Below, in pieces: positions 1 to 64,000 of a stretch of DNA of 64,000 bases. The notes under the pieces were generated by a model. That model was not told the origin of the DNA, searched no databases, and was given only the letters and a program-made list of their open reading frames with translations. The stretch covers positions 1,364,001-1,428,000 of the forward strand of contig NZ_CP047656.1 in NCBI RefSeq assembly GCF_009906955.1, read 5' to 3'. The number at the start of each line of letters is the position of its first letter. The first letter of the stretch is position 1. The DNA comes from Paraglaciecola mesophila. GTDB taxonomy: Bacteria > Pseudomonadota > Gammaproteobacteria > Enterobacterales > Alteromonadaceae. A program made the position numbers and the translations under genes.

Positions 1-55
1 TGAGAATAATCCACAGATGAGCAACACAGCCTTTGATTTCATTCTATTTTTCCTT

Positions 56-320
56 ATACCAATTCCATTAAATAATTGGCCTCTCAGAATTCATCCAGCG
101 GGTTTTGAACAAGGCGTCGGTGTGTAGTAATGGTTGTTCCCTTTCAAATACCGAGAACGTAGTGCAAAACCCGCTGGGGAATTCCCTTTGGGCGAATTTT
201 AAAAGGACTTACTCTGTGTTGCTCAAACTCGAAAGAGCACCACTATTACTTCATTTAAGCGCCTTGATTAAGTCCTTTTAAATTTTCGCTGAGTGGTTAA
301 TTATTTAATGGAATTGGTAT
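56..320 (+). mobile_element. MITE-like element, family A, copy 1 (265 bp, non-coding)
   Basis: The element is bounded by a perfect 22-bp terminal inverted repeat (56-77 and 299-320, beginning ATACCAATTCC). Two further inverted repeats lie inside: CCAGCGGGTTTTG (95-107) pairs with its complement at 165-177, with a GAATTC on each outer side, and TTAAAAGGACTTA (199-211) pairs with its complement at 269-281. The strand could therefore fold into a closed outer stem carrying two hairpin arms. No ORF of useful size is present. A near-identical copy lies at 51211-51489 in the opposite orientation, which shows this is a repeat family. I could not identify a clear target-site duplication or the transposase that would move it. 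Confidence 0.85.
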
Positions 321-466
321 TAAATTAATGCGAAGGGCGTTTGTAAGCACAAGCATCGTATAGCCCATCAAATCAAGGGTCAAATATTTATCCGAAAAGT
401 TCATCCCAGCGCATTCACGGTAAGTGTAACAACATGTAATTTAAACACTTTACTGGAAACTAACGG

Positions 467-480
467 GAGTGCTAGCACTC
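467..480. repeat. 14-bp perfect palindrome upstream of a lipoprotein gene
   Basis: GAGTGCTAGCACTC is a perfect palindrome about 40 bases before the start of the gene at 521. It could be an operator. Its half sites resemble CIRCE half sites, but the 9-base spacer of a true CIRCE element is missing. The rest of 321-520 shows nothing I can name. Confidence 0.3.
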
Positions 481-520
481 TTAGGTATGTAAATTAATTT
501 CCATAAGAGTTGAAACTATT

Positions 521-1015
521 ATGAAACATGTCGTGATCCTAGTGACTTTATTATTAGCATTAGCCGGGTGTGCAACTCATCGACTACCTGACCCTGAAAG
601 GTCCGCCATTATTGAAAAGTTTATCACCACAGAACAACTCGAAGCGCGTAATACCATTAGCGCATTTGACTTAGATAGCTGGACGTCATTGAGTGACCAA
701 TATCTTATTATTCGAACGTCACCGTTTCGTTCATATTTAGTTAAACTTACCATGCGTTGTAGTGATATCGATTACTCACCAGCTCTGCTCGTGTATTCGC
801 GCATACCCAATACACTAAGTGCGGGTTTTGATAGTGTATTTACTCCAGACAACCATAGATTCAAATGCAATATCAGCCGTATTTATCCCCTGAGCAAAGC
901 GCAAAATAAAAGTTTAATTACTGCGGTAAGCCCTAAAGCAGAAGACAAGCCGTTACAAAGCGCCCAAGAAGAAAATATGAACGCTAGCGAACCGAGCACA
1001 TCAAAAGATCTCTAG
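521..1015 (+). CDS. Predicted lipoprotein of unknown function
   Basis: The 164-residue product starts with a short basic region, a hydrophobic core and the lipobox LAGC (Cys17), so it should be an outer- or inner-membrane lipoprotein. The mature part has no motif I recognise; it has two cysteines (around residues 79 and 115) that could form a disulfide, and a polar, low-complexity tail after about residue 125. The ATG is preceded by AAGAG at a workable distance. It stands alone, with a gene of opposite strand downstream (convergent). I do not assign a function. Confidence 0.7.
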   Translation: MKHVVILVTLLLALAGCATHRLPDPERSAIIEKFITTEQLEARNTISAFDLDSWTSLSDQYLIIRTSPFRSYLVKLTMRCSDIDYSPALLVYSRIPNTLSAGFDSVFTPDNHRFKCNISRIYPLSKAQNKSLITAVSPKAEDKPLQSAQEENMNASEPSTSKDL

Positions 1016-1067
1016 CCAGTTACGTCGCTATGTTTGGAGTACGTAGTAGGAGAAGGTCAGTGCTGGG

Positions 1068-1394
1068 TTAGTTAACCTTAATCGAGCCCTTTTTAGTTTG
1101 CGTATAAATTGTATATGGCAATATAAGCGTGTCTGTGGCGGCAGAAAGTACACTGTCAATAAGGAGGTAAGGCACACCGCTGAAGCTATTTCCAATAACT
1201 TGTTTGCTAGGTTCACCGTACATTAAACAAAGGTTGTGACTAAGCCCACTGTAAATCCGCGGGATACTATCGCAGTAACTCTTTTTATCATAATAGGCGA
1301 TATCGACATGATTTCCTGACGGATTAACCGTTTTAACCGTTGCACATGCTTGGCAAATCATAAGTAAAAATAATAGAGTGGCGACTTTAGGCAT
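1068..1394 (-). CDS. YceK/YidQ-like (DUF1375) lipoprotein
   Basis: The start chosen is the internal ATG at 1394, because the next residues form a compact lipoprotein signal peptide ending in the lipobox CQAC. The upstream start at 1433 would add 13 hydrophobic residues in front. The mature protein of about 90 residues carries the YceK/YidQ pattern: a Tyr/Gly-rich stretch with YSGLSHN, then a C-terminal region 'LIDSVLSAATDTLILPYT' that in this family follows a Pro/Leu pattern. Family function is unknown; members are small outer-membrane lipoproteins. Assignment is by remembered family pattern and is moderately sure. Confidence 0.65.
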   Translation of the reverse strand: MPKVATLLFLLMICQACATVKTVNPSGNHVDIAYYDKKSYCDSIPRIYSGLSHNLCLMYGEPSKQVIGNSFSGVPYLLIDSVLSAATDTLILPYTIYTQTKKGSIKVN

Positions 1395-1534
1395 AATTGA
1401 ATCCATTAAGAACAACAGATTAATCAAAACCATGCTGAAGCGACAAAAACCAATTTTTCTACCTTCCCTTCATGAGCAACCTGCCGATTTTGCGATTTAC
1501 CACGCTTCTTATATACCGATATAACTTAATGCGA

Positions 1535-1780
1535 CTAGTAAACTATCTTCAGCACTATGTATGGCACTAGGTTAAATACAAAAACGAGCAACTTGTACTG
1601 GGCTAGATAATTCATATACATGATTTTTAACTGGTGAGCTTGTACGTTGAAAAACTTACTATGCACTGACGTTATTCGCTCTCCCATCCAGATTAAGGCC
1701 AATGTAGCCAAACTCAGCAAACCAATATTAATCAATGACATCCAACCAAATATTTCGCTTAGTAAAACGGTGTTATGCAT
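1535..1780 (-). CDS. Small two-TM protein, DUF6868-like
   Basis: The 81-residue product has one hydrophobic segment near residues 15-33 and a second near 62-80, joined by a basic loop with an H-x-x-x-F pattern and YLAQYK. This layout, with FGWMSLIN at the N terminus and FNLVPYIVL at the C terminus, matches small inner-membrane proteins annotated as DUF6868 in marine gammaproteobacteria. A ribosome binding site (AAAGGTAG) precedes the ATG. Function is unknown. Confidence 0.65.
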   Translation of the reverse strand: MHNTVLLSEIFGWMSLINIGLLSLATLALIWMGERITSVHSKFFNVQAHQLKIMYMNYLAQYKLLVFVFNLVPYIVLKIVY

Positions 1781-1854
1781 TTCATCTACCTTTGTGTTTG
1801 ATGGCTCATTTACAGTTTATTGGCTTACTTGTATTTTATCGCCTAGCTGATTGT

Positions 1855-2220
1855 TTAGTTCTTAACCCACGCCCATGCTTTACTCAGCTCATTTACAGTA
1901 AAATATTGTTCATCAATATTGACTATTTTGGCAAACGGGCGATCAGCCTCCACTAACCATTTAATCACTCGGCTAGTGGACACTATGGCTAATTTATTCA
2001 TATGTTTGAGATGAGAGAATGTCCATTTTATATCGTCAAAAAACGCGTTTAGCGTCATATCAACATTATCGTCAATAACGACCACTACGTTGATTTTGTC
2101 GTACTGTTTTATCAAGGAATCAAAGGTGGAAATCCACTTCTGCTCTTCTGCGCGATCAACCTTACCCGATACCTGAATACCGATTGTGTCGCCTTCACTT
2201 TGGGGTAACTGGGTTATCAT
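1855..2220 (-). CDS. SpoIIAA-like (STAS-fold) protein
   Basis: The 121-residue soluble protein matches the SpoIIAA-like/STAS family (formerly DUF3478): an N-terminal beta strand with 'GIQVSGKVD', a central 'INVVVVIDD' strand, a W-containing helix (KWTFSHL), a second strand 'NKLAIVSTS', then the W-rich C-terminal helix 'LSKAWAWVK'. Family members have the anti-sigma-antagonist fold, but their role is not established. The start has a strong AAGGAGA ribosome binding site. Confidence 0.75.
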   Translation of the reverse strand: MITQLPQSEGDTIGIQVSGKVDRAEEQKWISTFDSLIKQYDKINVVVVIDDNVDMTLNAFFDDIKWTFSHLKHMNKLAIVSTSRVIKWLVEADRPFAKIVNIDEQYFTVNELSKAWAWVKN

Positions 2221-2285
2221 GCATGCTCTCCTTACAACGTAACGTCTAAGGTAAACATATGGCGTAAACAGTAATATTCAAGTTC

Positions 2286-2708
2286 TTAGCTCAGCGCTTC
2301 CCACCGCTGCCGAAGCCCAATGATATGCACCATAGCGAAAACACAACACACAATTGAACTGTACAACCAAAATTCTGGGCTGCGGCCCATTGGTGCGAAC
2401 ATTAAGAAAAACCCAACGAGACCACGTATTGCATATATAAAGCTAATAATTATCAGCACGCTTTTAACGAGCGGTAAACGAGGTAACAAACTTGCCCCTG
2501 AAAACGCATACACAGCCCACACACTTAATACGCAAAAAATGCCTAATGTGATGAGCGAAGGTTTTAGGCTGCCCTGCTCTGCCAAGACAGCCATATTCTC
2601 ACCGGCACCGAAAAAGCGATACCAAGACGCACCGAAGTAGATACACCCTAAATGCAATAACCCTGCAAGCCCACTTAAAGCGCCTGCAAACAATAATGTC
2701 CCATTCAT
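2286..2708 (-). CDS. Hypothetical four-TM membrane protein
   Basis: The 140-residue product has four hydrophobic segments at about residues 5-27, 50-70, 80-103 and 113-132, with only short loops, so it is an integral inner-membrane protein. I see no catalytic motif. The segment WYRFFGAGE after the first helix and the phase of small residues resemble uncharacterised four-TM proteins common in gammaproteobacteria. It has an AGAGAG ribosome binding site. Function is unknown. Confidence 0.65.
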   Translation of the reverse strand: MNGTLLFAGALSGLAGLLHLGCIYFGASWYRFFGAGENMAVLAEQGSLKPSLITLGIFCVLSVWAVYAFSGASLLPRLPLVKSVLIIISFIYAIRGLVGFFLMFAPMGRSPEFWLYSSIVCCVFAMVHIIGLRQRWEALS

Positions 2709-2946
2709 TGAACTCTCTCTATTAAGTTGAGGCCTTGAGGAGACTTAAGACCAAATACATCGCGCTGACGTTAACGGCCGTTCTTTTCGTTGAACAAAAC
2801 AACGTTGCATTCTGACTGTTTATCCTTTTCACATAAACGTGACTAACGTAGCGTGACTCAACTGCGAAAGAACACAAGTATTGCACTTTCTAGGGTAAAT
2901 AACATACTGTCATACTACACAAACAACATTAGAGTAAGGCGCGACT

Positions 2947-3972
2947 ATGTGGATAACAATAATAAAAAAGCACCTAATGAGATCATGCATAAGTACAATG
3001 AGTGTCCTAACGTTACTCGGATGCGGTGGCTCAGGTGACGCCCCCTCTGTCACGCCCATAACGTCAACAGAAGAGCCAGCCATACCAAGTCCCTCCGCCG
3101 AAGAAGCGGACCAACCTCTGGAGTCATCACCGTTTACTTCTTTTCAAGCGTCAAGCAGCATCACAGTGTCCGCAGATGGGCCAAATTCAGGGTTATCAGC
3201 TTATAAAATAATCGAAAACGCGTTTGCTGAAGGGGCAATCGAAGCGCCCGATATGTACCCGACCGATCACGTCGATGTGTTGCATATTCTAGAAGATACA
3301 GATGAAATAGTGGGTCCTCACTTTATATTTCTGGCCCATAGAGATCGCGATTTTAATAAAGGTGTCGAGTCTGACCGGCAACGTAATGAAATTAAAACCT
3401 ATGACAAATCAGCTGAACCACTCAAAGGTTATCAAGGTGAAACCATGCAATTTAGCTGGAAATTCAAGGTATCCGGTGAACTAGAATTATCAAAAAAGTT
3501 CAGCCATTTTTTTCAACTAAAAGCTAAAAACTTTAACGAAGATAATAGCAATGGCAATGACGATCAGCCCATGATTACCTTGTCAGGAGTAGATAAAGAC
3601 AGCACGGGAAACGAACTGCAGATCCGCTACAGTAGCGGCTTTAACCCCGATGGCACAAGCACCTCTGATATCTATTTAATAAAAACGGACTGGTCATCTA
3701 TTACTGATGAGTGGTTAGAGATCAAGGTGCAAGCAACCTTCGCCGAGGAAGGTGCATTTTACATGCAAATCTCGCGCATACGTGACGATGCACTTTTAGT
3801 GGATATATCTGAGCCCAATATTGATATGTGGCGCGGTGTATCGAGTGAAGATTTTGTGCGGCCCAAGTGGGGAATTTATCGCTCGTTAGCAGATGCAGAC
3901 AGTTTACGCCCAGAAGAAGAACAAATACGCTTTGCAGATTTTAACGTGGCGAAAGACGCTGTAGCCGAGTAA
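2947..3972 (+). CDS. Surface lipoprotein resembling jelly-roll polysaccharide lyases
   Basis: The 341-residue protein has a signal peptide ending in the lipobox LLGC (Cys26), followed by a Ser/Pro/Glu-rich linker to about residue 75, typical of surface-exposed lipoproteins. The globular part has features seen in jelly-roll lyases of the heparin-lyase-I/alginate-lyase type: 'RQRNEIKTYD' (an R-x-E strand), 'HFFQLKAK' (an H-x-Q strand), 'WLEIKVQ' and 'PKWGIYRS'. In such enzymes Arg, His, Gln and Tyr from these strands line the substrate groove. The substrate cannot be read from sequence. An internal ATG at residue 11 is a possible alternative start. It is followed by a hairpin terminator. Confidence 0.55.
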   Translation: MWITIIKKHLMRSCISTMSVLTLLGCGGSGDAPSVTPITSTEEPAIPSPSAEEADQPLESSPFTSFQASSSITVSADGPNSGLSAYKIIENAFAEGAIEAPDMYPTDHVDVLHILEDTDEIVGPHFIFLAHRDRDFNKGVESDRQRNEIKTYDKSAEPLKGYQGETMQFSWKFKVSGELELSKKFSHFFQLKAKNFNEDNSNGNDDQPMITLSGVDKDSTGNELQIRYSSGFNPDGTSTSDIYLIKTDWSSITDEWLEIKVQATFAEEGAFYMQISRIRDDALLVDISEPNIDMWRGVSSEDFVRPKWGIYRSLADADSLRPEEEQIRFADFNVAKDAVAE

Positions 3973-3984
3973 GAAACACCATTA

Positions 3985-4020
3985 AACATGCCCGAAACGT
4001 CCACTACCAACGGGCATGTT
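3985..4020 (+). terminator. Hairpin terminator after the lyase-like gene
   Basis: AACATGCCCG (3985-3994) pairs perfectly with CGGGCATGTT (4011-4020) across a 16-base loop, 12 bases after the stop codon. It is followed by A/T-rich sequence but only a weak T run. Confidence 0.55.
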
Positions 4021-4136
4021 AACAATTGTATTTTGATGTGAGCTAATGCCAATAAGACAAGAAAGTATGAAATAAAACCAATAAAAATAATGATGAAGTG
4101 ACTGAAGTTAATTTTTTACATCTGGCACCGCAATCT

Positions 4137-4487
4137 CTAATTGCGCAAAATATTCACCATGGCTTTCCCCTTGGCAAGTTCATCAATCAACTTGTCTAGG
4201 TAGCGAATATTACGCATCAAGGGATCTTCTATCTCATCAACACGAACGCCACAAACACCCCCCTTAATCAATGATGTGTTGGGGTTAATTTTCGGTGCTG
4301 CGGCAAAAAATGAAGCAAAGTCATTCCCGCTGCTAACCTGCTTTTTCACCTCTTCAGGGCGATATGCAGTGAGCCAACAAATGATCTGCACGACTTCCGC
4401 TTCCGTTCTGTTCTTCTTCATTGCCTTTTGGACATACAAAGCATAAATCTTTGAGAATGCCATGGAAAAAACCTTGTGCTCTGACAT
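4137..4487 (-). CDS. DUF2200 family protein
   Basis: The 116-residue soluble protein matches the DUF2200 family along its whole length: 'FSKIYALYVQKAMKKNRT' at the N terminus, a 'VIxWLTGY'-like segment (here IICWLTAY), the central 'FFAAAPKINPN' and 'GVCGVRVDEIEDPLMRNIR'. Family members are widespread in bacteria; their function is not known. It stands alone between convergent and same-strand neighbours, with a purine-rich (GGGAGG) ribosome binding site before the ATG. Confidence 0.85.
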   Translation of the reverse strand: MSEHKVFSMAFSKIYALYVQKAMKKNRTEAEVVQIICWLTAYRPEEVKKQVSSGNDFASFFAAAPKINPNTSLIKGGVCGVRVDEIEDPLMRNIRYLDKLIDELAKGKAMVNILRN

Positions 4488-4674
4488 GTATTAACCTCCC
4501 AATGTGAATGCTCCTGTATAAGGGAGCATAAAAACGTAGGCTATCATATCGAGTCGACAGCAGTCATTTAGGTACGTTATCCCTGTGACTCAATGCATTG
4601 TTGCGTATTTTATTAAACTCAACGAATTTACCCTCTACTTTGGAATTAAAATGAAGGTGAAAAAGAATAACGTA

Positions 4675-5559
4675 TTAAAAAAGTTGTTCTTTTGCGACCT
4701 CCTTAATACATTGACTTAGCTCCCCAAGCGCATCCGACTCCAGTTCAATCCAGTGCCAAAACAGGGGGACACTCAGAGATTTATCTGGAAACAGAGGCAC
4801 CAACTGCCCTGAAGCGACTTCATGTTTCACTTGCAGTTTGGGCAGTAATGCCCAAGCAACTCCGGCGACTGCCATTTGCAAAAAGCCATAGGATGACGGA
4901 TACCAATGGCAATGCTTAAGTGTTGGGGCAACACTTAGGCATTCACTCTGGTATTGCGTCAACAACGCAACGTCGAACTCATCATAGAGTAATCCGGGAG
5001 AAGAAAAGACTTCATCTGGCAATAGGCCCTTAGTCAGGTATCGCGCTATGTACACGGGAGACGCGTAAAGCTGATAATTCATAATTCCTAATCGAGCAGA
5101 CTCGCCACCTGTTATCGGCGTGCCTGTTTGGCTAATGCAGCCCATCACCTTTCCCTGTTGAAGTAGGGTTCGCGTCTGAGTTTGATCCGCATTAAATATG
5201 TGCACTGGGTTTGCTCGTTTAACACTAAAGCGCGCCATCACATCACTAAACCAGGTCGCCAATACGTCGTTGTTAATAGCAACGCTCAACGCTGAGGCTT
5301 CATCAGAAATACCTGTGCGAACATTAAGTTCATCTTCCAACACATTGACTCTTTGGACATGGGCAAGCAACTGTTGACCTAAAGGAGTAGGCTTAAGCGG
5401 TTTAGTGCGCACCAGTACGGGGCTGCCAAGATGCAACTCAAGTCGTTTTATTTTCTGGGAAACGGCAGATTGAGTAAGATGCAGTGCCTGCGCACCTTTA
5501 TCAAAGCTACCGTAGCGCAGCACCTCGCTTAAGCAATGTAACGCGTCATAATCCAACAT
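4675..5559 (-). CDS. argP: LysR-family regulator ArgP
   Basis: The product (294 residues) has the LysR layout: winged helix-turn-helix at about residues 1-65 (QALHLTQSAVSQKIKRLE), then a two-lobed effector domain. The N-terminal reading 'YDALHCLSEVLRYGSFDKGAQALHLT' is very close to the ArgP/IciA subgroup, which senses arginine and lysine and activates the arginine exporter argO. The divergently transcribed neighbour is an ArgO-type LysE exporter, starting 95 bases away, which is the classic ArgP-ArgO pairing. The A/T-rich gap between them is the expected binding region. Confidence 0.85.
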   Translation of the reverse strand: MLDYDALHCLSEVLRYGSFDKGAQALHLTQSAVSQKIKRLELHLGSPVLVRTKPLKPTPLGQQLLAHVQRVNVLEDELNVRTGISDEASALSVAINNDVLATWFSDVMARFSVKRANPVHIFNADQTQTRTLLQQGKVMGCISQTGTPITGGESARLGIMNYQLYASPVYIARYLTKGLLPDEVFSSPGLLYDEFDVALLTQYQSECLSVAPTLKHCHWYPSSYGFLQMAVAGVAWALLPKLQVKHEVASGQLVPLFPDKSLSVPLFWHWIELESDALGELSQCIKEVAKEQLF

Positions 5560-5654
5560 AAATAAAATTAATTTATAAAAAATATTATTAATTTAATTAA
5601 AACCACTTACCTCGATAAGATCAACGTTTATTAAACGATGAGGTGATAATCAAT

Positions 5655-6257
5655 ATGATAACGGCGGCAATTAGTGGTTTTTTGATGGGAGGCACGCTCA
5701 TCATTGCAGTAGGAGCGCAAAACAGTTTTTTGATAGAGCAGTCATTGAAGCGCCAATGGGCAGGGTTATTTGTCACCCTGTTTATTGTCAGTGATGCGAT
5801 TGCGATAAGTTTTGGAGCAATGGGATTTGGTTTATTGTTACAACAGCACCCAACGCTGGTGGCTGCTACTAAATGGTCGGGGGTCATATTTTTACTGTGG
5901 CTTGCATTGAACAAACTGAAAGCGTCTATGGCAAATGATGCCATGCTCATCGCGCTGTCTAAACATAAAATACCATTTCATCGTGCTTTGCTAACCGCAT
6001 TGGGTGTGACCTGGTTAAATCCGCATTTTTACATCGACACAGTATTACTCATGGGCAACCTCGCGGGGCAATGGCAACAACAGAAATGGTGGTTTGTTAT
6101 CGGTGCAATTTTGGCGTCTGTAGTATGGTTTATCGGGTTAAGCGGGTTAACCTCAAAGTGTGCAAAGTGGATGGAGCGCCCTAAATTTTGGCGCTGGTTC
6201 AATCGTATCAACGCCTTGGTTTTAGGTGCGATTGGCGTGCAGCTAACCACTTTGTAA
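5655..6257 (+). CDS. argO: Arginine/lysine exporter ArgO (LysE family)
   Basis: The protein has about six hydrophobic segments and the LysE signature 'GAQNSFLIEQSL' near the N terminus, with 'TWLNPHFYIDTVLLMG' in the middle, as in ArgO exporters of basic amino acids. I chose the ATG at 5655 (200 residues) because GAGGTGA lies 8 bases upstream; a GTG four codons earlier falls inside that ribosome binding site. Expression is expected to be under ArgP, encoded divergently. A strong stem-loop follows the stop and separates it from rluB. Confidence 0.85.
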   Translation: MITAAISGFLMGGTLIIAVGAQNSFLIEQSLKRQWAGLFVTLFIVSDAIAISFGAMGFGLLLQQHPTLVAATKWSGVIFLLWLALNKLKASMANDAMLIALSKHKIPFHRALLTALGVTWLNPHFYIDTVLLMGNLAGQWQQQKWWFVIGAILASVVWFIGLSGLTSKCAKWMERPKFWRWFNRINALVLGAIGVQLTTL

Positions 6258-6276
6258 AACATATTTTTGAGGTAGC

Positions 6277-6300
6277 GGTCGTAAGTCATCACTTACGACC
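6277..6300. terminator. Stem-loop between convergent argO and rluB
   Basis: GGTCGTAAGT (6277-6286) pairs perfectly with ACTTACGACC (6291-6300) across a CATC loop. It lies between two convergent genes. Neither side has a strong T run, so termination may be incomplete or Rho-aided. Confidence 0.55.
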
Positions 6301-6312
6301 TATAAAGTAAGG

Positions 6313-7182
6313 TTACTTCTTTTTTGGTCTTGGCTTAGCGCGACCTTGATTAATCTTATGCTTTTGCACCGAGCGGCGCATACGACTCAGGCGGACGTGA
6401 TCCAGCTTAGTTTGTTTATCTTCAACTAATGATTCTTGCTCTAAGTCGAGTTGTACACTCTTACGTAAGGTATTCAAATCAGTCAGTGGCAACTCAATCC
6501 AACCGCCTTGGGGCAAGCGATTTTGTAAATTTAACGTGCCATAGCGCACACGGATCAGGCGACTTACCTGCAAGCCTTGAGATTCCCACAAACGACGTAC
6601 TTCACGGTTTTTCCCTTCCGATAGGCTCACGTTGTACCAAGAATTCAGGCTTTCTTCATCCCCAGGACGTTTACGAATTTCGGTAAATTTCGACACGCCA
6701 TCTTCAAGCTCCACCCCTTTCTTAAGGCGTTTTATCATGTCGTCTTCTACTTCGCCGAAAACACGAACCGCATATTCACGCTCGATTTCGTGCTTAGGGT
6801 GCATTAAGCGATTAGCTAACTCACCATCATTGGTAAATAATAAAAGACCGCTGGTGTTGATATCTAAACGCCCTACGGCAATCCAACGGCCATTTTGAAT
6901 TTTAGGTAACCGATCAAATACGGTGGGGCGGCCCTGAGGATCTTTCCGGCTACATAGTTCACCTTCAGGTTTGTTGTACATCAACACCCGGCATATGGTG
7001 CTTTTCGCTGCAGCAGTAATCAGATTTCCGTCGACACGAAGTTGATCCGCAGGTTCAACGCGATCCCCCAAGGTGGCGACTTTTCCGTTAACCGAAATGC
7101 GCCCAGAGGCTATCCATTTTTCCATCTCACGACGGGAGCCCACACCAGCATTGGCTAGGACTTTTTGTAATTTTTCACTCAT
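6313..7182 (-). CDS. rluB: 23S rRNA pseudouridine(2605) synthase RluB
   Basis: The product (289 residues) has an N-terminal S4 RNA-binding domain (about 1-60, 'LQKVLANAGVGSRREMEKWI') and a RsuA-type pseudouridine synthase domain with the catalytic motif GRLDINTSGLLLF, Asp107 being the nucleophile. A Lys/Arg-rich tail follows. It modifies U2605 of 23S rRNA. The ATG overlaps the stop of scpB (TAATG), so translation is probably coupled. The order scpA-scpB-rluB is conserved in gammaproteobacteria. Confidence 0.93.
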   Translation of the reverse strand: MSEKLQKVLANAGVGSRREMEKWIASGRISVNGKVATLGDRVEPADQLRVDGNLITAAAKSTICRVLMYNKPEGELCSRKDPQGRPTVFDRLPKIQNGRWIAVGRLDINTSGLLLFTNDGELANRLMHPKHEIEREYAVRVFGEVEDDMIKRLKKGVELEDGVSKFTEIRKRPGDEESLNSWYNVSLSEGKNREVRRLWESQGLQVSRLIRVRYGTLNLQNRLPQGGWIELPLTDLNTLRKSVQLDLEQESLVEDKQTKLDHVRLSRMRRSVQKHKINQGRAKPRPKKK

Positions 7183-7949
7183 TAGTGTAACTGCTCTCTT
7201 TGATTAGGGTTGTCAGTATTATCAAGCTTAGTCTCTTGTGCTTGCTCTGACGGTATTTGCTCTTCTGCCGATAGGTTTTCATCAGATGATTGCTCATCTG
7301 CTTTCACTGGCCGTGATATTCGACTGCTATTTTGTACTGGCCCATCATTTTGCCCGGTCTTTTGCTCAGTCGATTGGGCTGACTCAGTAATGACTCGGCG
7401 CTCATCTTGGCTATTACTCGCATCAAACGCATCTTGACTAGGTAAGTCTTTCAGGCTCTTTAACGAAAAATAGTTTAAAAATCCTTTGGTTGTTGCGTAT
7501 AAAGCTGGACGTCCAGGTACTTCTTTGTGCCCAACCACTTTAACCCAATCTCTTTCGATCAGAGTTTTCATGATGTTGCTACTCACTGCAACGCCTCGCA
7601 CATCCTCAATTTCCCCACGGGTGATGGGTTGACGATAGGCCACCATAGACAAGGTTTCCAAAAGTGCTCTTGAATATCGTGGCGCTTGCTCTTGCCACAG
7701 TTTACTGAGCCAGGGGCCTAAGCTATCCATTGATTGAAAGCGATAACCGCTTGCTACTTCAACCAGTTGTACACCGCGAGATTGGTACTCAAGCTGCAAT
7801 TCATCTATGGCCTGTTTTAATGCCTTTTTACTGACCTTAAGGCCACTTAAAACAGTATCTTGTAACTGCTCTTGGCTAACTGGCGCGTCAGATACAAACA
7901 CCGCTGCTTCAACTAACTGCTTTAGCTGCACTGGGGATATTTTAGCCAT
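7182..7949 (-). CDS. scpB: Segregation and condensation protein ScpB
   Basis: The protein (255 residues) contains two winged-helix domains typical of ScpB, with 'LVEAAVFVSDAPVS' at the N terminus and the conserved 'LETLSMVAYRQPITRGEIEDVRGV' region near 95-120. It binds ScpA as a kleisin partner of Smc in chromosome condensation. The C-terminal 70 residues are Ser/Gln/Glu-rich and probably disordered. It starts directly after the scpA stop (TAAATG) and overlaps rluB by one base. Confidence 0.93.
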   Translation of the reverse strand: MAKISPVQLKQLVEAAVFVSDAPVSQEQLQDTVLSGLKVSKKALKQAIDELQLEYQSRGVQLVEVASGYRFQSMDSLGPWLSKLWQEQAPRYSRALLETLSMVAYRQPITRGEIEDVRGVAVSSNIMKTLIERDWVKVVGHKEVPGRPALYATTKGFLNYFSLKSLKDLPSQDAFDASNSQDERRVITESAQSTEQKTGQNDGPVQNSSRISRPVKADEQSSDENLSAEEQIPSEQAQETKLDNTDNPNQREQLH

Positions 7950-8807
7950 TTATTGGGGCTCTCCGGCGTGCAATTTCACGTGTATATTCGCCATTGGCTC
8001 ACTTTGCACCAACTCAACTAACTGCTCTTTGCATAACTCAAGTACAGCAAGAAATGTCACCACCACCCCTGCCCTGCCTTCACTGGCCTGAAACAAACAA
8101 TCAAATCCGGTAAAGTCATGGCTGTTAAGTTTCTCTAAAATCAGTGCCATACGCTCCCGAGTGGATAATGCCTCAGGGGCAATCGAATGATGCTCAAAGG
8201 CACTTGCTCGTTGCAAAACATTTTGAAAACTCACCACCAAATCCTGCAAGTTCACTTTTGGCAGAATCTTGATAGGCGTAACAGATTCACTGGTTAGTGC
8301 TTGGGCACAAAATACATCTCGTTCTAAGCGCGGCACAGCATCCAGTTCTTGGGCGGCGCTTTTGATCAGTTCGTATTCTTGTAAACGCCTGACCAACTCC
8401 GCTCTTGGGTCGTCTTCGTCTTCTTCTGCATCTGGCCTTTTAGGCAGTAATAAGCGCGATTTAATCTCCGCTAAAATGGCTGCCATTAACAGGTATTCAG
8501 CCGCAAGCTCTAGCTTCAAATCTTTCATCATGTCAACGTACAACATGTATTGCTTGGTTATTTCATACACGGGCAAATTAACTAAGTCGAACTTTTGTTT
8601 GCGAATTAAGTACAACAGCAAATCCAGCGGACCTTCAAACGCATCTAGAATCAGCTCTAGTGCATCCGGCGGTATATATAAATCTTCAGGATGCTCTGTA
8701 AAGGCTTGACCATTGATAAACGCCAAGGGCAAAGGCTGTTGTACGCCTTGCCCTTGGTTTGTAGCCTCTTGCTGCTGAGCAGTTTGAAGCGCTTTATCAA
8801 TATTCAT
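7950..8807 (-). CDS. scpA: Segregation and condensation protein ScpA
   Basis: The product (285 residues) is a kleisin: the N-terminal domain carries 'FEGPLDLLLYLIRKQKFDL' (about residues 53-72), followed by 'YLLMAAILAEIKSRLLLP', and the C-terminal winged helix has 'VVTFLAVLELCKEQLV'. It bridges Smc heads together with ScpB. The first 45 residues are Gln-rich and precede the conserved domain. It lies 18 bases downstream of the YciO-like gene and is immediately followed by scpB. Confidence 0.93.
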   Translation of the reverse strand: MNIDKALQTAQQQEATNQGQGVQQPLPLAFINGQAFTEHPEDLYIPPDALELILDAFEGPLDLLLYLIRKQKFDLVNLPVYEITKQYMLYVDMMKDLKLELAAEYLLMAAILAEIKSRLLLPKRPDAEEDEDDPRAELVRRLQEYELIKSAAQELDAVPRLERDVFCAQALTSESVTPIKILPKVNLQDLVVSFQNVLQRASAFEHHSIAPEALSTRERMALILEKLNSHDFTGFDCLFQASEGRAGVVVTFLAVLELCKEQLVELVQSEPMANIHVKLHAGEPQ

Positions 8808-8825
8808 CTGTGAGTCACAGCCTGA

Positions 8826-9446
8826 TTAATTAAACGGGCTTGCGTCGCCGCTGCCCTGGCGAATAATGACAGGTTCACCTTCTGATAAATCAACCACTGT
8901 GGTGGGTTGCTCACCCAAGAAACCACCGTGAATGATCAGTCCCACCTGCTTTTCGAGTTTATCGCGAATTTCATCAGGATCAGATTCAGCCACTATCTCA
9001 TTAGGTAAAATAAGCGTGGTGGACATCATCGGCTCCCCTAACTCTTCCAATAATGCTAAGGCAATGGCGTTGTCAGGAACACGGATACCTATGGTGCGTC
9101 GTTTCGGGTTCTGCAAGCGTTTTGGCACTTCTTTGGTGGCCTTTAAAATAAAGGTGTAAGGGCCTGGAGTGTTATTCTTAATCATCCGAAAGGCAGCATT
9201 ATCCACCCGTGCATATTCAGACAACTCAGACATATCACGGCACATCAGCGTGAAATTGTGATCTTTACCGATTTGACGAATACGACAAATTTGCTCTAGG
9301 GCGTTTTTGTCGTCCATATGGCAGCCAATGGAATAACCAGAATCTGTTGGGTAAACCACCACTTCGCCGCTATGAATTAACTCACACGCTTGCTTAATCA
9401 AACGCGCTTGAGGGTTATCGGGGTGAATATAAAAAAATTGGCTCAT
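8826..9446 (-). CDS. yciO: YciO/Sua5-type threonylcarbamoyl-AMP synthase-like protein
   Basis: The 206-residue protein is a single Sua5/YciO/YrdC domain: 'VVYPTDSGYSIGCHMDDK' (ATP/threonine site), 'KNNTPGPYTFILKAT', 'RTIGIRVPDN' and a C-terminal 'VIIRQGSG'. The 'SGYSIGC' variation and the neighbourhood (rnmV upstream, scpA/rluB downstream) point to YciO rather than the tRNA t6A enzyme TsaC. YciO is related to threonylcarbamoyladenylate synthases, but its cellular role is less clear. Probably co-transcribed with rnmV and scpAB. Confidence 0.88.
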   Translation of the reverse strand: MSQFFYIHPDNPQARLIKQACELIHSGEVVVYPTDSGYSIGCHMDDKNALEQICRIRQIGKDHNFTLMCRDMSELSEYARVDNAAFRMIKNNTPGPYTFILKATKEVPKRLQNPKRRTIGIRVPDNAIALALLEELGEPMMSTTLILPNEIVAESDPDEIRDKLEKQVGLIIHGGFLGEQPTTVVDLSEGEPVIIRQGSGDASPFN

Positions 9447-9478
9447 AATCGTTACTTCCCAGTAAGTTACACGCGTAA

Positions 9479-10348
9479 TTACGCGTTAGATGTTGCGTTA
9501 ACTGACGGGTCGATGAATGACCAGTCATGCCAAATAGGGGTTAAATGTTCTGGCACCCCCAAATTTTTACCTAATTCAGTCCAACGACTCACAAAATGAA
9601 AATCGGAACCAGCTGATGCTTGTAAGTTATGCTCTGTGGCTAATTCAATAATCAACTTTCGTTTTTCAGGGTTAATACGTGCGTGGGTGGTTTCTATCCC
9701 ATCGCCCCCCGCAACCTTGAATTCACTTACTAATCTACGCAGCCATTTGGCCGTCATATCATAATGACCTGGGTGGGCGATAACCGCTTTGCCCCCAGCG
9801 TCGTGGATCCACTCAATGGCCTCTTCAATTGAGATCCATCGTGGCTTAACATGGGCGCGTTTGCCCTTGCCTAGATATTTTTTAAAGGCACTATCGAAGT
9901 CACGCACTTCTTTGCGCTCAACCAACACACGAGCAAAGTGCGCACGAGTTAGCTGCCCTTCCCCTGCTAATAACTTTGCATCGTCTAGCACATTTTCAAC
10001 CCCAGCTTTTGCGAGCTTATCTGACATTTTCTGAGCTCGCTCGTCTCGCTCTTGTTTTTGCGCCACTAAGCGTTGACGAAATACTCTGTCGTCTTTGTCT
10101 AGGTTGAGCCCTAATATATGAATGTCGAAGTTATGCCAAGAAGTAGAAAGCTCTATGCCGTTAACAATGTGCATCATGCGCTTTTGTTTGGCTTGATGGG
10201 CCCTAGCCTCATCTAAGGCTTGCACTGTGTCGTGGTCAGTAATAGCCAATACGTCTACTTGCATATTGTTCGCGCGGTCCACCAGCTCAACAGGAGAAAG
10301 TTGACCGTCAGAATAGTAGGTATGGCAGTGCAAATCGATTTTCATCAA
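9479..10348 (-). CDS. rnm: PHP-domain 5'-3' exoribonuclease RNase AM (TrpH/YciV)
   Basis: The 289-residue protein has the PHP metal-binding motifs in order: DLHCHTYYSDG at the N terminus, 'DVLAITDHDT' near 34-43, 'IELSTSW', 'AVIAHPGHYD' and 'SAGSDFH' near the C terminus. This is the YciV/TrpH family, now known as the RNase AM exoribonuclease, which trims the 5' ends of 23S/16S/5S rRNA precursors and degrades short RNAs. It is divergent from the trp operon, exactly as in Escherichia coli. Confidence 0.9.
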   Translation of the reverse strand: MMKIDLHCHTYYSDGQLSPVELVDRANNMQVDVLAITDHDTVQALDEARAHQAKQKRMMHIVNGIELSTSWHNFDIHILGLNLDKDDRVFRQRLVAQKQERDERAQKMSDKLAKAGVENVLDDAKLLAGEGQLTRAHFARVLVERKEVRDFDSAFKKYLGKGKRAHVKPRWISIEEAIEWIHDAGGKAVIAHPGHYDMTAKWLRRLVSEFKVAGGDGIETTHARINPEKRKLIIELATEHNLQASAGSDFHFVSRWTELGKNLGVPEHLTPIWHDWSFIDPSVNATSNA

Positions 10349-10573
10349 ACCCTAAATAAACCCTTTTAACGTGTACCCGAAAGATACATTTACAAAATTG
10401 ACTGTTGACAGAGAAGCAAAATTGTTTTCTTCTATACACCTCAAGTGTGTATTATACGCATTTGGTGATGAATAGCAGACAAAACCTGAAAAAAGACCAT
10501 GTTTGTTATCAAACGATAGATTATCGCACGCCCGACAATGATTTGCGCGTGCACAAAACGAGATTTTATACTA

Positions 10574-10633
10574 ATGAATACAGCATTACGCGTTTCAACT
10601 AAACTAATTTGGTGGTGGCACATCCCTAACTAG
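10574..10633 (+). CDS. trpL: trp operon leader peptide with three tandem Trp codons
   Basis: A 19-codon ORF starts at ATG 10574 and ends in TAG 10631-10633; it reads MNTALRVSTKLIWWWHIPN, with consecutive TGG codons at 10610-10618. Three adjacent Trp codons in a tiny ORF just before an attenuator hairpin and trpE are diagnostic of a trp leader peptide. The ribosome would stall on these codons when charged tRNA-Trp is scarce and so shift the downstream RNA fold. Its ribosome binding site is weak (ACGAG). It is too short for normal gene calling. Confidence 0.93.
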   Translation: MNTALRVSTKLIWWWHIPN

Positions 10634-10698
10634 CGGGCTGTGAGCGTATGTATTTGTGCGATTAAACAAGAAAAGCCCGTATAATACGGGCTTTTTTT
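10619..10698 (+). promoter_or_regulatory. trp attenuator: mutually exclusive hairpins
   Basis: Three competing pairings are visible. Pause hairpin 1:2: CACATCCC (10619-10626) with GGGCTGTG (10635-10642), one mismatch. Anti-terminator 2:3: CGGGCT (10634-10639) with AGCCCG (10674-10679). Terminator 3:4: AAAAGCCCG (10671-10679) with CGGGCTTTT (10687-10695), with a T run at 10692-10698. Stalling at the Trp codons, which overlap arm 1, would free arm 2 to capture arm 3 and prevent termination. Confidence 0.9.
10671..10698 (+). terminator. Rho-independent terminator (trp attenuator)
   Basis: AAAAGCCCG and CGGGCTTTT form a G/C-rich stem followed by seven T residues, 87 bases before the trpE start. 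It is the terminator element of the attenuator. Confidence 0.92.
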
Positions 10699-10784
10699 AT
10701 GCCCGATTGAAAATTACGACCCGATTAATGCCCAATAAAGACAACACCTGTAACAGGTTATAAACAAGGTTATCGAGAAAAATC

Positions 10785-12419
10785 ATGAGCTTAGCGCAAC
10801 TAACAGAACAAGCCGGAAAAGTAGAAACGCTACTTCTCAGTGCTGATTATGTGGCGGATCCACTTCAAGCGTATCAATATTTATGTCAGGGCCAGCCCCA
10901 CAATTTGCTGCTTGAGTCAGCGGAAATTGACAGTAAAGACAATTTAAAAAGCTTAATATTGGTCGATGCAGCGATAAAAATGCAATGCGATGGCAATGTC
11001 GTGACCTGCCAAGCATTAACCGATAACGGTGCCGCTGTTTTACCTTTGTTTATCCAGTACTGCCCACAAGGTGTCGAGCACGCTTTTGATGTAGCCGCAC
11101 GCACAGTAACCTTAACGTTTACCTTTAGCGACAGCGAATTAGACGAAGATAGCCGATTGAAAGCGCCTGCGGTATTTGATGCACTGCGCCTACTAATCAA
11201 CCAAGTTGTGGCTATTCGACCACATCCTGAAGCGCTGTTTTTAGGTGGCGCATTTGCATATGACTTGCTTGCGACCTTTGAGCAATTACCTCATGTGAGG
11301 GACAGTGAAAATACCTGCCCTGACTTTGTTTTCTATTTGGCCGAAACTTTATTGCTAATTGACCATCAGGCGAAAAAAACCGAATTAATTGGTAGCGTAT
11401 TTAGCGGCAAAAATGTTGGTAATAACTATTTCGCCATCAGCCAGCGTTTAGAGCAAATTAAACACAAGCTGGGCAAAGACATGCCCGTGCCAGAGCTTGA
11501 TTCACCTAGTGTTACCCCAGATGAATTGAAAATCAGCAAATCGGATGCTGAATTCATTCAAGATGTAGAAAACCTCAAACAACATATTTTAGCCGGTGAT
11601 ATATTCCAAGTCGTGCCCTCTCGTACTTTTAGTTTACCTTGTCCTGATCCACACAAAGCCTACAAGGCGTTAAAAGTGCAAAACCCGAGTCCCTATATGT
11701 TTTTCATGCAAGATATTGATTTTTGCATGTTTGGTGCCTCTCCTGAATCAGCGCTTAAGTACTTAAAAGATACCAACCAAGTTGAGATTTACCCTATCGC
11801 TGGCACGCGTCCTCGGGGTAAACATGCTGATGGCTCAATTAATTTGGATCTAGACAGCCGCATCGAACTGAATTTACGCGAAGATGAAAAAGAAAAGTCA
11901 GAACATTTAATGTTGGTCGATTTAGCCCGCAACGATGTGGCGAAAGTATCAAAACCAGGTACAAGGCACTTAAAAGACTTGCTAAAAGTAGACCGCTATT
12001 CTCATGTAATGCACCTTGTTTCCAAAGTAGTTGGCCAATTACGCGACGATTTAGATGCTCTGCATGCCTATCAAGCCTGTATGAACATGGGCACCTTAGT
12101 GGGTGCGCCTAAAGTCAGTGCTGCCAGCCTTATTCGCGAAGTCGAGAAGCAACGCAGGGGCAGCTACGGAGGCGCGGTGGGTTACGTTAACGGCCATGGT
12201 GACATGGATACCTGCATCGTTATCCGCTCCGCGTTTATCAAAAATAACACTGCTCATATCCAGGCGGGTGCAGGCGTGGTATTTGATTCAGACCCGCAAT
12301 CTGAAGCAGATGAAACCCGAGGTAAAGCACAAGCGGTTATTCGCGCAATACTTACCTCTCACGAGGGGCGAAGCGCTATCTCACCTAACCTTACTCAAAC
12401 AGCGAAGGAGGCAAAATAA
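10785..12419 (+). CDS. trpE: Anthranilate synthase component I
   Basis: The 544-residue product converts chorismate to anthranilate with ammonia delivered by TrpG. The feedback-inhibition motif LLESA lies at residues 42-46, where Trp binds. The C-terminal chorismate-binding domain shows 'DIFQVVPSR', 'PSPYMFFM', 'FGASPESAL', 'PIAGTRPRG', 'LMLVDLARND' and 'GAPKVSA', and ends with 'QAGAGVVFDSDP'. It is slightly longer than the E. coli enzyme (520). It is the first structural gene of the operon after the attenuator; its stop overlaps the trpG start (TAATG). Confidence 0.96.
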   Translation: MSLAQLTEQAGKVETLLLSADYVADPLQAYQYLCQGQPHNLLLESAEIDSKDNLKSLILVDAAIKMQCDGNVVTCQALTDNGAAVLPLFIQYCPQGVEHAFDVAARTVTLTFTFSDSELDEDSRLKAPAVFDALRLLINQVVAIRPHPEALFLGGAFAYDLLATFEQLPHVRDSENTCPDFVFYLAETLLLIDHQAKKTELIGSVFSGKNVGNNYFAISQRLEQIKHKLGKDMPVPELDSPSVTPDELKISKSDAEFIQDVENLKQHILAGDIFQVVPSRTFSLPCPDPHKAYKALKVQNPSPYMFFMQDIDFCMFGASPESALKYLKDTNQVEIYPIAGTRPRGKHADGSINLDLDSRIELNLREDEKEKSEHLMLVDLARNDVAKVSKPGTRHLKDLLKVDRYSHVMHLVSKVVGQLRDDLDALHAYQACMNMGTLVGAPKVSAASLIREVEKQRRGSYGGAVGYVNGHGDMDTCIVIRSAFIKNNTAHIQAGAGVVFDSDPQSEADETRGKAQAVIRAILTSHEGRSAISPNLTQTAKEAK

Positions 12420-13054
12420 TGACGTTACCTAAGGTGTCTTCTTCAGCCAATACGACCCACGTTTTCTTGGTCGATAATTTTGATTCATTTACCTATAACC
12501 TAGTAGATGAACTGCGCACCATGGGCATGGCATTAACGGTTTATCGTAATTGTGTGTCACCTCACGCTATTTTCGAAAAAATGCAACAGCAAGCCAAGCT
12601 TAGCCAAGTGATTCTGCTTTTATCACCTGGGCCAGGAGCGCCAGCTGACGCAGGTTGTATGCCTACGCTTATCAACCTGGTAAAGGGTGTATTTCCAGTA
12701 CTCGGCATTTGCTTGGGTCATCAAGCTATTGTGGACTCCTACGGCGGTAACATTATACGCGCTGATGTGGTCATGCACGGTAAATCATCTTTAATCAGCC
12801 ACAATGGTGATAAAATGTTTGCCAACTTACCACAGCCTTTGCCGGTTGCTCGCTATCATTCTCTGATGGCCAGCAACATGCCAGCCGAATTGACAGTATT
12901 AGCTCAATTTGAAGCAGTGCCTATGGCAGTTTGCCACGAGCAAGATAGAATGCTGGGCTTTCAGTTTCACCCCGAATCTATTTTAACCGCCTTTGGCAGT
13001 CAGTTATTGATGCAAAGCATTGATTATTTAACCCAAGACCAAGTGAACGATTAG
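12419..13054 (+). CDS. trpG: Anthranilate synthase component II (glutamine amidotransferase)
   Basis: The 211-residue product is a class I glutamine amidotransferase: 'VDNFDSFTYNL' at the N terminus, 'LSPGPGAP' near 69-75, the nucleophile elbow GICLGHQ (Cys98) and the His-Glu pair in 'FQFHPES'. It supplies ammonia to TrpE. It is a stand-alone TrpG, not fused to TrpD as in E. coli. It overlaps the trpE stop by one base and is 9 bases before trpD. Confidence 0.95.
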   Translation: MTLPKVSSSANTTHVFLVDNFDSFTYNLVDELRTMGMALTVYRNCVSPHAIFEKMQQQAKLSQVILLLSPGPGAPADAGCMPTLINLVKGVFPVLGICLGHQAIVDSYGGNIIRADVVMHGKSSLISHNGDKMFANLPQPLPVARYHSLMASNMPAELTVLAQFEAVPMAVCHEQDRMLGFQFHPESILTAFGSQLLMQSIDYLTQDQVND

Positions 13055-13063
13055 AGGACAAAC

Positions 13064-14086
13064 ATGCTATTTCCATTACTTGAAACGCTTTATCAAGGTA
13101 AAGCCCTTAGCCAAAACGAAGCCACGGATGTGTTTAATCAAATCGTAACAGGCCAGGTAGATAACATAGTGTTGTCCTCGTTGTTAACTGCGTTGAAGAT
13201 CAAGGGTGAAACACCAGAAGAAATAGCCGGTGCAGCCCAAGCGATGATCCAAAATGCCAGTGCTATCAAGCGCCCAGAATATGATTTTGCTGACATAGTG
13301 GGTACCGGTGGTGATGGTCACAACACCATCAACATTTCATCTGCGGCCGCTATCGTTGCAGCCAGCTGTGGCGTTAAAGTCGCTAAACATGGTAATCGAA
13401 GTGTTTCGAGTAAATCTGGTTCAGCGGATTTATTTAATGCCTTTGGTATGAAGCTAGATATGTCACCAGCAGTGGCCCGTGAATGTTTAGACAAATCAAA
13501 TTTATGCTTCCTATTTGCCCCTGTTTATCATGCAGGGATCAAGCATGCTATGCCGGTTCGTACCACCTTAAAAACCCGCACTATTTTTAATCTACTGGGG
13601 CCTTTGGTTAATCCAATGCAACCTAGCCATATGATGATAGGCGTATATGCACCTGAACTTGTTATGCCCTTCGCACGTACATTGCAGCTACTAGGCTACA
13701 AAAAAGCACTCGTGGTACATGGCAGTGGTCTAGACGAACTGGCGGTTCATGGACCCTCTATGGTGGTCGAGATTAACGGTGACACGCTGAACGAATACTC
13801 ACTGTCGCCCAGTGATTTTGGCCTTGAAGAATATCCTTTAGCCGCCATAGAAGGTGGGGTACCGGATGAAAACAAACAATTAATTCAAGATGTGCTAACC
13901 GGTGAAGGTCAAAAAGCCCATGAAGCAGCGGTCGCCATGAATGCAGGTGCTTTGATCAAATTATGTGGACACGCGGACACCTATCAGCAAGGGGCTAAGT
14001 TGGCGCTCGATGCGATGCAAGCAAAGCGCCCATTGCAGGTAATTGAAGCCTCATCTGAAGTTAGCCGCAGCCACGACATCATTTAA
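13064..14086 (+). CDS. trpD: Anthranilate phosphoribosyltransferase
   Basis: The 340-residue product transfers phosphoribose from PRPP to anthranilate. The PRPP-binding glycine-rich loop '[16 protein letters not shown]' is at about 78-93, followed by '[15 protein letters not shown]' and the anthranilate-site '[12 protein letters not shown]'. The length matches the family. It sits 9 bases after trpG with an AGAGGA ribosome binding site and 11 bases before trpCF. Confidence 0.96.
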
Positions 14087-14097
14087 AGGAAGCCTAA

Positions 14098-15504
14098 ATG
14101 GCCAATGTATTAGAAAAAATTGTTGCCGATAAGCGTCAAGAAATAGCCCAGCGTAAAGTGGATTTCCCTTTAGCGCACTTTAAAGATGGTCTGACGCCTT
14201 CAACGCGTAGCTTTTTTGATGCGCTCAATCAGCCCAATGCCGGCTATATTTTAGAGTGTAAGAAGGCGTCGCCTTCAAAAGGTTTGATCAGAGACGATTT
14301 CAATTTAGATGAGATCATTGAAGCCTACTTACCTTACGCTGCGTGCATCTCGGTGTTGACTGATGAAAAGTACTTTCAAGGCAAGTTCGAATATTTAGAA
14401 TATGTTAGAGAACATGTTACCCAGCCTGTGATCAACAAAGACTTTTTCGTTGATCCCTACCAAGTTTACTTGGCTCGTCATCACAACGCTGATGCCATCT
14501 TATTGATGTTATCAGTGCTTAATGACGAAGAGTATCGCGAATTAGCCGATATCGCCCACAGCCTTGACCTTGATGTATTAACGGAAGTGAGCAACGAAGA
14601 AGAGGCCCACCGCGCGGTTGCGCTTAAGGCCAATATTATCGGTATCAACAACCGCAATTTACGAGATTTGAGTACTGATTTAGCCACCACTGAACACTTG
14701 GTCCCATTAATTAATCAAGCGTCTCACGAACACGTGATTATTTCAGAGTCCGGTATTTATACTCATCAAGATGTACGCCGCTTGTCCCCCATCGTTGATG
14801 GATTTCTTGTGGGTAGTGCACTAATGGCTGAGGATAATGTAGCCCAAGCCGTGAAGCGTTTAGTGTACGGGACCGTGAAAGTGTGCGGCATGACCCGCGC
14901 TAAAGACGCCACAGACGTAGCGACTATGGGTGCCAGTTACGCAGGGCTTATATTCGCCGAAAAGTCAAAACGTTACTTATCACTTGATGACGCAAAAGAC
15001 ATAGTAGCGGCTGTACCATTTAACTATGTAGGCGTATTCGTTGACGCCAATATTGCATTTGTCGTTGAATATGCCACCACCCTTGGTTTAGTCGCCGTGC
15101 AATTACATGGAAACGAATCACAGGCCTATATTACTGAATTGCGCGCAGCTCTGAACGATGCAAATTTACTTAGTTGTCAAATATGGTTAGCCAAGGGGAT
15201 CACTGATACCCTACCCGCCCTTGATGAAGATAGCGTTGACCGTTTCGTTCTGGATTGCAAAGTAGGCGATCAAAGTGGCGGTACTGGTCAAGCGTTCGAT
15301 TGGCAACTGTTCGCACAGGCTGATCTAAGTGCCCTAACCCGCAGCAAAATCATTCTGGCCGGTGGCATCAACGTAGACAATGCACAGCAAGCCGCTGCCC
15401 TTGGCCTAGGTGGAATTGATGTAAACTCAGGCGTTGAAGACGCCCCAGGCAAAAAATCTGAGCAAAAGCTGCAGCGCGTGTTTGAAAAGTTACGCGCGTA
15501 TTAG
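14098..15504 (+). CDS. trpCF: Bifunctional indole-3-glycerol phosphate synthase / phosphoribosylanthranilate isomerase
   Basis: The 468-residue protein is a fusion of two TIM barrels. TrpC occupies about 1-255: 'ILECKKASPSKGLI', 'VINKDFFVDPYQ', 'TEVSNEEEAH', 'IGINNRNL' and 'ISESGI'. TrpF begins near residue 259 with 'VKVCGMTRAKDA' and continues with 'VGVFVDANI', 'QLHGNES' and 'LAGGINVDNA'. TrpF isomerises phosphoribosylanthranilate, and TrpC closes the indole ring. This fusion is typical of enterobacteria and Alteromonadales. It ends 55 bases before trpB. Confidence 0.96.
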   Translation: MANVLEKIVADKRQEIAQRKVDFPLAHFKDGLTPSTRSFFDALNQPNAGYILECKKASPSKGLIRDDFNLDEIIEAYLPYAACISVLTDEKYFQGKFEYLEYVREHVTQPVINKDFFVDPYQVYLARHHNADAILLMLSVLNDEEYRELADIAHSLDLDVLTEVSNEEEAHRAVALKANIIGINNRNLRDLSTDLATTEHLVPLINQASHEHVIISESGIYTHQDVRRLSPIVDGFLVGSALMAEDNVAQAVKRLVYGTVKVCGMTRAKDATDVATMGASYAGLIFAEKSKRYLSLDDAKDIVAAVPFNYVGVFVDANIAFVVEYATTLGLVAVQLHGNESQAYITELRAALNDANLLSCQIWLAKGITDTLPALDEDSVDRFVLDCKVGDQSGGTGQAFDWQLFAQADLSALTRSKIILAGGINVDNAQQAAALGLGGIDVNSGVEDAPGKKSEQKLQRVFEKLRAY

Positions 15505-15559
15505 TCTTAGGCTCTATGAGCCGCTCACAAGTTAACGTATTAAAAAACGAGAAACGATT

Positions 15560-16747
15560 ATGAACCATTTAGAGAGCAAATTCGGACAGTTTGGAGGCAT
15601 GTATGTGCCAGAACTGCTTATTCCCGCGCTTGATCAACTAGAACAAGCATTCATTGACGCGCAAAACGATCCTGAATTTCAAAAAGAATTCATTGAATTA
15701 CTCACCGACTACGCAGGGCGCCCAACAGCCATGACCTTGTCGCGTAATCTGGTATCAAACCCCAACGTCAAACTTTACTTAAAACGCGAAGACTTACTTC
15801 ATGGCGGCGCGCACAAAACCAATCAAGTATTGGGTCAAGCACTACTGACTAAGCGTATGGGTAAAACCGAAGTTATCGCTGAAACAGGCGCTGGGCAACA
15901 CGGCGTTGCCACGGCACTGGCCTGCGCACTGTTAGGCCTAAAAGCACGTATATATATGGGAGCGAAAGACGTCGAACGTCAAGCACCGAATGTATTTAGA
16001 ATGCGTTTAATGGGCGCAGAAGTCATTCCCGTGAATGCGGGCTCAGGCACCCTAAAAGATGCCGTTAATGAAGCCATGCGTGACTGGTCAGCGACATACG
16101 ACAAAGCCCATTATCTGCTTGGCACTGCAGCTGGGCCTCACCCATTCCCGACGATTGTGCGCGAATTCCACCGCATGATAGGTGAAGAAACCCGTGCACA
16201 AATTATGGCTAAAGAAGGCCGCTTGCCTGATGCGGTAGTCGCCTGCGTGGGTGGCGGTTCAAATGCGATTGGTATGTTTGCAGATTTTATTGATGAACCA
16301 AGCGTACAGCTAATTGGTGTTGAACCTGCTGGTAAAGGCCTGCACACCGCCGAGCATGGCGCTGCAATTGGTAAAGGTACGACCGGAATTTTACACGGTG
16401 CGTATAGCTACATAATGCAAGATGAAGACGGTCAAATTGAAGAGTCTTACTCGGTCTCCGCTGGGCTTGACTATCCTGCTGTTGGCCCCCAGCACGCCCA
16501 TTTAAGCGATATTGGCCGTGCTACTTATACCGCAGTTACGGATGATGAAGCCCTGTATGCGTTTCAATTGCTATCACGCAAAGAAGGCATCATTCCCGCA
16601 CTTGAATCATCCCATGCCCTAGCTCACGCCTTAAATATGGCAGATGAAGCCGAAGACGGGACAATCATCGTAGTCAATTTATCCGGTCGTGGTGACAAAG
16701 ATTTAGCCCACGTACACAGCATTTTGGGAGGCAAAACCAATGAGTAA
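15560..16747 (+). CDS. trpB: Tryptophan synthase beta subunit
   Basis: The 395-residue PLP enzyme condenses indole with serine. The N terminus '[13 protein letters not shown]' and the PLP lysine in HGGAHKTNQ (Lys86) are clear, followed by '[12 protein letters not shown]', the phosphate-binding '[12 protein letters not shown]' and '[10 protein letters not shown]' near the C terminus. It is channelled with TrpA; the stop region of trpB overlaps the start of trpA by 8 bases, consistent with coupled translation. Confidence 0.97.
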
Positions 16748-17564
16748 TCAATTGAACAGCGACCGCTACGGAGATATGTTCACGCGCTTAGACGCAGCCA
16801 ATGAAGGGGCGTTTGTACCTTTCGTCATGCTTGGCGATCCTGATATTGCCACCTCATTAGAGATTCTAAAAGCGTTAGCTGAAGGCGGTGCAGACGCACT
16901 AGAACTAGGCATTCCTTATTCTGACCCTATTGCTGATGGCCCCACTATCCAGCAAGCAAGTATCCGCGCCCTAAGTCACAAAATACACCCAAGAGATTGT
17001 TTTGAGGTGATACGTCAGTTCCGTGAGATCTACCCTGATACGCCAATCGGTTTATTACTTTACAGTAACTTGGTTATTAAACCGGGACTTGAAAAGTTTT
17101 ATAATGATGCGGCGAATGTGGGCGTTGACTCTATTCTCATTGCTGATGTACCGCTTCGCGAAGCAGACCGTTTTATTGATATCGCCACACAAACAGGCGT
17201 TAAACAAATACTGATCGCTCCACCAAATGCCAGTGATAAAACCTTGGCTGAAATTGGTAAAAAATCACAAGGCTATACTTACCTACTTGGCCGAGCTGGC
17301 GTAACCGGAGCAGAAACAGCTGCAACCATCCCTGCTAGCGAACTGATTGCTAAGTTAACCCAATATAAAGTCGCGCCGCCTCTATTAGGGTTTGGTATCT
17401 CCAAGCCAGAGCAAGTTAAAGAAGCGATTAGTGCTGGGGCTGCCGGCGCTATTTCAGGCTCCGCCACAGTGAATATCATTGCGGAAAATTTATCTCAACC
17501 TGAAGTCATGCTTAGCAAGTTGCGCGATTTCGTCAGTGCGATGAAACAGGCGACTAAAAAATAA
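16740..17564 (+). CDS. trpA: Tryptophan synthase alpha subunit
   Basis: The 274-residue TIM-barrel protein cleaves indole-3-glycerol phosphate to indole and glyceraldehyde 3-phosphate. The catalytic residues are Glu55 in '[11 protein letters not shown]' and Asp66 in 'IADGPTI'. The phosphate-binding 'GFGISKPEQ' and 'AISGSA' near the C terminus complete the site. It is the last biosynthetic gene of the trp operon and is followed 9 bases later by yciI. Confidence 0.96.
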
Positions 17565-17573
17565 GGAAAGCCC

Positions 17574-17873
17574 ATGTGGTATTTAGTGTATTCACAAGAT
17601 GTAGAAAATAGTTTGCCCCTGCGCAAACAAACGCGCGCTGCGCACTTAGCACGCTTGCAACAACTAACTGATGAAGGGCGTTTGTTGGTCGCAGGGCCAT
17701 GCCCAGCCATTGATAGCAAAGATCCTGGTGAAGCTGGGTTTACCGGCTCTGTGGTTATTGCTGACTTTCTCAGCTTGGAGGACGCCCAAGCTTGGGCTGA
17801 TGCAGACCCGTATATGGATGCAGGTGTGTATAAGGAAGTCACAGTAAAACCTTATATCAAAGTACTTCCTTAA
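17574..17873 (+). CDS. yciI: YciI family protein
   Basis: The 99-residue protein has the ferredoxin-like YciI fold: '[11 protein letters not shown]' at the N terminus, the conserved His in '[11 protein letters not shown]', '[10 protein letters not shown]', '[20 protein letters not shown]' and a C-terminal 'VKPY'. Family members resemble muconolactone isomerase, and the His and Asp residues suggest a catalytic pocket, but the reaction is not settled. It follows trpA closely with an AAGGAAAG ribosome binding site and probably belongs to the same transcript. Confidence 0.9.
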
Positions 17874-18042
17874 TCGGTATTCCTTTGCATATAGGAGTAA
17901 CGAACCTTCAGTGCGGGGCATTCTTCGGGTTTACTCGAATTTGTCTCGCTGATTGTGTCATTAATTGTCTCGCACCCTGCCCCACATTTCGTGACGCGTT
18001 AGCCAACGCTATTCAAAACAAAAGTAATAGAAGGACAACGAG

Positions 18043-18456
18043 ATGATATTCATTAAAAGCTATATTTCGCTGCAAGATCATGAGGTTGAACTGACGGCAA
18101 TTCGCGCCCAAGGTGCTGGCGGGCAAAATGTGAATAAAGTCTCTAGTGCTATTCATTTACGCTTCGACATCAAAGCGTCTTCTCTACCGGAATTTTACAA
18201 AGAGCAATTGCTTAACAGTAACGACAAACGCATTACCCAAGACGGTATACTCGTTCTTAAAGCGCAGGCTCATCGGACCCAAGAGATGAATCGTCAGGAT
18301 GCACTTGAACGTTTAGGGCAAATCGTCAGAGATGCTGCAGTCGTACAAAAACCACGTAAAGCCACTAAGCCAACCAAAGGCTCACAAATACGAAGAGTCG
18401 ATAGCAAGAAAAAGTCTGGCCAGAAAAAGCAGCTTAGAAAAAAGGTCGATTTTTGA
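18043..18456 (+). CDS. arfB: Alternative ribosome-rescue factor ArfB (YaeJ)
   Basis: The 137-residue protein has a release-factor catalytic domain with the GGQ motif at residues 26-28 (GAGGQNVNKV) and a C-terminal tail rich in Lys/Arg (after about 105), which in ArfB inserts into the empty mRNA channel. It hydrolyses peptidyl-tRNA on stalled ribosomes lacking a stop codon. AAGGA precedes the ATG. It stands alone between the trp operon and the two-component operon. Confidence 0.94.
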   Translation: MIFIKSYISLQDHEVELTAIRAQGAGGQNVNKVSSAIHLRFDIKASSLPEFYKEQLLNSNDKRITQDGILVLKAQAHRTQEMNRQDALERLGQIVRDAAVVQKPRKATKPTKGSQIRRVDSKKKSGQKKQLRKKVDF

Positions 18457-18659
18457 CTGTGCGTTGTGCTGGACTCACCTATTCAACGCAAATTCAATTC
18501 AGGCGCAATTCAGTTAACACCCCGTAAGCTTACTTCCAAAGCAAACTTCGTCACTGGCGTACATATCCTTTTTAGGAACTTTGACCAGCTTGGAATTGTT
18601 TCCACCTAGGTATTGATTGCGCTAAACTATCCGTAACCGTTTGTGAATGGGGTCAATCG

Positions 18660-18935
18660 TTGAAACATATCGCCAAAAATACACTATTTGTTTTATTTAT
18701 CAGTCTATCGTCTGGTTTTTTAGGCCATGCCTATGCACAGAGCGACAACGCAAAAATTGATAAAAACCAAGCTGCCCAAAAAGCACAGCAGCAGGTGCAA
18801 GGCCGTGTATTGAAAGTTGACCAAAGTAAAAATAAATACCGCGTAAAAGTACTGCAAAAATCTGGGCGAGTGGTCAACGTTGACGTTGATAAGCGCTCAG
18901 GTCGAGTTGTAAAAAGTGGTAAGAAGGACGACTAA
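18660..18935 (+). CDS. Secreted PepSY-like small protein
   Basis: The 91-residue product has a signal peptide with a likely cleavage after AYA (about residue 26) and then a PepSY-like segment: 'NQAAQKAQQQVQGRVLKVDQ', followed by 'YRVKVLQKSGRVVNVDVDKRSGRVV'. The start is TTG at 18660, since no internal Met exists. Its stop overlaps the ATG of the response regulator (TAATG), so it is the first gene of the operon. PepSY proteins next to PhoPQ-like systems are thought to modulate sensor or protease activity in the periplasm; here that is inference. Confidence 0.8.
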   Translation: MKHIAKNTLFVLFISLSSGFLGHAYAQSDNAKIDKNQAAQKAQQQVQGRVLKVDQSKNKYRVKVLQKSGRVVNVDVDKRSGRVVKSGKKDD

Positions 18936-19615
18936 TGCGCATTTTAATTGTCGAGGACGACAGCCGTTTATTAACCCAATTAGACACGCTTTTGCAGACT
19001 AATGGCTACAGTGTTGATTTGGCCGATGACGGTGCTAAAGCACTCTTTTTGTTAAGTGAACACCCTTACGATTTGGCGATTATCGATATTGGCTTACCGG
19101 TTATGGATGGCTTTGAAGTCATTCAAAAAGCCCGCAAAAATAGTGTTACTTGCCCTATTCTTATTCTTACCGCCCGTGATCGATGGCAAGAAAAAGTAGA
19201 GGGGTTAGATGCAGGGGCCGATGACTATCTGACTAAGCCATTTCAAAACGAAGAACTACTCGCTCGCGTTAAAGCGCTGATTAGACGCTCTGCCGGTCAA
19301 GCTAACCCCACTATCGAGCTTGGACCAATCAGCTTAAACACCTTGAGCGAGCAAGTGAGTGTTAGCGGCCAAGATATCGAGCTTACCGCCTATGAATATA
19401 AGGTCTTTGAATACTTGCTTCTCAACCCGAAAAAAGTGATATCAAAAACCGAGCTCACCGAGCACATTTACGATCAGGACTTCGATCTGGACAGTAACGT
19501 CATTGAAGTTTTTGTGGGGCGCTTGCGCAAAAAACTCGACCCTGACGGAAAAATCAATCCTATTGAAACCATGCGTGGTCGTGGTTATCGCATCAGCCGA
19601 GAATTCCAAGTTTAG
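18935..19615 (+). CDS. PhoP/QseB-like response regulator
   Basis: The 226-residue regulator is of the OmpR/PhoB type. The receiver domain (1-115) has the acidic pocket 'VEDD', the phospho-acceptor Asp in 'AIIDIGLP' (about residue 51), the Thr in 'LTARD' and Lys in 'LTKPF'. The C-terminal winged helix has 'ELTAYEYKVFEYLL' and ends in 'RGRGYRI'. It is closest to PhoP/QseB by motif. The sensor gene follows 3 bases later. The target genes are unknown; the upstream PepSY gene is one likely autoregulated member. Confidence 0.9.
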   Translation: MRILIVEDDSRLLTQLDTLLQTNGYSVDLADDGAKALFLLSEHPYDLAIIDIGLPVMDGFEVIQKARKNSVTCPILILTARDRWQEKVEGLDAGADDYLTKPFQNEELLARVKALIRRSAGQANPTIELGPISLNTLSEQVSVSGQDIELTAYEYKVFEYLLLNPKKVISKTELTEHIYDQDFDLDSNVIEVFVGRLRKKLDPDGKINPIETMRGRGYRISREFQV

Positions 19616-19618
19616 CGG

Positions 19619-20956
19619 GTGCGTAACTTATCTTTACGCCTTCGCAGTTTTGCTGCAGCGCTGCTGGTCTTGGTGGTATTTATACCGCTGGCGGCGTTTA
19701 CCCTTGAAAGTGCATTTACCAGCAGTTTAAGTGAGTCAATGCAGCAGCAACTCAGAGTGCAAAGCTTAACCTTGATCTCTGAATTTGAAATGTCAGGAGA
19801 CGAACCTGTCATGCCTGAACAACTGTTCAACGACCAGTTGAACATTCCAGGTTCCGGTTTATATGCATTTATCAAACTTGATGAACGTATGGTGTGGCGT
19901 TCTCTGTCTACGCTAAACTGGCAAGTTATGCCTGAGTTTGTGGCCCCCGAAGTTGGGAAAGAACGTTTTGACGAAGAATATGCTCTACTCGAACCCTATT
20001 TTTTATTCGCTTATACCGCAGAATTTGACGCGGGCGGTCACTTCGTTCCAGTTAGCTTCTATATCTTACAAGATAAAAGTGCCTACAATGTTGAAGAGCA
20101 AGGCTTTATAACGACACTGTGGCGTTGGTTGAGCTTAATTGCTTTAGTACTACTAGGGCTACTCATCCTCAGTTTAAATGCAGCATTATGGCCAATCAAT
20201 CGTCTAATTAAACAAATTAAACAAGCAGAAGCCGGTCATATTCAGCATATCAACCAAACCTATCCCCCTGAGCTTGAGAAACTAAAAAGCAGTATTAATC
20301 ACTTACTCGCCACCGAGCAGCAGCAACGTAGCCGCTATAAAAATAGCCTGAGTGACTTAGCACACGGCTTAAAAACCCCGTTAGCCGTATTATCAGGTAA
20401 TACCGCGCTGCCAGATGATGCTAGGGAGCCCATCAACCAGATTGATTTACAAATTCAGCGTCAGTTAAAACGTGCCGTAGCGGGCAGTAGCGCTGCGTGG
20501 GAACAAGCCGTTGAAATTACGCCGATACTGCGCAAACTCGTCAATGCGATGAATAAAGTCCATGCTCAAAAACAACTGAAAATATTACATATTGATTCTG
20601 ATAGTTCCGCCCAGTTCTATGGCGACAGTACAGATTTAATGGAATTGCTGGGTAACCTTTTGGATAACGCCTGTAAAGCCGCTGAGCAAACCGTTCGCGT
20701 TGACGTTGCTGCGCACCCTAGGTTCGTACAAATTGATGTTGAAGATGATGGGCCCGGTATTCCTAAAGAAAAGCGTCAGTTATTGCTAACCCGCGGCACC
20801 CGTTTAGATAGCTACAAAGAAGGCCAAGGCATTGGCATGGCCGTAGTGGCAGATTTAGTCGATGCCTATCAAGGCACCTTGATAATCGAAGACAGTGACT
20901 TAGGCGGCGCGCGCATCAGTGTGCGCTTTCCCAACATGAAAATACCACCTACTTAA
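19619..20956 (+). CDS. PhoQ-like sensor histidine kinase
   Basis: The 445-residue membrane sensor starts with GTG 3 bases after the regulator. One TM helix lies at about 10-30 and a second at about 165-185, enclosing a periplasmic domain of about 135 residues rich in acidic positions. The H-box 'LAHGLKTPLAVL' is PhoQ-like, and the N-box 'ELLGNLLDNACKAA', 'DDGPGI' and 'GQGIGMAVV' form the ATPase site. The signal is unknown; an acidic periplasmic face would suit divalent cations or cationic peptides, as in PhoQ. Confidence 0.9.
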   Translation: MRNLSLRLRSFAAALLVLVVFIPLAAFTLESAFTSSLSESMQQQLRVQSLTLISEFEMSGDEPVMPEQLFNDQLNIPGSGLYAFIKLDERMVWRSLSTLNWQVMPEFVAPEVGKERFDEEYALLEPYFLFAYTAEFDAGGHFVPVSFYILQDKSAYNVEEQGFITTLWRWLSLIALVLLGLLILSLNAALWPINRLIKQIKQAEAGHIQHINQTYPPELEKLKSSINHLLATEQQQRSRYKNSLSDLAHGLKTPLAVLSGNTALPDDAREPINQIDLQIQRQLKRAVAGSSAAWEQAVEITPILRKLVNAMNKVHAQKQLKILHIDSDSSAQFYGDSTDLMELLGNLLDNACKAAEQTVRVDVAAHPRFVQIDVEDDGPGIPKEKRQLLLTRGTRLDSYKEGQGIGMAVVADLVDAYQGTLIIEDSDLGGARISVRFPNMKIPPT

Positions 20957-21021
20957 CGTGCTCACATTTACGTTAATACCAAGCAACATCTAGCTCAAAG
21001 ACTAGTTTACTGCTAAGTGAG

Positions 21022-22131
21022 TTATTCAGGTTTCCCATTGGTATCACTTGCTCTGCGCTCGGGCATTTCTTTAATGTACAAGTCATGCTTGGCGTAAGGT
21101 ATTTCAATGTTACGTTGTTTAAATTGTTTAAAAATTTCACAGTTAAGTATGTCTACTACCCTGCCTCTAAGTGCAGGTTTGGTGATCCACACCAATAATT
21201 CAAACTCCAGTGCAGACGCACCATAGCGACGAAAGCGCACTCTTGGTTCAGGGTCGTCGCACACGTATTCTTTTTCAGCGATAGCGATTTGCATCAAAAC
21301 CTCACGTACCTCATCAATATCGGCATCGTACGACACCCCAACAGGTACTCGGCAGCGGGATTTCTCGTGCGGCCCACCAGATTCATTGATAATTTTAGAA
21401 TTGCCCATCACAGAGTTGGGTATGGTTACTTCAACATCTTCTCGGGTCAGCATACGCGTGCTACGCATGCCTATATGTGTTACTTCTCCTCGCTCCCCCG
21501 AATCAAGTACGATGTAATCGCCAATCTTATAGGGTGCATCGGCCATAATAAACACGCCTGAAAACAAATTAGCCAAGGTGTCTTTGGCTGCGAAACCCAC
21601 CGCGATACCAACGATACCAGCAGACGCAAGCCAAGCCGTCATGTCCACGCCCCATACCGAGAACACGAAGTAAACAGCAAGTACGAGAATGATGATGTTC
21701 ACTAGGTTTAAAAACAGTGGCAGGGTTTTATTGTTGATGGCATGAAAACGGTTGGGGTTGAGGGCAATTTTACGCAGAAGAACGTGATTGGCGCGCAAAA
21801 AAAACGCGGTCCAAATTAATACGGCAACAGATTGCAGTGATGAAAAAATGATATGCCCGTACAAGGCAGTAGGCGCAAGGATTGAAGCTGCGCTAGAAAA
21901 GCCCATTAGCAACAAACTGTAGTAAATGGGGGTATGCAATAAATGTAAAAAACTTCCGTCTAAGTCAAGGTGAATACGTGAAATGAGTGCTTTAAGACCC
22001 ACAATTAAAACGTATTTGAAAATCGAAGCGACGATAAATGAAAGGGCAATAACCAACCCTGCTTGGGTATAAGTGTTGGTGCCAAATAAGGTTAAAAAGG
22101 GGGCAATGGTTTGATGTAACTGCTCAAACAT
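21022..22131 (-). CDS. MscS-type mechanosensitive ion channel
   Basis: The 369-residue protein has about five hydrophobic segments, then the pore-lining helix 'AGIVGIAVGFAAKDTLANLFSG' near 175-200 with the MscS Gly/Ala packing. The beta domain 'YKIGDYIVLD-GERGEVTHIGMRSTRM' and 'TIPNSVMGNSKIIN' follows, and a cytoplasmic alpha/beta domain ends near residue 345. It should gate under hypo-osmotic membrane tension. It is convergent with the preceding sensor kinase gene and divergent from the Gsp gene. Confidence 0.9.
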   Translation of the reverse strand: MFEQLHQTIAPFLTLFGTNTYTQAGLVIALSFIVASIFKYVLIVGLKALISRIHLDLDGSFLHLLHTPIYYSLLLMGFSSAASILAPTALYGHIIFSSLQSVAVLIWTAFFLRANHVLLRKIALNPNRFHAINNKTLPLFLNLVNIIILVLAVYFVFSVWGVDMTAWLASAGIVGIAVGFAAKDTLANLFSGVFIMADAPYKIGDYIVLDSGERGEVTHIGMRSTRMLTREDVEVTIPNSVMGNSKIINESGGPHEKSRCRVPVGVSYDADIDEVREVLMQIAIAEKEYVCDDPEPRVRFRRYGASALEFELLVWITKPALRGRVVDILNCEIFKQFKQRNIEIPYAKHDLYIKEMPERRASDTNGKPE

Positions 22132-22412
22132 GTATTTATTCCAATGGTATTTATAGGAAAAGTATAACCGAATCCGCTATTTATCGTAGTTCATACACTT
22201 GTGCAAGTATTTACCGAGTAATACGGTTTAATTCATCACTCTCATGCTCTTTAGGTATCGATGCAATTAATATCGAGCACGCTATGTGACTTTCCCCCCA
22301 GACTCAACGTCTACTGTGCATGATTTATTAATGCGAAGTGAAGTTATCTACCTTGTGATTTGTCGCAGTGACAAGGGAGAACAGCTAAGCACTCTCGTTG
22401 AAAGGACATTTT

Positions 22413-24347
22413 ATGCCACAACCTCATGCACAAACACATGCGAATAACAACGATGCCTCGCCCCTGCTGTTCGGCGCAGTGCAAGGCGTCACGATGGATG
22501 GCGTTGTTTCATATTCGTCAGATTATGACTCGGTAGATGAAAACCACTACCCCAATCGAAAAGCGTTTCGAAGCTATTATGACGGCATTTACATGGGCTA
22601 CAAATGGCAGTGTGTAGAGTTTGCTAGACGTTGGTTGTATATCAATAAAGGGCAAATTTTTAATGATGTCGCCATGGCTTACGAAATATTCAAACTTCGC
22701 TCAATTCGTGATGTCGTGAATAACGTTGAGTTACCACTGAATGCGTTTGCCAACGGTGCAAAACGTCGTCCAGAGGTCGGTAGTATGCTTATTTGGGATG
22801 AAGGTGGTGAATTTGAACACACGGGGCACATCGCAATTGTCACTGAGGTATTTGATAATAAAATTCGGGTTGCTGAGCAAAATATGAATTTTTCTCCGTG
22901 GCCTGTTGGCCAACACTACGCTCGGGAAATCGAAGCAAAGATAGGTGCTAGTGGCGACTACTGGCTTAAGTGTGCTTTTAGCGAATCGACTATATTAGGC
23001 TGGGTGACACAAACAGCAGATCCAACCCACAGTGAATCGTTGCCTGATGCAAATCCCGCGCTTTTTAATATCAAGCAAGTTGAGCATGCGCATAGTGATG
23101 CCAATGAACGCCCTTGGCTGAACATTGCCAACGAAGACGAATCAGCATACGTAGATATGATGCAAGGCCATTGGTTAAGCTCGATAGAGCAGGATTACTA
23201 TAAGTATTTTGTTGTCTCCCAAGGTGCGCAAGACATGTTGGAGTCAGCGACCGACGAACTACATGGTTTGTTTATGCACGCAACCGACTATGTGTTACAA
23301 CACCCTGAATTATTAGCGGCATTTGAATTACCCCCGTCCATTTTGCCTAAGGTATTGCGCTCTTGGGACAACAGAAACAACCAACTGATCACCAGTCGAT
23401 TCGATTTTGCCATGAGCGCAAGTGGACTTAAAGTATATGAATACAATTGTGATTCAGCATCATGCTATATGGAAGCAGGCAAAGTCCAAGGAAAGTGGGC
23501 ACGCCACCTAGGCATTAAAAGTGGAACGGATAACGGTGCCCATTTGTTCAAAGAGTTGGTCGAGGCTTGGCGCAAGTGTGATGTCGTCGCGGGACCAAAT
23601 GCCACCATACACGTATTACAAGATACGGATCCTGAAGAAGACTACCATGCACTGTTCATGAAAAAAGCTATCGAAGGCGCAGGTTTTAAATCGGTTCGGG
23701 TGATTGGCTTAAACACGCTGAAGTTTGGTGAGCAAGGGCAAATTCTGGATCAATTTGGCCACCCGATACATTGGGTATGGAAAACGTGGGCGTGGGAAAC
23801 AGCCCTTGAACAATTACGCCAAGAAAGTGAAACAGGCAGGAGTATAACGCGAAGTGCAAAAGACAAAATGGCCAAAGAAGCGGTACATCTGTCTGACGTA
23901 CTGCTCAATGACAATATTATGGTATACGAGCCATTGTGGACCCTCATCCCGAGTAACAAAGCGATCTTACCTGTACTCTGGTCTTTATTTCCCAATCATC
24001 CTTTGTTGCTCAACACCAGCTTTGAACTAAACGACGAGTTAAAAGCCAGCGGCTACGTAATCAAACCAATCGTGGGGCGCTGCGGCGAGAACATTCAACT
24101 TATTGATTCTAATAGCAAGGTATTAGACGACAAAGGGGGTGCGTTCGGTGAACGGGAGCAGATTTATCAGCAGTTGTTTGCTCTACCAAAAATAGATAAC
24201 TATTACGTGCAGCTTTGTACTTTTACCGCTGCCGGGCACTATGCTGGCAGTAACGTAAGAGTAGATAAGTCTATGATTATTGGCAAAAACAGTGACTGTA
24301 TGGCGCTGCGTACTTTAGAAGACGACGCATTCTTACGGCTTAAATAA
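22413..24347 (+). CDS. gss: Bifunctional glutathionylspermidine synthetase/amidase
   Basis: The 644-residue protein has an N-terminal CHAP amidase domain (about 20-195) with nucleophile Cys67 in 'WQCVEFARRW' and His139 in 'TGHIAIV', and a C-terminal ATP-grasp synthetase domain with 'YEYNCDSA', 'WKTWAWE', 'EPLWTLIPSNKAILP' and 'GRCGENI'. It makes and hydrolyses the glutathione-spermidine conjugate, as in E. coli GspSA (619). I prefer ATG 22413, with AAAGGA 7-8 bases upstream, over a TTG five codons earlier that overlaps this site. Confidence 0.93.
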   Translation: MPQPHAQTHANNNDASPLLFGAVQGVTMDGVVSYSSDYDSVDENHYPNRKAFRSYYDGIYMGYKWQCVEFARRWLYINKGQIFNDVAMAYEIFKLRSIRDVVNNVELPLNAFANGAKRRPEVGSMLIWDEGGEFEHTGHIAIVTEVFDNKIRVAEQNMNFSPWPVGQHYAREIEAKIGASGDYWLKCAFSESTILGWVTQTADPTHSESLPDANPALFNIKQVEHAHSDANERPWLNIANEDESAYVDMMQGHWLSSIEQDYYKYFVVSQGAQDMLESATDELHGLFMHATDYVLQHPELLAAFELPPSILPKVLRSWDNRNNQLITSRFDFAMSASGLKVYEYNCDSASCYMEAGKVQGKWARHLGIKSGTDNGAHLFKELVEAWRKCDVVAGPNATIHVLQDTDPEEDYHALFMKKAIEGAGFKSVRVIGLNTLKFGEQGQILDQFGHPIHWVWKTWAWETALEQLRQESETGRSITRSAKDKMAKEAVHLSDVLLNDNIMVYEPLWTLIPSNKAILPVLWSLFPNHPLLLNTSFELNDELKASGYVIKPIVGRCGENIQLIDSNSKVLDDKGGAFGEREQIYQQLFALPKIDNYYVQLCTFTAAGHYAGSNVRVDKSMIIGKNSDCMALRTLEDDAFLRLK

Positions 24348-24384
24348 CGCTTTTATGGGGCTGTGTTACATCCGCAACCGCATG

Positions 24385-24412
24385 ACCGCATAACTACATG
24401 CAGTTATGCGGT
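24385..24412. terminator. Stem-loop between convergent gss and TPR gene
   Basis: ACCGCATAACT (24385-24395) pairs perfectly with AGTTATGCGGT (24402-24412) across a six-base loop in the convergent gap. There is no clear T run. Confidence 0.5.
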
Positions 24413-24459
24413 TGGTTCATGCACAACTCAAAATGTGCCATGCGAAAGCCCTATCCTCT

Positions 24460-25206
24460 TTAATCATGCTCAATTTTAACCAGTAGCTCATCGATAGCCA
24501 TCCGGCGATATTTATCAGCTACAGGTCGATCAAGGCGTTGCGGTGCTTGTTTTGCTCGAAGTAAGTATGCTTTAGCCTCTTGACTATCCCCGTCATTGAA
24601 TAAAAATTCGCCAAAAAAGAAATTACTGTCGATGCTTTTAGGATGGCGTTCTACCGCGCTCAGTAACAGTTTTTTCGCCTTTTTGTCATTGCCGAAGCTC
24701 AATGGCCAGCCAGGCACCTTGTGATACAAAGTGCCTAATGAGAAGGTTGCTACCCCTTCTAGGGCGTCATCGTCTATTTTCAATGATTTTTCAAATGACA
24801 CTTTAGCTTGCTTCACCAAAGCAAGCGCGTCAGTTCCACCAATAGCAGCCGCCGACGTAGACTGACAAATACCAAGCCATGCCCAATAACCAGCATTCTG
24901 TGGTTCACCTTGAACCAACTCATGTGCTTGGCTTACAAGAGATGTAAATGCAGTTAACTGCTCATCTCCAGTAAGGGTATAATTTACTTTTGCCCAGCGC
25001 TGTTGCAATGCGTGTAATGCTGGAGTGACGCCAGCATCAAGTGGGTAATCGGCCAAATGCTCGGCGCTATTGCTAACACTAACTGGGTGCTCATCATGTT
25101 GCCCTGCGTTAACAAAAGTTGATGTCGCGCAACCGATCCATAGTGAAAGCGCTATTACGGAATTTATCGCTATATTTCTGCCTGTATTAAGGTGTTTGTT
25201 GCTCAC
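24460..25206 (-). CDS. Exported TPR-repeat protein
   Basis: The 248-residue product has an N-terminal hydrophobic segment with IGCATS, which could be a lipobox-like site, or a signal peptidase I site further on (VNA). The mature part shows TPR-like helices: 'VSFEKSLKIDDDALEGVATFSLGTLY', 'AKKLLLSAVERHPKSIDSNFFFGEFLF' and 'AKAYLLRAKQAP'. The 'GWPLSFGNDKKAKKLL' segment resembles TPR proteins that follow an 'exact family size' pattern in marine bacteria. Role unknown; probably a periplasmic scaffold. Confidence 0.7.
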   Translation of the reverse strand: MSNKHLNTGRNIAINSVIALSLWIGCATSTFVNAGQHDEHPVSVSNSAEHLADYPLDAGVTPALHALQQRWAKVNYTLTGDEQLTAFTSLVSQAHELVQGEPQNAGYWAWLGICQSTSAAAIGGTDALALVKQAKVSFEKSLKIDDDALEGVATFSLGTLYHKVPGWPLSFGNDKKAKKLLLSAVERHPKSIDSNFFFGEFLFNDGDSQEAKAYLLRAKQAPQRLDRPVADKYRRMAIDELLVKIEHD

Positions 25207-25262
25207 TGTGTCGTGTCTGCCTTTGTTGTTAGAAGAATACCCTATTGAATCTTCAACGGCGC

Positions 25263-27572
25263 CTAAGCATGCAAGCTAATAACAATCGACTTATAAGCCG
25301 GTGTATTGCTTTTATCTGCAACGCTATCAATAGGAATTAAATCGTTCGTTTCTGGGTAGTACGCCGCAGCGCAGCCCCTTGGAATAGCATATTCAACCAA
25401 AGCAAAGTCACTGACTTCACGCAATGTGTCTTTGTCATTTGGCCAATAACTGCGGATCCTAACAAGTTGACCGGCTTCTAAGCCTAATTCTTCTATGTCC
25501 AAGCGATTAATAAACAGCACCTTACGTGTACCATGAACGCCACGATAACGATCGTTATTGGTATACACAGTAGTGTTAAACTGATCATGACTGCGAATGG
25601 TCATCATTAATAAGTGCCCAGGTGGCACGTCAATATCGGCAATCTCATGCACCACAAAATTGGCTTTGCCTGTGGCTGTGGCAAACTGACGACTGTCACG
25701 TACCGCATTGGGTAGTACGAATTCGCCTAACTCATCAATGCGCTGATTAAAGCGTTCAAACCCAGGGATCACATTGGCGATATGGTCACGAATAAGCCGA
25801 TAATCAGCTCGCAATGCCAACCAGTCTAACGGGTCGTCACCCAGTGTATGAACCGCTAATTCGGCAAGAATATCGATTTCGCTCTTAAGTAATTCAGATG
25901 CCGGAGGAATTTTACCGTGAGACGTTTGGATCACTCCCATGGAGTTTTCAACCGTAATCGTTTGAACCCCACTAGCCTGAGTATCTATTTCAGTGCGGCC
26001 CAGTGCCGGTAATATTAACCCTTGTTTACCTGTATGTAAGTGTGAACGATTCAGTTTAGTGGATACCTGCACCGTTAATTCACACTGACTTAAGCCGCGA
26101 TCATTTGCTTGGTGGTCAGGCATGGCTCTGAAAAAGTTGCCACCCAAGGCGAACAAGACTTTAATCTCTCCTTTTTGCATACCGTGTACGGTTTCTACTG
26201 CATCTACACCATCCTTTCGAGGCGGATTAAAATGAAACTCTTTTTCGAGTGCATCTAAAAACGCGGGGGCTGGTTTTTCCCAAATCCCCATAGTGCGGTC
26301 GCCTTGTACATTACTGTGGCCTCTTACTGGGCAGACGCCTGCGCCGGGTTTACCTAAATTCCCTTGCAACATCAAAAAATTAGTCATTAACTGAATATTG
26401 GCTACTGCGTTTTTGTGTTGTGTCATGCCCATTGCCCAGCAACAAATCGTTCTTTGCGAGGCACAGGCAATATCTGCAGCCTGTTCAATCTGAGCTTGCG
26501 TTAGTCCACTGCCCTGTTCAATCGCTTGCCAAGTCGTTTGCTCAATATCCGCTTTGAACGCATCAAAACCATGGCAATACTGCTCAATAAACTCATGATC
26601 GAGCACTGGCTGATGATGGCTGTCACGCTCTATTAGTGACTTACATAATCCTTTGAGTAGGGCCACGTCACCGTTAATTTTAACAGGCAAATACAGGTCG
26701 CGTAACGCGGTTCCCTTGCCTATCACCCCAGACACCTCTTGGGGGTTTTTAAAGCGCTTTAGTCCAGTTTCATCCAGCGGGTTGATAGCAATAATTTTTG
26801 CCCCTTGGCGTTTCGCAGCTTGCAGCGATGACAACATACGTGGGTGGTTTGTCCCTGGATTCTGGCCAAACACAAAAATCGCTTCAGCATGCTCTAAATC
26901 TTCAAGGCTGACCGTACCTTTGCCAACACCTATGGTTTCCCCTAAACCTACGCCACTTGATTCATGACACATGTTTGAGCAATCAGGCAGGTTGTTAGTG
27001 CCAAATTTACGCACAAATAATTGATATAAAAATGCCGCTTCGTTTCCTGTGCGCCCCGAGGTATAAAACGCCGCTTGATCCGGTGTATCCAATTGATTCA
27101 ACTGTGTGGCAATCATCTCAAAAGCCCTTGACCATTCAATTGGCTGATAGTGACTCGCACCTTCTGGCAACCACATGGGTTGTACTAAACGTCCTTGGTC
27201 GTTTAGCCAGCGGTCTGATTGGCCGCGCATTTTATCAACACTGTTCTGGGCAAAAAATGTCGCATCTGCACGTTTGGTGGTGGCCTCATCGGCAACGGCT
27301 TTGGCACCATTTTCACAAAATTCGAACGTGGCGCGTTTTTCAAGTGGATCAGGCCAAGCACACCCAGGACAATCAAACCCTTCAATTTGGTTTAGATCCG
27401 ATAGCAAGCGCGTGCCTTTGAGGGGCCCAGCTTTGCTCGTCACATTCTTGTATGCAGATAACACAGCGGGGATCCCCGCCGCCCACTCTTTCGGTTGACT
27501 GATTTCGATACGCTGGGTGTCTGACGGGTCAAATGAGGTTGATTGTTTACGTTCAGGTGCTTCGGTTTTCAT
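25263..27572 (-). CDS. YdeP/FdhF-family molybdopterin oxidoreductase
   Basis: The 769-residue protein is of the YdeP-like branch of the formate dehydrogenase H family. An N-terminal 'FDCPGCAWPDP' (Cys68, Cys71) precedes the molybdopterin domains, with 'FYTSGRTGNEAAF', 'NMCHESSGVGLGETIGVGKG', 'FVFGQNPGTNHPRML' and a C-terminal dinucleotide domain ('TIRSHDQFNTTVY'). No selenocysteine codon is apparent. I chose the ATG at 27572 with AAAGGAG upstream, not the TTG at 27590. It lies directly downstream of fdhD, whose product sulfurates such cofactors. The substrate is unknown; YdeP is linked to acid resistance in E. coli. Confidence 0.88.
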   Translation of the reverse strand: MKTEAPERKQSTSFDPSDTQRIEISQPKEWAAGIPAVLSAYKNVTSKAGPLKGTRLLSDLNQIEGFDCPGCAWPDPLEKRATFEFCENGAKAVADEATTKRADATFFAQNSVDKMRGQSDRWLNDQGRLVQPMWLPEGASHYQPIEWSRAFEMIATQLNQLDTPDQAAFYTSGRTGNEAAFLYQLFVRKFGTNNLPDCSNMCHESSGVGLGETIGVGKGTVSLEDLEHAEAIFVFGQNPGTNHPRMLSSLQAAKRQGAKIIAINPLDETGLKRFKNPQEVSGVIGKGTALRDLYLPVKINGDVALLKGLCKSLIERDSHHQPVLDHEFIEQYCHGFDAFKADIEQTTWQAIEQGSGLTQAQIEQAADIACASQRTICCWAMGMTQHKNAVANIQLMTNFLMLQGNLGKPGAGVCPVRGHSNVQGDRTMGIWEKPAPAFLDALEKEFHFNPPRKDGVDAVETVHGMQKGEIKVLFALGGNFFRAMPDHQANDRGLSQCELTVQVSTKLNRSHLHTGKQGLILPALGRTEIDTQASGVQTITVENSMGVIQTSHGKIPPASELLKSEIDILAELAVHTLGDDPLDWLALRADYRLIRDHIANVIPGFERFNQRIDELGEFVLPNAVRDSRQFATATGKANFVVHEIADIDVPPGHLLMMTIRSHDQFNTTVYTNNDRYRGVHGTRKVLFINRLDIEELGLEAGQLVRIRSYWPNDKDTLREVSDFALVEYAIPRGCAAAYYPETNDLIPIDSVADKSNTPAYKSIVISLHA

Positions 27573-27644
27573 ATTGACTCCTTTAGTCAACGCTCGCCTA
27601 AAATGCCGACGAGCACTGAGTAATGATTTTAATTAAGTAACCCG

Positions 27645-28577
27645 CTAAACAACTCTTTGCTCACAGGTGTATACGTTAATACGTTTTTGACTGATAAAAC
27701 CTACTAGGCAAATGTCACATTCTTTCGCCAGCTCAATGGCTAAGCTAGAAGGAGCTCCCATCGCTAAAATAATACCTATGTTGGCCATAGCCGCTTTTTG
27801 CACGATATCAAAGCTGATCCGCGAACTTATCACCACACCATATTCTGGTGCTTTTTCAGCCGTTTTTTGAGACATTTTATTGGGCTTTAACGAGGAAAGA
27901 TTTGCCCCTATCAGTTTATCAAGGGCATTGTGCCGACCAATGTCCTCTCTTACATCGATAAGTTCACTAGGTGGTGTATGGTCTTTGCCGAGCGTAAATA
28001 ACCCTGCTCCGTGGCACCCGCCAGTGAGTGCAAAAACACCTTGCTGGCTACGCAAGGTAGAAGCCAGAGATAATACGTCATGGGCGTTTAGTTTGCCTTT
28101 ACTTGGCGGTTCACTTGCGGGGATCCTCTCAAGTAAAACATCAATTGAGCGCTGACCACAAACACCACATCCGGAATTCACGTATTCAAGGTGACTTGCC
28201 CCTTGGCTTTTAGCTGAATCAATGTCAAAACGTGATTGGGGGTGCAAGGTGATTAATACTTGATTTGCATCATGACCTTTAATCCGTGCACTGCCGGTAT
28301 GAGTAACGCTTTGAACATCAGATCTTACGTCAAGCAAACCACTGGTATGCAACCAACCATAAACCAACGCAATATCATCCCCGGGACTGCGCATAGTGGT
28401 CAGCAATAAACCTGCTTTTCCAGCATGTTTAAGTGGGTGTTTTAGCCAAATTTCAAGCGGCTCTTCACTGACAATATGATCGTCCATTGTCAGACGTTCA
28501 TGGCTTTGCTCGAGCTTAAAAGACAATTCGCTCGCCGTTAAAAGACGTGTGATAGAAAATGTTTTGACTCTGTTCAC
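27645..28577 (-). CDS. fdhD: Sulfurtransferase FdhD
   Basis: The protein (up to 310 residues) carries the FdhD loop 'CGVCGQRS' with the CxxC cysteines that pass sulfur from IscS to the molybdenum cofactor, plus 'FALTGGCHGAGLF', 'VREDIGRHNALDKLIG' and 'SSRISFDIVQKAA'. The GTG at 28577 has a poor ribosome binding site, so the true start may be further in (Met31, 280 residues, closer to E. coli's 277). It precedes the YdeP-like oxidoreductase on the same strand, the expected client. Confidence 0.9.
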   Translation of the reverse strand: MNRVKTFSITRLLTASELSFKLEQSHERLTMDDHIVSEEPLEIWLKHPLKHAGKAGLLLTTMRSPGDDIALVYGWLHTSGLLDVRSDVQSVTHTGSARIKGHDANQVLITLHPQSRFDIDSAKSQGASHLEYVNSGCGVCGQRSIDVLLERIPASEPPSKGKLNAHDVLSLASTLRSQQGVFALTGGCHGAGLFTLGKDHTPPSELIDVREDIGRHNALDKLIGANLSSLKPNKMSQKTAEKAPEYGVVISSRISFDIVQKAAMANIGIILAMGAPSSLAIELAKECDICLVGFISQKRINVYTCEQRVV

Positions 28578-28663
28578 CTTAATTCACAAGAAAAATAAAT
28601 CAGCACGTTACGTTTTAGCGCATAGGGTTTGCCGCTAAAACAATGTTTTTGTGCTCCAAGGTG

Positions 28664-29623
28664 TTAAAAAATTAACCCCGTTAAACCTAAGATTAAAATC
28701 CAACCCGCGAAAAACAGTTTTAAGTGAGTGGGCGAAAAATGCAGCACCAAACGTTTTGCCAATATCCCCCCGATCACTGCACCAGGCCCGGCAAACAACA
28801 CAACAGGCCAGTATATTCCTTGACTGATAATGACATGATGTACCACACCCGACCACACAGTCACCGCACTCAATATCACGGCACATGCAATAGAAAATGT
28901 CACATTGAAACCACGCATGATTAAGTAAACAGCAAGCAGTTCACCAACACCAATGGACAAATATGCCGTAATTACCCCGCCACAAATACAAATAATCGGT
29001 AACAAAATACTATCGATCCGGCATAAATGTGTTTTTGGAGCAGTTCGACCGGACACAGCGATCATTAAAAACATGCTTATGGCAAGCATGATCGAAAACA
29101 CACCGAAACCAATATGTAATTTATCGCCATGGGCAAGTGCGCCGAACCATTCAGGATTATATTGCGCGATGAGTAAACCGAAAATAGAAGTGGGAATACT
29201 CAGTAACAACACCGCATATAAGCTTTGCCACTGTTGTGTGTGCAAAGTTTCTGTCGTCCCAACGTTCACTTGCGCAAAGGAGGGTTCAACGAAATGTTCA
29301 ATAGCTTGCACATTATCGCCGCTTTGGGCTAAGTGAAAGCGCCACCAGGTTACCGCTCCCGCTGTCATGCCAAAACACTGAATGGCAAAACTAGTGGCTA
29401 CTGTGGTACTCGGGGAAAAGCCCATTTGATTGAAAAAAGGTACAAATACTACGCCACCACCTGCACCTGTCGCGTTCGCAAACACAGCGCCCATCACACC
29501 TAAAAAAGCGAAAGCCGCGTGCTGAGTAAAGAGTTGAATAGGCTCTTGCTGAAACGCCAACACGGCGCACCAGATTACGACTAAGAAGCTACGAACATAC
29601 CCAGCAGAAAATTGAGAAAACAT
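28664..29623 (-). CDS. TauE/SafE-type sulfite exporter-like permease
   Basis: The protein (319 residues from ATG 29623; a TTG at 29683 gives 339) has about eight TM segments and the family's repeated pattern 'GVMGAVFANATGAGGGVVFVPFF' near the N terminus and 'GVGELLAVYLIMRG' in the second half. Members export small sulfur-containing anions such as sulfite or sulfoacetate. It lies upstream of fdhD and the YdeP-like enzyme on the same strand, so a link with sulfur or molybdenum-enzyme chemistry is possible but unproven. Confidence 0.82.
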   Translation of the reverse strand: MFSQFSAGYVRSFLVVIWCAVLAFQQEPIQLFTQHAAFAFLGVMGAVFANATGAGGGVVFVPFFNQMGFSPSTTVATSFAIQCFGMTAGAVTWWRFHLAQSGDNVQAIEHFVEPSFAQVNVGTTETLHTQQWQSLYAVLLLSIPTSIFGLLIAQYNPEWFGALAHGDKLHIGFGVFSIMLAISMFLMIAVSGRTAPKTHLCRIDSILLPIICICGGVITAYLSIGVGELLAVYLIMRGFNVTFSIACAVILSAVTVWSGVVHHVIISQGIYWPVVLFAGPGAVIGGILAKRLVLHFSPTHLKLFFAGWILILGLTGLIF

Positions 29624-29852
29624 TGAATTTACACTACATTTCGATATCGACAGAACTTTGCCAGAAAACCTATATTCTCGCAAAGTAATTCAGTTTATTA
29701 CGGTTGTTGACCTTTCATGATAATACGTGCTTTTACACATCTTTCCCTAACGTTTTGTGCCGTTTATCACGAGCTTTATTTGCTTGTAAAAGGATGGGAA
29801 ACCACTATAGGTATAGATAGCTCAATATCACAAATGAAAACGCAACAAGCCC

Positions 29853-30350
29853 ATGGTTAAACTAACGAAAACAGCCGAGTGCTGGGTACTGACCTTAACA
29901 CCTAATCGCTCCGCTAACTGGGCGCAAACTAAACGGCTGATCAGCGTGATAGCGTTTATGGTGATGACGATTGGGTTAGCGTGGGCACTTGTTGGTGCTT
30001 GGTTAATACTGCCCTTTGCAGGCATTGAAGTGGGTTTACTGTGGGTTATTTTTTATCGTGTGTCGCTTTTTACCTATCAGCAGCAAGTCATTACTATCAG
30101 CAAAGATAGTATTAAGTTACAAGCGGGTACGTATCGACCACGCAAAAACTGGCTTTTTAGCCGCGAACAGACCTACCTTGGCCTCATTGAGGCTGACAGC
30201 AAATACGATTGTGTACAACTGCGTTTCATTGACGATAAACAGCATGTGGCGTTTGGGGAGTTTTTGAGTCAGAGCGATCGCCTAATTGCCTTAGCACATT
30301 TAAAATCGGTGCCCCTCCAAGTAGTAAGCAACAAGTGGTGGCACGCTTAG
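29853..30350 (+). CDS. DUF2244 family membrane protein
   Basis: The 165-residue protein has two adjacent TM segments (about 32-50 and 52-72) separated by a short 'PFAGIEVG' turn, and a soluble C-terminal domain with 'ITISKDSIKL', 'WLFSREQTYLGLIE' and 'VAFGEFLSQSDR'. This is the DUF2244 layout, often found next to cytochrome oxidase genes in other bacteria; that context is absent here. Function unknown. Confidence 0.82.
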   Translation: MVKLTKTAECWVLTLTPNRSANWAQTKRLISVIAFMVMTIGLAWALVGAWLILPFAGIEVGLLWVIFYRVSLFTYQQQVITISKDSIKLQAGTYRPRKNWLFSREQTYLGLIEADSKYDCVQLRFIDDKQHVAFGEFLSQSDRLIALAHLKSVPLQVVSNKWWHA

Positions 30351-30373
30351 CCGGCCACCATTTCTCTTATGTC

Positions 30374-31495
30374 TTAAAACGTCAGCACGTTAATTTCTTC
30401 GTTATTCAACGTGCCTGCTAACCCTTGTTGATACAAATCTTGAATGGCCTTTGCACCTTGGTATTCCACCACTTGAATTTTATCTTGCATGTGCGCGTTA
30501 AAACTTGCCCACGCTTGGGCGTAACGCTCATTGAACCCTTCGCGCGTCCACTCTTCTGTGCGTTTTTTCACTTGATGGGGCGCAAAGAACAATTGCCCAT
30601 GCAGCTTTCCTTTTGGTTTATTAGTTTGTGATTTTACATCAGTGGCGCCAATAAAGACCTCTCGTGACAAGTTGTCCCCCAATAAGTCTTGTAAGTCTAG
30701 AAGCAGTTGCTTATTGCCCGCAAAGTCCAGTACCCAGCTTTCGCCATCACGGCTTATCTGATCGATATCCTGATATTCAAGTACGTCGTCATAACAACCA
30801 AAGGACTCCGTGAGCGCTTTGTTCGCCGTACTGGTTAGCCCAACAACTCGGTATTGCCCACCGCGCAGGGCTTTATGCTTCATGAGCAAATGTGCGCAAC
30901 CATATGCGGTTTTGCTTGACGCACTGGTGAGTAACACTGTGGTTACTTTGTCGTTAATATGCTCGCCGACAAAATCATCCAACACGAAGGATGTCATAAA
31001 CAAGGGACGGTAATTCAGCAACCAAGCTTGGGAGTCTTGTTGGTAGGCAGGATCTTGAGCGCAGCGTAAATAATTGTCATACACGGGCGAGCTACTGACA
31101 CGCTGTGGATGATTATCATAAAAGCTCACGTCGTTGGCTTTATCCACATTGATCACCAAATGCGTCCCCATAGGGAAATAGCCATATACCACTTCACCTA
31201 CTTGCGCGCTCGGGTGCTTCGATGCGATAACGGTGCCAAATCCCCAAACAGGCACAATGCCCCATTGCTCGTCTGCCGGAAAAAAGCCCCAGTAGCCCAT
31301 TTTTTCACCGGTGACGGCGTAACTGATATTGTTGGCTGAAAAACCAAAGCTATCGACTTTTAAAATCGCTTGGCCGTCTTGCAATTGAGTGGTGTCTAAT
31401 TGTCCCTGCACCACCTTGGTTTGTGTTATATCTGCTTTGTTTACCCAAATCTCTGTGCTATTTAGTTGTGTATCGTTGTGCTTGTTATTTGACAT
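30374..31495 (-). CDS. DUF2855 family protein
   Basis: The 373-residue protein has a pattern related to medium-chain dehydrogenases: 'ILKVDSFGFSANNISYAVTGE', 'YWGFFPADEQWGIVPVWGFG', 'VVYGYFPMGTHLV' and 'VLLTSASSKTAYGCAHLL' (a degenerate nucleotide-binding segment). This matches DUF2855. There is no zinc-ligand set, so it may be an NAD(P)-dependent reductase or enoyl-reductase relative. It is divergent from the MBL hydrolase gene. Confidence 0.82.
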   Translation of the reverse strand: MSNNKHNDTQLNSTEIWVNKADITQTKVVQGQLDTTQLQDGQAILKVDSFGFSANNISYAVTGEKMGYWGFFPADEQWGIVPVWGFGTVIASKHPSAQVGEVVYGYFPMGTHLVINVDKANDVSFYDNHPQRVSSSPVYDNYLRCAQDPAYQQDSQAWLLNYRPLFMTSFVLDDFVGEHINDKVTTVLLTSASSKTAYGCAHLLMKHKALRGGQYRVVGLTSTANKALTESFGCYDDVLEYQDIDQISRDGESWVLDFAGNKQLLLDLQDLLGDNLSREVFIGATDVKSQTNKPKGKLHGQLFFAPHQVKKRTEEWTREGFNERYAQAWASFNAHMQDKIQVVEYQGAKAIQDLYQQGLAGTLNNEEINVLTF

Positions 31496-31665
31496 GAGAT
31501 GCGTCCTTATTGTGAGGTTCGCTAAAAAAGTAGCGAGAAGAAAAGCTCGAACGATTATAGGGAGCGAGTGAAATTTTTATGCAACAAAATCCATCATATT
31601 TGTGAATACGACCACATAACAGCGACTAATTTCTGTGCAATTAGCCCATAAACCAAGGACACATT

Positions 31666-32616
31666 ATGCCAACAACCGCCCTCTTCAAACGCTCTATTTC
31701 ATTCCAGCAGATCGTGTCAAACGCCCTATTTACACTTGTGTTAGGAGCTAGCGCCACACATGCACATGCCCAAAGTTGCAAAGAGCAAGACGTCACATTG
31801 CAAGTCCTTGGCTCTGGTGGCCCAGAATTAAACGACGAGCGGGTGTCTTCTAGCTATCTGATTTGGCATAAAAATAAAGCCAGAGTTTTAATCGATGCAG
31901 GGCCTGGCAGTAGTATTAATTTTGGCACATCAGGGGCGGATTTCGCTGATCTACAGGGTATATTGTTAACTCACTTACATGTGGATCACAGTGCAGATTT
32001 ACCCGCTTACGTAAAAGGTTCATATTTTACTCAGCGCAACGAAGACATAACGGTATATGGGCCAAGTGCAAATGCGTTAATGCCAAGTACAAGCGATTAT
32101 TTAGCCAGTTTAATGGGCAATCAGGGAGCGTTTGCTTATTTAAGTGACTATACCGACGCCACCAGCCAAGCTGACTATCATATCAACGCGCAAAACATTC
32201 CCCTGTCGCCGATAAAGCAGCACAGCCAAAACATCAGTGATGACATCACCATCACCGCTAGCCCAGTACATCATGGCCCTGTAGGGGCCGTCGCTTGGCG
32301 CGTGGATATTGCTCAGTGCAGCATCACGTTTTCCGGAGACATGAGCAACAACTACAATACATTGGCTAACCTGGCCAAAGACAGTGATATTTTGGTTATG
32401 CACAACGCCGTACCACAAAGTGCAACTGGCGCCGCTATAAATTTACATATGCGCCCCATCGATATAGGGAAAATAGCCCAGCAAGCACACGCAAAACGGG
32501 TGGTGTTATCCCACTTTATGAACCGCACTCGCAATGACAGCGAAGCAACACTTGGTTTTATTAGGCAGCACTATTCGGGCAAAGTAGAGCTGGCAACAGA
32601 TATGGCCACGTTTTGA
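31666..32616 (+). CDS. Exported metallo-beta-lactamase-fold hydrolase
   Basis: The 316-residue protein has a signal peptide (cleavage near AHA-QS, about residue 35) and then an MBL fold with 'LTHLHVDHSADLP' (the HxHxDH motif), 'ASPVHHGPVGAVAWRV', 'TFSGDMSNN' and the terminal 'LSHFMNRT' His. It is of the RNase Z/arylsulfatase-like subgroup, but it is exported, so a role in tRNA maturation is excluded. The substrate is unknown. AAGGA lies before the ATG and a strong terminator follows. Confidence 0.85.
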   Translation: MPTTALFKRSISFQQIVSNALFTLVLGASATHAHAQSCKEQDVTLQVLGSGGPELNDERVSSSYLIWHKNKARVLIDAGPGSSINFGTSGADFADLQGILLTHLHVDHSADLPAYVKGSYFTQRNEDITVYGPSANALMPSTSDYLASLMGNQGAFAYLSDYTDATSQADYHINAQNIPLSPIKQHSQNISDDITITASPVHHGPVGAVAWRVDIAQCSITFSGDMSNNYNTLANLAKDSDILVMHNAVPQSATGAAINLHMRPIDIGKIAQQAHAKRVVLSHFMNRTRNDSEATLGFIRQHYSGKVELATDMATF

Positions 32617-32640
32617 CAAGATAAATCACCAAAGTGATTT

Positions 32641-32695
32641 AACACCGACGTTTTCAGCAAAATATGACCGCAACGTCGGTGTTATTTTCTATTTT
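32641..32695 (+). terminator. Rho-independent terminator after the MBL gene
   Basis: AACACCGACGTT (32641-32652) pairs perfectly with AACGTCGGTGTT (32672-32683), followed by ATTTTCTATTTT. On the opposite strand it also sits just past the sulfatase stop, so it may serve both convergent genes. Confidence 0.8.
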
Positions 32696-34155
32696 AAGTC
32701 TCTTTCAGCCCCTGCATTTGGATATGGCTGGTCCCATATTTTTCGACCGCTAAAGGTGGGGGTTTCATATTGACTAAAAAAAGCTTCTAGCTCAGATACT
32801 AGTAATTCTCTTAATGTCTCTCGAGGAGGTGGAACATCATACCTCTCAGCGAGAGGGTTTGATAAGTCATACCAATAATCTATAGGGGTAGCCGCTTCAG
32901 AACGCTGATAATAACGCACCAGTTTCCAATGGCCATCAGTAATCATGCGCGCATTCCCCCTCTCAGCTATATGATAGCGTTTCCAGTTAACTAGCCTTTT
33001 TCCCTCAAGTAGAGTTGAAAAAGAATGCCCTGGGCCATACTCAGCGCTTTTCTCACCACCACTGGCGAAATCGATAACAGTGGCGTGCAAGTCTATTAAG
33101 CTAACGAATTCATCGCGAGTTTGTTTACCTCGAAGCCTATCTCCACCACCATAAACTATCATGGGTATTTTCAAGTTATGCTCGTAGAAATTACTTGGAT
33201 TGGTCGCATTGGTTTTCCCATACAAGCCATACTGACCCATCAGTAATCCATGATCCGCCGTGTAAATAACCAGTGTGTTATCCAGTATTCCTTTACTTTG
33301 TAATGCATCGACAATACGTCCAACCTGCTCATCTAAAAGTTGGACCGCGGCTAAATATTGGGCAAGCTTCTCCTGATGATCCATTGGCACTAATGTGTAA
33401 TTACTGCGACTTTGAATATCAGAAAAGCCACCAGCCCGAATAATGTTAGCGGCTTTATCACGATATCGATTCACGAGTCTTTCTGGTAGCCCCTCAAAGG
33501 GAGCGTGAGGCTCAACAAAGTTAAGATTAATGAAAAAAGGTTCATCACTTGGTGTATCCATAAACTCAATCGCTTTTTGAGTTAGATACCAAGCTTGCAC
33601 ACCGGTATAACTGACGTTTGTTCCGTTTTCAGAAAATAGCACGTTGCCGCTATGCTGATATTGATTTTGCCAACCTGCTTTGAGAGCGTCGTAACTTAAC
33701 CACTGATCAAATCCTGGTTGAGGGGGTTTACTGTCTGTAGTTGCATGCCATTTTCCTAATAGTGCAGTGCGATAGCCCTGCGACTTCAGACGTTCGGAAA
33801 GTAGCATCTCCCCAGCTAACCAATTAGCGTCGTACTTTCTATCTTCGCCTAAAAAATCATGAACTCCATGTTGTGAAGGCATTTTCCCTGTATGAAAACT
33901 AGCTCTAGCAGGAGAACAAACCGGAATAGGTGTCATCGCATTAGAAAAGACCACGCCTTGTTGCGCAATATAATCTAAGTTTGGAGTCTTCACTATGCCC
34001 TCCCCTCCAGCTGCAGATCCTAGTGCCCACTGCCCCTGATCATCTGCCATAATAACGATGATATTTGGCTTTTGTGTTGCCTGAGCATTTTTGCTGTTCG
34101 CCTGACTAACTGCGACTAAAAATAACATACTGAAAGTAAGAAATTGTTTTATCAA
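32689..34155 (-). CDS. Formylglycine-dependent sulfatase, exported
   Basis: The 488-residue product has a signal peptide (about 1-20) and the alkaline-phosphatase-like sulfatase fold. The metal motif 'VIMADDQGQW' gives Asp38-Asp39, and the modification site CSPAR begins at Cys80, which must become formylglycine. 'FVEPHAPFEG' and 'YTADHGLLMG' complete the site. The start is TTG with GAGGAG 6 bases upstream. It is transcribed downstream of a TonB receptor and has a LacI-type operator in front, suggesting uptake and desulfation of a sulfated algal sugar. No maturase gene lies in this window. Confidence 0.9.
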   Translation of the reverse strand: MIKQFLTFSMLFLVAVSQANSKNAQATQKPNIIVIMADDQGQWALGSAAGGEGIVKTPNLDYIAQQGVVFSNAMTPIPVCSPARASFHTGKMPSQHGVHDFLGEDRKYDANWLAGEMLLSERLKSQGYRTALLGKWHATTDSKPPQPGFDQWLSYDALKAGWQNQYQHSGNVLFSENGTNVSYTGVQAWYLTQKAIEFMDTPSDEPFFINLNFVEPHAPFEGLPERLVNRYRDKAANIIRAGGFSDIQSRSNYTLVPMDHQEKLAQYLAAVQLLDEQVGRIVDALQSKGILDNTLVIYTADHGLLMGQYGLYGKTNATNPSNFYEHNLKIPMIVYGGGDRLRGKQTRDEFVSLIDLHATVIDFASGGEKSAEYGPGHSFSTLLEGKRLVNWKRYHIAERGNARMITDGHWKLVRYYQRSEAATPIDYWYDLSNPLAERYDVPPPRETLRELLVSELEAFFSQYETPTFSGRKIWDQPYPNAGAERDLK

Positions 34156-34210
34156 AGCAAACTCCTCGATGAATGGATCATATGAAATTAACGATTATTT
34201 AATTAGAGGA

Positions 34211-34238
34211 ACAACCCAGAAAGCGCTTTCTAGGTTGT
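34211..34238. promoter_or_regulatory. Predicted LacI-family operator (or intergenic hairpin)
   Basis: A 28-bp inverted repeat, imperfect at only one pair, surrounds the core GAAAGCGCTTTC (34219-34230). The core fits the usual LacI-family operator consensus with central CG. It lies 56 bases upstream of the sulfatase start and just after the TonB receptor stop; a LacI-family gene is encoded 4.5 kb away at the head of the same cluster. The same sequence could act as an RNA hairpin after the receptor gene. Confidence 0.65.
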
Positions 34239-34255
34239 GTTACGACACATAAATC

Positions 34256-36544
34256 CTAAAAATAATTATAGGTGACAGAGACTCCATAGGTGGCGGGATC
34301 CGCTGGACTCTCCTTGGTGTTTTCGATAAATAGACCCAACTTATTGTTATATTCTGTATCCGAAATATTCTTGCCCCAAAGAGTAAATTTCCAGTCTTCG
34401 TCTGGCGTGGTATACGAAATATTGGCGTTATACACGTTATAAGCTCCTTGGGTTTCGAAGCTCGCTGGCGTAGCTCTATTGAAGTGCTGGCTAGCAGTAA
34501 AGCTATACGATGTATAGAAGGTTACCGTGCCGTTGTTCTCCAACGTGTGGGTATACGTAGAGCCTAGATTAAATTTATGCTTGGGCGCGTTAGGTAATAC
34601 TTGGCCGCTGCGGTCATCATTCGCATTGATAACAAATTTGTCAAAGGTTGAGCGTAAAAAGCCGTAGCCAAAATTCAATTCCCAATCGTCATTTAGCAAA
34701 GCAACCCCATCTAACTCAAAACCTTTTGAGGTAGCACTCGCAGCATTGACGACTGCTAATCCTCCCTCAGGGATAAGTATCAAACGTTGCATATCAGTAA
34801 AGTCACTGTTGAACGCGGCAACATTCAAGCGCAAGCGATTATCTAGCCATTCTGATTTGACGCCTAGCTCATAGTTTATCGCCGTCTCTTCATTAAATGG
34901 TCTTTCTGCTTTACCGATGCCTTCATCCGTCAAGCCATTGTTATCCACCTTGCCGTCAAACCCTCCAGACTTAAAGCCTTTTGACACGTTGAAATAAGTT
35001 AGTAGATCCTCTGCAGGTGTCCACTCAACTACAAAACGCGGAGTGAAACCGCTAAATGTCTTATTAGCATTTGCCGTATAAGGTGCGCCTAACGGCCAAC
35101 TTGGTGCAATATTAGGTAATTCAGTGCCACCAACAATATATTGTTCAAACTGTGTTTCATTATTGGTGGCATCAATAGCATTTTCTTTCTCTTCTTGGGT
35201 ATATCGCGCGCCAAAACGAAGTTTTACGCTATCGGTTAAGTCGTAACTACCATCCCAAAAAAACGCCAACCCTGTGGTGTCATTTGTATTATCCCAACAC
35301 GGTCGTCCTTTACCTGCTTCGCCACCATTAACAAACCCCGGCTGGCTACCATCGGTGTAAACTTCTTCGCATTCAATCCGGTTAATTTCTTCTTTAATAA
35401 AAAAGACACCGGTTACCCACGCCAGATCCGAATCTGTATTGGAGGTAAATCGAAACTCTTGCGTAATCTGAGTAGAATCTTCGCTATTATCAAATATATC
35501 GGCAAGACTAGGTATTTTTTGAGTAGCCGTTCTGTTGCCGTTATCGATACCGAATTGTTCGGTAGTAAAGGACTCTACGGTTGCCAATGAATTTTTACGT
35601 ATAGCGCTAATAGATGTTAATAGTCCACTGCTGATTTCTGTTTCAGCTTTTAAAGAAAAACCGTAAATTTTTGAGTCTACGCTTTGCGGGATACCGTGTG
35701 ATGAAGTAAAACGATCAGAATCTGTTGGCGCAACACTGCCAAAGCCTCGCTCACTGATAATTTGCCCATTATTTTTATCTCGAGCATAATCAGCCGTAAA
35801 CAATGTCGTGAAATCCCCATTATCAAAAAGCAATTGCCCTCTGACACTTTTAGAATCTCTGTCCGCAAGTTCTTGTCCGGAAACAGTATCGTATCCCAAA
35901 CCATCTCGCTGATTTGAAGATACTGTCAATTTCCCGGCTAATTCATCTGTTAAGCCACCATTAATATAAGCCTGGATTGTTCGCAGGCCTTCGCTACCGA
36001 CCCCTGCTTTAACTTTCATTTCCAGGTCTTCAGTGGGCTTTTTAGTATTGATGCTTACTGCACCACCAACGACGTTTTTACCAAACAAGGTGCCTTGAGG
36101 ACCTCGAAGTACCGAAATTGAATCCAAATCGAATAGCTCGAATGTAGAAGCACTTGACCGTGATATGTAAACGTCGTCAACAAATGTAATGACTGCATTA
36201 TCTAAACCGGCACGCACAACACCCGAAGTACCAATACCCCGGATTGTAAATTCTGGTCGTCCACTGCCCGTGGTAGAAAAACTGAAATTAGGCGTAACTG
36301 AAGCAATATCACTTATGTCCGATAACTGGTTCTTTTCAATTGAAGCGGCTGACAACACCGTCATGGACATAGGGACTTCTTGCAAGTTCTCTACGCGCTT
36401 TTGTGCCGTGATATTGATGACTTCAATACCTTTAACCTCAGGGTTTTCTTCCGCTGCGATAGACTGTATTGATACCCCAACAATAGACGTTAAGAGCACC
36501 GCTTTAACGGATTGTGCCAACAGTGATGTTTTAGTGTGTATCAT
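34256..36544 (-). CDS. TonB-dependent outer-membrane receptor
   Basis: The 762-residue protein has a signal peptide (about 1-30), then 'GIEVINITAQKRVENLQEVPMSMTVLSA' which begins the plug domain, with the plug 'RGPQGTLFGKNVVGGAVSINT'. The remainder is a beta barrel ending in the aromatic residue Phe (YNYF). The plug features are those of receptors for small organic ligands or oligosaccharides in marine gammaproteobacteria. It sits between the phosphoesterase gene and the sulfatase gene on the same strand, so it probably imports their substrate or product. Confidence 0.93.
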   Translation of the reverse strand: MIHTKTSLLAQSVKAVLLTSIVGVSIQSIAAEENPEVKGIEVINITAQKRVENLQEVPMSMTVLSAASIEKNQLSDISDIASVTPNFSFSTTGSGRPEFTIRGIGTSGVVRAGLDNAVITFVDDVYISRSSASTFELFDLDSISVLRGPQGTLFGKNVVGGAVSINTKKPTEDLEMKVKAGVGSEGLRTIQAYINGGLTDELAGKLTVSSNQRDGLGYDTVSGQELADRDSKSVRGQLLFDNGDFTTLFTADYARDKNNGQIISERGFGSVAPTDSDRFTSSHGIPQSVDSKIYGFSLKAETEISSGLLTSISAIRKNSLATVESFTTEQFGIDNGNRTATQKIPSLADIFDNSEDSTQITQEFRFTSNTDSDLAWVTGVFFIKEEINRIECEEVYTDGSQPGFVNGGEAGKGRPCWDNTNDTTGLAFFWDGSYDLTDSVKLRFGARYTQEEKENAIDATNNETQFEQYIVGGTELPNIAPSWPLGAPYTANANKTFSGFTPRFVVEWTPAEDLLTYFNVSKGFKSGGFDGKVDNNGLTDEGIGKAERPFNEETAINYELGVKSEWLDNRLRLNVAAFNSDFTDMQRLILIPEGGLAVVNAASATSKGFELDGVALLNDDWELNFGYGFLRSTFDKFVINANDDRSGQVLPNAPKHKFNLGSTYTHTLENNGTVTFYTSYSFTASQHFNRATPASFETQGAYNVYNANISYTTPDEDWKFTLWGKNISDTEYNNKLGLFIENTKESPADPATYGVSVTYNYF

Positions 36545-36703
36545 GATTTACCCCGTACGGTTTAGTTCCCAAACTGATTTATTCGATGCTTTAAACTATT
36601 ATTTTTTATTTTGTTTTTGACAGCCTTACTCTCAATAAATCTTTGTCTATGATGAGTAAAGCCGAATTAGCCAATATTAGCTGTATAGATTTCAGACGGT
36701 TGT

Positions 36704-38284
36704 TTAATCTTTCTTGATAAGATGTTCACTTACGTCTACCTGATGCCCGATCTCAGGTATTTTCACGCTCCTCCTACTCCTAAATGCATTAATTAAAATA
36801 TCTGTAACTGATTTCCCCGTATCAAATACAGTCCCATTTTTCATTACCTCGTAACCGTCGCCACCTGTAGCAACAAAAGAGTTCGTAGCAATGCGATAAA
36901 TTCTGTCTTTATCTACTGGCTTACCACCGACGTTAATTGACATTAAGCGTTCACCTTCTTTACGTTTGCTATCGTATTGAGTATCTATGCCTGAGGCTTG
37001 TGCAAGCCCATAAGACAGTGAGTAACTGTATTCAAAAAGCGCTTTTAGATGACGTCCTTCAATTTCCACTACCGCTAGCGTGTCGGTGAAAGGAAAAACA
37101 TCCATGACTTGCGCCACGGTCACATCTCCTGCGTTTATATCTGCCCGAATGTTACCGGAGCCAATAATGGCGATATTTGCATTAGTCTCTTGCTTGAGCA
37201 TATCGGTAATTAAATTACCAATATTGGATTCTCGATAGAAACGTCGATAAGCAAACTTGTCGGTATGGGCAACCACTTGCGATAGTTGTGGATAGGAATT
37301 TTCAGCAGCTATTAACATGTTACGAATTTTTGGGTTTGCAGGGTATTTGTCTGAATCAACGGGAATTAAGTACCCCTCGTTATACACGACAGTTTTAGCC
37401 GCTGTATCAACCGAAAACTTGGTGTAACCCAAATGCATACCTTGACCAAATGTTATGCCAATTACTATTCCGGTGTCAGGATGAACAACAGGTTTGAGGA
37501 GTCCATTATCAGAATGTCCCCCAAAAATCATATCTACATTTTTTAGCTTGCCAGCAAGTGCATAATCTTCATCAAAGCCACGTTGTACTTCAGCGTCAGC
37601 TTGTTTATCTGTTTGCATGGGCGCACTTTTATTTTGATGCGTAAGTACCACAACAACATCAACATCGTCATGAACATAATCAACCCACTGCTGAATGGCT
37701 GCAGCGGGATCTTTTACAATGAGCCCTTCACGATTTTTCTTCGCTATCGTGTTATAAAATGCGTCAATTCCCATCGCACCTATCACTGCGACTCGAATAC
37801 CGTCTTTCTCTAAAATTGCGTAGGGTCTGGCAAAGGGGATATTTTTGTCTGCGTAAAATATGTTGGCACACAAGATAGGAAAGCGAGCACGAGGCATGTT
37901 GTCCCTGAAGGTTTTCCAACCATATTCAAATTCGTGGTTGCCTATGTTAACCGCGTCATATCCCATTTCACTGTATACATCGAAAACAAATTTACCACTT
38001 GATTGCTTAGCCAGAGAGCCCGTAAAAATATCCCCTGCATCTAACAAGAAGGTTGTATCGGCTTGACTTCTTTGTTCATTGATCAAGGTTGAAAGGTTCG
38101 GAATACCTCCTATACGCGTAATGCTTTCACTCCAAAACGCCTCTACGGGTGAATAGACACTTTCGATGTCGTTGGTGTGCAAAAAGACAACCTCTTTAGC
38201 GTTAGCCATTGCAATAAAAGACGCACTAAAAAGTGTTGTAAAAATAAAAAACAATATAGTTAAACGTTTAACTAAATTAACCAA
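36704..38284 (-). CDS. UshA-like 5'-nucleotidase/metallophosphoesterase with altered metal site
   Basis: The 526-residue protein has a signal peptide (about 1-29), a metallophosphoesterase domain ('FLHTNDIES', 'LLDAGDIFTGS', 'NIGNHEFEYG', 'VVLTHQNKS', 'FGGHSDNG') and a C-terminal 5'-nucleotidase domain ('SGNIRADINAGDVTVAQVMDVFPFTD', 'ATNSFVATGGDGYE'). Two ligands differ from UshA: the His of DxH is Glu (DIE) and the second residue of the GHxH/GHxQ motif is Asp (GHSD). The start is TTG with GAGGTGA upstream. It should act on a phosphate ester in the periplasm. Confidence 0.88.
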   Translation of the reverse strand: MVNLVKRLTILFFIFTTLFSASFIAMANAKEVVFLHTNDIESVYSPVEAFWSESITRIGGIPNLSTLINEQRSQADTTFLLDAGDIFTGSLAKQSSGKFVFDVYSEMGYDAVNIGNHEFEYGWKTFRDNMPRARFPILCANIFYADKNIPFARPYAILEKDGIRVAVIGAMGIDAFYNTIAKKNREGLIVKDPAAAIQQWVDYVHDDVDVVVVLTHQNKSAPMQTDKQADAEVQRGFDEDYALAGKLKNVDMIFGGHSDNGLLKPVVHPDTGIVIGITFGQGMHLGYTKFSVDTAAKTVVYNEGYLIPVDSDKYPANPKIRNMLIAAENSYPQLSQVVAHTDKFAYRRFYRESNIGNLITDMLKQETNANIAIIGSGNIRADINAGDVTVAQVMDVFPFTDTLAVVEIEGRHLKALFEYSYSLSYGLAQASGIDTQYDSKRKEGERLMSINVGGKPVDKDRIYRIATNSFVATGGDGYEVMKNGTVFDTGKSVTDILINAFRSRRSVKIPEIGHQVDVSEHLIKKD

Positions 38285-38468
38285 AATAATTCACCTCGTT
38301 GGGTCAATGAGCAATATAAAGAATCAAAAAACGTTGGATATTAGCCAAGGAAAGATAGCTAACTTAAAAGCGAGACTATCCCAATAGTATGGACATGTCA
38401 CTAGAGAATGGCATTTTTTGCGTAAAATTAGACCAGTTGTAACTTAGGGGAATTATTTAAAATACTAG

Positions 38469-38729
38469 GGTGTGTTGATCTTTTCTGTTCATTTTTCCGG
38501 CGGTCTGTTTGCTGTTTAGGCAAGACGAATATTTCTAGGTCTAGTAGGCTAAAGCAAAAGCATCCAACGCGCTATAAACAGCACACTGGCGCTGTCCGAA
38601 GGGATCGTCATGGAAGTATTTTACTCGTTGACACAGTCCTTTGACTTAGTCCGCTAGGCCCGCAGGACTGTTTCGCGATTAAAACGCTTCCATTTAGACC
38701 AAAATTCGTTCAGCAAAGATCAACACGCC
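38469..38729. mobile_element. IS5-like MITE with CTAG flanks (non-coding)
   Basis: The termini match as an imperfect inverted repeat (GGYGTGTTGATCTTT, with further similarity for about 10 bases). Both ends are flanked by CTAG (38465-38468 and 38730-38733), which fits the YTAR target choice of IS5-type elements. Two inner stems are visible: TGCTGTTTA (38510-38518) with TAAACAGCA (38575-38583), and ACAGTCCT (38633-38640) with AGGACTGT (38664-38671). No transposase is encoded. It ends 7 bases beyond the lacI stop codon. The rest of 38285-38736 (upstream of the UshA-like gene) has no gene. Confidence 0.8.
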
Positions 38730-38736
38730 CTAGAAA

Positions 38737-39732
38737 TTAGCAGTATTTTACTGAATCTCTCACTTCAACTTGAATAGGTTTAACTATGGTTCGTGAAGGT
38801 TTATCTGGCGTTTTCGTGCGCTCAATTAAGCATTGAATAGCTTCTTCAGCAATACTTTGTCTTGGTTGCCCAACTGACGTCAGTGATGGCTGAATATACT
38901 CACACAAGTCACTATTGTCATATCCCACAAATGATACGTCCTGAGGTATTCGCACGCCTCGCTCAGTCAGTATTTTCATTAAATTTATGGCGCTGAAATC
39001 ATTTGGCATCACAACAAGCGTTGCCTCGCAACGCATAATGGTAGCAATAATATTTTCAGGCGTGATGTTAGAAAAATCAGACTGGTATTGCCAAATGATC
39101 TCAGCCCGCCCCTTTATTGCGGCTTCTAATCCGGCCTGCCTCTTTTTAACGATATCACGTTCAAGTGGACCAGTAACAACACCAATTTTGCTGTGTCCTC
39201 GACTTAATCCTAACTTGCCTAACTCATACCCACCCTGATAATCATCCGCCACAATACAATCATATTTTTCTAATTCTCGACCGATGAACACAGTAGGAAA
39301 GTCACGAATTTTGGCTTCTATTTCCACCTCGTCCGTCAACGGAGCACACCAGATTATTCCCATCACGTCGTGTGATAACAGGTAATCGACGCACTCAAGC
39401 TCCCCTTCAGCTTTATCCTTGGTGCTCAATAAACAGATAGCCATTTTGTATTTACGGCATTCATCCATAAGCGATTCAACGAGGCTGGTGTAAAAGAGAT
39501 TCGACACGTTTGGCAACACTACACCGATAAGCGGGAACTCTCCGGTTTTTAGCGACTTAGCGGCTCTATTTTGACGATAACCAAGGTGCTCAATGGCATC
39601 TAAAATTCGATTTCTTGCCTTTTCCCCCACATAGCCGCGCTCATTTAATACATTAGAAACAGAAGCAATCGACACACCAGCTGCTTGCGCAACCTCTTTT
39701 AACGTTGCCCGCTTCCTTGTTGTTACTGCCAT
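38737..39732 (-). CDS. LacI-family transcriptional regulator
   Basis: The 331-residue protein has the LacI DNA-binding headpiece ('TLKEVAQAAGVSIASVSNVLNERGYV', hinge around 55) and a two-lobed periplasmic-binding-protein-like effector domain ('PLIGVVLPNVSNLFYTSLV', 'KIGVVTGPLE', 'VSFVGYDNSDLCEYIQPSLT'). It stands at the head of the sulfatase/receptor cluster on the same strand and is the likely regulator. An operator candidate with the right core is at 34211-34238. The ligand is unknown. A GAGGTAG ribosome binding site precedes the ATG. Confidence 0.9.
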   Translation of the reverse strand: MAVTTRKRATLKEVAQAAGVSIASVSNVLNERGYVGEKARNRILDAIEHLGYRQNRAAKSLKTGEFPLIGVVLPNVSNLFYTSLVESLMDECRKYKMAICLLSTKDKAEGELECVDYLLSHDVMGIIWCAPLTDEVEIEAKIRDFPTVFIGRELEKYDCIVADDYQGGYELGKLGLSRGHSKIGVVTGPLERDIVKKRQAGLEAAIKGRAEIIWQYQSDFSNITPENIIATIMRCEATLVVMPNDFSAINLMKILTERGVRIPQDVSFVGYDNSDLCEYIQPSLTSVGQPRQSIAEEAIQCLIERTKTPDKPSRTIVKPIQVEVRDSVKYC

Positions 39733-40045
39733 TTACTACCTCGATCAACTATTGGCCAACCTAGAGAACACTCTCTTAGTATATTCGATGCTAAAATAGC
39801 AAAAATCTTCAGAAGATGTGCAAAAGTCACTGAGTACGAAGAAATATTGAGATGTTTTTAGAGGCCCCTTAGTCATATTAATAGCCAGTCGTTGCGACTT
39901 AAAAAGGGGTGAATAATTACGCTATGCGCCCGCATCGACTATTTAGACGAAACAAAATGCACTTTTAATCGTTCAACCGCCCTTTTATCAATATTAATTT
40001 GTTGGACGGTTGAATGACTATAGCGGAAAGCACTATGCGTTTTTT
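39733..40045. other. Intergenic region with an AT-rich stretch and one weak hairpin
   Basis: No gene is seen. TTCAACCG (39972-39979) pairs with CGGTTGAA (40007-40014) across a 27-base loop; it is a weak structure near the end of the DUF2059 gene. Confidence 0.4.
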
Positions 40046-40549
40046 CTACTCGCCGTCTTGCTGCCTGGCTTGTTGAATTTCGCCCTGCATTTCTTGGGCA
40101 ATAGCTTGTATTTCAGGCATTAAACTGCGCATGGCTTGTTGACCCGCCATCATTGAATCTTGCATCACGAGGGGCATTTTTTGCGTCATGCTTTTACCTA
40201 CATCTGACTGGTAAAATTCAATTAAGCCGTCGATTTCATGCTGATTAAAATGCTTTAAGTACACATTAATCATGGGCTCTTTAAATTGCTCCCACGTCAT
40301 TTTCTCTTTAAGCAATTGATCAATCTTGCCCATGTACTTTTCAAACGCGGGCTTTTCTGGTTCAGAGATGTTCATTTGACTGGCCATGTTATTAAACATA
40401 GCGCTCACCTGCCCTTGCATCGCATCCATGATTTTCGATACATCCGTTAACATCATTAGTTTTTCAACCGATTCACGGCTCGCTTTTGTCTCGGCCTGAG
40501 CGCCAAAAGTGATGCATAATAAGGTTAACAGTAAAATTCGTACTTTCAT
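40046..40549 (-). CDS. Periplasmic DUF2059 family protein
   Basis: The 167-residue protein has a cleavable signal peptide (after AQA, about residue 19) and a helical DUF2059 domain: 'SVEKLMMLTDVSKIMDAMQGQV', 'MTWEQFKEPMINVYLKHFNQHEIDGLIEFYQSDVGKSMTQKMP'. The 'F-x-x-x-E-x-x-x-L-I-x-F-Y' pattern is characteristic. Members are exported and of unknown role. AAAGGA lies before the ATG. Confidence 0.88.
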   Translation of the reverse strand: MKVRILLLTLLCITFGAQAETKASRESVEKLMMLTDVSKIMDAMQGQVSAMFNNMASQMNISEPEKPAFEKYMGKIDQLLKEKMTWEQFKEPMINVYLKHFNQHEIDGLIEFYQSDVGKSMTQKMPLVMQDSMMAGQQAMRSLMPEIQAIAQEMQGEIQQARQQDGE

Positions 40550-40954
40550 TTTTAATCCTTTAGGTTTGAGGGTAAATAACGACCCGCGTATTCAAAAATT
40601 AATTAATACTAAGCATTTCAATGAATAGCGACCCCTAGCATAAACTATTTTTACGTCTATTTGCTTACATCCACATAAAAGCGTGACGAACGTGAGAAAA
40701 AACAACCTAAAAGAAACCTTATGAACACATCATCTGCGCTAATTACACGTATCCTAAATTATGCTCACTTTTTAAGTTCTCTTTAATTCAAATCATAGAA
40801 GCAACACTCATGAGAACTTGGTATAGGCGAACCACAGCTTAGTGATAATACCTTTGGGACGCTACAAAACCGAGTGTTCGTCTGCGATGTCGTCGACACT
40901 CATTTAGCGCCAGAACTCGGAAATTCTCACTTGATTGCTGGTTAAATAACACAA

Positions 40955-40987
40955 AAAAATCCGGTAAATAATGTTTACCGGATTTTT
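40955..40987. terminator. Rho-independent terminator, TonB receptor end
   Basis: AAAAATCCGGTAAA (40955-40968) pairs perfectly with TTTACCGGATTTTT (40974-40987) with a five-base loop. It can stop the minus-strand receptor transcript and would also work in the other direction. The remaining 40550-40954 shows no ORF of note; it is the upstream region of the DUF2059 gene. Confidence 0.85.
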
Positions 40988-41027
40988 GCTTGACGCGTCT
41001 TAAATGATTGATTGCCTGTTTGCTAGC

Positions 41028-43679
41028 TTAGAAGCGTGCAGTGATCTTGGCATGATAGTAACGACCCATTACGTCATACACTTCGGGTACCGTATTGGCA
41101 TTATTCCACGAATAGATGTAAGGCGGCGTCTTATCAAACACATTGTCAATTCCCGCAGAGACTGACCACGTGTCATTGACAAAATATTGCCCAGCTAGAT
41201 CGTGATAGGTCACAGAACTTACGTCTTGCACTAAGTCATAAGCTGCGTAGTAATCATCTGTCATACTGCCGATATAACGGATTTTGTAACTTGCTGTCCA
41301 GTCGTCTTGCCCTACTTTGATGCCTAGATTAGATTTCCATTTAGCGAATCCGCCATTAGTGCCGTCAATTTTACCTGTGTACTCCACTTCATCTTCCGTG
41401 TATTCAAGTAGGCGCGTCGCATCTAAGTTGACGCCCCAGTCGTACCCAATGGCTTCGAACACGTAGGTCATGTTCATATCAACGCCGCGGGTTTCAACCG
41501 TACCCACGTTAGTCAATGGGGATTCCATGTAATCAATATTACCCGTGATTTCATTTCGCGTGATGCTTAGCACATCGCAGTAGGACGTTTCGCCTGCGTA
41601 ACATTGATCCAAATAGGTTTGGGTAGAAATACGCGAGATGGCATTACTCACTTCTATATTGAAGTAATCAACCGTTGCAGATAACCCTTCGATATAGTGC
41701 GGGTTGTACACCAAACCTAGCGTAAATGTATCCGCTTCCTCTGGGCTCAAATTGGCCACAGTCGTATAGGTATTTTCTATTTGACCATCGCTATACACAA
41801 AGTTGGCATTATTGATTTGCGCCGCGCAGGTTTGATACAAGGTGGAACTTGGGTCTCCAGTACCATAGCCAGAACATGGATCAGTCAAATAGTCGTAAGA
41901 GCCAACATCACCGCCGTATAGCTCATCTACCGTTGGGGCACGAAATGCAGTGGACGCCACTCCTCGCAGCATTAAATCATCATTCACATGCCAGCTTAGG
42001 CCCAACTTCCAAGTGGTGTCGGAATCAAACGTGCTGTAGTCGAACCAACGAATTGCTGCATCGACAGATAAACGTTTCACAAAGGGTAAATCGGTCAAAA
42101 GCGGAATGGCAAATTCAGCGTACACTTGCGTGGTGTCAAAGTCTCCTGATGTAGGATCTTGAGCTGAAGCACTGCCATCACCGGCGACGGTGACTGCATC
42201 AGGTTGATACCAGCCTTTTTCACGACGGTACTCAGCCCCTGCGGCAAAGCCAACAAAGCCTGCTGGAAGCTCAAATAAATCTCCGCTAACGTTCAGGTTT
42301 ACAATATTAAATTCGTTACCGCCGCTGGCTTGATCCGTATAAGAAATATAGTCGATGGTGTCAGTTGATAATTCGCCTTCGTTAACGAACCAATCTTGGC
42401 AAGGAATGCTGACGTCATTGCAGATTGAAGCGTCCATGGTGTTGTAAAGCTTGGTTAAGTTTATATAGTTTGAAGAACGATCTGTGGCATCGTTACGGCC
42501 ATATGAATAGGACAAATCCCAGTCATAACCTGAGCCTACATTCCATACCCCTTGCGCGCCCATCACCACGCGTAACGTATCGGTAACTTGATCGAATACG
42601 CGATCTCCCACTTCTGTCATACGTCGGCGCATAGAGGTAGCAGTACCAAATGGATTGCCAGTGGCATCAGCCGTTAATATTGCTTCAATCGGCGATGGGG
42701 CCATTTGCTGAGTAGACGTACGCTTGGTATACAATGACTCTAGGTAGATTTGCGTGTCGTCGTTTATTTCGTAGTTGGCATTGGCAAACAAGCCTACGCG
42801 CTTTTGCGGTGTATAAAGATAGGAACTATCAGCGTAGTTGTAAGCGTTATAGCCTTCGGTCCAGTTTTTGTCACTGTCTAGGGTCCCCCAACCATCCCCA
42901 GCATTGTAATTGCCCCCTGGAATGTAAGAACTGCCACTGACACATGTCCCCGAATCGTCAAAATCATTGTCTGGGCAGGCTGAGAACCCACGATCACCTT
43001 GCATCGCTTTACCACGATCAACATAGCTTAAACCTAAAACGAAATTACCTTTTTCGCTGCTGCCACCAGTAACCAAACTGATGTCAGCCGTGTTTGCATC
43101 TCCTTTATCCGAGCCAGCGTAGCCCATGGATAACTCGATCCCATCGAAATTGGTTTTAGTAATAATATTGACCACACCGGCAACGGCATCAGACCCATAT
43201 ACTGCCGATGCGCCGTCTTTTAGCACTTCAATACGCTCGATAGCCGCTAACGGAATAGTATTTAGATCAACAGAAGAATCAGCTCCGGTACCGGAGTTCA
43301 CCATACGACGCCCATTGACTAACACCAGTGTACGACTGGTACCTAATCCACGTAAATTAATACGTGCGGCTCCTGCCCCCCCATTATTGGTTGCTGCACC
43401 AGTGGCCATGCCGCTTGAGGCAGTACTTTGCTGCAGCACTTGCTCAACTGAGGTAAAACCACCTAGGGTAATATCTTCGGCGCTGATAATGGATACGGGA
43501 CTGGCTGATTCGAGATCCGTGCGCTTGATACGAGAACCCGTGATTTGGATTTTTTCTACTGACTTTGCCTGTACATCTGTTTCTTGCGCTGCCGCAAATC
43601 CACTTGGTACAAGCGTGGCGGAGCTGGTGATAAGTAATGAAAAGCGGATTGAACGCGCCAATAGGTTATTTTTAAACAT
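41028..43679 (-). CDS. TonB-dependent outer-membrane receptor, Oar-like type
   Basis: The start is ATG 43679 with TAGGGA 7 bases upstream; an ATG at 43706 would add nine residues inside that site. The 883-residue protein has a signal peptide (about 1-30), the plug 'IQITGSRIKRTDLESASPVSII' and 'RGLGTSRTLVLVNGRRM', 'KDGASAVYGSDAVAGVVNIITKT', then a long beta barrel ending in 'TARF'. This GSRIKR-type plug is common in Alteromonadales receptors for oligosaccharides, peptides or unknown organics. It is single-gene, with 478 bases before DUF2059 and a large gap upstream. Confidence 0.92.
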   Translation of the reverse strand: MFKNNLLARSIRFSLLITSSATLVPSGFAAAQETDVQAKSVEKIQITGSRIKRTDLESASPVSIISAEDITLGGFTSVEQVLQQSTASSGMATGAATNNGGAGAARINLRGLGTSRTLVLVNGRRMVNSGTGADSSVDLNTIPLAAIERIEVLKDGASAVYGSDAVAGVVNIITKTNFDGIELSMGYAGSDKGDANTADISLVTGGSSEKGNFVLGLSYVDRGKAMQGDRGFSACPDNDFDDSGTCVSGSSYIPGGNYNAGDGWGTLDSDKNWTEGYNAYNYADSSYLYTPQKRVGLFANANYEINDDTQIYLESLYTKRTSTQQMAPSPIEAILTADATGNPFGTATSMRRRMTEVGDRVFDQVTDTLRVVMGAQGVWNVGSGYDWDLSYSYGRNDATDRSSNYINLTKLYNTMDASICNDVSIPCQDWFVNEGELSTDTIDYISYTDQASGGNEFNIVNLNVSGDLFELPAGFVGFAAGAEYRREKGWYQPDAVTVAGDGSASAQDPTSGDFDTTQVYAEFAIPLLTDLPFVKRLSVDAAIRWFDYSTFDSDTTWKLGLSWHVNDDLMLRGVASTAFRAPTVDELYGGDVGSYDYLTDPCSGYGTGDPSSTLYQTCAAQINNANFVYSDGQIENTYTTVANLSPEEADTFTLGLVYNPHYIEGLSATVDYFNIEVSNAISRISTQTYLDQCYAGETSYCDVLSITRNEITGNIDYMESPLTNVGTVETRGVDMNMTYVFEAIGYDWGVNLDATRLLEYTEDEVEYTGKIDGTNGGFAKWKSNLGIKVGQDDWTASYKIRYIGSMTDDYYAAYDLVQDVSSVTYHDLAGQYFVNDTWSVSAGIDNVFDKTPPYIYSWNNANTVPEVYDVMGRYYHAKITARF

Positions 43680-44203
43680 TTTCAATTCCCTAAAGCACAC
43701 TAACATTAAATAAATTTAATGAATGCACTTTATTATTATTTTATTGGTTATATCGTGTGTAAATTGATTTTTTTTGGGAAGCACCCAAGCGCGGAATTAA
43801 GCACCGAGTGTAAGAATGAATCAAATCAAAAAGAGAAAAATGGCCGCAATATTACAATAATTTACGCTTCACTTACTTAGGCATGACAGACATTGACATA
43901 TATTTGCATAATTATTCAATAACACACAAAAAGTGAAACTAGGAGAGAATGAAAAAAACTGGTTCAGAACATGTCAAATCTAGCGTAAATTTCACTTGCC
44001 CCACCTCAAAAGTAGAATATCACACAGGAAAAGCCCTGACATTCATTACTCAAAACAACCCTTCACTTATTTAAAAACGAGAAAATGAGTAATATGATCA
44101 TTTATTAGACACTATCATTTTGAAACAGGCTGACGCTAACAACTTGCAATTAAAATGGATAAAAATGCACTTTTTATGCACATTCTTTACGCACAATTTA
44201 CAC

Positions 44204-44325
44204 TATAACTATGCATTTTCGTGTGCAACTTCGTCATAATACCCATCGACAGCGTAGTGAACTGTTGTGTACCTCCCTGGTGCTAATAGCTGCTAGTTGA
44301 TATCAACTAGCAGCCTTCTTTCCTC
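44204..44325 (+). ncRNA. Candidate small RNA with palindromic terminator
   Basis: A possible -10 element TATAAC (44204-44209) is followed about 80 bases later by a perfect 26-bp palindrome (44289-44314) and the pyrimidine-rich CTTCTTTCCTC. A CU-rich stretch ACCTCCCT lies between, which could pair with ribosome binding sites. The -35 is weak. This is an inference from sequence features only. Confidence 0.25.
44289..44314 (+). terminator. Perfect 26-bp palindrome, likely terminator
   Basis: Each arm is 13 bases (GCTGCTAGTTGAT and its complement) with no loop bases beyond the centre. It is followed by a CTTCTTTCC tract. No annotated gene ends close by on the plus strand, so it either ends an unannotated transcript or serves as an operator. 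Confidence 0.55.
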
Positions 44326-44661
44326 TATACTAATGCACACCCACCTACATTATAAAAAAAAATGAAAAACACAAACCCCATTCCCTTAATGAATAAGATA
44401 TTAAATAACCCCAAGAACTTTAGGGCAACCATCTTAATTAACATGCTGAGAATACCCTGTTGACGTATATTCGAGGGGCATGAAGGAATGTACGAAATGA
44501 TACTACTGGCTCGCTACTGGTCGATACGCAAGTCATTCGCTAAACAATCAATGAACGAATACCAATCCGCACTAAAGACTGCACTTTGCATAATGCGCTT
44601 TGTTTCAGCCCTTTTAAACTCTCGCTGAATGAGCACTTGTTAACGGGACAGTGAAATTAAC

Positions 44662-45648
44662 TCAATTTGTGTCAATTAAGTATTCTAGTAGTTTCAATGT
44701 GGCCTTTTCATCTGGGCTAAAATACTTAGCTTTAGTGCGCTTAAGTTGTTTGCGAAAATAAGCCAAGGTTCTTCCACTTTCATAATGCAAAATCACATTG
44801 GGATGAATATAATTTGAACGGCACACCGCTGGTGTATTCCCCAGCTCACTCGCCACTTTTTTGACAGCGGCTAACACATTACTTTGACTGAGCTTTTCAT
44901 TATCAGCAGGGCCAAATTCATCAAGTGCTATGGCCATCAGTACCGTGCCCGCCCAGGTTCTAAAGTCTTTGGCGCTAAAGTCTTCCCCCATCACTTCTGC
45001 AATGTATTGGTTGAGATCTTGCGCAGTTATTTTCTTGCGCTCTCCCTCTGGCAACGTAATGTCAAATAGCTCATAGCCGGTCATTTGCTCAAGTTGAGTC
45101 AATATTTTAGTGACGTGTTTGTCGTGGATTTCACGGTGCTGTTGTTGATGGCTTTTTCCAATGTAATCAAATTCCACTTGATTGTGCTTAATACTCATGT
45201 GCTTTACGCGAAGTGTCGTTAGGCCATAGGTTTGGTTGTCTTTTGTGTAGGTAGGGTTACCTGGGCGAAAAAAAGAATCATCCAGCATACGCGTCATGCA
45301 AGCCAGCACCACTCTTTCATTAATGGGTCGCTGAGTAATATGCTGCCCAGTGACGCGTCGCATGGTCGATAACGCTTTTGCAAAACGCAGAATACGTGCA
45401 AATTTTTGTTCGCTGGCCTGCTCGGTCCATTTGGGATTGTAAATATACTGTTTACGATTTTGCTTGTCGCGGCCAAAGGCCAATACCTTGGCGCTGCGAT
45501 CAAGTTCAATATGTACCTCTTGCCACGCAGGTGGGATAGCCAAGCTTTGCACCCAACGCTTAATTCCCTTGTTTTTAACCGTTCTTCCAGAGGGGTACTG
45601 GTAGGTAAACTTATCACCGAATGGTTTTCGAAGAATATAGCGCTCCAT
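44662..45648 (-). CDS. DNA topoisomerase IB (poxvirus type)
   Basis: The 328-residue enzyme relaxes supercoils by a 3'-phosphotyrosyl intermediate. Catalytic residues are visible: Arg120 ('CMTRMLDD'), Lys165 ('YIGKSHQ'), Arg230 ('DFRTWAG') and Tyr280 in 'CRSNYIHPNVI'. Length fits the compact bacterial/poxvirus type. It has AGGAGA before the ATG. Type IB enzymes are present in a scattered subset of bacteria; here it stands alone and divergent from the TetR gene. Confidence 0.93.
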   Translation of the reverse strand: MERYILRKPFGDKFTYQYPSGRTVKNKGIKRWVQSLAIPPAWQEVHIELDRSAKVLAFGRDKQNRKQYIYNPKWTEQASEQKFARILRFAKALSTMRRVTGQHITQRPINERVVLACMTRMLDDSFFRPGNPTYTKDNQTYGLTTLRVKHMSIKHNQVEFDYIGKSHQQQHREIHDKHVTKILTQLEQMTGYELFDITLPEGERKKITAQDLNQYIAEVMGEDFSAKDFRTWAGTVLMAIALDEFGPADNEKLSQSNVLAAVKKVASELGNTPAVCRSNYIHPNVILHYESGRTLAYFRKQLKRTKAKYFSPDEKATLKLLEYLIDTN

Positions 45649-45777
45649 TTTCTATCTCCTGTCTCTCCGTATTACGCAGTTATTTTAATAAATTACATAC
45701 TGCATTTACCCAACGCTAGTTCACTTTCTTACATTTTTTTGAGAAATAAAAAGCATCAACGATAGGTACTTTTCGAG

Positions 45778-46395
45778 ATGAAACGACTTAGCCTTGACAG
45801 GGTAGAGCGTTCACTCCACCCTGTAGGTAGAGTATTCGCTCTACCTTTAATTTCGCATCGGGAGCGTCAGACATTGAAAGCACAAATTGCCGCAAGTTTA
45901 GAGGCTGCCTTTAGCCAGTATGGTTTTGCTGAAGCCAGCGTGTCACAATTAAAAACTGCCTGTAACGTGAGCTTACGCACGCTATACAAACACTACCCTT
46001 CAAAAGAGTTGATGATAGTCGCGGCCTTGACCCACAGACATCAGCGCTATTTAACTTTTTTAGCAGATTCCAGCATTAACTATGGCAAAGAGGCGATCCT
46101 AGCGGTTTTCGAAAGGCTCAATCACTGGATGGCAGAGTTTGCCCCCCATGGGTGTATGTCGTTACAAGCGTTAGCGGCATTCCCTGACAACCTCGAAATA
46201 AAAGCTGCGGTTTCACAACACAAAAACGATGTACGTTTACTGTTAGCTCAACGAGCTCAACGACCTAACTTAGCCACAGCGTTACTGTTACTTCACGAGG
46301 GAGTATCCAATGTGTGGCCTATATTGGGCTACGCGTCTATCGAATCCGCAAAATTGTCAATTCAACAAATGATGGAAAAAAACGAACATGCCTAA
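45778..46395 (+). CDS. TetR-family transcriptional regulator
   Basis: The product (205 residues from ATG 45778) has a TetR helix-turn-helix at about 40-85 ('EAAFSQYGFAEASVSQLKTACNVSLRTLYKHYPSKE') and a helical C-terminal ligand domain. The ATG lacks a good ribosome binding site, and the first 32 codons cover inverted repeats; a TTG at 45874 with GGGAG nine bases upstream (173 residues) may be the true start. It overlaps the start of the oxidoreductase gene by 8 bases, so they form an operon. Confidence 0.85.
   Translation: MKRLSLDRVERSLHPVGRVFALPLISHRERQTLKAQIAASLEAAFSQYGFAEASVSQLKTACNVSLRTLYKHYPSKELMIVAALTHRHQRYLTFLADSSINYGKEAILAVFERLNHWMAEFAPHGCMSLQALAAFPDNLEIKAAVSQHKNDVRLLLAQRAQRPNLATALLLLHEGVSNVWPILGYASIESAKLSIQQMMEKNEHA
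45827..45846. promoter_or_regulatory. Candidate TetR auto-operator
   Basis: GGTAGAG and CTCTACC flank a six-base centre to form a 7-6-7 inverted repeat. A further GGTAGAGCG lies 26 bases upstream (45801-45809). It lies in the 5' part of the TetR ORF, which suits an autoregulatory site if translation starts downstream at 45874. Confidence 0.5.
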
Positions 46396-47464
46396 CAATA
46401 CCAACACTGGTAACACTGGGGCTATTCCCGAAAAAATGCATGCCGTGCAACTTACCGGTCACGGTGGCCCTGATGTGCTTCAGTATAAGGAAGGCATCCC
46501 GGTCCCCTCCCCTAAAGCTTATGAAGTACTTATACGAGTCAAAGCCGCGGGGGTAAACAACACCGATATCAACACACGTACCGCTTGGTACTCAAAAAGT
46601 GATGCCGATGGTGCAGATGCCAGTTGGTCAGGCAACGCATTGACCTTTCCGCGTATACAAGGGGCCGATGTGTGCGGCGAAATCGTGGCAGTAGGAAGTG
46701 AAGTGAACAATAGCCGTGTTGGCGAACGGGTATTAATAGAGCCCTGCATTCGCCAAGTGAACGGAAAAACATTAGATACGCCTTGGTATTTTGGTTCTGA
46801 ATGCGACGGCGGCTTTGCGCAATATACGGTGGTTGATGCTCGCCATGCTTTTGCTATTCAAAGTGAATTGAGCGATCTTGAGTTAGCCACCTTCCCGTGT
46901 TCGTATTCGACCGCTGAAAACATGCTGACTCGCACTCAATTAGCCCCTAATGAGCGAGTGTTGATCACGGGGGCATCAGGCGGCGTTGGCTCAGCAGCCA
47001 TCCAATTGGCAAAAGCACGTGGGGCATATGTTATTGCGATCACCAGCCCTGCCAAAAACGAGCAACTGTTGGCCCTAGGTGCCGATGAAGTTATTAGCCG
47101 CGATGCTGACTTACTTGCAACGCTCAAAGGGAATAGCATAGATGTAGTCATTGATTTAGTGGCAGGTCCCCCATGGCCTAATCTACTCGATGTGCTTAAA
47201 TGTCACGGTCGATACGCGGTGGCCGGTGCCATTGGCGGCCCCATCGTCGAGTTAGATGTGAGAACTTTGTACTTAAAAGATCTCAGTTTTTTCGGCTGCA
47301 CAGTATTAGAGTCTGGTGTTTTTCAAAATTTAGTGGACTGCATCGAGCAGTGTAAGATTTCACCTATTGTTGCCCAAACTTTTCCGTTAAAAGATATAGC
47401 GCAGGCCCAAAAAGTCTTCACAGAGAAGCATCATGTAGGCAAGATAGTGCTGAGTATTGATTAA
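46388..47464 (+). CDS. Zinc-type alcohol dehydrogenase-like / quinone oxidoreductase
   Basis: The 358-residue protein is a medium-chain dehydrogenase/reductase. The N-terminal domain has 'GHGGPDVLQYKEG', 'VKAAGVNNTDINTR' and 'GADVCGEIVAVGSEV'; the Rossmann part has 'VLITGASGGVGSAAIQLAKARGA'. The Asn in 'AAGVNNTD' is as in zinc-independent quinone oxidoreductases; the structural zinc Cys set is absent. It is co-transcribed with the TetR gene, which probably represses it. The substrate is unknown; quinones or enones are likely. A weak terminator follows at 47471-47510. Confidence 0.88.
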   Translation: MPNNTNTGNTGAIPEKMHAVQLTGHGGPDVLQYKEGIPVPSPKAYEVLIRVKAAGVNNTDINTRTAWYSKSDADGADASWSGNALTFPRIQGADVCGEIVAVGSEVNNSRVGERVLIEPCIRQVNGKTLDTPWYFGSECDGGFAQYTVVDARHAFAIQSELSDLELATFPCSYSTAENMLTRTQLAPNERVLITGASGGVGSAAIQLAKARGAYVIAITSPAKNEQLLALGADEVISRDADLLATLKGNSIDVVIDLVAGPPWPNLLDVLKCHGRYAVAGAIGGPIVELDVRTLYLKDLSFFGCTVLESGVFQNLVDCIEQCKISPIVAQTFPLKDIAQAQKVFTEKHHVGKIVLSID

Positions 47465-47470
47465 ATCGTA

Positions 47471-47510
47471 TGATTGAATAGACGTAAATATACAGAGTGT
47501 CTATTTAATC
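47471..47510 (+). terminator. Weak terminator after the oxidoreductase gene
   Basis: GATTGAATAGAC pairs with GTCTATTTAATC with one mismatch, 7 bases after the stop, with a short T-rich tail. Confidence 0.5.
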
Positions 47511-47628
47511 TTACCACGTTAACTAATTTTCACCGTCTTATCATTTACGAAACGAAGTACGGGCATCCTGTGACAAAGAGCGCTCAGTTATCCGCAGAAT
47601 CTATAAAATGAAGTTTTGACTAATATAT

Positions 47629-48120
47629 ATGTTTGCCCTACGTAATTTCACCGCAGCAGATAAGCCACAACTTATAAAGTGCCTAAACAACACGAACCTG
47701 ACGCGCTTTTTGTCGAGCCGCATTCCCAGCCCTTATTCGGAAGATGACGCCATTTGGTGGATTGATCATGGCAGCAAAAATGGCATTATTCGCGCCATTG
47801 AAGTGGACGGTGAATGTGTTGGCTGTGTGGGTGCTGAGCCAGGCCAGTTTGAATATACGTATTCAGCTGAAGTCGGTTACTGGTTGGCTGAGCATACTTG
47901 GAGCAGGGGCTACGCGTCAAAAGCGCTTTCATTATTGATTGATGAAGTCAAACGCACCAGTGAAATAGTGCGCTTACACGCCAATGTATTTGAAGGCAAC
48001 CAAGCATCTTGCAAGGTACTGGAAAAATGCGGCTTTACTGCTGAGGGTTACCTAAAAAGAGCGGTTTACAAGGGAGGTTCGTTTTATGACACACACCTTT
48101 ACGCCAAGGTAATTCGGTAA
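47629..48120 (+). CDS. RimJ/RimL-type GNAT acetyltransferase
   Basis: The 163-residue protein has the GNAT fold of the RimJ/RimL subgroup: 'LRNFTAADKPQLIKCLNN', 'AEVGYWLAEHTWSRGYASKALSLLI' (acetyl-CoA pyrophosphate site with R/G-x-x-A pattern), 'LHANVFEGNQASCKVLEKCGF' and 'EGYLKRAVYK'. It probably acetylates a protein N terminus or a small amine. The ATG has no clear ribosome binding site. Confidence 0.88.
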   Translation: MFALRNFTAADKPQLIKCLNNTNLTRFLSSRIPSPYSEDDAIWWIDHGSKNGIIRAIEVDGECVGCVGAEPGQFEYTYSAEVGYWLAEHTWSRGYASKALSLLIDEVKRTSEIVRLHANVFEGNQASCKVLEKCGFTAEGYLKRAVYKGGSFYDTHLYAKVIR

Positions 48121-48276
48121 CCGGACTGCATGCTTCTCAGCGCCAATTAGCAATAAAACCGGCACATGGCTAACACGCCCCCAAATAACTAAATGCATGA
48201 CTGTGTAGATCAACACAAGTGAACATTGCTAAAGTAACCCGTATTAGTTTCGTTTTTTCTCGATTAGGAAGTCGGT

Positions 48277-50244
48277 TTGCAGCAATCAGCATTAAAAGTA
48301 CTCGCAGGGCCCATTTTAAAAAAACTCACCGTCGATCAAGTGACGTTATGGCTGGTGACTTCTCAACCCGTCGACCTTACGCTGACTTTATTCCCCGACG
48401 GCGAAGCAAAACGCACTTTCCCCCTCAAGCAAACGCCTTTTAAGCACAACACACAAACAGGTGATAAAACCCCCTTTAAGACGTTACCTGAGCACAGGTG
48501 CATAAAGGTAGGCGAACATCTATACATTCACTTGGTGCATTTATCTCTGGCGTCTCCCCTGCCTACTGATTGCTGGGTGGGCTATCAACTAGACTTCCAC
48601 AATGAGCATAACGCTGGCGTTAGCTTAAGCGAGTTACTTAGCGATATTTGCTACCCTGAGCGCGACACGCCGGGTTTTGTTGTGCACAAAAAACTGAGGA
48701 AGATCCTGCATGGTTCGTGTCGCAAACCCCATCATGACAGCCCAGATGGCTTGGTGATTGCCGATACCCTGCTGAGTACTCTGCAAAATTCCCCGCAGCT
48801 GTGGCCGAGTCTAATAATGATGACGGGGGATCAAATATACGCAGATGATGTGGCTACACCTATGTTAGCGGCAATACACAGTGTCATTCCCACACTGGGG
48901 ATTAATAACGAAACCTTTGCTGACTCGACAGTTGCCGACAGCCGCGCTTTGCACAGTGAACAGGCACTATACAACCAAAGAGTGCAAATTCTACCGAATG
49001 ATAAACAAAGTCAAAAATTAAGAATTCCGCTTTTCAAATCCGCTGAAAAACCTGTTTTCACCACAGTGCATGCCAATAACCATCTTGTATCGTTCGCAGA
49101 AGTGATCACCATGTATTTGCTGTGTTGGTCGCCGCAGTGCTGGGAAAATGCTAGTACCGAGAGACCACAGTCGCTCGATAGACAAACGGGAAAAGGGGTA
49201 CAAACAGCGGATGAATACCAAAATGAACTGACCCTCATTGAACAGTTTGTCTCTGGTTTGTCACAAACTAGGCGCGTAATGGCTCACCTGCCGTGCCCCA
49301 TGATGTTTGATGATCACGATGTCACCGATGATTGGAATCTCACCGCTGACTGGGAGCAAACTGCTTATGGTAATGATTTCTCACGACGTATTATCGGCAA
49401 CGCCCTAATAGCCTATCTACTGTGTCAGGGATGGGGCAATTCACCTCACAATTTCAGCAATGAATTGCTGAGCAAAGTGCAAACCAGCGTAAATGACTTA
49501 GGCTGCGCTGAGCACAATGACACCATTAGCGCATTGCTAGAATTTGAGCAATGGCATTACCAATGGCCAACCTCACCTAAATTACTGGTGCTAGATACAC
49601 GCACCCAGCGTTGGTGGTCAGAATCGAATGCCAACAAGCCGTCAGGCTTGATGGATTGGGAATCACTTACTGAATTACAGCAAGCTTTGATCAATGAACC
49701 TGCCGTGGTGCTGGTCTCCCCTGCGCCGATATTTGGGGTAAAACTCATCGAAGCCATTCAAAGAGTATTTACTCGAATTGGCAAGCCCTTGATGGTGGAT
49801 GCCGAGAACTGGATGGCCCACCCCGGCAGTGCAAATTACTTGTTGAATTTGTTCACCCACCGAAAAACACCACAAAACTTTGTGATTTTATCTGGGGATG
49901 TACACTATTCCTATGCGTACCATGTAAAGCTAAAGCGCAGACGAAATAGCCCAGATATTTGGCAAATAACCAGCAGCGGCTTACGTAATACCTTCCCTGA
50001 GGGGTTACTTAATTGGTTGGACCGACTCAACCGATGGCTGTATGCCCCGTATTCACCTTTAAATGCATTTACCAAACGGCGTAATATGCGCGTCACACCG
50101 CTAAAGCCGTCTCATGCTTCGGCTGGTGAGCGTCTAGTCAATGGGTCAGGCATTGGTTTGGTGGAACTTGACGATGAAGGGAAACCAACACATATCAGCC
50201 AACTATTAGCAGATGAGAAAATACATTTCGAGCACGATGATTAA
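48277..50244 (+). CDS. PhoD-like alkaline phosphatase family protein
   Basis: The 655-residue protein has the PhoD-like metallophosphatase motifs: 'LHGSCRKPHHD', 'MMTGDQIYADD', 'MMFDDHDVTDDWN' and 'VILSGDVHYSYAYHV'. No Tat signal peptide is visible and the N terminus is unusual, so it may be cytoplasmic. The start is TTG with AGGAAG upstream. PhoD-type enzymes hydrolyse phosphomonoesters or diesters using Fe and Ca. It is convergent with a UTRA-type GntR regulator. The substrate is unknown. Confidence 0.85.
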   Translation: MQQSALKVLAGPILKKLTVDQVTLWLVTSQPVDLTLTLFPDGEAKRTFPLKQTPFKHNTQTGDKTPFKTLPEHRCIKVGEHLYIHLVHLSLASPLPTDCWVGYQLDFHNEHNAGVSLSELLSDICYPERDTPGFVVHKKLRKILHGSCRKPHHDSPDGLVIADTLLSTLQNSPQLWPSLIMMTGDQIYADDVATPMLAAIHSVIPTLGINNETFADSTVADSRALHSEQALYNQRVQILPNDKQSQKLRIPLFKSAEKPVFTTVHANNHLVSFAEVITMYLLCWSPQCWENASTERPQSLDRQTGKGVQTADEYQNELTLIEQFVSGLSQTRRVMAHLPCPMMFDDHDVTDDWNLTADWEQTAYGNDFSRRIIGNALIAYLLCQGWGNSPHNFSNELLSKVQTSVNDLGCAEHNDTISALLEFEQWHYQWPTSPKLLVLDTRTQRWWSESNANKPSGLMDWESLTELQQALINEPAVVLVSPAPIFGVKLIEAIQRVFTRIGKPLMVDAENWMAHPGSANYLLNLFTHRKTPQNFVILSGDVHYSYAYHVKLKRRRNSPDIWQITSSGLRNTFPEGLLNWLDRLNRWLYAPYSPLNAFTKRRNMRVTPLKPSHASAGERLVNGSGIGLVELDDEGKPTHISQLLADEKIHFEHDD

Positions 50245-50266
50245 AGGGTAATCAGACAATGTATTT

Positions 50267-51016
50267 CTAGTTCAATTCAACTAAGTAATGATATTTATCA
50301 CTGCGACAGCGGCTGATACGATATTCCATGGGTTTGTCGTTTAACGATTGAGCAATACGTGTCACTTCTAATAAAGGCTCCCCTAAGCCAATATTCAACA
50401 TATCTACATCATTTTGCGTAGCCAGTTCAGCTTTAATACTGTCACGGATGGTGTGTACCGTTAAATTAAAATTCGTTTGATAAAAATGATAAAGCGTATG
50501 GGGAACGTCTTTTTCATCAAGAAGCGCTTTGAACCACTTGTAGGGCAAGTAAATCGTTTCGGCAATACAAAACTCATCTTCTAGAATTCGCCGTCTAATC
50601 AACACAATGACTTTATCTTTAGCCTTCAATGCTAAGGCTTCAGCCACTTTTTTGCTGGCGGTTTCGGTCGTAATAGACAACAACTCTGCTTTGGGGAGTT
50701 CAGGATTTTTACCATCACCAATAAGAGGATAAAAACGATACAGACCATGATGCCCAGTATGCTCAGATACGAACGTGCCTATGCCTTGCCTACGGGTGAG
50801 TACTTTAGAGCTCGTCAGGCTGTTTAATGCTTTGCGCACCGTCCCCTGACTCACGCCAAATTCGCTGGCAAGTTGGAATTCATTCGGCAGCATTTCACCG
50901 GGCTTCCAGCGCTGCTCAACAATCAGTTGAGTCACTTGCTCCTCTACTTGTTTATATAGAGGCTGAAATGCTAAACCAGGACGGCTGAGTTTATTGTCAA
51001 AGCGATTTTCGTTCAT
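50267..51016 (-). CDS. GntR-family regulator with UTRA domain
   Basis: The protein has an N-terminal winged helix ('PLYKQVEEQVTQLIVEQRWKPGEMLPNEFQLASEFGVSQGTVRKALNSL') and a C-terminal UTRA ligand domain ('VIVLIRRRILEDEFCIAETIYLPYKWF', 'LLEVTRIAQSLNDKPMEYRISRCRSDKYHY'). I use ATG 51016 (249 residues); an ATG at 51064 would add 16 hydrophobic residues unlikely in a regulator. UTRA regulators of the HutC/FarR group sense small metabolites such as urocanate, amino sugars or alkylphosphonates. It lies between the PhoD-like phosphatase and cydC; its target is unknown. Confidence 0.85.
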   Translation of the reverse strand: MNENRFDNKLSRPGLAFQPLYKQVEEQVTQLIVEQRWKPGEMLPNEFQLASEFGVSQGTVRKALNSLTSSKVLTRRQGIGTFVSEHTGHHGLYRFYPLIGDGKNPELPKAELLSITTETASKKVAEALALKAKDKVIVLIRRRILEDEFCIAETIYLPYKWFKALLDEKDVPHTLYHFYQTNFNLTVHTIRDSIKAELATQNDVDMLNIGLGEPLLEVTRIAQSLNDKPMEYRISRCRSDKYHYLVELN

Positions 51017-51210
51017 ATACGGCAAATTTGTTGAAACAAAAGATAAGAGTAATATTAACTGCATGTCTTATACAAGATATTATCGTTTGGTTTACATTTT
51101 TCTACCTTTCGTTGCTTGATATTGCACAAAAATACCGTGAATGAGTCAGTGGCCAAGAACGACAAACTCAAAACAGAGAAAATGCCGGTTCTTCTTTCCC
51201 ACCATACGTA

Positions 51211-51489
51211 ATACCAATTCCATTAAATAATTAACCACTCAGCGAAAATTTAAAAGGACTTAATCAAGGCGCTTAAATGATAGCCCTTTATTAAAAACTA
51301 ACCTGTGCTCTTTCGAGTTTGAGCAACACAGAGTAAGTCCTTTTAAAATTCGCCCGAAGGGAATTCCCCAGCGGGTTTTGCACTACGTTCTCGGTATTTG
51401 AAAGGGAACAACCATTACTACACACCGACGCCTTGTTCAAAACCCGCTGGATGAATTCTGAGAGGCCAATTATTTAATGGAATTGGTAT
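51211..51489 (-). mobile_element. MITE-like element, family A, copy 2 (inverted relative to copy 1)
   Basis: The same 22-bp terminal repeats as copy 1 bound this 279-bp copy (51211-51232 and 51468-51489), but the interior runs in the reverse sense, so its two arms appear in the opposite order. It is about 14 bp longer than copy 1 in the loop of the second arm. The right end is one base beyond the cydC stop codon (51491-51493). It contains no ORF. Confidence 0.85.
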
Positions 51490-51490
51490 A

Positions 51491-53320
51491 CTACACTCGG
51501 ATGACCAGTTCAGCATATTCTTGCTGCGTTGCTAGTAATTCTTGATGGCTACCTTCCCCTTTAACTTGCCCCTCATCCAGCCAAATAACCTTGTCCATTG
51601 TTTGTAATAGTGACGGATCATGCGTAATACACAACACTGTGCTATAACGCATTGCGTGCAAAATAGCCTGCATGACCGCTTGTTTAGATTGATTATCTAA
51701 ACCCTCTGTGGGTTCATCTAAAACGAGGATTGCTGGCTGGCGTAATAACATTTGCGCGATTGCTAACCGCCTCGACTGCCCTTGTGATAGTCGCCTGCCT
51801 GCGCTTCCAAGTCGCGTATCCAAACCGTTTGGCAACCCCTGTAACCATTGGCCTATCTGAGCCTGTTCACATGCTTGGATCATTTGCGCTTTGGTCGCTT
51901 CTGGCGAAGCATAATGTAAGTTATCGGCTATGGAGCCATCGAAAATGTGATGCTGCTGAGCCAAGATACCGATTAAGTTGCTACGTTGTTCGAAGCTTAA
52001 CGTCTTAGCTACAACGGAAATATCACTGGTACTTGGCGCTTTCATCTGACGGCTAAGTGATATGCTTCCCTGTTGCTCTGGCCACAATCCACTCAATAGG
52101 TTAACCAACGTTGATTTACCACTGCCGCTTGCACCTACTAACGCGACTTTCTCATTTGCTTGAACTGAAAAACTGACGTTCTGCAAGGCATAGTGCTCGC
52201 TTGCCACTTGAGGCCGACTGCAAAGCGCATTGGTTAACGGGTCATTTGCATATTGGTAGCTGACGTTTTGTATCGTTAGTCCCATGCCTTGCATCTCTGG
52301 ATTTGTATCTCCCTTTGATGCACATAAAGGTATATCTGCGAGCGCATCAACCGCTTGAGGTAACCTATCATGTAGCGCAAATATTCGCCCTGCTGCACTT
52401 AACGCTACAGGCAACTGAATAAAAGCGCTGGGTAAACTCAATACCGTCTCAAAACTGGCTAGAACAAACAGGCTCAGCATGGCTAGGTGCACATTAGGTA
52501 ACTGTTCTAACTGCACCAAAGGCACGAGTATCACTACACTAGCAAGCATAGCGAATTGCACGACGACAAGACTGAGGCCGTCACTGTCAGCAAGTGCCTT
52601 ATGGCGCTTTTCTAAAAGCACATTATAGCTTTTCTGTACTTGGTTACATTTCGCTAATTGACGCTCCGTGGCTTGGTAAATCGCTAACTCTCGTTGCCCA
52701 CTGAGTGTGTCAGATAGGATCTCACGAAGCTGAGCAGAGCGCTTAATCTGCTGGGCAGCGCTGCGGCTTAGTTTCTTATTCAGTAAAAGTGGCAGCCCCA
52801 CGCCAACTAATAATATTCCGCAAAAGCAAATTAACGCCACCGCTGGGTTAAATCCGGCAATAATCCAGATGACTATTGGCACACACACCAAGGCCACTAG
52901 CATGGGTAACAGCACATTAAGGTAAAATTTGTCTAACGCATCAACGTCGTTTTGCATCCGGTTGAACAGGTCGGCACTGCGGTTCATAGCCAGTTGTTGA
53001 TTGTTTAACTGACTCAAGGTAGCAAATACATTCACCCGAATCTCACTTAGTAGCAAAAAGGTCGCGTTGTGCGTGACTAAGCGTTCACCATAACGAGATG
53101 CCGTGCGTACTATGGCTAAAAAGCGGATAATGCCAGCGGGGGTAAAGTAGTTCATTTGTGCGCTCGCGATCCCGGCTGCGGCCATGGAAGCCAAAAACCA
53201 ACCAGAAATTGCAAGTAGTCCAACATTGGACAGCACAGTCAGCACAGTGAGGAAAACGCCCAACAACATGGCTTTGTAATGGGGGCGACAAAGTCGTAAC
53301 AAGCGAATGAAATTACGCAT
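51491..53320 (-). CDS. cydC: Thiol reductant ABC exporter subunit CydC
   Basis: The protein (609 residues from ATG 53320, with GAGG seven bases upstream) is the half-transporter CydC: six TM segments in 1-300, Walker A 'GASGSGKST' (about 397-405), the signature variant 'LSQGQSRR' and Walker B 'ILVLDEPTEG'. CydDC exports glutathione and cysteine to the periplasm for cytochrome bd assembly. Its start overlaps the cydD stop. An alternative ATG at 53332 falls within the ribosome binding site. The gene ends one base before the MITE. Confidence 0.95.
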   Translation of the reverse strand: MRNFIRLLRLCRPHYKAMLLGVFLTVLTVLSNVGLLAISGWFLASMAAAGIASAQMNYFTPAGIIRFLAIVRTASRYGERLVTHNATFLLLSEIRVNVFATLSQLNNQQLAMNRSADLFNRMQNDVDALDKFYLNVLLPMLVALVCVPIVIWIIAGFNPAVALICFCGILLVGVGLPLLLNKKLSRSAAQQIKRSAQLREILSDTLSGQRELAIYQATERQLAKCNQVQKSYNVLLEKRHKALADSDGLSLVVVQFAMLASVVILVPLVQLEQLPNVHLAMLSLFVLASFETVLSLPSAFIQLPVALSAAGRIFALHDRLPQAVDALADIPLCASKGDTNPEMQGMGLTIQNVSYQYANDPLTNALCSRPQVASEHYALQNVSFSVQANEKVALVGASGSGKSTLVNLLSGLWPEQQGSISLSRQMKAPSTSDISVVAKTLSFEQRSNLIGILAQQHHIFDGSIADNLHYASPEATKAQMIQACEQAQIGQWLQGLPNGLDTRLGSAGRRLSQGQSRRLAIAQMLLRQPAILVLDEPTEGLDNQSKQAVMQAILHAMRYSTVLCITHDPSLLQTMDKVIWLDEGQVKGEGSHQELLATQQEYAELVIRV

Positions 53321-55100
53321 TTTCAACCTCATGCATGTCGCTTGTCAGTAGCGCTTTAAAAGGCCCAGCTTGCTGACTCAGGCTTTGATAATCACCTTGC
53401 TGCACGATTCGGCCGTTATCTAGCAGCACAATATTGCTGGCTTTTTTTAAGGTGTTTAATCTATGGGCAATCACCAGCACTAAGTGAGAGTGAGCGTATT
53501 CGTTTATCGCATTTTGAACGCTGAGCTCCGTCGCGCTGTCTAGGTGCGCAGTCGGCTCGTCGAGCATCAAAATTGGCGCTTGCTTCAAGAACGCTCTGGC
53601 AAGGGCGATACGCTGTTTTTGCCCGCCAGATACCCCCTCACCTTGCTCACCTAATAGGGTATCAAAGCCGTTGGGAAGTAATTCGATAAAATCCAGCGCG
53701 CCCGCCAGTTGCGCGGCCCTTTTCACCTCGTCCATGGTGGCATCCGGCTTGGCTAACAGGATGTTCTCTTTAATCGTGGTATAAAACAAAGTCGGCTGTT
53801 GGGGGATCCACGCAATACCTTGCTGCCAACTAGGAATGTCACCTTCGCTAAGTGGCAGATTGTTTACATTCACATGAGATATTACCTGTGGATGAAAGCC
53901 CAATAAACAATCAAATAGCGTGCTTTTACCTGCACCGCTCGCCCCGACAAATGCCACCATACCGGTTGCAGGTAAACTAAGTGACACCTCATGAAGCCCT
54001 TCGTTGCTATCTGGGTAGGTAAAAGTCAGTTTTTTAAGCCTAATCTCGGATTTACTCGTCAAGGATGTAAATCCGCTGGGTGCCGTGTTTTTAGGCTCGG
54101 GTGAAGCGCTTTCAGGTGTTTGGAGTATCTCTAGCATATCTCCTGCTGCACTTATTCCCTCTAGACGAGCGTGATAATGATTCCCGAGCTTGCGCAAGGG
54201 TAAATAAAATTCAGGTGCCAGTAGCAGCACCACGAAACCAGTTGCAAAATCTAATGTTCCGAAAAACAATCTAAAGCCAATGATTACGGCAACAAGCGCA
54301 ACGCTAATAGTGGCTAAGAACTCCAATGCGAAGGAAGACAAAAAGGCGATTTTGAGCACACTTAAGGTCGCATGGCGAAAATCATCAGATATTTTCGCTA
54401 TTTGTATTAACTCGCGCTTGGTCGCATTGAACAGCTTTAACTGCGTTAAGCCCCTTACTCGGTCAAAGAAATAATTGCCCAACACCGCAAGTTGCTGCCA
54501 CCTCGCTTGATTAAGTTGCTCCGCTTTGTGGCCAACTAAAATCATAAAAAACGGAATAAGCGGTGCGGTGAATAAAAAGATGAGACCGGCTTGCCAATCG
54601 GTTGGAAATATCACCACTAAAATTGCCAACGGGATAAGTGCACTGTATGCCACGCTCGGCAAGTAATTAGCATAGTAATCGTGTAATGCCTCGACTCCAT
54701 CATGCAAAGTATTCAGCATGGCGCCGTGGCCTTTTTGATCGGTAAACCTTGGCCCTAATCGAGTGATTTTTTCCAGTAAATTCGCTCGCATACTGGATTT
54801 AATATTACGAGCAGCATGTGCACTTAACCGTTGGCTAAGCGCTAAGAAAATTCCTCGAGCCAAAGCAATGCCACCAAGCGCCCAAAGTAAGTCGGACACC
54901 TCACTCAATCCCGCTGTGTCAAACATCACCACATGCACTATTTTCGCCAGTAAATATGCTCCAGCAATCATCAATAACGCGTTAAATGTGCCTAGGGCGA
55001 TACTGAATTTAAGTGCTAGGGCAGCAGGCTTTGATTCGCGCTTTAAAAAACCGCGCAGCAACAATTGCTGAGCACGGTCTGGTCGGGCTTTAGTTGTCAC
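53313..55100 (-). CDS. cydD: Thiol reductant ABC exporter subunit CydD
   Basis: The 595-residue half-transporter has an N-terminal six-TM domain and an ATPase domain with Walker A 'VGASGAGKST', signature 'VSGGQKQR' and Walker B 'ILMLDEPTAH'. With CydC it exports cysteine/glutathione needed for haem incorporation into the bd oxidase. The GTG start overlaps the end of cydX by 11 bases, indicating translational coupling in the order cydA-cydB-cydX-cydD-cydC. Confidence 0.95.
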   Translation of the reverse strand: MTTKARPDRAQQLLLRGFLKRESKPAALALKFSIALGTFNALLMIAGAYLLAKIVHVVMFDTAGLSEVSDLLWALGGIALARGIFLALSQRLSAHAARNIKSSMRANLLEKITRLGPRFTDQKGHGAMLNTLHDGVEALHDYYANYLPSVAYSALIPLAILVVIFPTDWQAGLIFLFTAPLIPFFMILVGHKAEQLNQARWQQLAVLGNYFFDRVRGLTQLKLFNATKRELIQIAKISDDFRHATLSVLKIAFLSSFALEFLATISVALVAVIIGFRLFFGTLDFATGFVVLLLAPEFYLPLRKLGNHYHARLEGISAAGDMLEILQTPESASPEPKNTAPSGFTSLTSKSEIRLKKLTFTYPDSNEGLHEVSLSLPATGMVAFVGASGAGKSTLFDCLLGFHPQVISHVNVNNLPLSEGDIPSWQQGIAWIPQQPTLFYTTIKENILLAKPDATMDEVKRAAQLAGALDFIELLPNGFDTLLGEQGEGVSGGQKQRIALARAFLKQAPILMLDEPTAHLDSATELSVQNAINEYAHSHLVLVIAHRLNTLKKASNIVLLDNGRIVQQGDYQSLSQQAGPFKALLTSDMHEVENA

Positions 55101-55242
55101 GTTCTTTTTGCAACTTCTCGTACAATTCTTTTTGATCGTCCGCTATGCTGTCTTTGTTCTGTTGGAATTCGTACCACATCACGTTTATGACTCCTAGCGT
55201 ACACGCTAATAACACGCCTAAAATCCACGCAAAATACCACAT
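55090..55242 (-). CDS. cydX: Cytochrome bd oxidase small subunit CydX
   Basis: A 50-residue protein starts at ATG 55242 behind an excellent TAGGAGAT site; an upstream in-frame start would add 15 residues with no support. It has one TM helix with the CydX signature MWYFAWILGVLLAC and then a charged, coil-like tail of about 20 residues ('YEKLQKERDN' at the end), longer than E. coli CydX (37). CydX stabilises the haems of the oxidase. It is located between cydB and cydD. Short enough to be missed by gene callers. Confidence 0.9.
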   Translation of the reverse strand: MWYFAWILGVLLACTLGVINVMWYEFQQNKDSIADDQKELYEKLQKERDN

Positions 55243-55313
55243 AAAATATCTCCTAAAACTAGGTGTCAGCGGATAAAACGATGACACCGGAAAATTGCTT
55301 CACCAGTGAGCGG

Positions 55314-56453
55314 CTAATAACTACCATGGGTGTTATTTTCAATTTCATCCACGGTTACCTTGCGCCACATTTTGACATAACACCAAGTGGTGTAGCTCAG
55401 AATCAATGGGACAAAGATGATAGCCGCGACGAACATCACGTTTAAGGTCATATGGCTAGACACTGCATCCCACATGGTTAAACTGACGTCAGGATTGGTG
55501 CTAGATGGCATCACAAATGGGAACAAGGATGCGCCGGCTGTCATAATTACCCCCACCAACATCAAGCTAGAAGACACCAAGCCAAGTGCAGGTTTGCCCA
55601 TTTTTGAAAACAGCAAAGCAAGCACAGCCATGGCAAACGCTAATATGGGAAAAATAATGGTCAGCGGCACAGCACTGTAATTATTTAACCAGGCGCCTGG
55701 GGCTGTTGTCACAACTTTACCGATGGGATTAGCGTAACTTTGGGTGTCTGGCATGCTAACAATTTGATAGCCGTTCATGTTTGCCACCCAAACCCCTGCC
55801 GCAGCAAATAGCGCGATAAAGGCCAGTAACGCATAGCGTCCATATTGCCCAGAACGCTTGGCGACATCAGTATCAGTACGTAACTGTAACCACATACCCG
55901 CATGCCCCATCAACATAGTGATGCTGATTAATCCGGCGAGTAAACCAAACGGGTTGAGTAAACCAAAGAAAGATCCCTGATAGCTAGCCCGCAGCAAATT
56001 ATCAACGTTAAATGGAACCCCTAAAAATAGATTACCGAACGCGACACCGAATACTAAAGCGGGAATAGCACTGCCGCAAAACAGCGCCCAATCCCAATTG
56101 TTGCGCCAACGATGCGTCTCAACTTTACTGCGATAATCGAATGCTAAGGGTCGAAAAAACAATGCAAACAACACGAGCATCATCGCGAAATAAAACCCCG
56201 AAAATGCGGCGGCATAGACCATAGGCCAAGCCGCAAATAAGGCCCCACCAGCAGTAATAAACCACACTTGATTACCGTCCCAGTGGGCGCCAATAGTATT
56301 AATCACTGTTCTACGTTCGCTGTCTGTTTTTCCAACTAAACGCAATAACATTGCCACGCCCATATCCATACCATCAGTGATCGCAAAACCAACCAGCAGA
56401 ATACCAATGATCAACCACCACAATAATTTCAACGTTTCGTAATCAAAAATCAT
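55314..56453 (-). CDS. cydB: Cytochrome bd ubiquinol oxidase subunit II
   Basis: The 379-residue polytopic protein has the CydB signature 'LLVGFAITDGMDMGVAMLLRLVGKTDSERR' at the N terminus and 'GAHWDGNQVWFITAGGALFAAWP' in the second helix. It forms the pseudo-symmetrical partner of CydA and closes the oxygen channel. Length matches E. coli CydB (379). Its start overlaps the cydA stop by 4 bases (ATGA). Confidence 0.95.
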   Translation of the reverse strand: MIFDYETLKLLWWLIIGILLVGFAITDGMDMGVAMLLRLVGKTDSERRTVINTIGAHWDGNQVWFITAGGALFAAWPMVYAAAFSGFYFAMMLVLFALFFRPLAFDYRSKVETHRWRNNWDWALFCGSAIPALVFGVAFGNLFLGVPFNVDNLLRASYQGSFFGLLNPFGLLAGLISITMLMGHAGMWLQLRTDTDVAKRSGQYGRYALLAFIALFAAAGVWVANMNGYQIVSMPDTQSYANPIGKVVTTAPGAWLNNYSAVPLTIIFPILAFAMAVLALLFSKMGKPALGLVSSSLMLVGVIMTAGASLFPFVMPSSTNPDVSLTMWDAVSSHMTLNVMFVAAIIFVPLILSYTTWCYVKMWRKVTVDEIENNTHGSY

Positions 56454-58036
56454 GCGTTTGCTCCTTGTTCCTCATCGGATTGTTGATTGATTTGCTCAAA
56501 ATGATACTTGTTAGTATGCAGCGAACTAGGCCCTTGCTTTACGAAACGCAGCATCAACCAGCCTTCCACGATTGCAAGCCCAGTGTAAAACACAATAAAA
56601 CCGGCAATACTGATTAATAAGTCATTTGTCGTCAGAGAAGAAGTGGCTAAAAACGTCGGTAATATTTCCGATATCGCCCAAGGTTGCCTGCCGTATTCAG
56701 CCACCACCCAGCCAAATTCAATGGCAATCCACGGTAGTGGAATGCTGAACACTGCCGCCCATAGTAGCCAGCGTTTTTGCTCAATGACGCGATGGGCGTT
56801 GTAGTAAAATGATAATACAAAAACCACTAGCATGATCATGCCGCAGCCCACCATGATCCTAAACGACCAAAACATCGGGCCTACTTTCGGGAAGGAATCT
56901 TTCACCGCTTGTTGTATTTGTGCATCGGTGGCATCAACCACCGTCGGCGTGTAGCGTTTAAGCAGTAAGCCGTAGCCCAAATCCGCTTTTAAGGTATCAA
57001 ATGTGGCGATGTTCTCAGGGGTATCTTGACCATTTCTGAGTTTATCTAAATATTCATACGCCAACATACCGTTACGAATTCTTTTCTCATGCTTTACTTC
57101 TAAGTCATCAATCCCTATCACTTCTTCATCAAGCGAGCGCGTAGCGATTATGCCCATAGCGTAGGGAATTTTAACCGCTGCGCGCGTAACCTGCTCTTCT
57201 GAATCAGGAAAACCAAATAAGGTGAATGCCGCTGGCGCCTCTTCGGTCTGCCATTCAGCCTCTATTGCGGCAAGCTTCACTTTTTGCACTTCACCTACCT
57301 CATACCCAGACTCATCACCCAGTAAAATAACGCACAATATTGATGCCAAACCAAACCCACAAGCTACAGAGAATGATCGTTTGGCAAAGGACACATCGCG
57401 CCCTTTAAGGATGTAATAACTACTGATGCCTAACACAAACATGGACGCAGCCACATAGCCAGCGGAGACGGTATGAATAAATTTAACCTGTGCCACAGGG
57501 TTGAACACCAACTCAGCAAAGCTGGTCATTTCCATGCGCATGGTTTGATAGTTAAACTCGGCACCGACAGGATTTTGCATCCAGCCGTTAGCGATTAATA
57601 TCCACAAAGCCGATAGGTTTGTCCCTACCGCCATTAAAAAAGTTACGCCTAGATGCTGTCTGCGTGTCAATCGATCCCAGCCTAAAAAGAACATGCCCAC
57701 AAAGGTCGATTCTAAAAAGAAAGCCATTAGCCCTTCTATTGCTAAGGGCGCACCAAATACATCCCCCACATAGTGTGAGTAATATGACCAGTTAGTGCCG
57801 AACTCAAACTCCATCGTCAGGCCTGTTGCCACGCCCACCGCAAAGTTAATGCCGAATAGCTTGCCCCAAAATTTCGTCATGTCTCGGTATATTTCTCGGC
57901 CTGTCATGACAAAAACTGACTCCATGATCACCAAGATCCACGTCATACCCAATGTTAAAGGCACGAATAAAAAATGAAACAGAGCGGTGATCGCAAACTG
58001 TAATCTCGATAGATCCACAAAGGTTTCATCTATCAT
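56450..58036 (-). CDS. cydA: Cytochrome bd ubiquinol oxidase subunit I
   Basis: The 528-residue subunit carries the three haems. The N-terminal 'SRLQFAITALFHFLFVPLTLGMTWIL' contains the high-spin b595 ligand region (His21), and 'KFIHTVSAGYVAASMFVLG' holds the b558 His. A long Q loop (between about 210 and 345) matches the E. coli-type enzyme (522). It oxidises ubiquinol and reduces oxygen with high affinity. It is the first gene of the operon; a palindrome and FNR-like box lie upstream. Confidence 0.95.
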   Translation of the reverse strand: MIDETFVDLSRLQFAITALFHFLFVPLTLGMTWILVIMESVFVMTGREIYRDMTKFWGKLFGINFAVGVATGLTMEFEFGTNWSYYSHYVGDVFGAPLAIEGLMAFFLESTFVGMFFLGWDRLTRRQHLGVTFLMAVGTNLSALWILIANGWMQNPVGAEFNYQTMRMEMTSFAELVFNPVAQVKFIHTVSAGYVAASMFVLGISSYYILKGRDVSFAKRSFSVACGFGLASILCVILLGDESGYEVGEVQKVKLAAIEAEWQTEEAPAAFTLFGFPDSEEQVTRAAVKIPYAMGIIATRSLDEEVIGIDDLEVKHEKRIRNGMLAYEYLDKLRNGQDTPENIATFDTLKADLGYGLLLKRYTPTVVDATDAQIQQAVKDSFPKVGPMFWSFRIMVGCGMIMLVVFVLSFYYNAHRVIEQKRWLLWAAVFSIPLPWIAIEFGWVVAEYGRQPWAISEILPTFLATSSLTTNDLLISIAGFIVFYTGLAIVEGWLMLRFVKQGPSSLHTNKYHFEQINQQSDEEQGANA

Positions 58037-58114
58037 GTTAAAAGCTCCTTGTGAGGTCGCTTTAGCGACGCAAATTTTGAGTATAATCTGGGGATAATCT
58101 TACTTTAACTTCTA

Positions 58115-58138
58115 AACTTTCAGTAATTACTGAAAGTT
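58115..58138. promoter_or_regulatory. Perfect 24-bp palindrome upstream of cydA
   Basis: Two 12-base arms (AACTTTCAGTAA and its exact complement) meet without a spacer. It lies 79-102 bases before the cydA start, just upstream of a possible minus-strand promoter (TTAAAG at 58103-58108, TATACT at 58080-58085, 17-base spacing). It does not match the FNR or ArcA consensus and has no T run, so an operator for an unknown dimeric regulator is more likely than a terminator. Confidence 0.55.
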
Positions 58139-58211
58139 CATTAACTTTACTCCTGTTGATCATTTTATGTCAAGAGAATGAGGAGATTAAAGTCAACTAA
58201 GGTTCGTGTAA

Positions 58212-58225
58212 TTGACCTACATCAG
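58212..58225. promoter_or_regulatory. FNR-like box upstream of cydA
   Basis: TTGAC-CTAC-ATCAG matches 8 of 10 positions of the FNR consensus TTGAT-N4-ATCAA. It lies about 180 bases before the cydA start. FNR-type control of cydAB is known in gammaproteobacteria, which makes the site plausible, but a chance match is possible. Confidence 0.4.
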
Positions 58226-58409
58226 GTAGTCGTAAAACACGTTATACACTTAGCGCTCCACATAGTTGTCACGCTGGCATCTTGCCCACATTCATCGTAC
58301 AGTAAAGCACTAAACATGGGTGCGTTACGGAGCAATTGACGTCATCATACGCATACGATCGTCACACGTGCTTTAGATTACCTTCTCAAAAAATTGCTTG
58401 GAACCCAGT

Positions 58410-59039
58410 ATGGACATTCACGCCTATCTTATTTTTTTAACCACAACCATCATTGTTTGTATGTCGCCGGGGCCAGCGGTAATTACCATTGCATCTCAAG
58501 GGGCACGTCATGGTGCAAAAAAAGCGCTTTTTGGGGTGACTGGGGTTGCCAGTGCAAATGTGGTTTATTTTCTACTGTCAGCCACAGGGATTGCCTCACT
58601 GCTGGTTGCGTCAAATCTCGTGTTTTCAATGATTAAGTGGGTTGGCGTGGCGTACTTGGTGTACTTAGGACTCACGGCTTTATTAAGTAAAAGTGGCGGT
58701 TTAAGAATAAGAGAAAGTGCGAGTTCAAACGCCAAGGGGGTTGCCCTGTTTAGTCAAGGGTTTATCGTGGAGCTGGCGAACCCTAAAGCGCTGCTCTACT
58801 TTTTAGCGTTATTGCCACAGTTTATTGACGTTGAAAAACCTATTTTACTGCAATTATTGATTATGGGTGCGTCATGCTTGGTCGTCGATTTACTGTCATA
58901 CACTCTGTATGCTTATATTGGAGAAAAACTTTCTAGCGGCGCGGTTAAAGCCTCTATCGTAAATTTGATCAATAAATCAGCGGGTGGTTTTTTACTGTTT
59001 GCGGGAGTAAAAATGGCAGCGGTCAGCTCAAACGTTTGA
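58410..59039 (+). CDS. LysE/RhtB-family amino-acid exporter
   Basis: The 209-residue protein has about six TM segments and the RhtB pattern: 'SPGPAVITIASQGARHGAKKALFGVTGVA', 'AYLVYLGLTAL', 'FSQGFIVELANPKALLYFLALLPQFID' (the conserved NPK motif). It exports amino acids such as homoserine, threonine or leucine. I use ATG 58410 rather than the TTG four codons earlier. It is divergent from cydA with a 373-base gap. Confidence 0.88.
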   Translation: MDIHAYLIFLTTTIIVCMSPGPAVITIASQGARHGAKKALFGVTGVASANVVYFLLSATGIASLLVASNLVFSMIKWVGVAYLVYLGLTALLSKSGGLRIRESASSNAKGVALFSQGFIVELANPKALLYFLALLPQFIDVEKPILLQLLIMGASCLVVDLLSYTLYAYIGEKLSSGAVKASIVNLINKSAGGFLLFAGVKMAAVSSNV

Positions 59040-59083
59040 GGTTTTTCCTATCACTTCACTAACGCGTCCCCAGTCTCAATGAT

Positions 59084-59431
59084 TTAACCAGTGAGCTGTG
59101 TAATATCCCATAGCTCGCCAGCTGGTCCCCATAAGTAAATCACCTTGCCCCAGAGTTCTTGCTTGATAGGCTCATATTTCGGGGCTACCTCCCCCATACT
59201 TTGGATCTGTTCAAATGCGGCGTTGATATCATCAACGATAAGCTGCATCATTAGATTTTCAGCCAGCCCTTTGTTATAAAAATTCTGCAAAAAGAATGTG
59301 CATTCGCCACGACTAAAAATGCATAACTGATCATTTACCGGATCTTTGCTAAAACCGAGTGCCTGATAGAATGTTTGGGAGAAAGCGAAGTCTTTAGAGG
59401 GGATAAACAAACGAAAGTCAGTGGGTTGCAT
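59084..59431 (-). CDS. VOC-superfamily (glyoxalase-like) protein
   Basis: The 115-residue protein begins at ATG 59431 with AAGGA seven bases upstream; an upstream GTG-type start at 59467 adds 12 residues without support. The fold is VOC: 'FRLFIPSKDFAFSQTFYQALGF', 'MQLIVDDINAAFEQIQSMG' and 'LWDITQ'. The usual metal residues are not all present (the Glu at the end, W-D-I, is weak). Function unknown; such proteins can be dioxygenases, glyoxalases or resistance proteins. It precedes no operon partner other than the GNAT gene 6 bases upstream. Confidence 0.82.
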   Translation of the reverse strand: MQPTDFRLFIPSKDFAFSQTFYQALGFSKDPVNDQLCIFSRGECTFFLQNFYNKGLAENLMMQLIVDDINAAFEQIQSMGEVAPKYEPIKQELWGKVIYLWGPAGELWDITQLTG

Positions 59432-59472
59432 AGCGAATCCTTTTAGGTGTGTTGAGTTTACGCTCAAAGACG

Positions 59473-59937
59473 TTATCGTTGAAAAGTGCCTAGCGATAGA
59501 TGCAGTAATGGATAAGGCTTACCTTGGCCGTCGAGTGCTGAGCGCCCAACGACGTTGAACCCAATACGTTGGTAAAACCCCTGCGCTTTTGGGTTTTGCT
59601 CGTTAACGTCCACCTTTGTTGCTTGCTGATGAGCTATTGCATATTCAGTTAACGCACGGCCCACTCCGTTATTTACATCATCAGGCGAGACAAACAACAT
59701 CTCAATATTCTGCGCATGCACCCCGCAAAACCCTATAATATCGCCAGCGCTGTCTTTAATACAGCGCAAATCAACTGCATCAAAATAATGTTGTAAAATT
59801 AGCGGTTTTAATTCAGTGATATCCTCTTCAGGAAGAAAATCATGGGTGGCACGCACTGCATGTTCCCATATGGCGATCAACGCTGAGTAATCGCTCTGTG
59901 TAACTGTGTGAACAACCCAATTCACCTTAAAAACCAT
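59473..59937 (-). CDS. GNAT-family acetyltransferase
   Basis: The 154-residue protein has the GNAT core: 'WEHAVRATHDFLPEEDI' near the N terminus, 'IEMLFVSPDDVNNGVGRALTEYAI' (the acetyl-CoA loop is G-V-G-R-A), 'VDVNEQNPKAQGFYQRIGFNVVGRS'. The N-terminal start is uncertain by a few residues. It is close to the VOC gene on the same strand, and they may be cotranscribed. The substrate is unknown. Confidence 0.87.
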   Translation of the reverse strand: MVFKVNWVVHTVTQSDYSALIAIWEHAVRATHDFLPEEDITELKPLILQHYFDAVDLRCIKDSAGDIIGFCGVHAQNIEMLFVSPDDVNNGVGRALTEYAIAHQQATKVDVNEQNPKAQGFYQRIGFNVVGRSALDGQGKPYPLLHLSLGTFQR

Positions 59938-59967
59938 ATTGCGCCCTAGTACATCGTCATTTAGCCA

Positions 59968-62208
59968 CTAACGTTGCAATGTTTGCAGCTTAGATTGGTA
60001 CTGTTGTGCCTTATCATTCTGGCCAGTTTTGCGTAAATAACTGATAAGTGCACTCATCACATCGGCATCTCTCGGCCAACGTTGATGCGCCTTTTCCAAC
60101 TCGCTAATCGCAACGTTGGTATGACTTTGTTGATCAAGGGCAACTGAGTAAATATAAGCAAAAGATGGCATTGCTTCATCACTGTGTGCCGCTATTTTCA
60201 AGTTGTTAAGGGCTTGTCCATATTGTTTCTGACGAATTTTAAATAGCCCAAATGCATGGTTAGCTTGGGCGTTATTAGGCTCAACGTTTAGCGCTTTGGT
60301 TAAATAGCTTGCGCCTTTTTCATCTTGACCTTGTTGACGATAAAATTCAGAAATTTGAATTAACACAGGTATATAACTGGGTTCGATTTTATAAGCCGTT
60401 AAATAAGCCTGCTCTGCCCCTGCTAAATCGCCTAGCTGTGTGTTCAAATTGCCAATCGCCAGCTGGGTAATGGGCGAATCAGCATTTATCTCAAGCATTT
60501 CACGATATTCGTTCAGCAGTGGCAGTAGTTTAGCTTTGTCGCTGCGAGACAACAGCCCTAGACTATCGGTGAGCAATCGCGCCATTTCAAAACGAACAGA
60601 CTTACTGGGCTCATCAAGCTTTTGGCTTAACACCTGCCAACGAGCTTGGGGGCTAAGGATCGCCAGCGACTCTACCGCAGCGCGGCGCAGCAAAGTACTG
60701 TCACTTTCGAGATTTTCAAGAGCAATATCGACCCCTTTCTGCGAGCGATACAGGCTCAAGTCTGCCAACAAAGATGCTTGGCGTAAGCGGCTGTTATCTG
60801 GGTTGTGTATAAAGGCAATCGCTTGCTCGAGTCCTTCCGGCGCGCCATCTTGCACTTGGTGACGCGCAGTTTGCCATACATTGGTATTTGTATTGCTACC
60901 CCATACTTTTTCGCTCTTCTGGCGCCAATGGTCATTCTCTTTATCGTGACACGCCAAGCACGTTTGCGGCTCGCTTGAGGCACTGTTAAAACTGAGATCG
61001 GGAATTAAAAAGCTGTGATCGCGCCTGTCATCTACGCCCATATAGGTTTTTTCTGGCATATGACAATTCACACACATAGCGCCTTCGGTTTGTGGTGTGT
61101 GGTGATGATGCTCAGGGCTGTTGAAGGTTTCCGCTTGATGGCACTGTAAGCACAATCCATTACCCTGAATTTTCACTTTTCCGGTATGAGCGTTATGGCA
61201 GTTTGAGCACGTCACCCCAGCATGTTGCATTTTACTTTGCATGAATGAACCAGCCACAAACACCTCTTCATTAATGCTGCCATTTGCATGGTAAAACGGT
61301 GCGCGGATCCACTCTAGCCGGTTGTCATCGACAAAACTTTGTTGGGAATGGCTATCAGCAAAAGGATGTTCTAAAGGAGTGCGTAATGAGTGACAACGCG
61401 CGCAGACATTAATTTCACTGTTATTCGGTTTGCCATCAACATGGGCAATCGGGTTATTCGGGCTAAATGAAAAGTTTTTTAGCGCGGGTAAGGTTTGACT
61501 AAAACCTGAATTTTGCGCGCTCAGCTCCCCCTTTTTTGCCAGCTTAATGTGTTGTCCTGCGGGCCCATGGCAACTCTCACAGGCGACGTTTACTTCACTA
61601 AATTGCGTAGCAAATGTATTACTTTTGGGCTCAAAATTGCGCTTGAGATCGGTTGTATGACAATCCGCACATCGGCTGTTCCAGTTTTGAAAATGACGCT
61701 GCCAAAAGAACGGATGTTCAGGTGTGATTTTTTCAATGGGTTGTAAATGAAACCAACGTTGCCCACCTTCTTCTTTGCTGCGACTGTCCCAGGCAATATT
61801 AAACGCTTGTAACTTGCCTTCACCTACATCGATTAAATACTGCTGCAATGGGTAAAATCCAAATGTGTAGGGGACATCAAAGGTTTGAACTTTATTCTGC
61901 TTGTTGGTAGTGGTTAACTTATATTGACCATTTTCGACAAAAAATCGCGTTTGAATATCGTGAAACGTCACAAGCGTGTCATTGAAATCCCCTAACACGG
62001 AGCCTTTGTTTGCTGCTTGCATGGCTTTAAAATGATCAGATTCTCGCCACTGATCATATTCACTTTGATGGCAGCTCTGACATGCTTGGGCACCGACGTA
62101 ATTTGCTTCTTTACTTACCTGTGCCCAAAGCAAAGTATGACTAAAAAGCAACATCAAGCCCAATATCAAGGGTAATATACTGCGCATCACTTTTTGCTCG
62201 CTCCCCAC
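59968..62208 (-). CDS. Exported eight-haem cytochrome c fused to TPR repeats
   Basis: The 746-residue protein has a signal peptide (to about residue 30) and eight CxxCH haem motifs in its N-terminal part (first at 43-47; then CADCH, CESCH, CARCH, CSNCH, CLQCH, CVNCH and CLACH). The C-terminal half is helical with HEAT-like and TPR-like repeats ('AEQAYLTAYKIEPSYIPVLIQISEFYRQQGQ', 'ASYLTKALNVEPNNAQANHAFGL'). Start: GTG 62208 with GGAG, or ATG 62187. It resembles multihaem-TPR cytochromes of unknown electron partner. It is a periplasmic electron-transfer protein. Confidence 0.9.
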   Translation of the reverse strand: MGSEQKVMRSILPLILGLMLLFSHTLLWAQVSKEANYVGAQACQSCHQSEYDQWRESDHFKAMQAANKGSVLGDFNDTLVTFHDIQTRFFVENGQYKLTTTNKQNKVQTFDVPYTFGFYPLQQYLIDVGEGKLQAFNIAWDSRSKEEGGQRWFHLQPIEKITPEHPFFWQRHFQNWNSRCADCHTTDLKRNFEPKSNTFATQFSEVNVACESCHGPAGQHIKLAKKGELSAQNSGFSQTLPALKNFSFSPNNPIAHVDGKPNNSEINVCARCHSLRTPLEHPFADSHSQQSFVDDNRLEWIRAPFYHANGSINEEVFVAGSFMQSKMQHAGVTCSNCHNAHTGKVKIQGNGLCLQCHQAETFNSPEHHHHTPQTEGAMCVNCHMPEKTYMGVDDRRDHSFLIPDLSFNSASSEPQTCLACHDKENDHWRQKSEKVWGSNTNTNVWQTARHQVQDGAPEGLEQAIAFIHNPDNSRLRQASLLADLSLYRSQKGVDIALENLESDSTLLRRAAVESLAILSPQARWQVLSQKLDEPSKSVRFEMARLLTDSLGLLSRSDKAKLLPLLNEYREMLEINADSPITQLAIGNLNTQLGDLAGAEQAYLTAYKIEPSYIPVLIQISEFYRQQGQDEKGASYLTKALNVEPNNAQANHAFGLFKIRQKQYGQALNNLKIAAHSDEAMPSFAYIYSVALDQQSHTNVAISELEKAHQRWPRDADVMSALISYLRKTGQNDKAQQYQSKLQTLQR

Positions 62209-62671
62209 CCCGTTACTCCCTTACTTTCTTGCTTTCGCACACTAATTCGCCATACAGATAAATCGGGTTGCGTATATAGTTAAGTTTCATCAAGAATGTC
62301 GCTTAGACTCTACATAGTTCGCCTATACAAACTCGCCAAACATAACATGTTGTTTATTCACACGAATGTAACATGCATTAGCCTATAGACAAAGATGCAT
62401 CCGAGTACATATGGCATTTAATCACAAGGTTTAACCACAGCATGAACGTATTGATGGCTTGTCACAGCCTATTTTACGGGGGGCTTAGAATAAAAGAGAA
62501 ACAAAAGTTTACAGAATGCACGTCTGAGTTCAAAGCTAATTACATCATTTTACTGTTAATTCATTGTCATCAGTTGGTTAAAAAATTAGATTAAAACATA
62601 GGTTTCCCGCGAGTTTTTAAAACCTATTTTCGGATGACAATCGTTTATTTTTGCGTTTCACAGGACAACAT
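62209..62671. other. 463-bp divergent gap between cytochrome and hmgA
   Basis: No gene is seen. A single NsrR-like half site (AAGATGCAT, 62392-62400) is present with no partner at the correct spacing, so I do not call an operator. AT-rich sequence before 62640 is the expected promoter zone of hmgA. Confidence 0.35.
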
Positions 62672-63976
62672 ATGAGCACAAATACTGAGCTTTCATATTT
62701 AGCCGGTTTCAACAATGAGCACCAAACAGAAGCCCTACCGGGCGCACTCCCCGTAGGTCAGTTTAGCCCCCAACGCTGCCCTTATGGGCTCTACGCCGAG
62801 CAATTTAGTACCAGTGCATTTACGCGTCCGCGCCATGATAACCGACGTACTTGGACGTACCGAATTCGCCCCTCTATCGCCATGGGTGATTTTAGTAAAA
62901 TTGAAAAGGGCGCCGTACGCTCAGGCCCAATCACCGAGGTGGATTGCCCGCCCAATGTGATGCGCTGGGATGCCCTGCCCATCCCCGAAGCCCCAACAGA
63001 CTTTATTGATGGCTTAACCACCATGGCAGCTAACGGAGATGTGCGCGGTCAAACTGGGATTGGTATCCACGTTTACAGAGCAAATAAAGGAATGGCGAAT
63101 CGCTCATTTTATTCCGCTGACGGCGAATTACTCTTTATCCCTCAGCTCGGTGAATTCACCGCAATAACCGAAATGGGTAAATTAGCGATTAAACCAGGAG
63201 AAATTCTAGTTATTCCCAGGGGCATAAAGTTTAAAGTTGAACCAACCGACGGACCCATTAGAGGTTACCTATGTGAAAACTACGGCAGTCCAATGGAGTT
63301 GGCAGAACGCGGCCCAGCAGGAGCAAACGGGTTTGCGAATCAAAGAGATTTTCAGTATCCGGTAGCGTATTTTGAAGATAAAGAAGGTCAACACACAGTT
63401 GTGGCGAAATTTTGCGGTGCTTTGTATCAGGCCGAACAAAATCACAGCCCGTTTGATGTCGTGGCTTGGGTGGGTAATAGCGCACCTTACAAATATGACT
63501 TGTCTCGTTTTAATGTTTTAAACACAGTAAGCTTTGATCACCCGGATCCCTCTATTTTTACCGTGCTCACATCTCCTAGTGGTGAGCCAGGTGTTGCTAA
63601 CGTCGATTTTGTGATTTTCCCACCACGCTGGATGGTAGCTGAAAATACGTTTCGGCCACCTTGGTATCACAGGAACTTCATGAGCGAATTTATGGGTCTA
63701 ATTGAGGGCACGTATGATGCGAAAGAAAAAGGGTTCGAGCCTGGCGGTATGAGCTTGCATAACTGCATGACGCCCCATGGCCCTGAGGCTGACGTGTTCG
63801 ACAAGGCGACCCATGCAGAACTCGCCCCCCAGCGCTATGAAAACACTCTGGCTTTTATGCTTGAGTCACGCTATGTCATTGCGCCAACAGAATTTGCCCT
63901 TAACACACCCCAACGCCAAAAGCAGTATTTGGCATGCTGGGGCGACCTTAAAAAACATTTTAACGGCCAACCATAG
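62672..63976 (+). CDS. hmgA: Homogentisate 1,2-dioxygenase
   Basis: The 434-residue enzyme opens the aromatic ring of homogentisate to maleylacetoacetate in phenylalanine/tyrosine degradation. The N-terminal 'LAGFNNEHQTEALPGALP' is family-typical. The iron ligands are visible near the C terminus: His in 'PWYHRNFMSEFMG' with the Glu four residues on, and His in 'MTPHGPE'. I use ATG 62672 with AGGA seven bases upstream rather than the TTG at 62651. The next genes of the pathway would lie past the window edge. Confidence 0.96.
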   Translation: MSTNTELSYLAGFNNEHQTEALPGALPVGQFSPQRCPYGLYAEQFSTSAFTRPRHDNRRTWTYRIRPSIAMGDFSKIEKGAVRSGPITEVDCPPNVMRWDALPIPEAPTDFIDGLTTMAANGDVRGQTGIGIHVYRANKGMANRSFYSADGELLFIPQLGEFTAITEMGKLAIKPGEILVIPRGIKFKVEPTDGPIRGYLCENYGSPMELAERGPAGANGFANQRDFQYPVAYFEDKEGQHTVVAKFCGALYQAEQNHSPFDVVAWVGNSAPYKYDLSRFNVLNTVSFDHPDPSIFTVLTSPSGEPGVANVDFVIFPPRWMVAENTFRPPWYHRNFMSEFMGLIEGTYDAKEKGFEPGGMSLHNCMTPHGPEADVFDKATHAELAPQRYENTLAFMLESRYVIAPTEFALNTPQRQKQYLACWGDLKKHFNGQP

Positions 63977-64000
63977 CCGCCAATGAATAATATAGGAATG

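Follow-up and report, generated by a model that had tools for sequence, protein, structure and literature searches.

The window, by which we mean the whole stretch of 64,000 nucleotides of Paraglaciecola mesophila DNA that was analyzed, harbors close to its start a short mobile element with the layout TIR–H–7-nt spacer–inverted H–TIR, where TIR stands for terminal inverted repeat and H for a structured hairpin module present as two arms (Table 1). The first-pass annotation had described a 265-bp element with 22-bp terminal repeats at 56–320. An element is present there, but the mobile unit proper is 57–319, i.e. 263 bp between TTA duplications, and the repeats, though real, are longer than proposed, with 32 nt on each side (56–87 and 289–320) at 91% complementarity. 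Likewise, the two internal inverted repeats lie where they had been placed (95–110/162–177 in arm 1 and 195–214/266–285 in arm 2), but the arms to which they belong are longer than claimed, each consisting of an outer and an inner stem and occupying 87–184 and 192–289, respectively. The predicted fold of 56–320 shows the closed stem with two arms that had been anticipated. The GAATTC ‘brackets’ noted around arm 1 turned out to be the base of that arm's own stem, where other copies have, for example, GAATGC...GCATTC. The inverted relation of the arms, the spread of the module throughout the class and the tolerance of G.T pairs in each arm were absent from that annotation. No closed ORF of at least 60 aa overlaps 57–319 (the listing being of ORFs that do not run off the window edge), and the label MITE given earlier to the element fits its anatomy, as it is short and noncoding, has TIRs and a target duplication, and occurs as dispersed copies; a mobilizing transposase was not found in the loci inspected.

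A second copy in the window belongs to a 279-bp subfamily, characterized by an extra 14 bp in the arm 2 loop. Throughout this work, the arms were searched for with R1, a covariance model for which only arm 1 sequences were used (alignment A2, 32 sequences).

Table 1. Features of the element and of a second copy in the window
Feature	Positions	Strand	Evidence
Left target-site duplication, TTA	54–56	.	Identical 3-bp flanks in 115 of 142 elements
Left terminal inverted repeat, closing stem	57–86	+	Inverted-repeat search, folding, covariation
Arm 1, structured hairpin module H, 98 nt	87–184	+	R1, 116.4 bits (R1 was built from this arm type); covariation
Spacer between both modules, 7 nt	185–191	+	Coordinates of R1 matches
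Arm 2, read as an inverted copy of module H	192–289	-	R1 (built from arm 1 only), 68.6 bits, model positions 1–98
Right terminal inverted repeat, closing stem	290–319	-	Inverted-repeat search, folding, covariation
Right target-site duplication, TTA	320–322	.	Flanks read; 3-bp flank test over copies
Second element copy, 279-bp subfamily	51211–51489	-	Arm 1 at 51361–51458; R1 finds no arm 2 there

Copies, target duplications and derivatives

A count of copies, as called for by the first-pass annotation, gave 40 near-full copies, one of them without the left repeat, in the genome to which the window belongs (own genome; 5.04 Mb, 2 contigs), and matches to the element in 18 of the 22 genomes of the genus, own genome included, the other four being without a DNA match. 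The own-genome copies comprise 20 of 264–265 bp, 15 of 279 bp, one of 278 bp and four of 266 bp, the last being ~81% identical to the window copy, and near-identical copies occupy many sites. A 15-mer of the left terminal repeat, TACCAATTCCATTAA, was found in 80 places of this genome, and the same sequence read backwards, used as a control, in none. Outside the 40 copies, 13 own-genome loci at H matches contained decayed copies and two further complete ones (L277 and L278). One of the decayed copies (L276, ~3966–4070) lies just downstream of a gene at 2742–3773 that reads by eye as recA.

The 3-bp flanks are identical in 115 of 142 elements (mean of shuffles 54.4, maximum 69), with TAA/TAA in 58, TTA/TTA in 53 and TGA/TGA in three of them. 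This set, drawn from the genus and from Shewanella, consists of the unique elements among 156 with both ends, which were in turn obtained from 226 places. One orthologous site was tested for absence of the element and was found empty: at the position of copy L030, contig 38 of the sister-species genome G006 carries flanks that are 95–96% identical to ours and that lie 2 bases apart instead of the 282 of the own genome, a size fitting the 277-bp element plus a 3-bp duplication. Where the own genome reads gcctt-TAA-element-TAA-atagcc, the sister species has gccttaaagcagcc, a sequence as long as the site would be with a single triplet and without the element. Despite the matching size, the target letters differ between the two species, since three letters of the empty site are different, one of them within the target triplet (AAA for TAA in an ungapped alignment). 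The element is an insertion, a mobile unit lying between 3-bp target duplications.

Degenerate forms were examined in 23 own-genome loci fetched around TACCAATTCCATTAA places outside the full copies. They include truncated copies, forms that end after 16–20 bp, three palindromes of 25 bp and a few forms of ~53 bp. Three of the arm-less derivatives measure 25 bp (L055, L058 and L064) and two 53 bp (L020 and L061), and four of these five are flanked by 3-bp duplications. Excision footprints were initially considered as the origin of solo ends, but deletions between the short direct repeats AATTGG and TTAAAT fit the 25-bp forms and two of the 53-bp forms better. That such tiny derivatives look like deletions near the stem base hints at palindrome instability in vivo. 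A one-H form of 162 bp, in which TIRs surround a single H between TAA duplications, is present in genome G651 (L251, 1470–1631). If the arm-less and one-H forms have moved as such, one or both arms would be dispensable; deletion in place explains them too. There are also solo stubs, e.g. in L042, L043, L046, L047, L057, L059, L060 and L062 (around base 2500 of each), in which TNA and the outer ~16–20 bp of the TIR are followed by unrelated DNA.

The search for a mobilizing transposase took several routes. Pairs of TACCA...TGGTA ends lying 40–6000 bp apart in 215 sequences (1.19 Mb) formed a single sharp class, of 240–300 bp, and larger well-matched pairs (e.g. in L131, L146 and L184) were taken for separate copies. 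Matches to PF01609 are present in 20 of the 22 genus genomes, and none of the 30 loci tested combined TACC ends with TNA flanks. When inspected by eye, terminal repeats of Shewanella basaltis (100 of 116 places listed) and of genome G439 (38 of 38) formed inverted pairs of element size or shorter, one 464-bp inverted pair in S. basaltis going beyond element size. No transposase was recognized among the ORFs of two of the 13 own-genome H loci mentioned above, nor in seven longer stretches with neighboring copies, the ORFs of which were read by eye, mostly over their first 70 residues. A frame between two copies in genome G744 looks like MnmA.

Fold, inverted arrangement and spread of module H

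Folding of 56–320 gave z-scores of -11.24 as RNA and -11.31 as DNA, with none of 200 shuffles as stable in either case. Compensatory change was assessed in a genus alignment, A1, of 48 copies gathered by blastn, nine of which are from among the 40 own copies and 39 from other genomes of the genus; six truncated or odd loci, one extra partial match, L082 (a 40-bp match), and L094 and L101 (broken folds) were excluded. When the 81-pair structure of the window copy is imposed on A1, 93.9% of cells are paired and two-sided changes are found in 43 of the 81 pairs, compared with a mean of 25.9 in shuffles (0 of 500 having as many) and 15–21 for slid structures, and the covariation score is 0.292 versus at most 0.059 for slid structures. 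RNAalifold applied to A1 yielded 76 pairs, 41 of them with two-sided changes. Sides of the arm 2 stem that have changed together are, for instance, AAAAGGACTTA/TAAGTCCTTTT, AAAAGGGCTTA/TAAGCCCTTTT and AAAAGCACATA/TATGTGCTTTT. Pairing stays high in a larger set of 134 distinct copies, drawn from Shewanella as well as from the genus, to which L094 and L101 were restored: on average, a share of 0.909 of the pairs is kept for the terminal stem, 0.965 for arm 1 and 0.982 for arm 2, and only four copies fall below 0.75 anywhere, in the terminal stem (L094, L105 and L112), in arm 1 (L101) or in arm 2 (L112). The first-pass annotation had suggested that the interior is under selection for a fold, and had named copies without pairing and a lack of compensatory changes as observations that would count against it. 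What was found instead is pairing kept at 0.91–0.98 together with two-sided change in 43 of 81 pairs, which supports the suggestion; template switching may account for part of the covariation.

The same picture emerges at greater distance. Alignment A3 comprises 37 arms from 19 lineages with R1-found arms (18 of them with arm 2) and shows two-sided changes in 33 of 35 pairs, with 92.0% of cells pairing versus 56.8 when shuffled, and a covariation score of 0.939 versus at most 0.198 for slid structures. Having been gathered with a structure model, A3 leans towards pairing and towards G.T, but A1, gathered by blastn, shows the same covariation. Sixteen of the 102 columns of A3 are fixed at a level of at least 85%. 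Ahead of the inner stem they make up most of CAAGGC; around the apex they cover parts of AATGG and of CCCTT and are followed by a single A; beyond the inner stem they comprise AAC and, further on, a G. Eight of these fixed columns are unpaired in the model and the other eight pair among themselves. Unpaired columns have a mean conservation of 0.70, versus 0.49 for the paired columns of helices 1–2. In the left repeat of the same lineages, only two of 32 columns are fixed (the innermost CA), and none of the outer 24. It is these fixed columns, and not mean identity, that separate the arms from the left repeat; the notion that terminal repeats are less similar overall than the arms found no support in the mean identities (0.674 vs. 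0.657).

Judged by their motifs and fold, arm 2 repeats the 98-nt module of arm 1 in inverted orientation. On the minus strand, 192–289 is covered by R1 along the full 98 positions of the model (68.6 bits, E 5.5e-16), whereas no plus-strand match was reported for this interval at E up to 1. To control for mere hairpin symmetry, arm 1 was also read backwards, which gave 35.0 bits. Among the own-genome copies, R1 detects arm 1 in 40 of 40, and the inverted arm 2 in all 24 copies of 264–266 bp, with 63.2–74.5 bits as against 26.2–37.5 bits for arm 1 on the wrong strand. It finds the inverted arm 2 in just two of the 16 copies of 278–279 bp, which carry an insertion in the loop of this arm. Among 35 element loci of other genomes, the inverted arm 2 is present at full or near-full length in 21; a full match is lacking in 14, including L320, which is cut by its contig end. 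Plain identity between arm 1 and inverted arm 2 is 0.58 in the window copy and ranges from 0.57 to 0.73. Because this is hardly above the shuffled level of ~0.575, the kinship of the arms rests on motifs and fold. Alignment of the loops to each other beats shuffles in five of eight copies (0–5 of 500 shuffles as high), and in the other three 23, 41 and 176 of 500 shuffles are as high.

Matches to R1 at a cut-off of E up to 1e-4, the E-values being rough, occur in 127 of 295 genomes (34 of 52 genera) of the family, in 81 of 394 genomes (28 of 114 genera) of the order and in 59 of 369 genomes (47 of 272 genera) of the class Gammaproteobacteria, and in most listed hits H is ~94–100 nt long. Carriers of the exact pattern, among the matches listed, are Paraglaciecola and Shewanella species, and replicons of Pseudoalteromonas, Alteromonas macleodii and Vibrio tritonius match by similarity. 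Plasmid records match the window element (two records) and a distant relative (five), and are from Pseudoalteromonas, Alteromonas and Vibrio; no plasmid matched a stretch taken from another relative, L321. The element matched no phage sequence, and one exact H pattern matched no viral contig. Distant members have the same layout at ~254–276 bp, often with other terminal repeats, the ends being partly set by a greedy rule. TACCA or TACCC is located near the outer end of the left repeat in 13 of 19 lineages, and the others differ. In genomes G782 (L323–L332), G744 (L339–L342) and G685 (L333–L338), relatives have long, well-matched TIRs that start with TACTAAG, CTAGTGT or TAGTGTCC, and their target duplications may be TA or CTAG.

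DNA, RNA or mutation behind the fold

The types of mismatch tolerated in the stems bear on which nucleic acid is folded. In A3, with each arm read in its own orientation, G.T cells outnumber A.C cells by 41 to 5 in arm 1 and by 44 to 21 in arm 2, cells that are not independent of one another; without the apical helix the ratios are 26:5 and 33:19 (p 0.07 for arm 2). Parsimony in the genus and Shewanella, again in own orientation, gave 71 events to G.T versus 41 to A.C in the arm stems, and per arm, on a tree of 132 elements (lengths outside 253–296 excluded), 50 versus 27 in arm 1 and 21 versus 14 in arm 2. Counted over the whole element, changes from a standard pair to G.U or to A.C (117 vs. 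91) are undecisive between RNA and DNA, and it is the orientation of each arm that is decisive. G.T beats A.C in DNA too. Since G.T prevails over A.C in each arm's own orientation, and thus on opposite strands, the pattern leans towards DNA rather than towards one RNA; were a single transcript the functional form, arm 2 would act opposite in sense to arm 1. We read this as selection on the folded DNA strand, with one H per strand.

An alternative, which we regard as doubtful, is that the element spreads as a MITE but that its fold has been kept at the RNA level, because transcripts form a structured RNA with a role in stability, processing or protein binding. The very stable RNA fold would agree with this, structured RNAs typically combine fixed motifs and covarying stems, and few copies lie between divergent genes (11 of 95 copies with gene context determined from long ORFs only, versus 32 convergent and 52 tandem). 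However, H occurs once per strand in mirror orientation and the excess of G.T falls on opposite strands; tandem copies show no clear orientation bias to genes (20 same, 32 opposite); and there was no Rfam match of note, positions 1–600 of the window giving two chance-level matches only (best E 2.3) and eight distant loci no match up to E 0.5.

It is also conceivable, if unlikely, that the covariation is largely mutational in origin: template switching in a quasi-palindrome would copy stem sides, and selection would act only on double-stranded, protein-bound motifs. In line with this, most compensations (107) are double changes within a single branch, versus 27 steps from G.T and three from A.C to a standard pair; loop insertions (e.g. 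the 14-bp gain in the 279-bp subfamily) resemble template switches, and close to the base of the stem there are deletions with short repeats on either side. By itself, however, template switching leaves unexplained the near-constant length of H (~94–100 nt), the class-wide fixed unpaired columns and the bias of G.T over A.C. Loop insertions resembling inverted copies of nearby loop sequence, such as are expected of template switching, were observed in arm 1 of L094, L095 and L099 and in arm 2 of the 279-bp subfamily.

Finally, the under-representation between divergent genes (11/95) and the existence of decayed copies would agree with a domesticated host element, serving in chromosome structure or as a 3′-end signal and mobile only in the past, but this is highly improbable in view of the near-identical copies at many sites, the empty orthologous site, the 3-bp duplications, and the lack of any DNA match in four of the 22 genomes of the genus.

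A proposed folded transposon end and its relation to known systems

We consider it somewhat probable that the element is a non-autonomous DNA transposon of the MITE type, 263 bp in length plus a 3-bp duplication (mostly TAA or TTA), the ends of which are folded-DNA H modules, one per strand. This reading builds on the dispersed copies, the target duplication, one empty site, the inverted H, the stems covarying around fixed motifs and the wide spread in the class. Each half, i.e. TIR plus H, would act as a long transposon end. When a strand turns single-stranded, or when a cruciform extrudes, H would fold on its own strand, and the folded H may then be recognized by the mobilizing transposase or by an accessory host protein. 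The mirror arrangement would provide each strand with one correctly oriented H, from which it would follow that the signal is DNA and not one RNA. A transposase of the DDE type, presumed from the 3-bp duplication, would be supplied in trans. The fold of the element, and not only its ends, may matter for spreading.

A bolder proposal, to which we attach low confidence, is that H constitutes the recognition structure of an unknown DNA-mobility system operating across Gammaproteobacteria, with the folded module, rather than the TIR, as the conserved identity. Pairs of H would then combine with different TIRs (of the TACCA/TACCC, CTAGTGT, TACTAAG and AGTACTCC types) and, having different terminal repeats, may use different transposases.

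Several known systems share some of these features. Elements of the IS1031 group of the IS5 family, and PIF-Harbinger-like elements, generate a 3-bp TNA or TWA target duplication, and the element described here resembles both in its TNA duplication (mostly TAA and TTA, with three cases of TGA/TGA); a transposase of their type with these ends was not found in the 30 loci tested here. Integron attC sites are recognized as folded single strands and have variable stems and conserved unpaired bases, as does H, but differ from our element, which has TIRs and a target duplication. Pairs of REP sequences are termed REPINs. According to PMC3733652, REP sequences associated with RAYT transposases have two inverted palindromic units per repeat, and folded strands are the presumed signal, much as proposed here; the unit in our element is, however, 98 nt long rather than 20–40 bp, and is accompanied by TIRs and a 3-bp target duplication. 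A REP-type tag (GTAG or CGTC) was looked for at the stem base, and no fixed tag exists over 37 arms. Finally, bacterial MITEs such as ERIC, NEMIS/Correia, RUP, BOX, YPAL and QMITE, as portrayed in PMC10969869, PMC3733652 and PMC4853749, are likewise short and noncoding, with TIRs, a target duplication, intergenic copies and a strong predicted fold. By those descriptions, the present element is set apart from them by an interior made up of two inverted, covarying hairpins with class-wide fixed motifs, and by outer TIR columns that are not fixed over the class-wide range.

Literature searches, mostly among papers other than subscription ones, covered both the element sequences and MITEs with a structured interior in the genera concerned, and showed no description among the papers listed. 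The 13–14-letter end words occurred in no paper of the literature searched, and for 9–10-letter words the matches listed, two of them on Vibrio (PMC8265627 and PMC7449626), were unrelated by title. Romine et al. are said to have reported MITEs in Shewanella oneidensis, of a related genus, in 2008. Within the literature searched, the element looks like an undescribed family.

The element provides a clear and testable case of bacterial mobile DNA in which a folded structure is seemingly under selection, and for which natural compensatory mutants are available throughout the class. A specific hairpin that is read by some factor, either of the host or of the transposon, is suggested by it, and the R1 model detects many intergenic repeats in Gammaproteobacteria, both marine and other. 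If H is the conserved identity of these elements, they would represent a class of mobile DNA whose defining feature is the folded core and not the ends.
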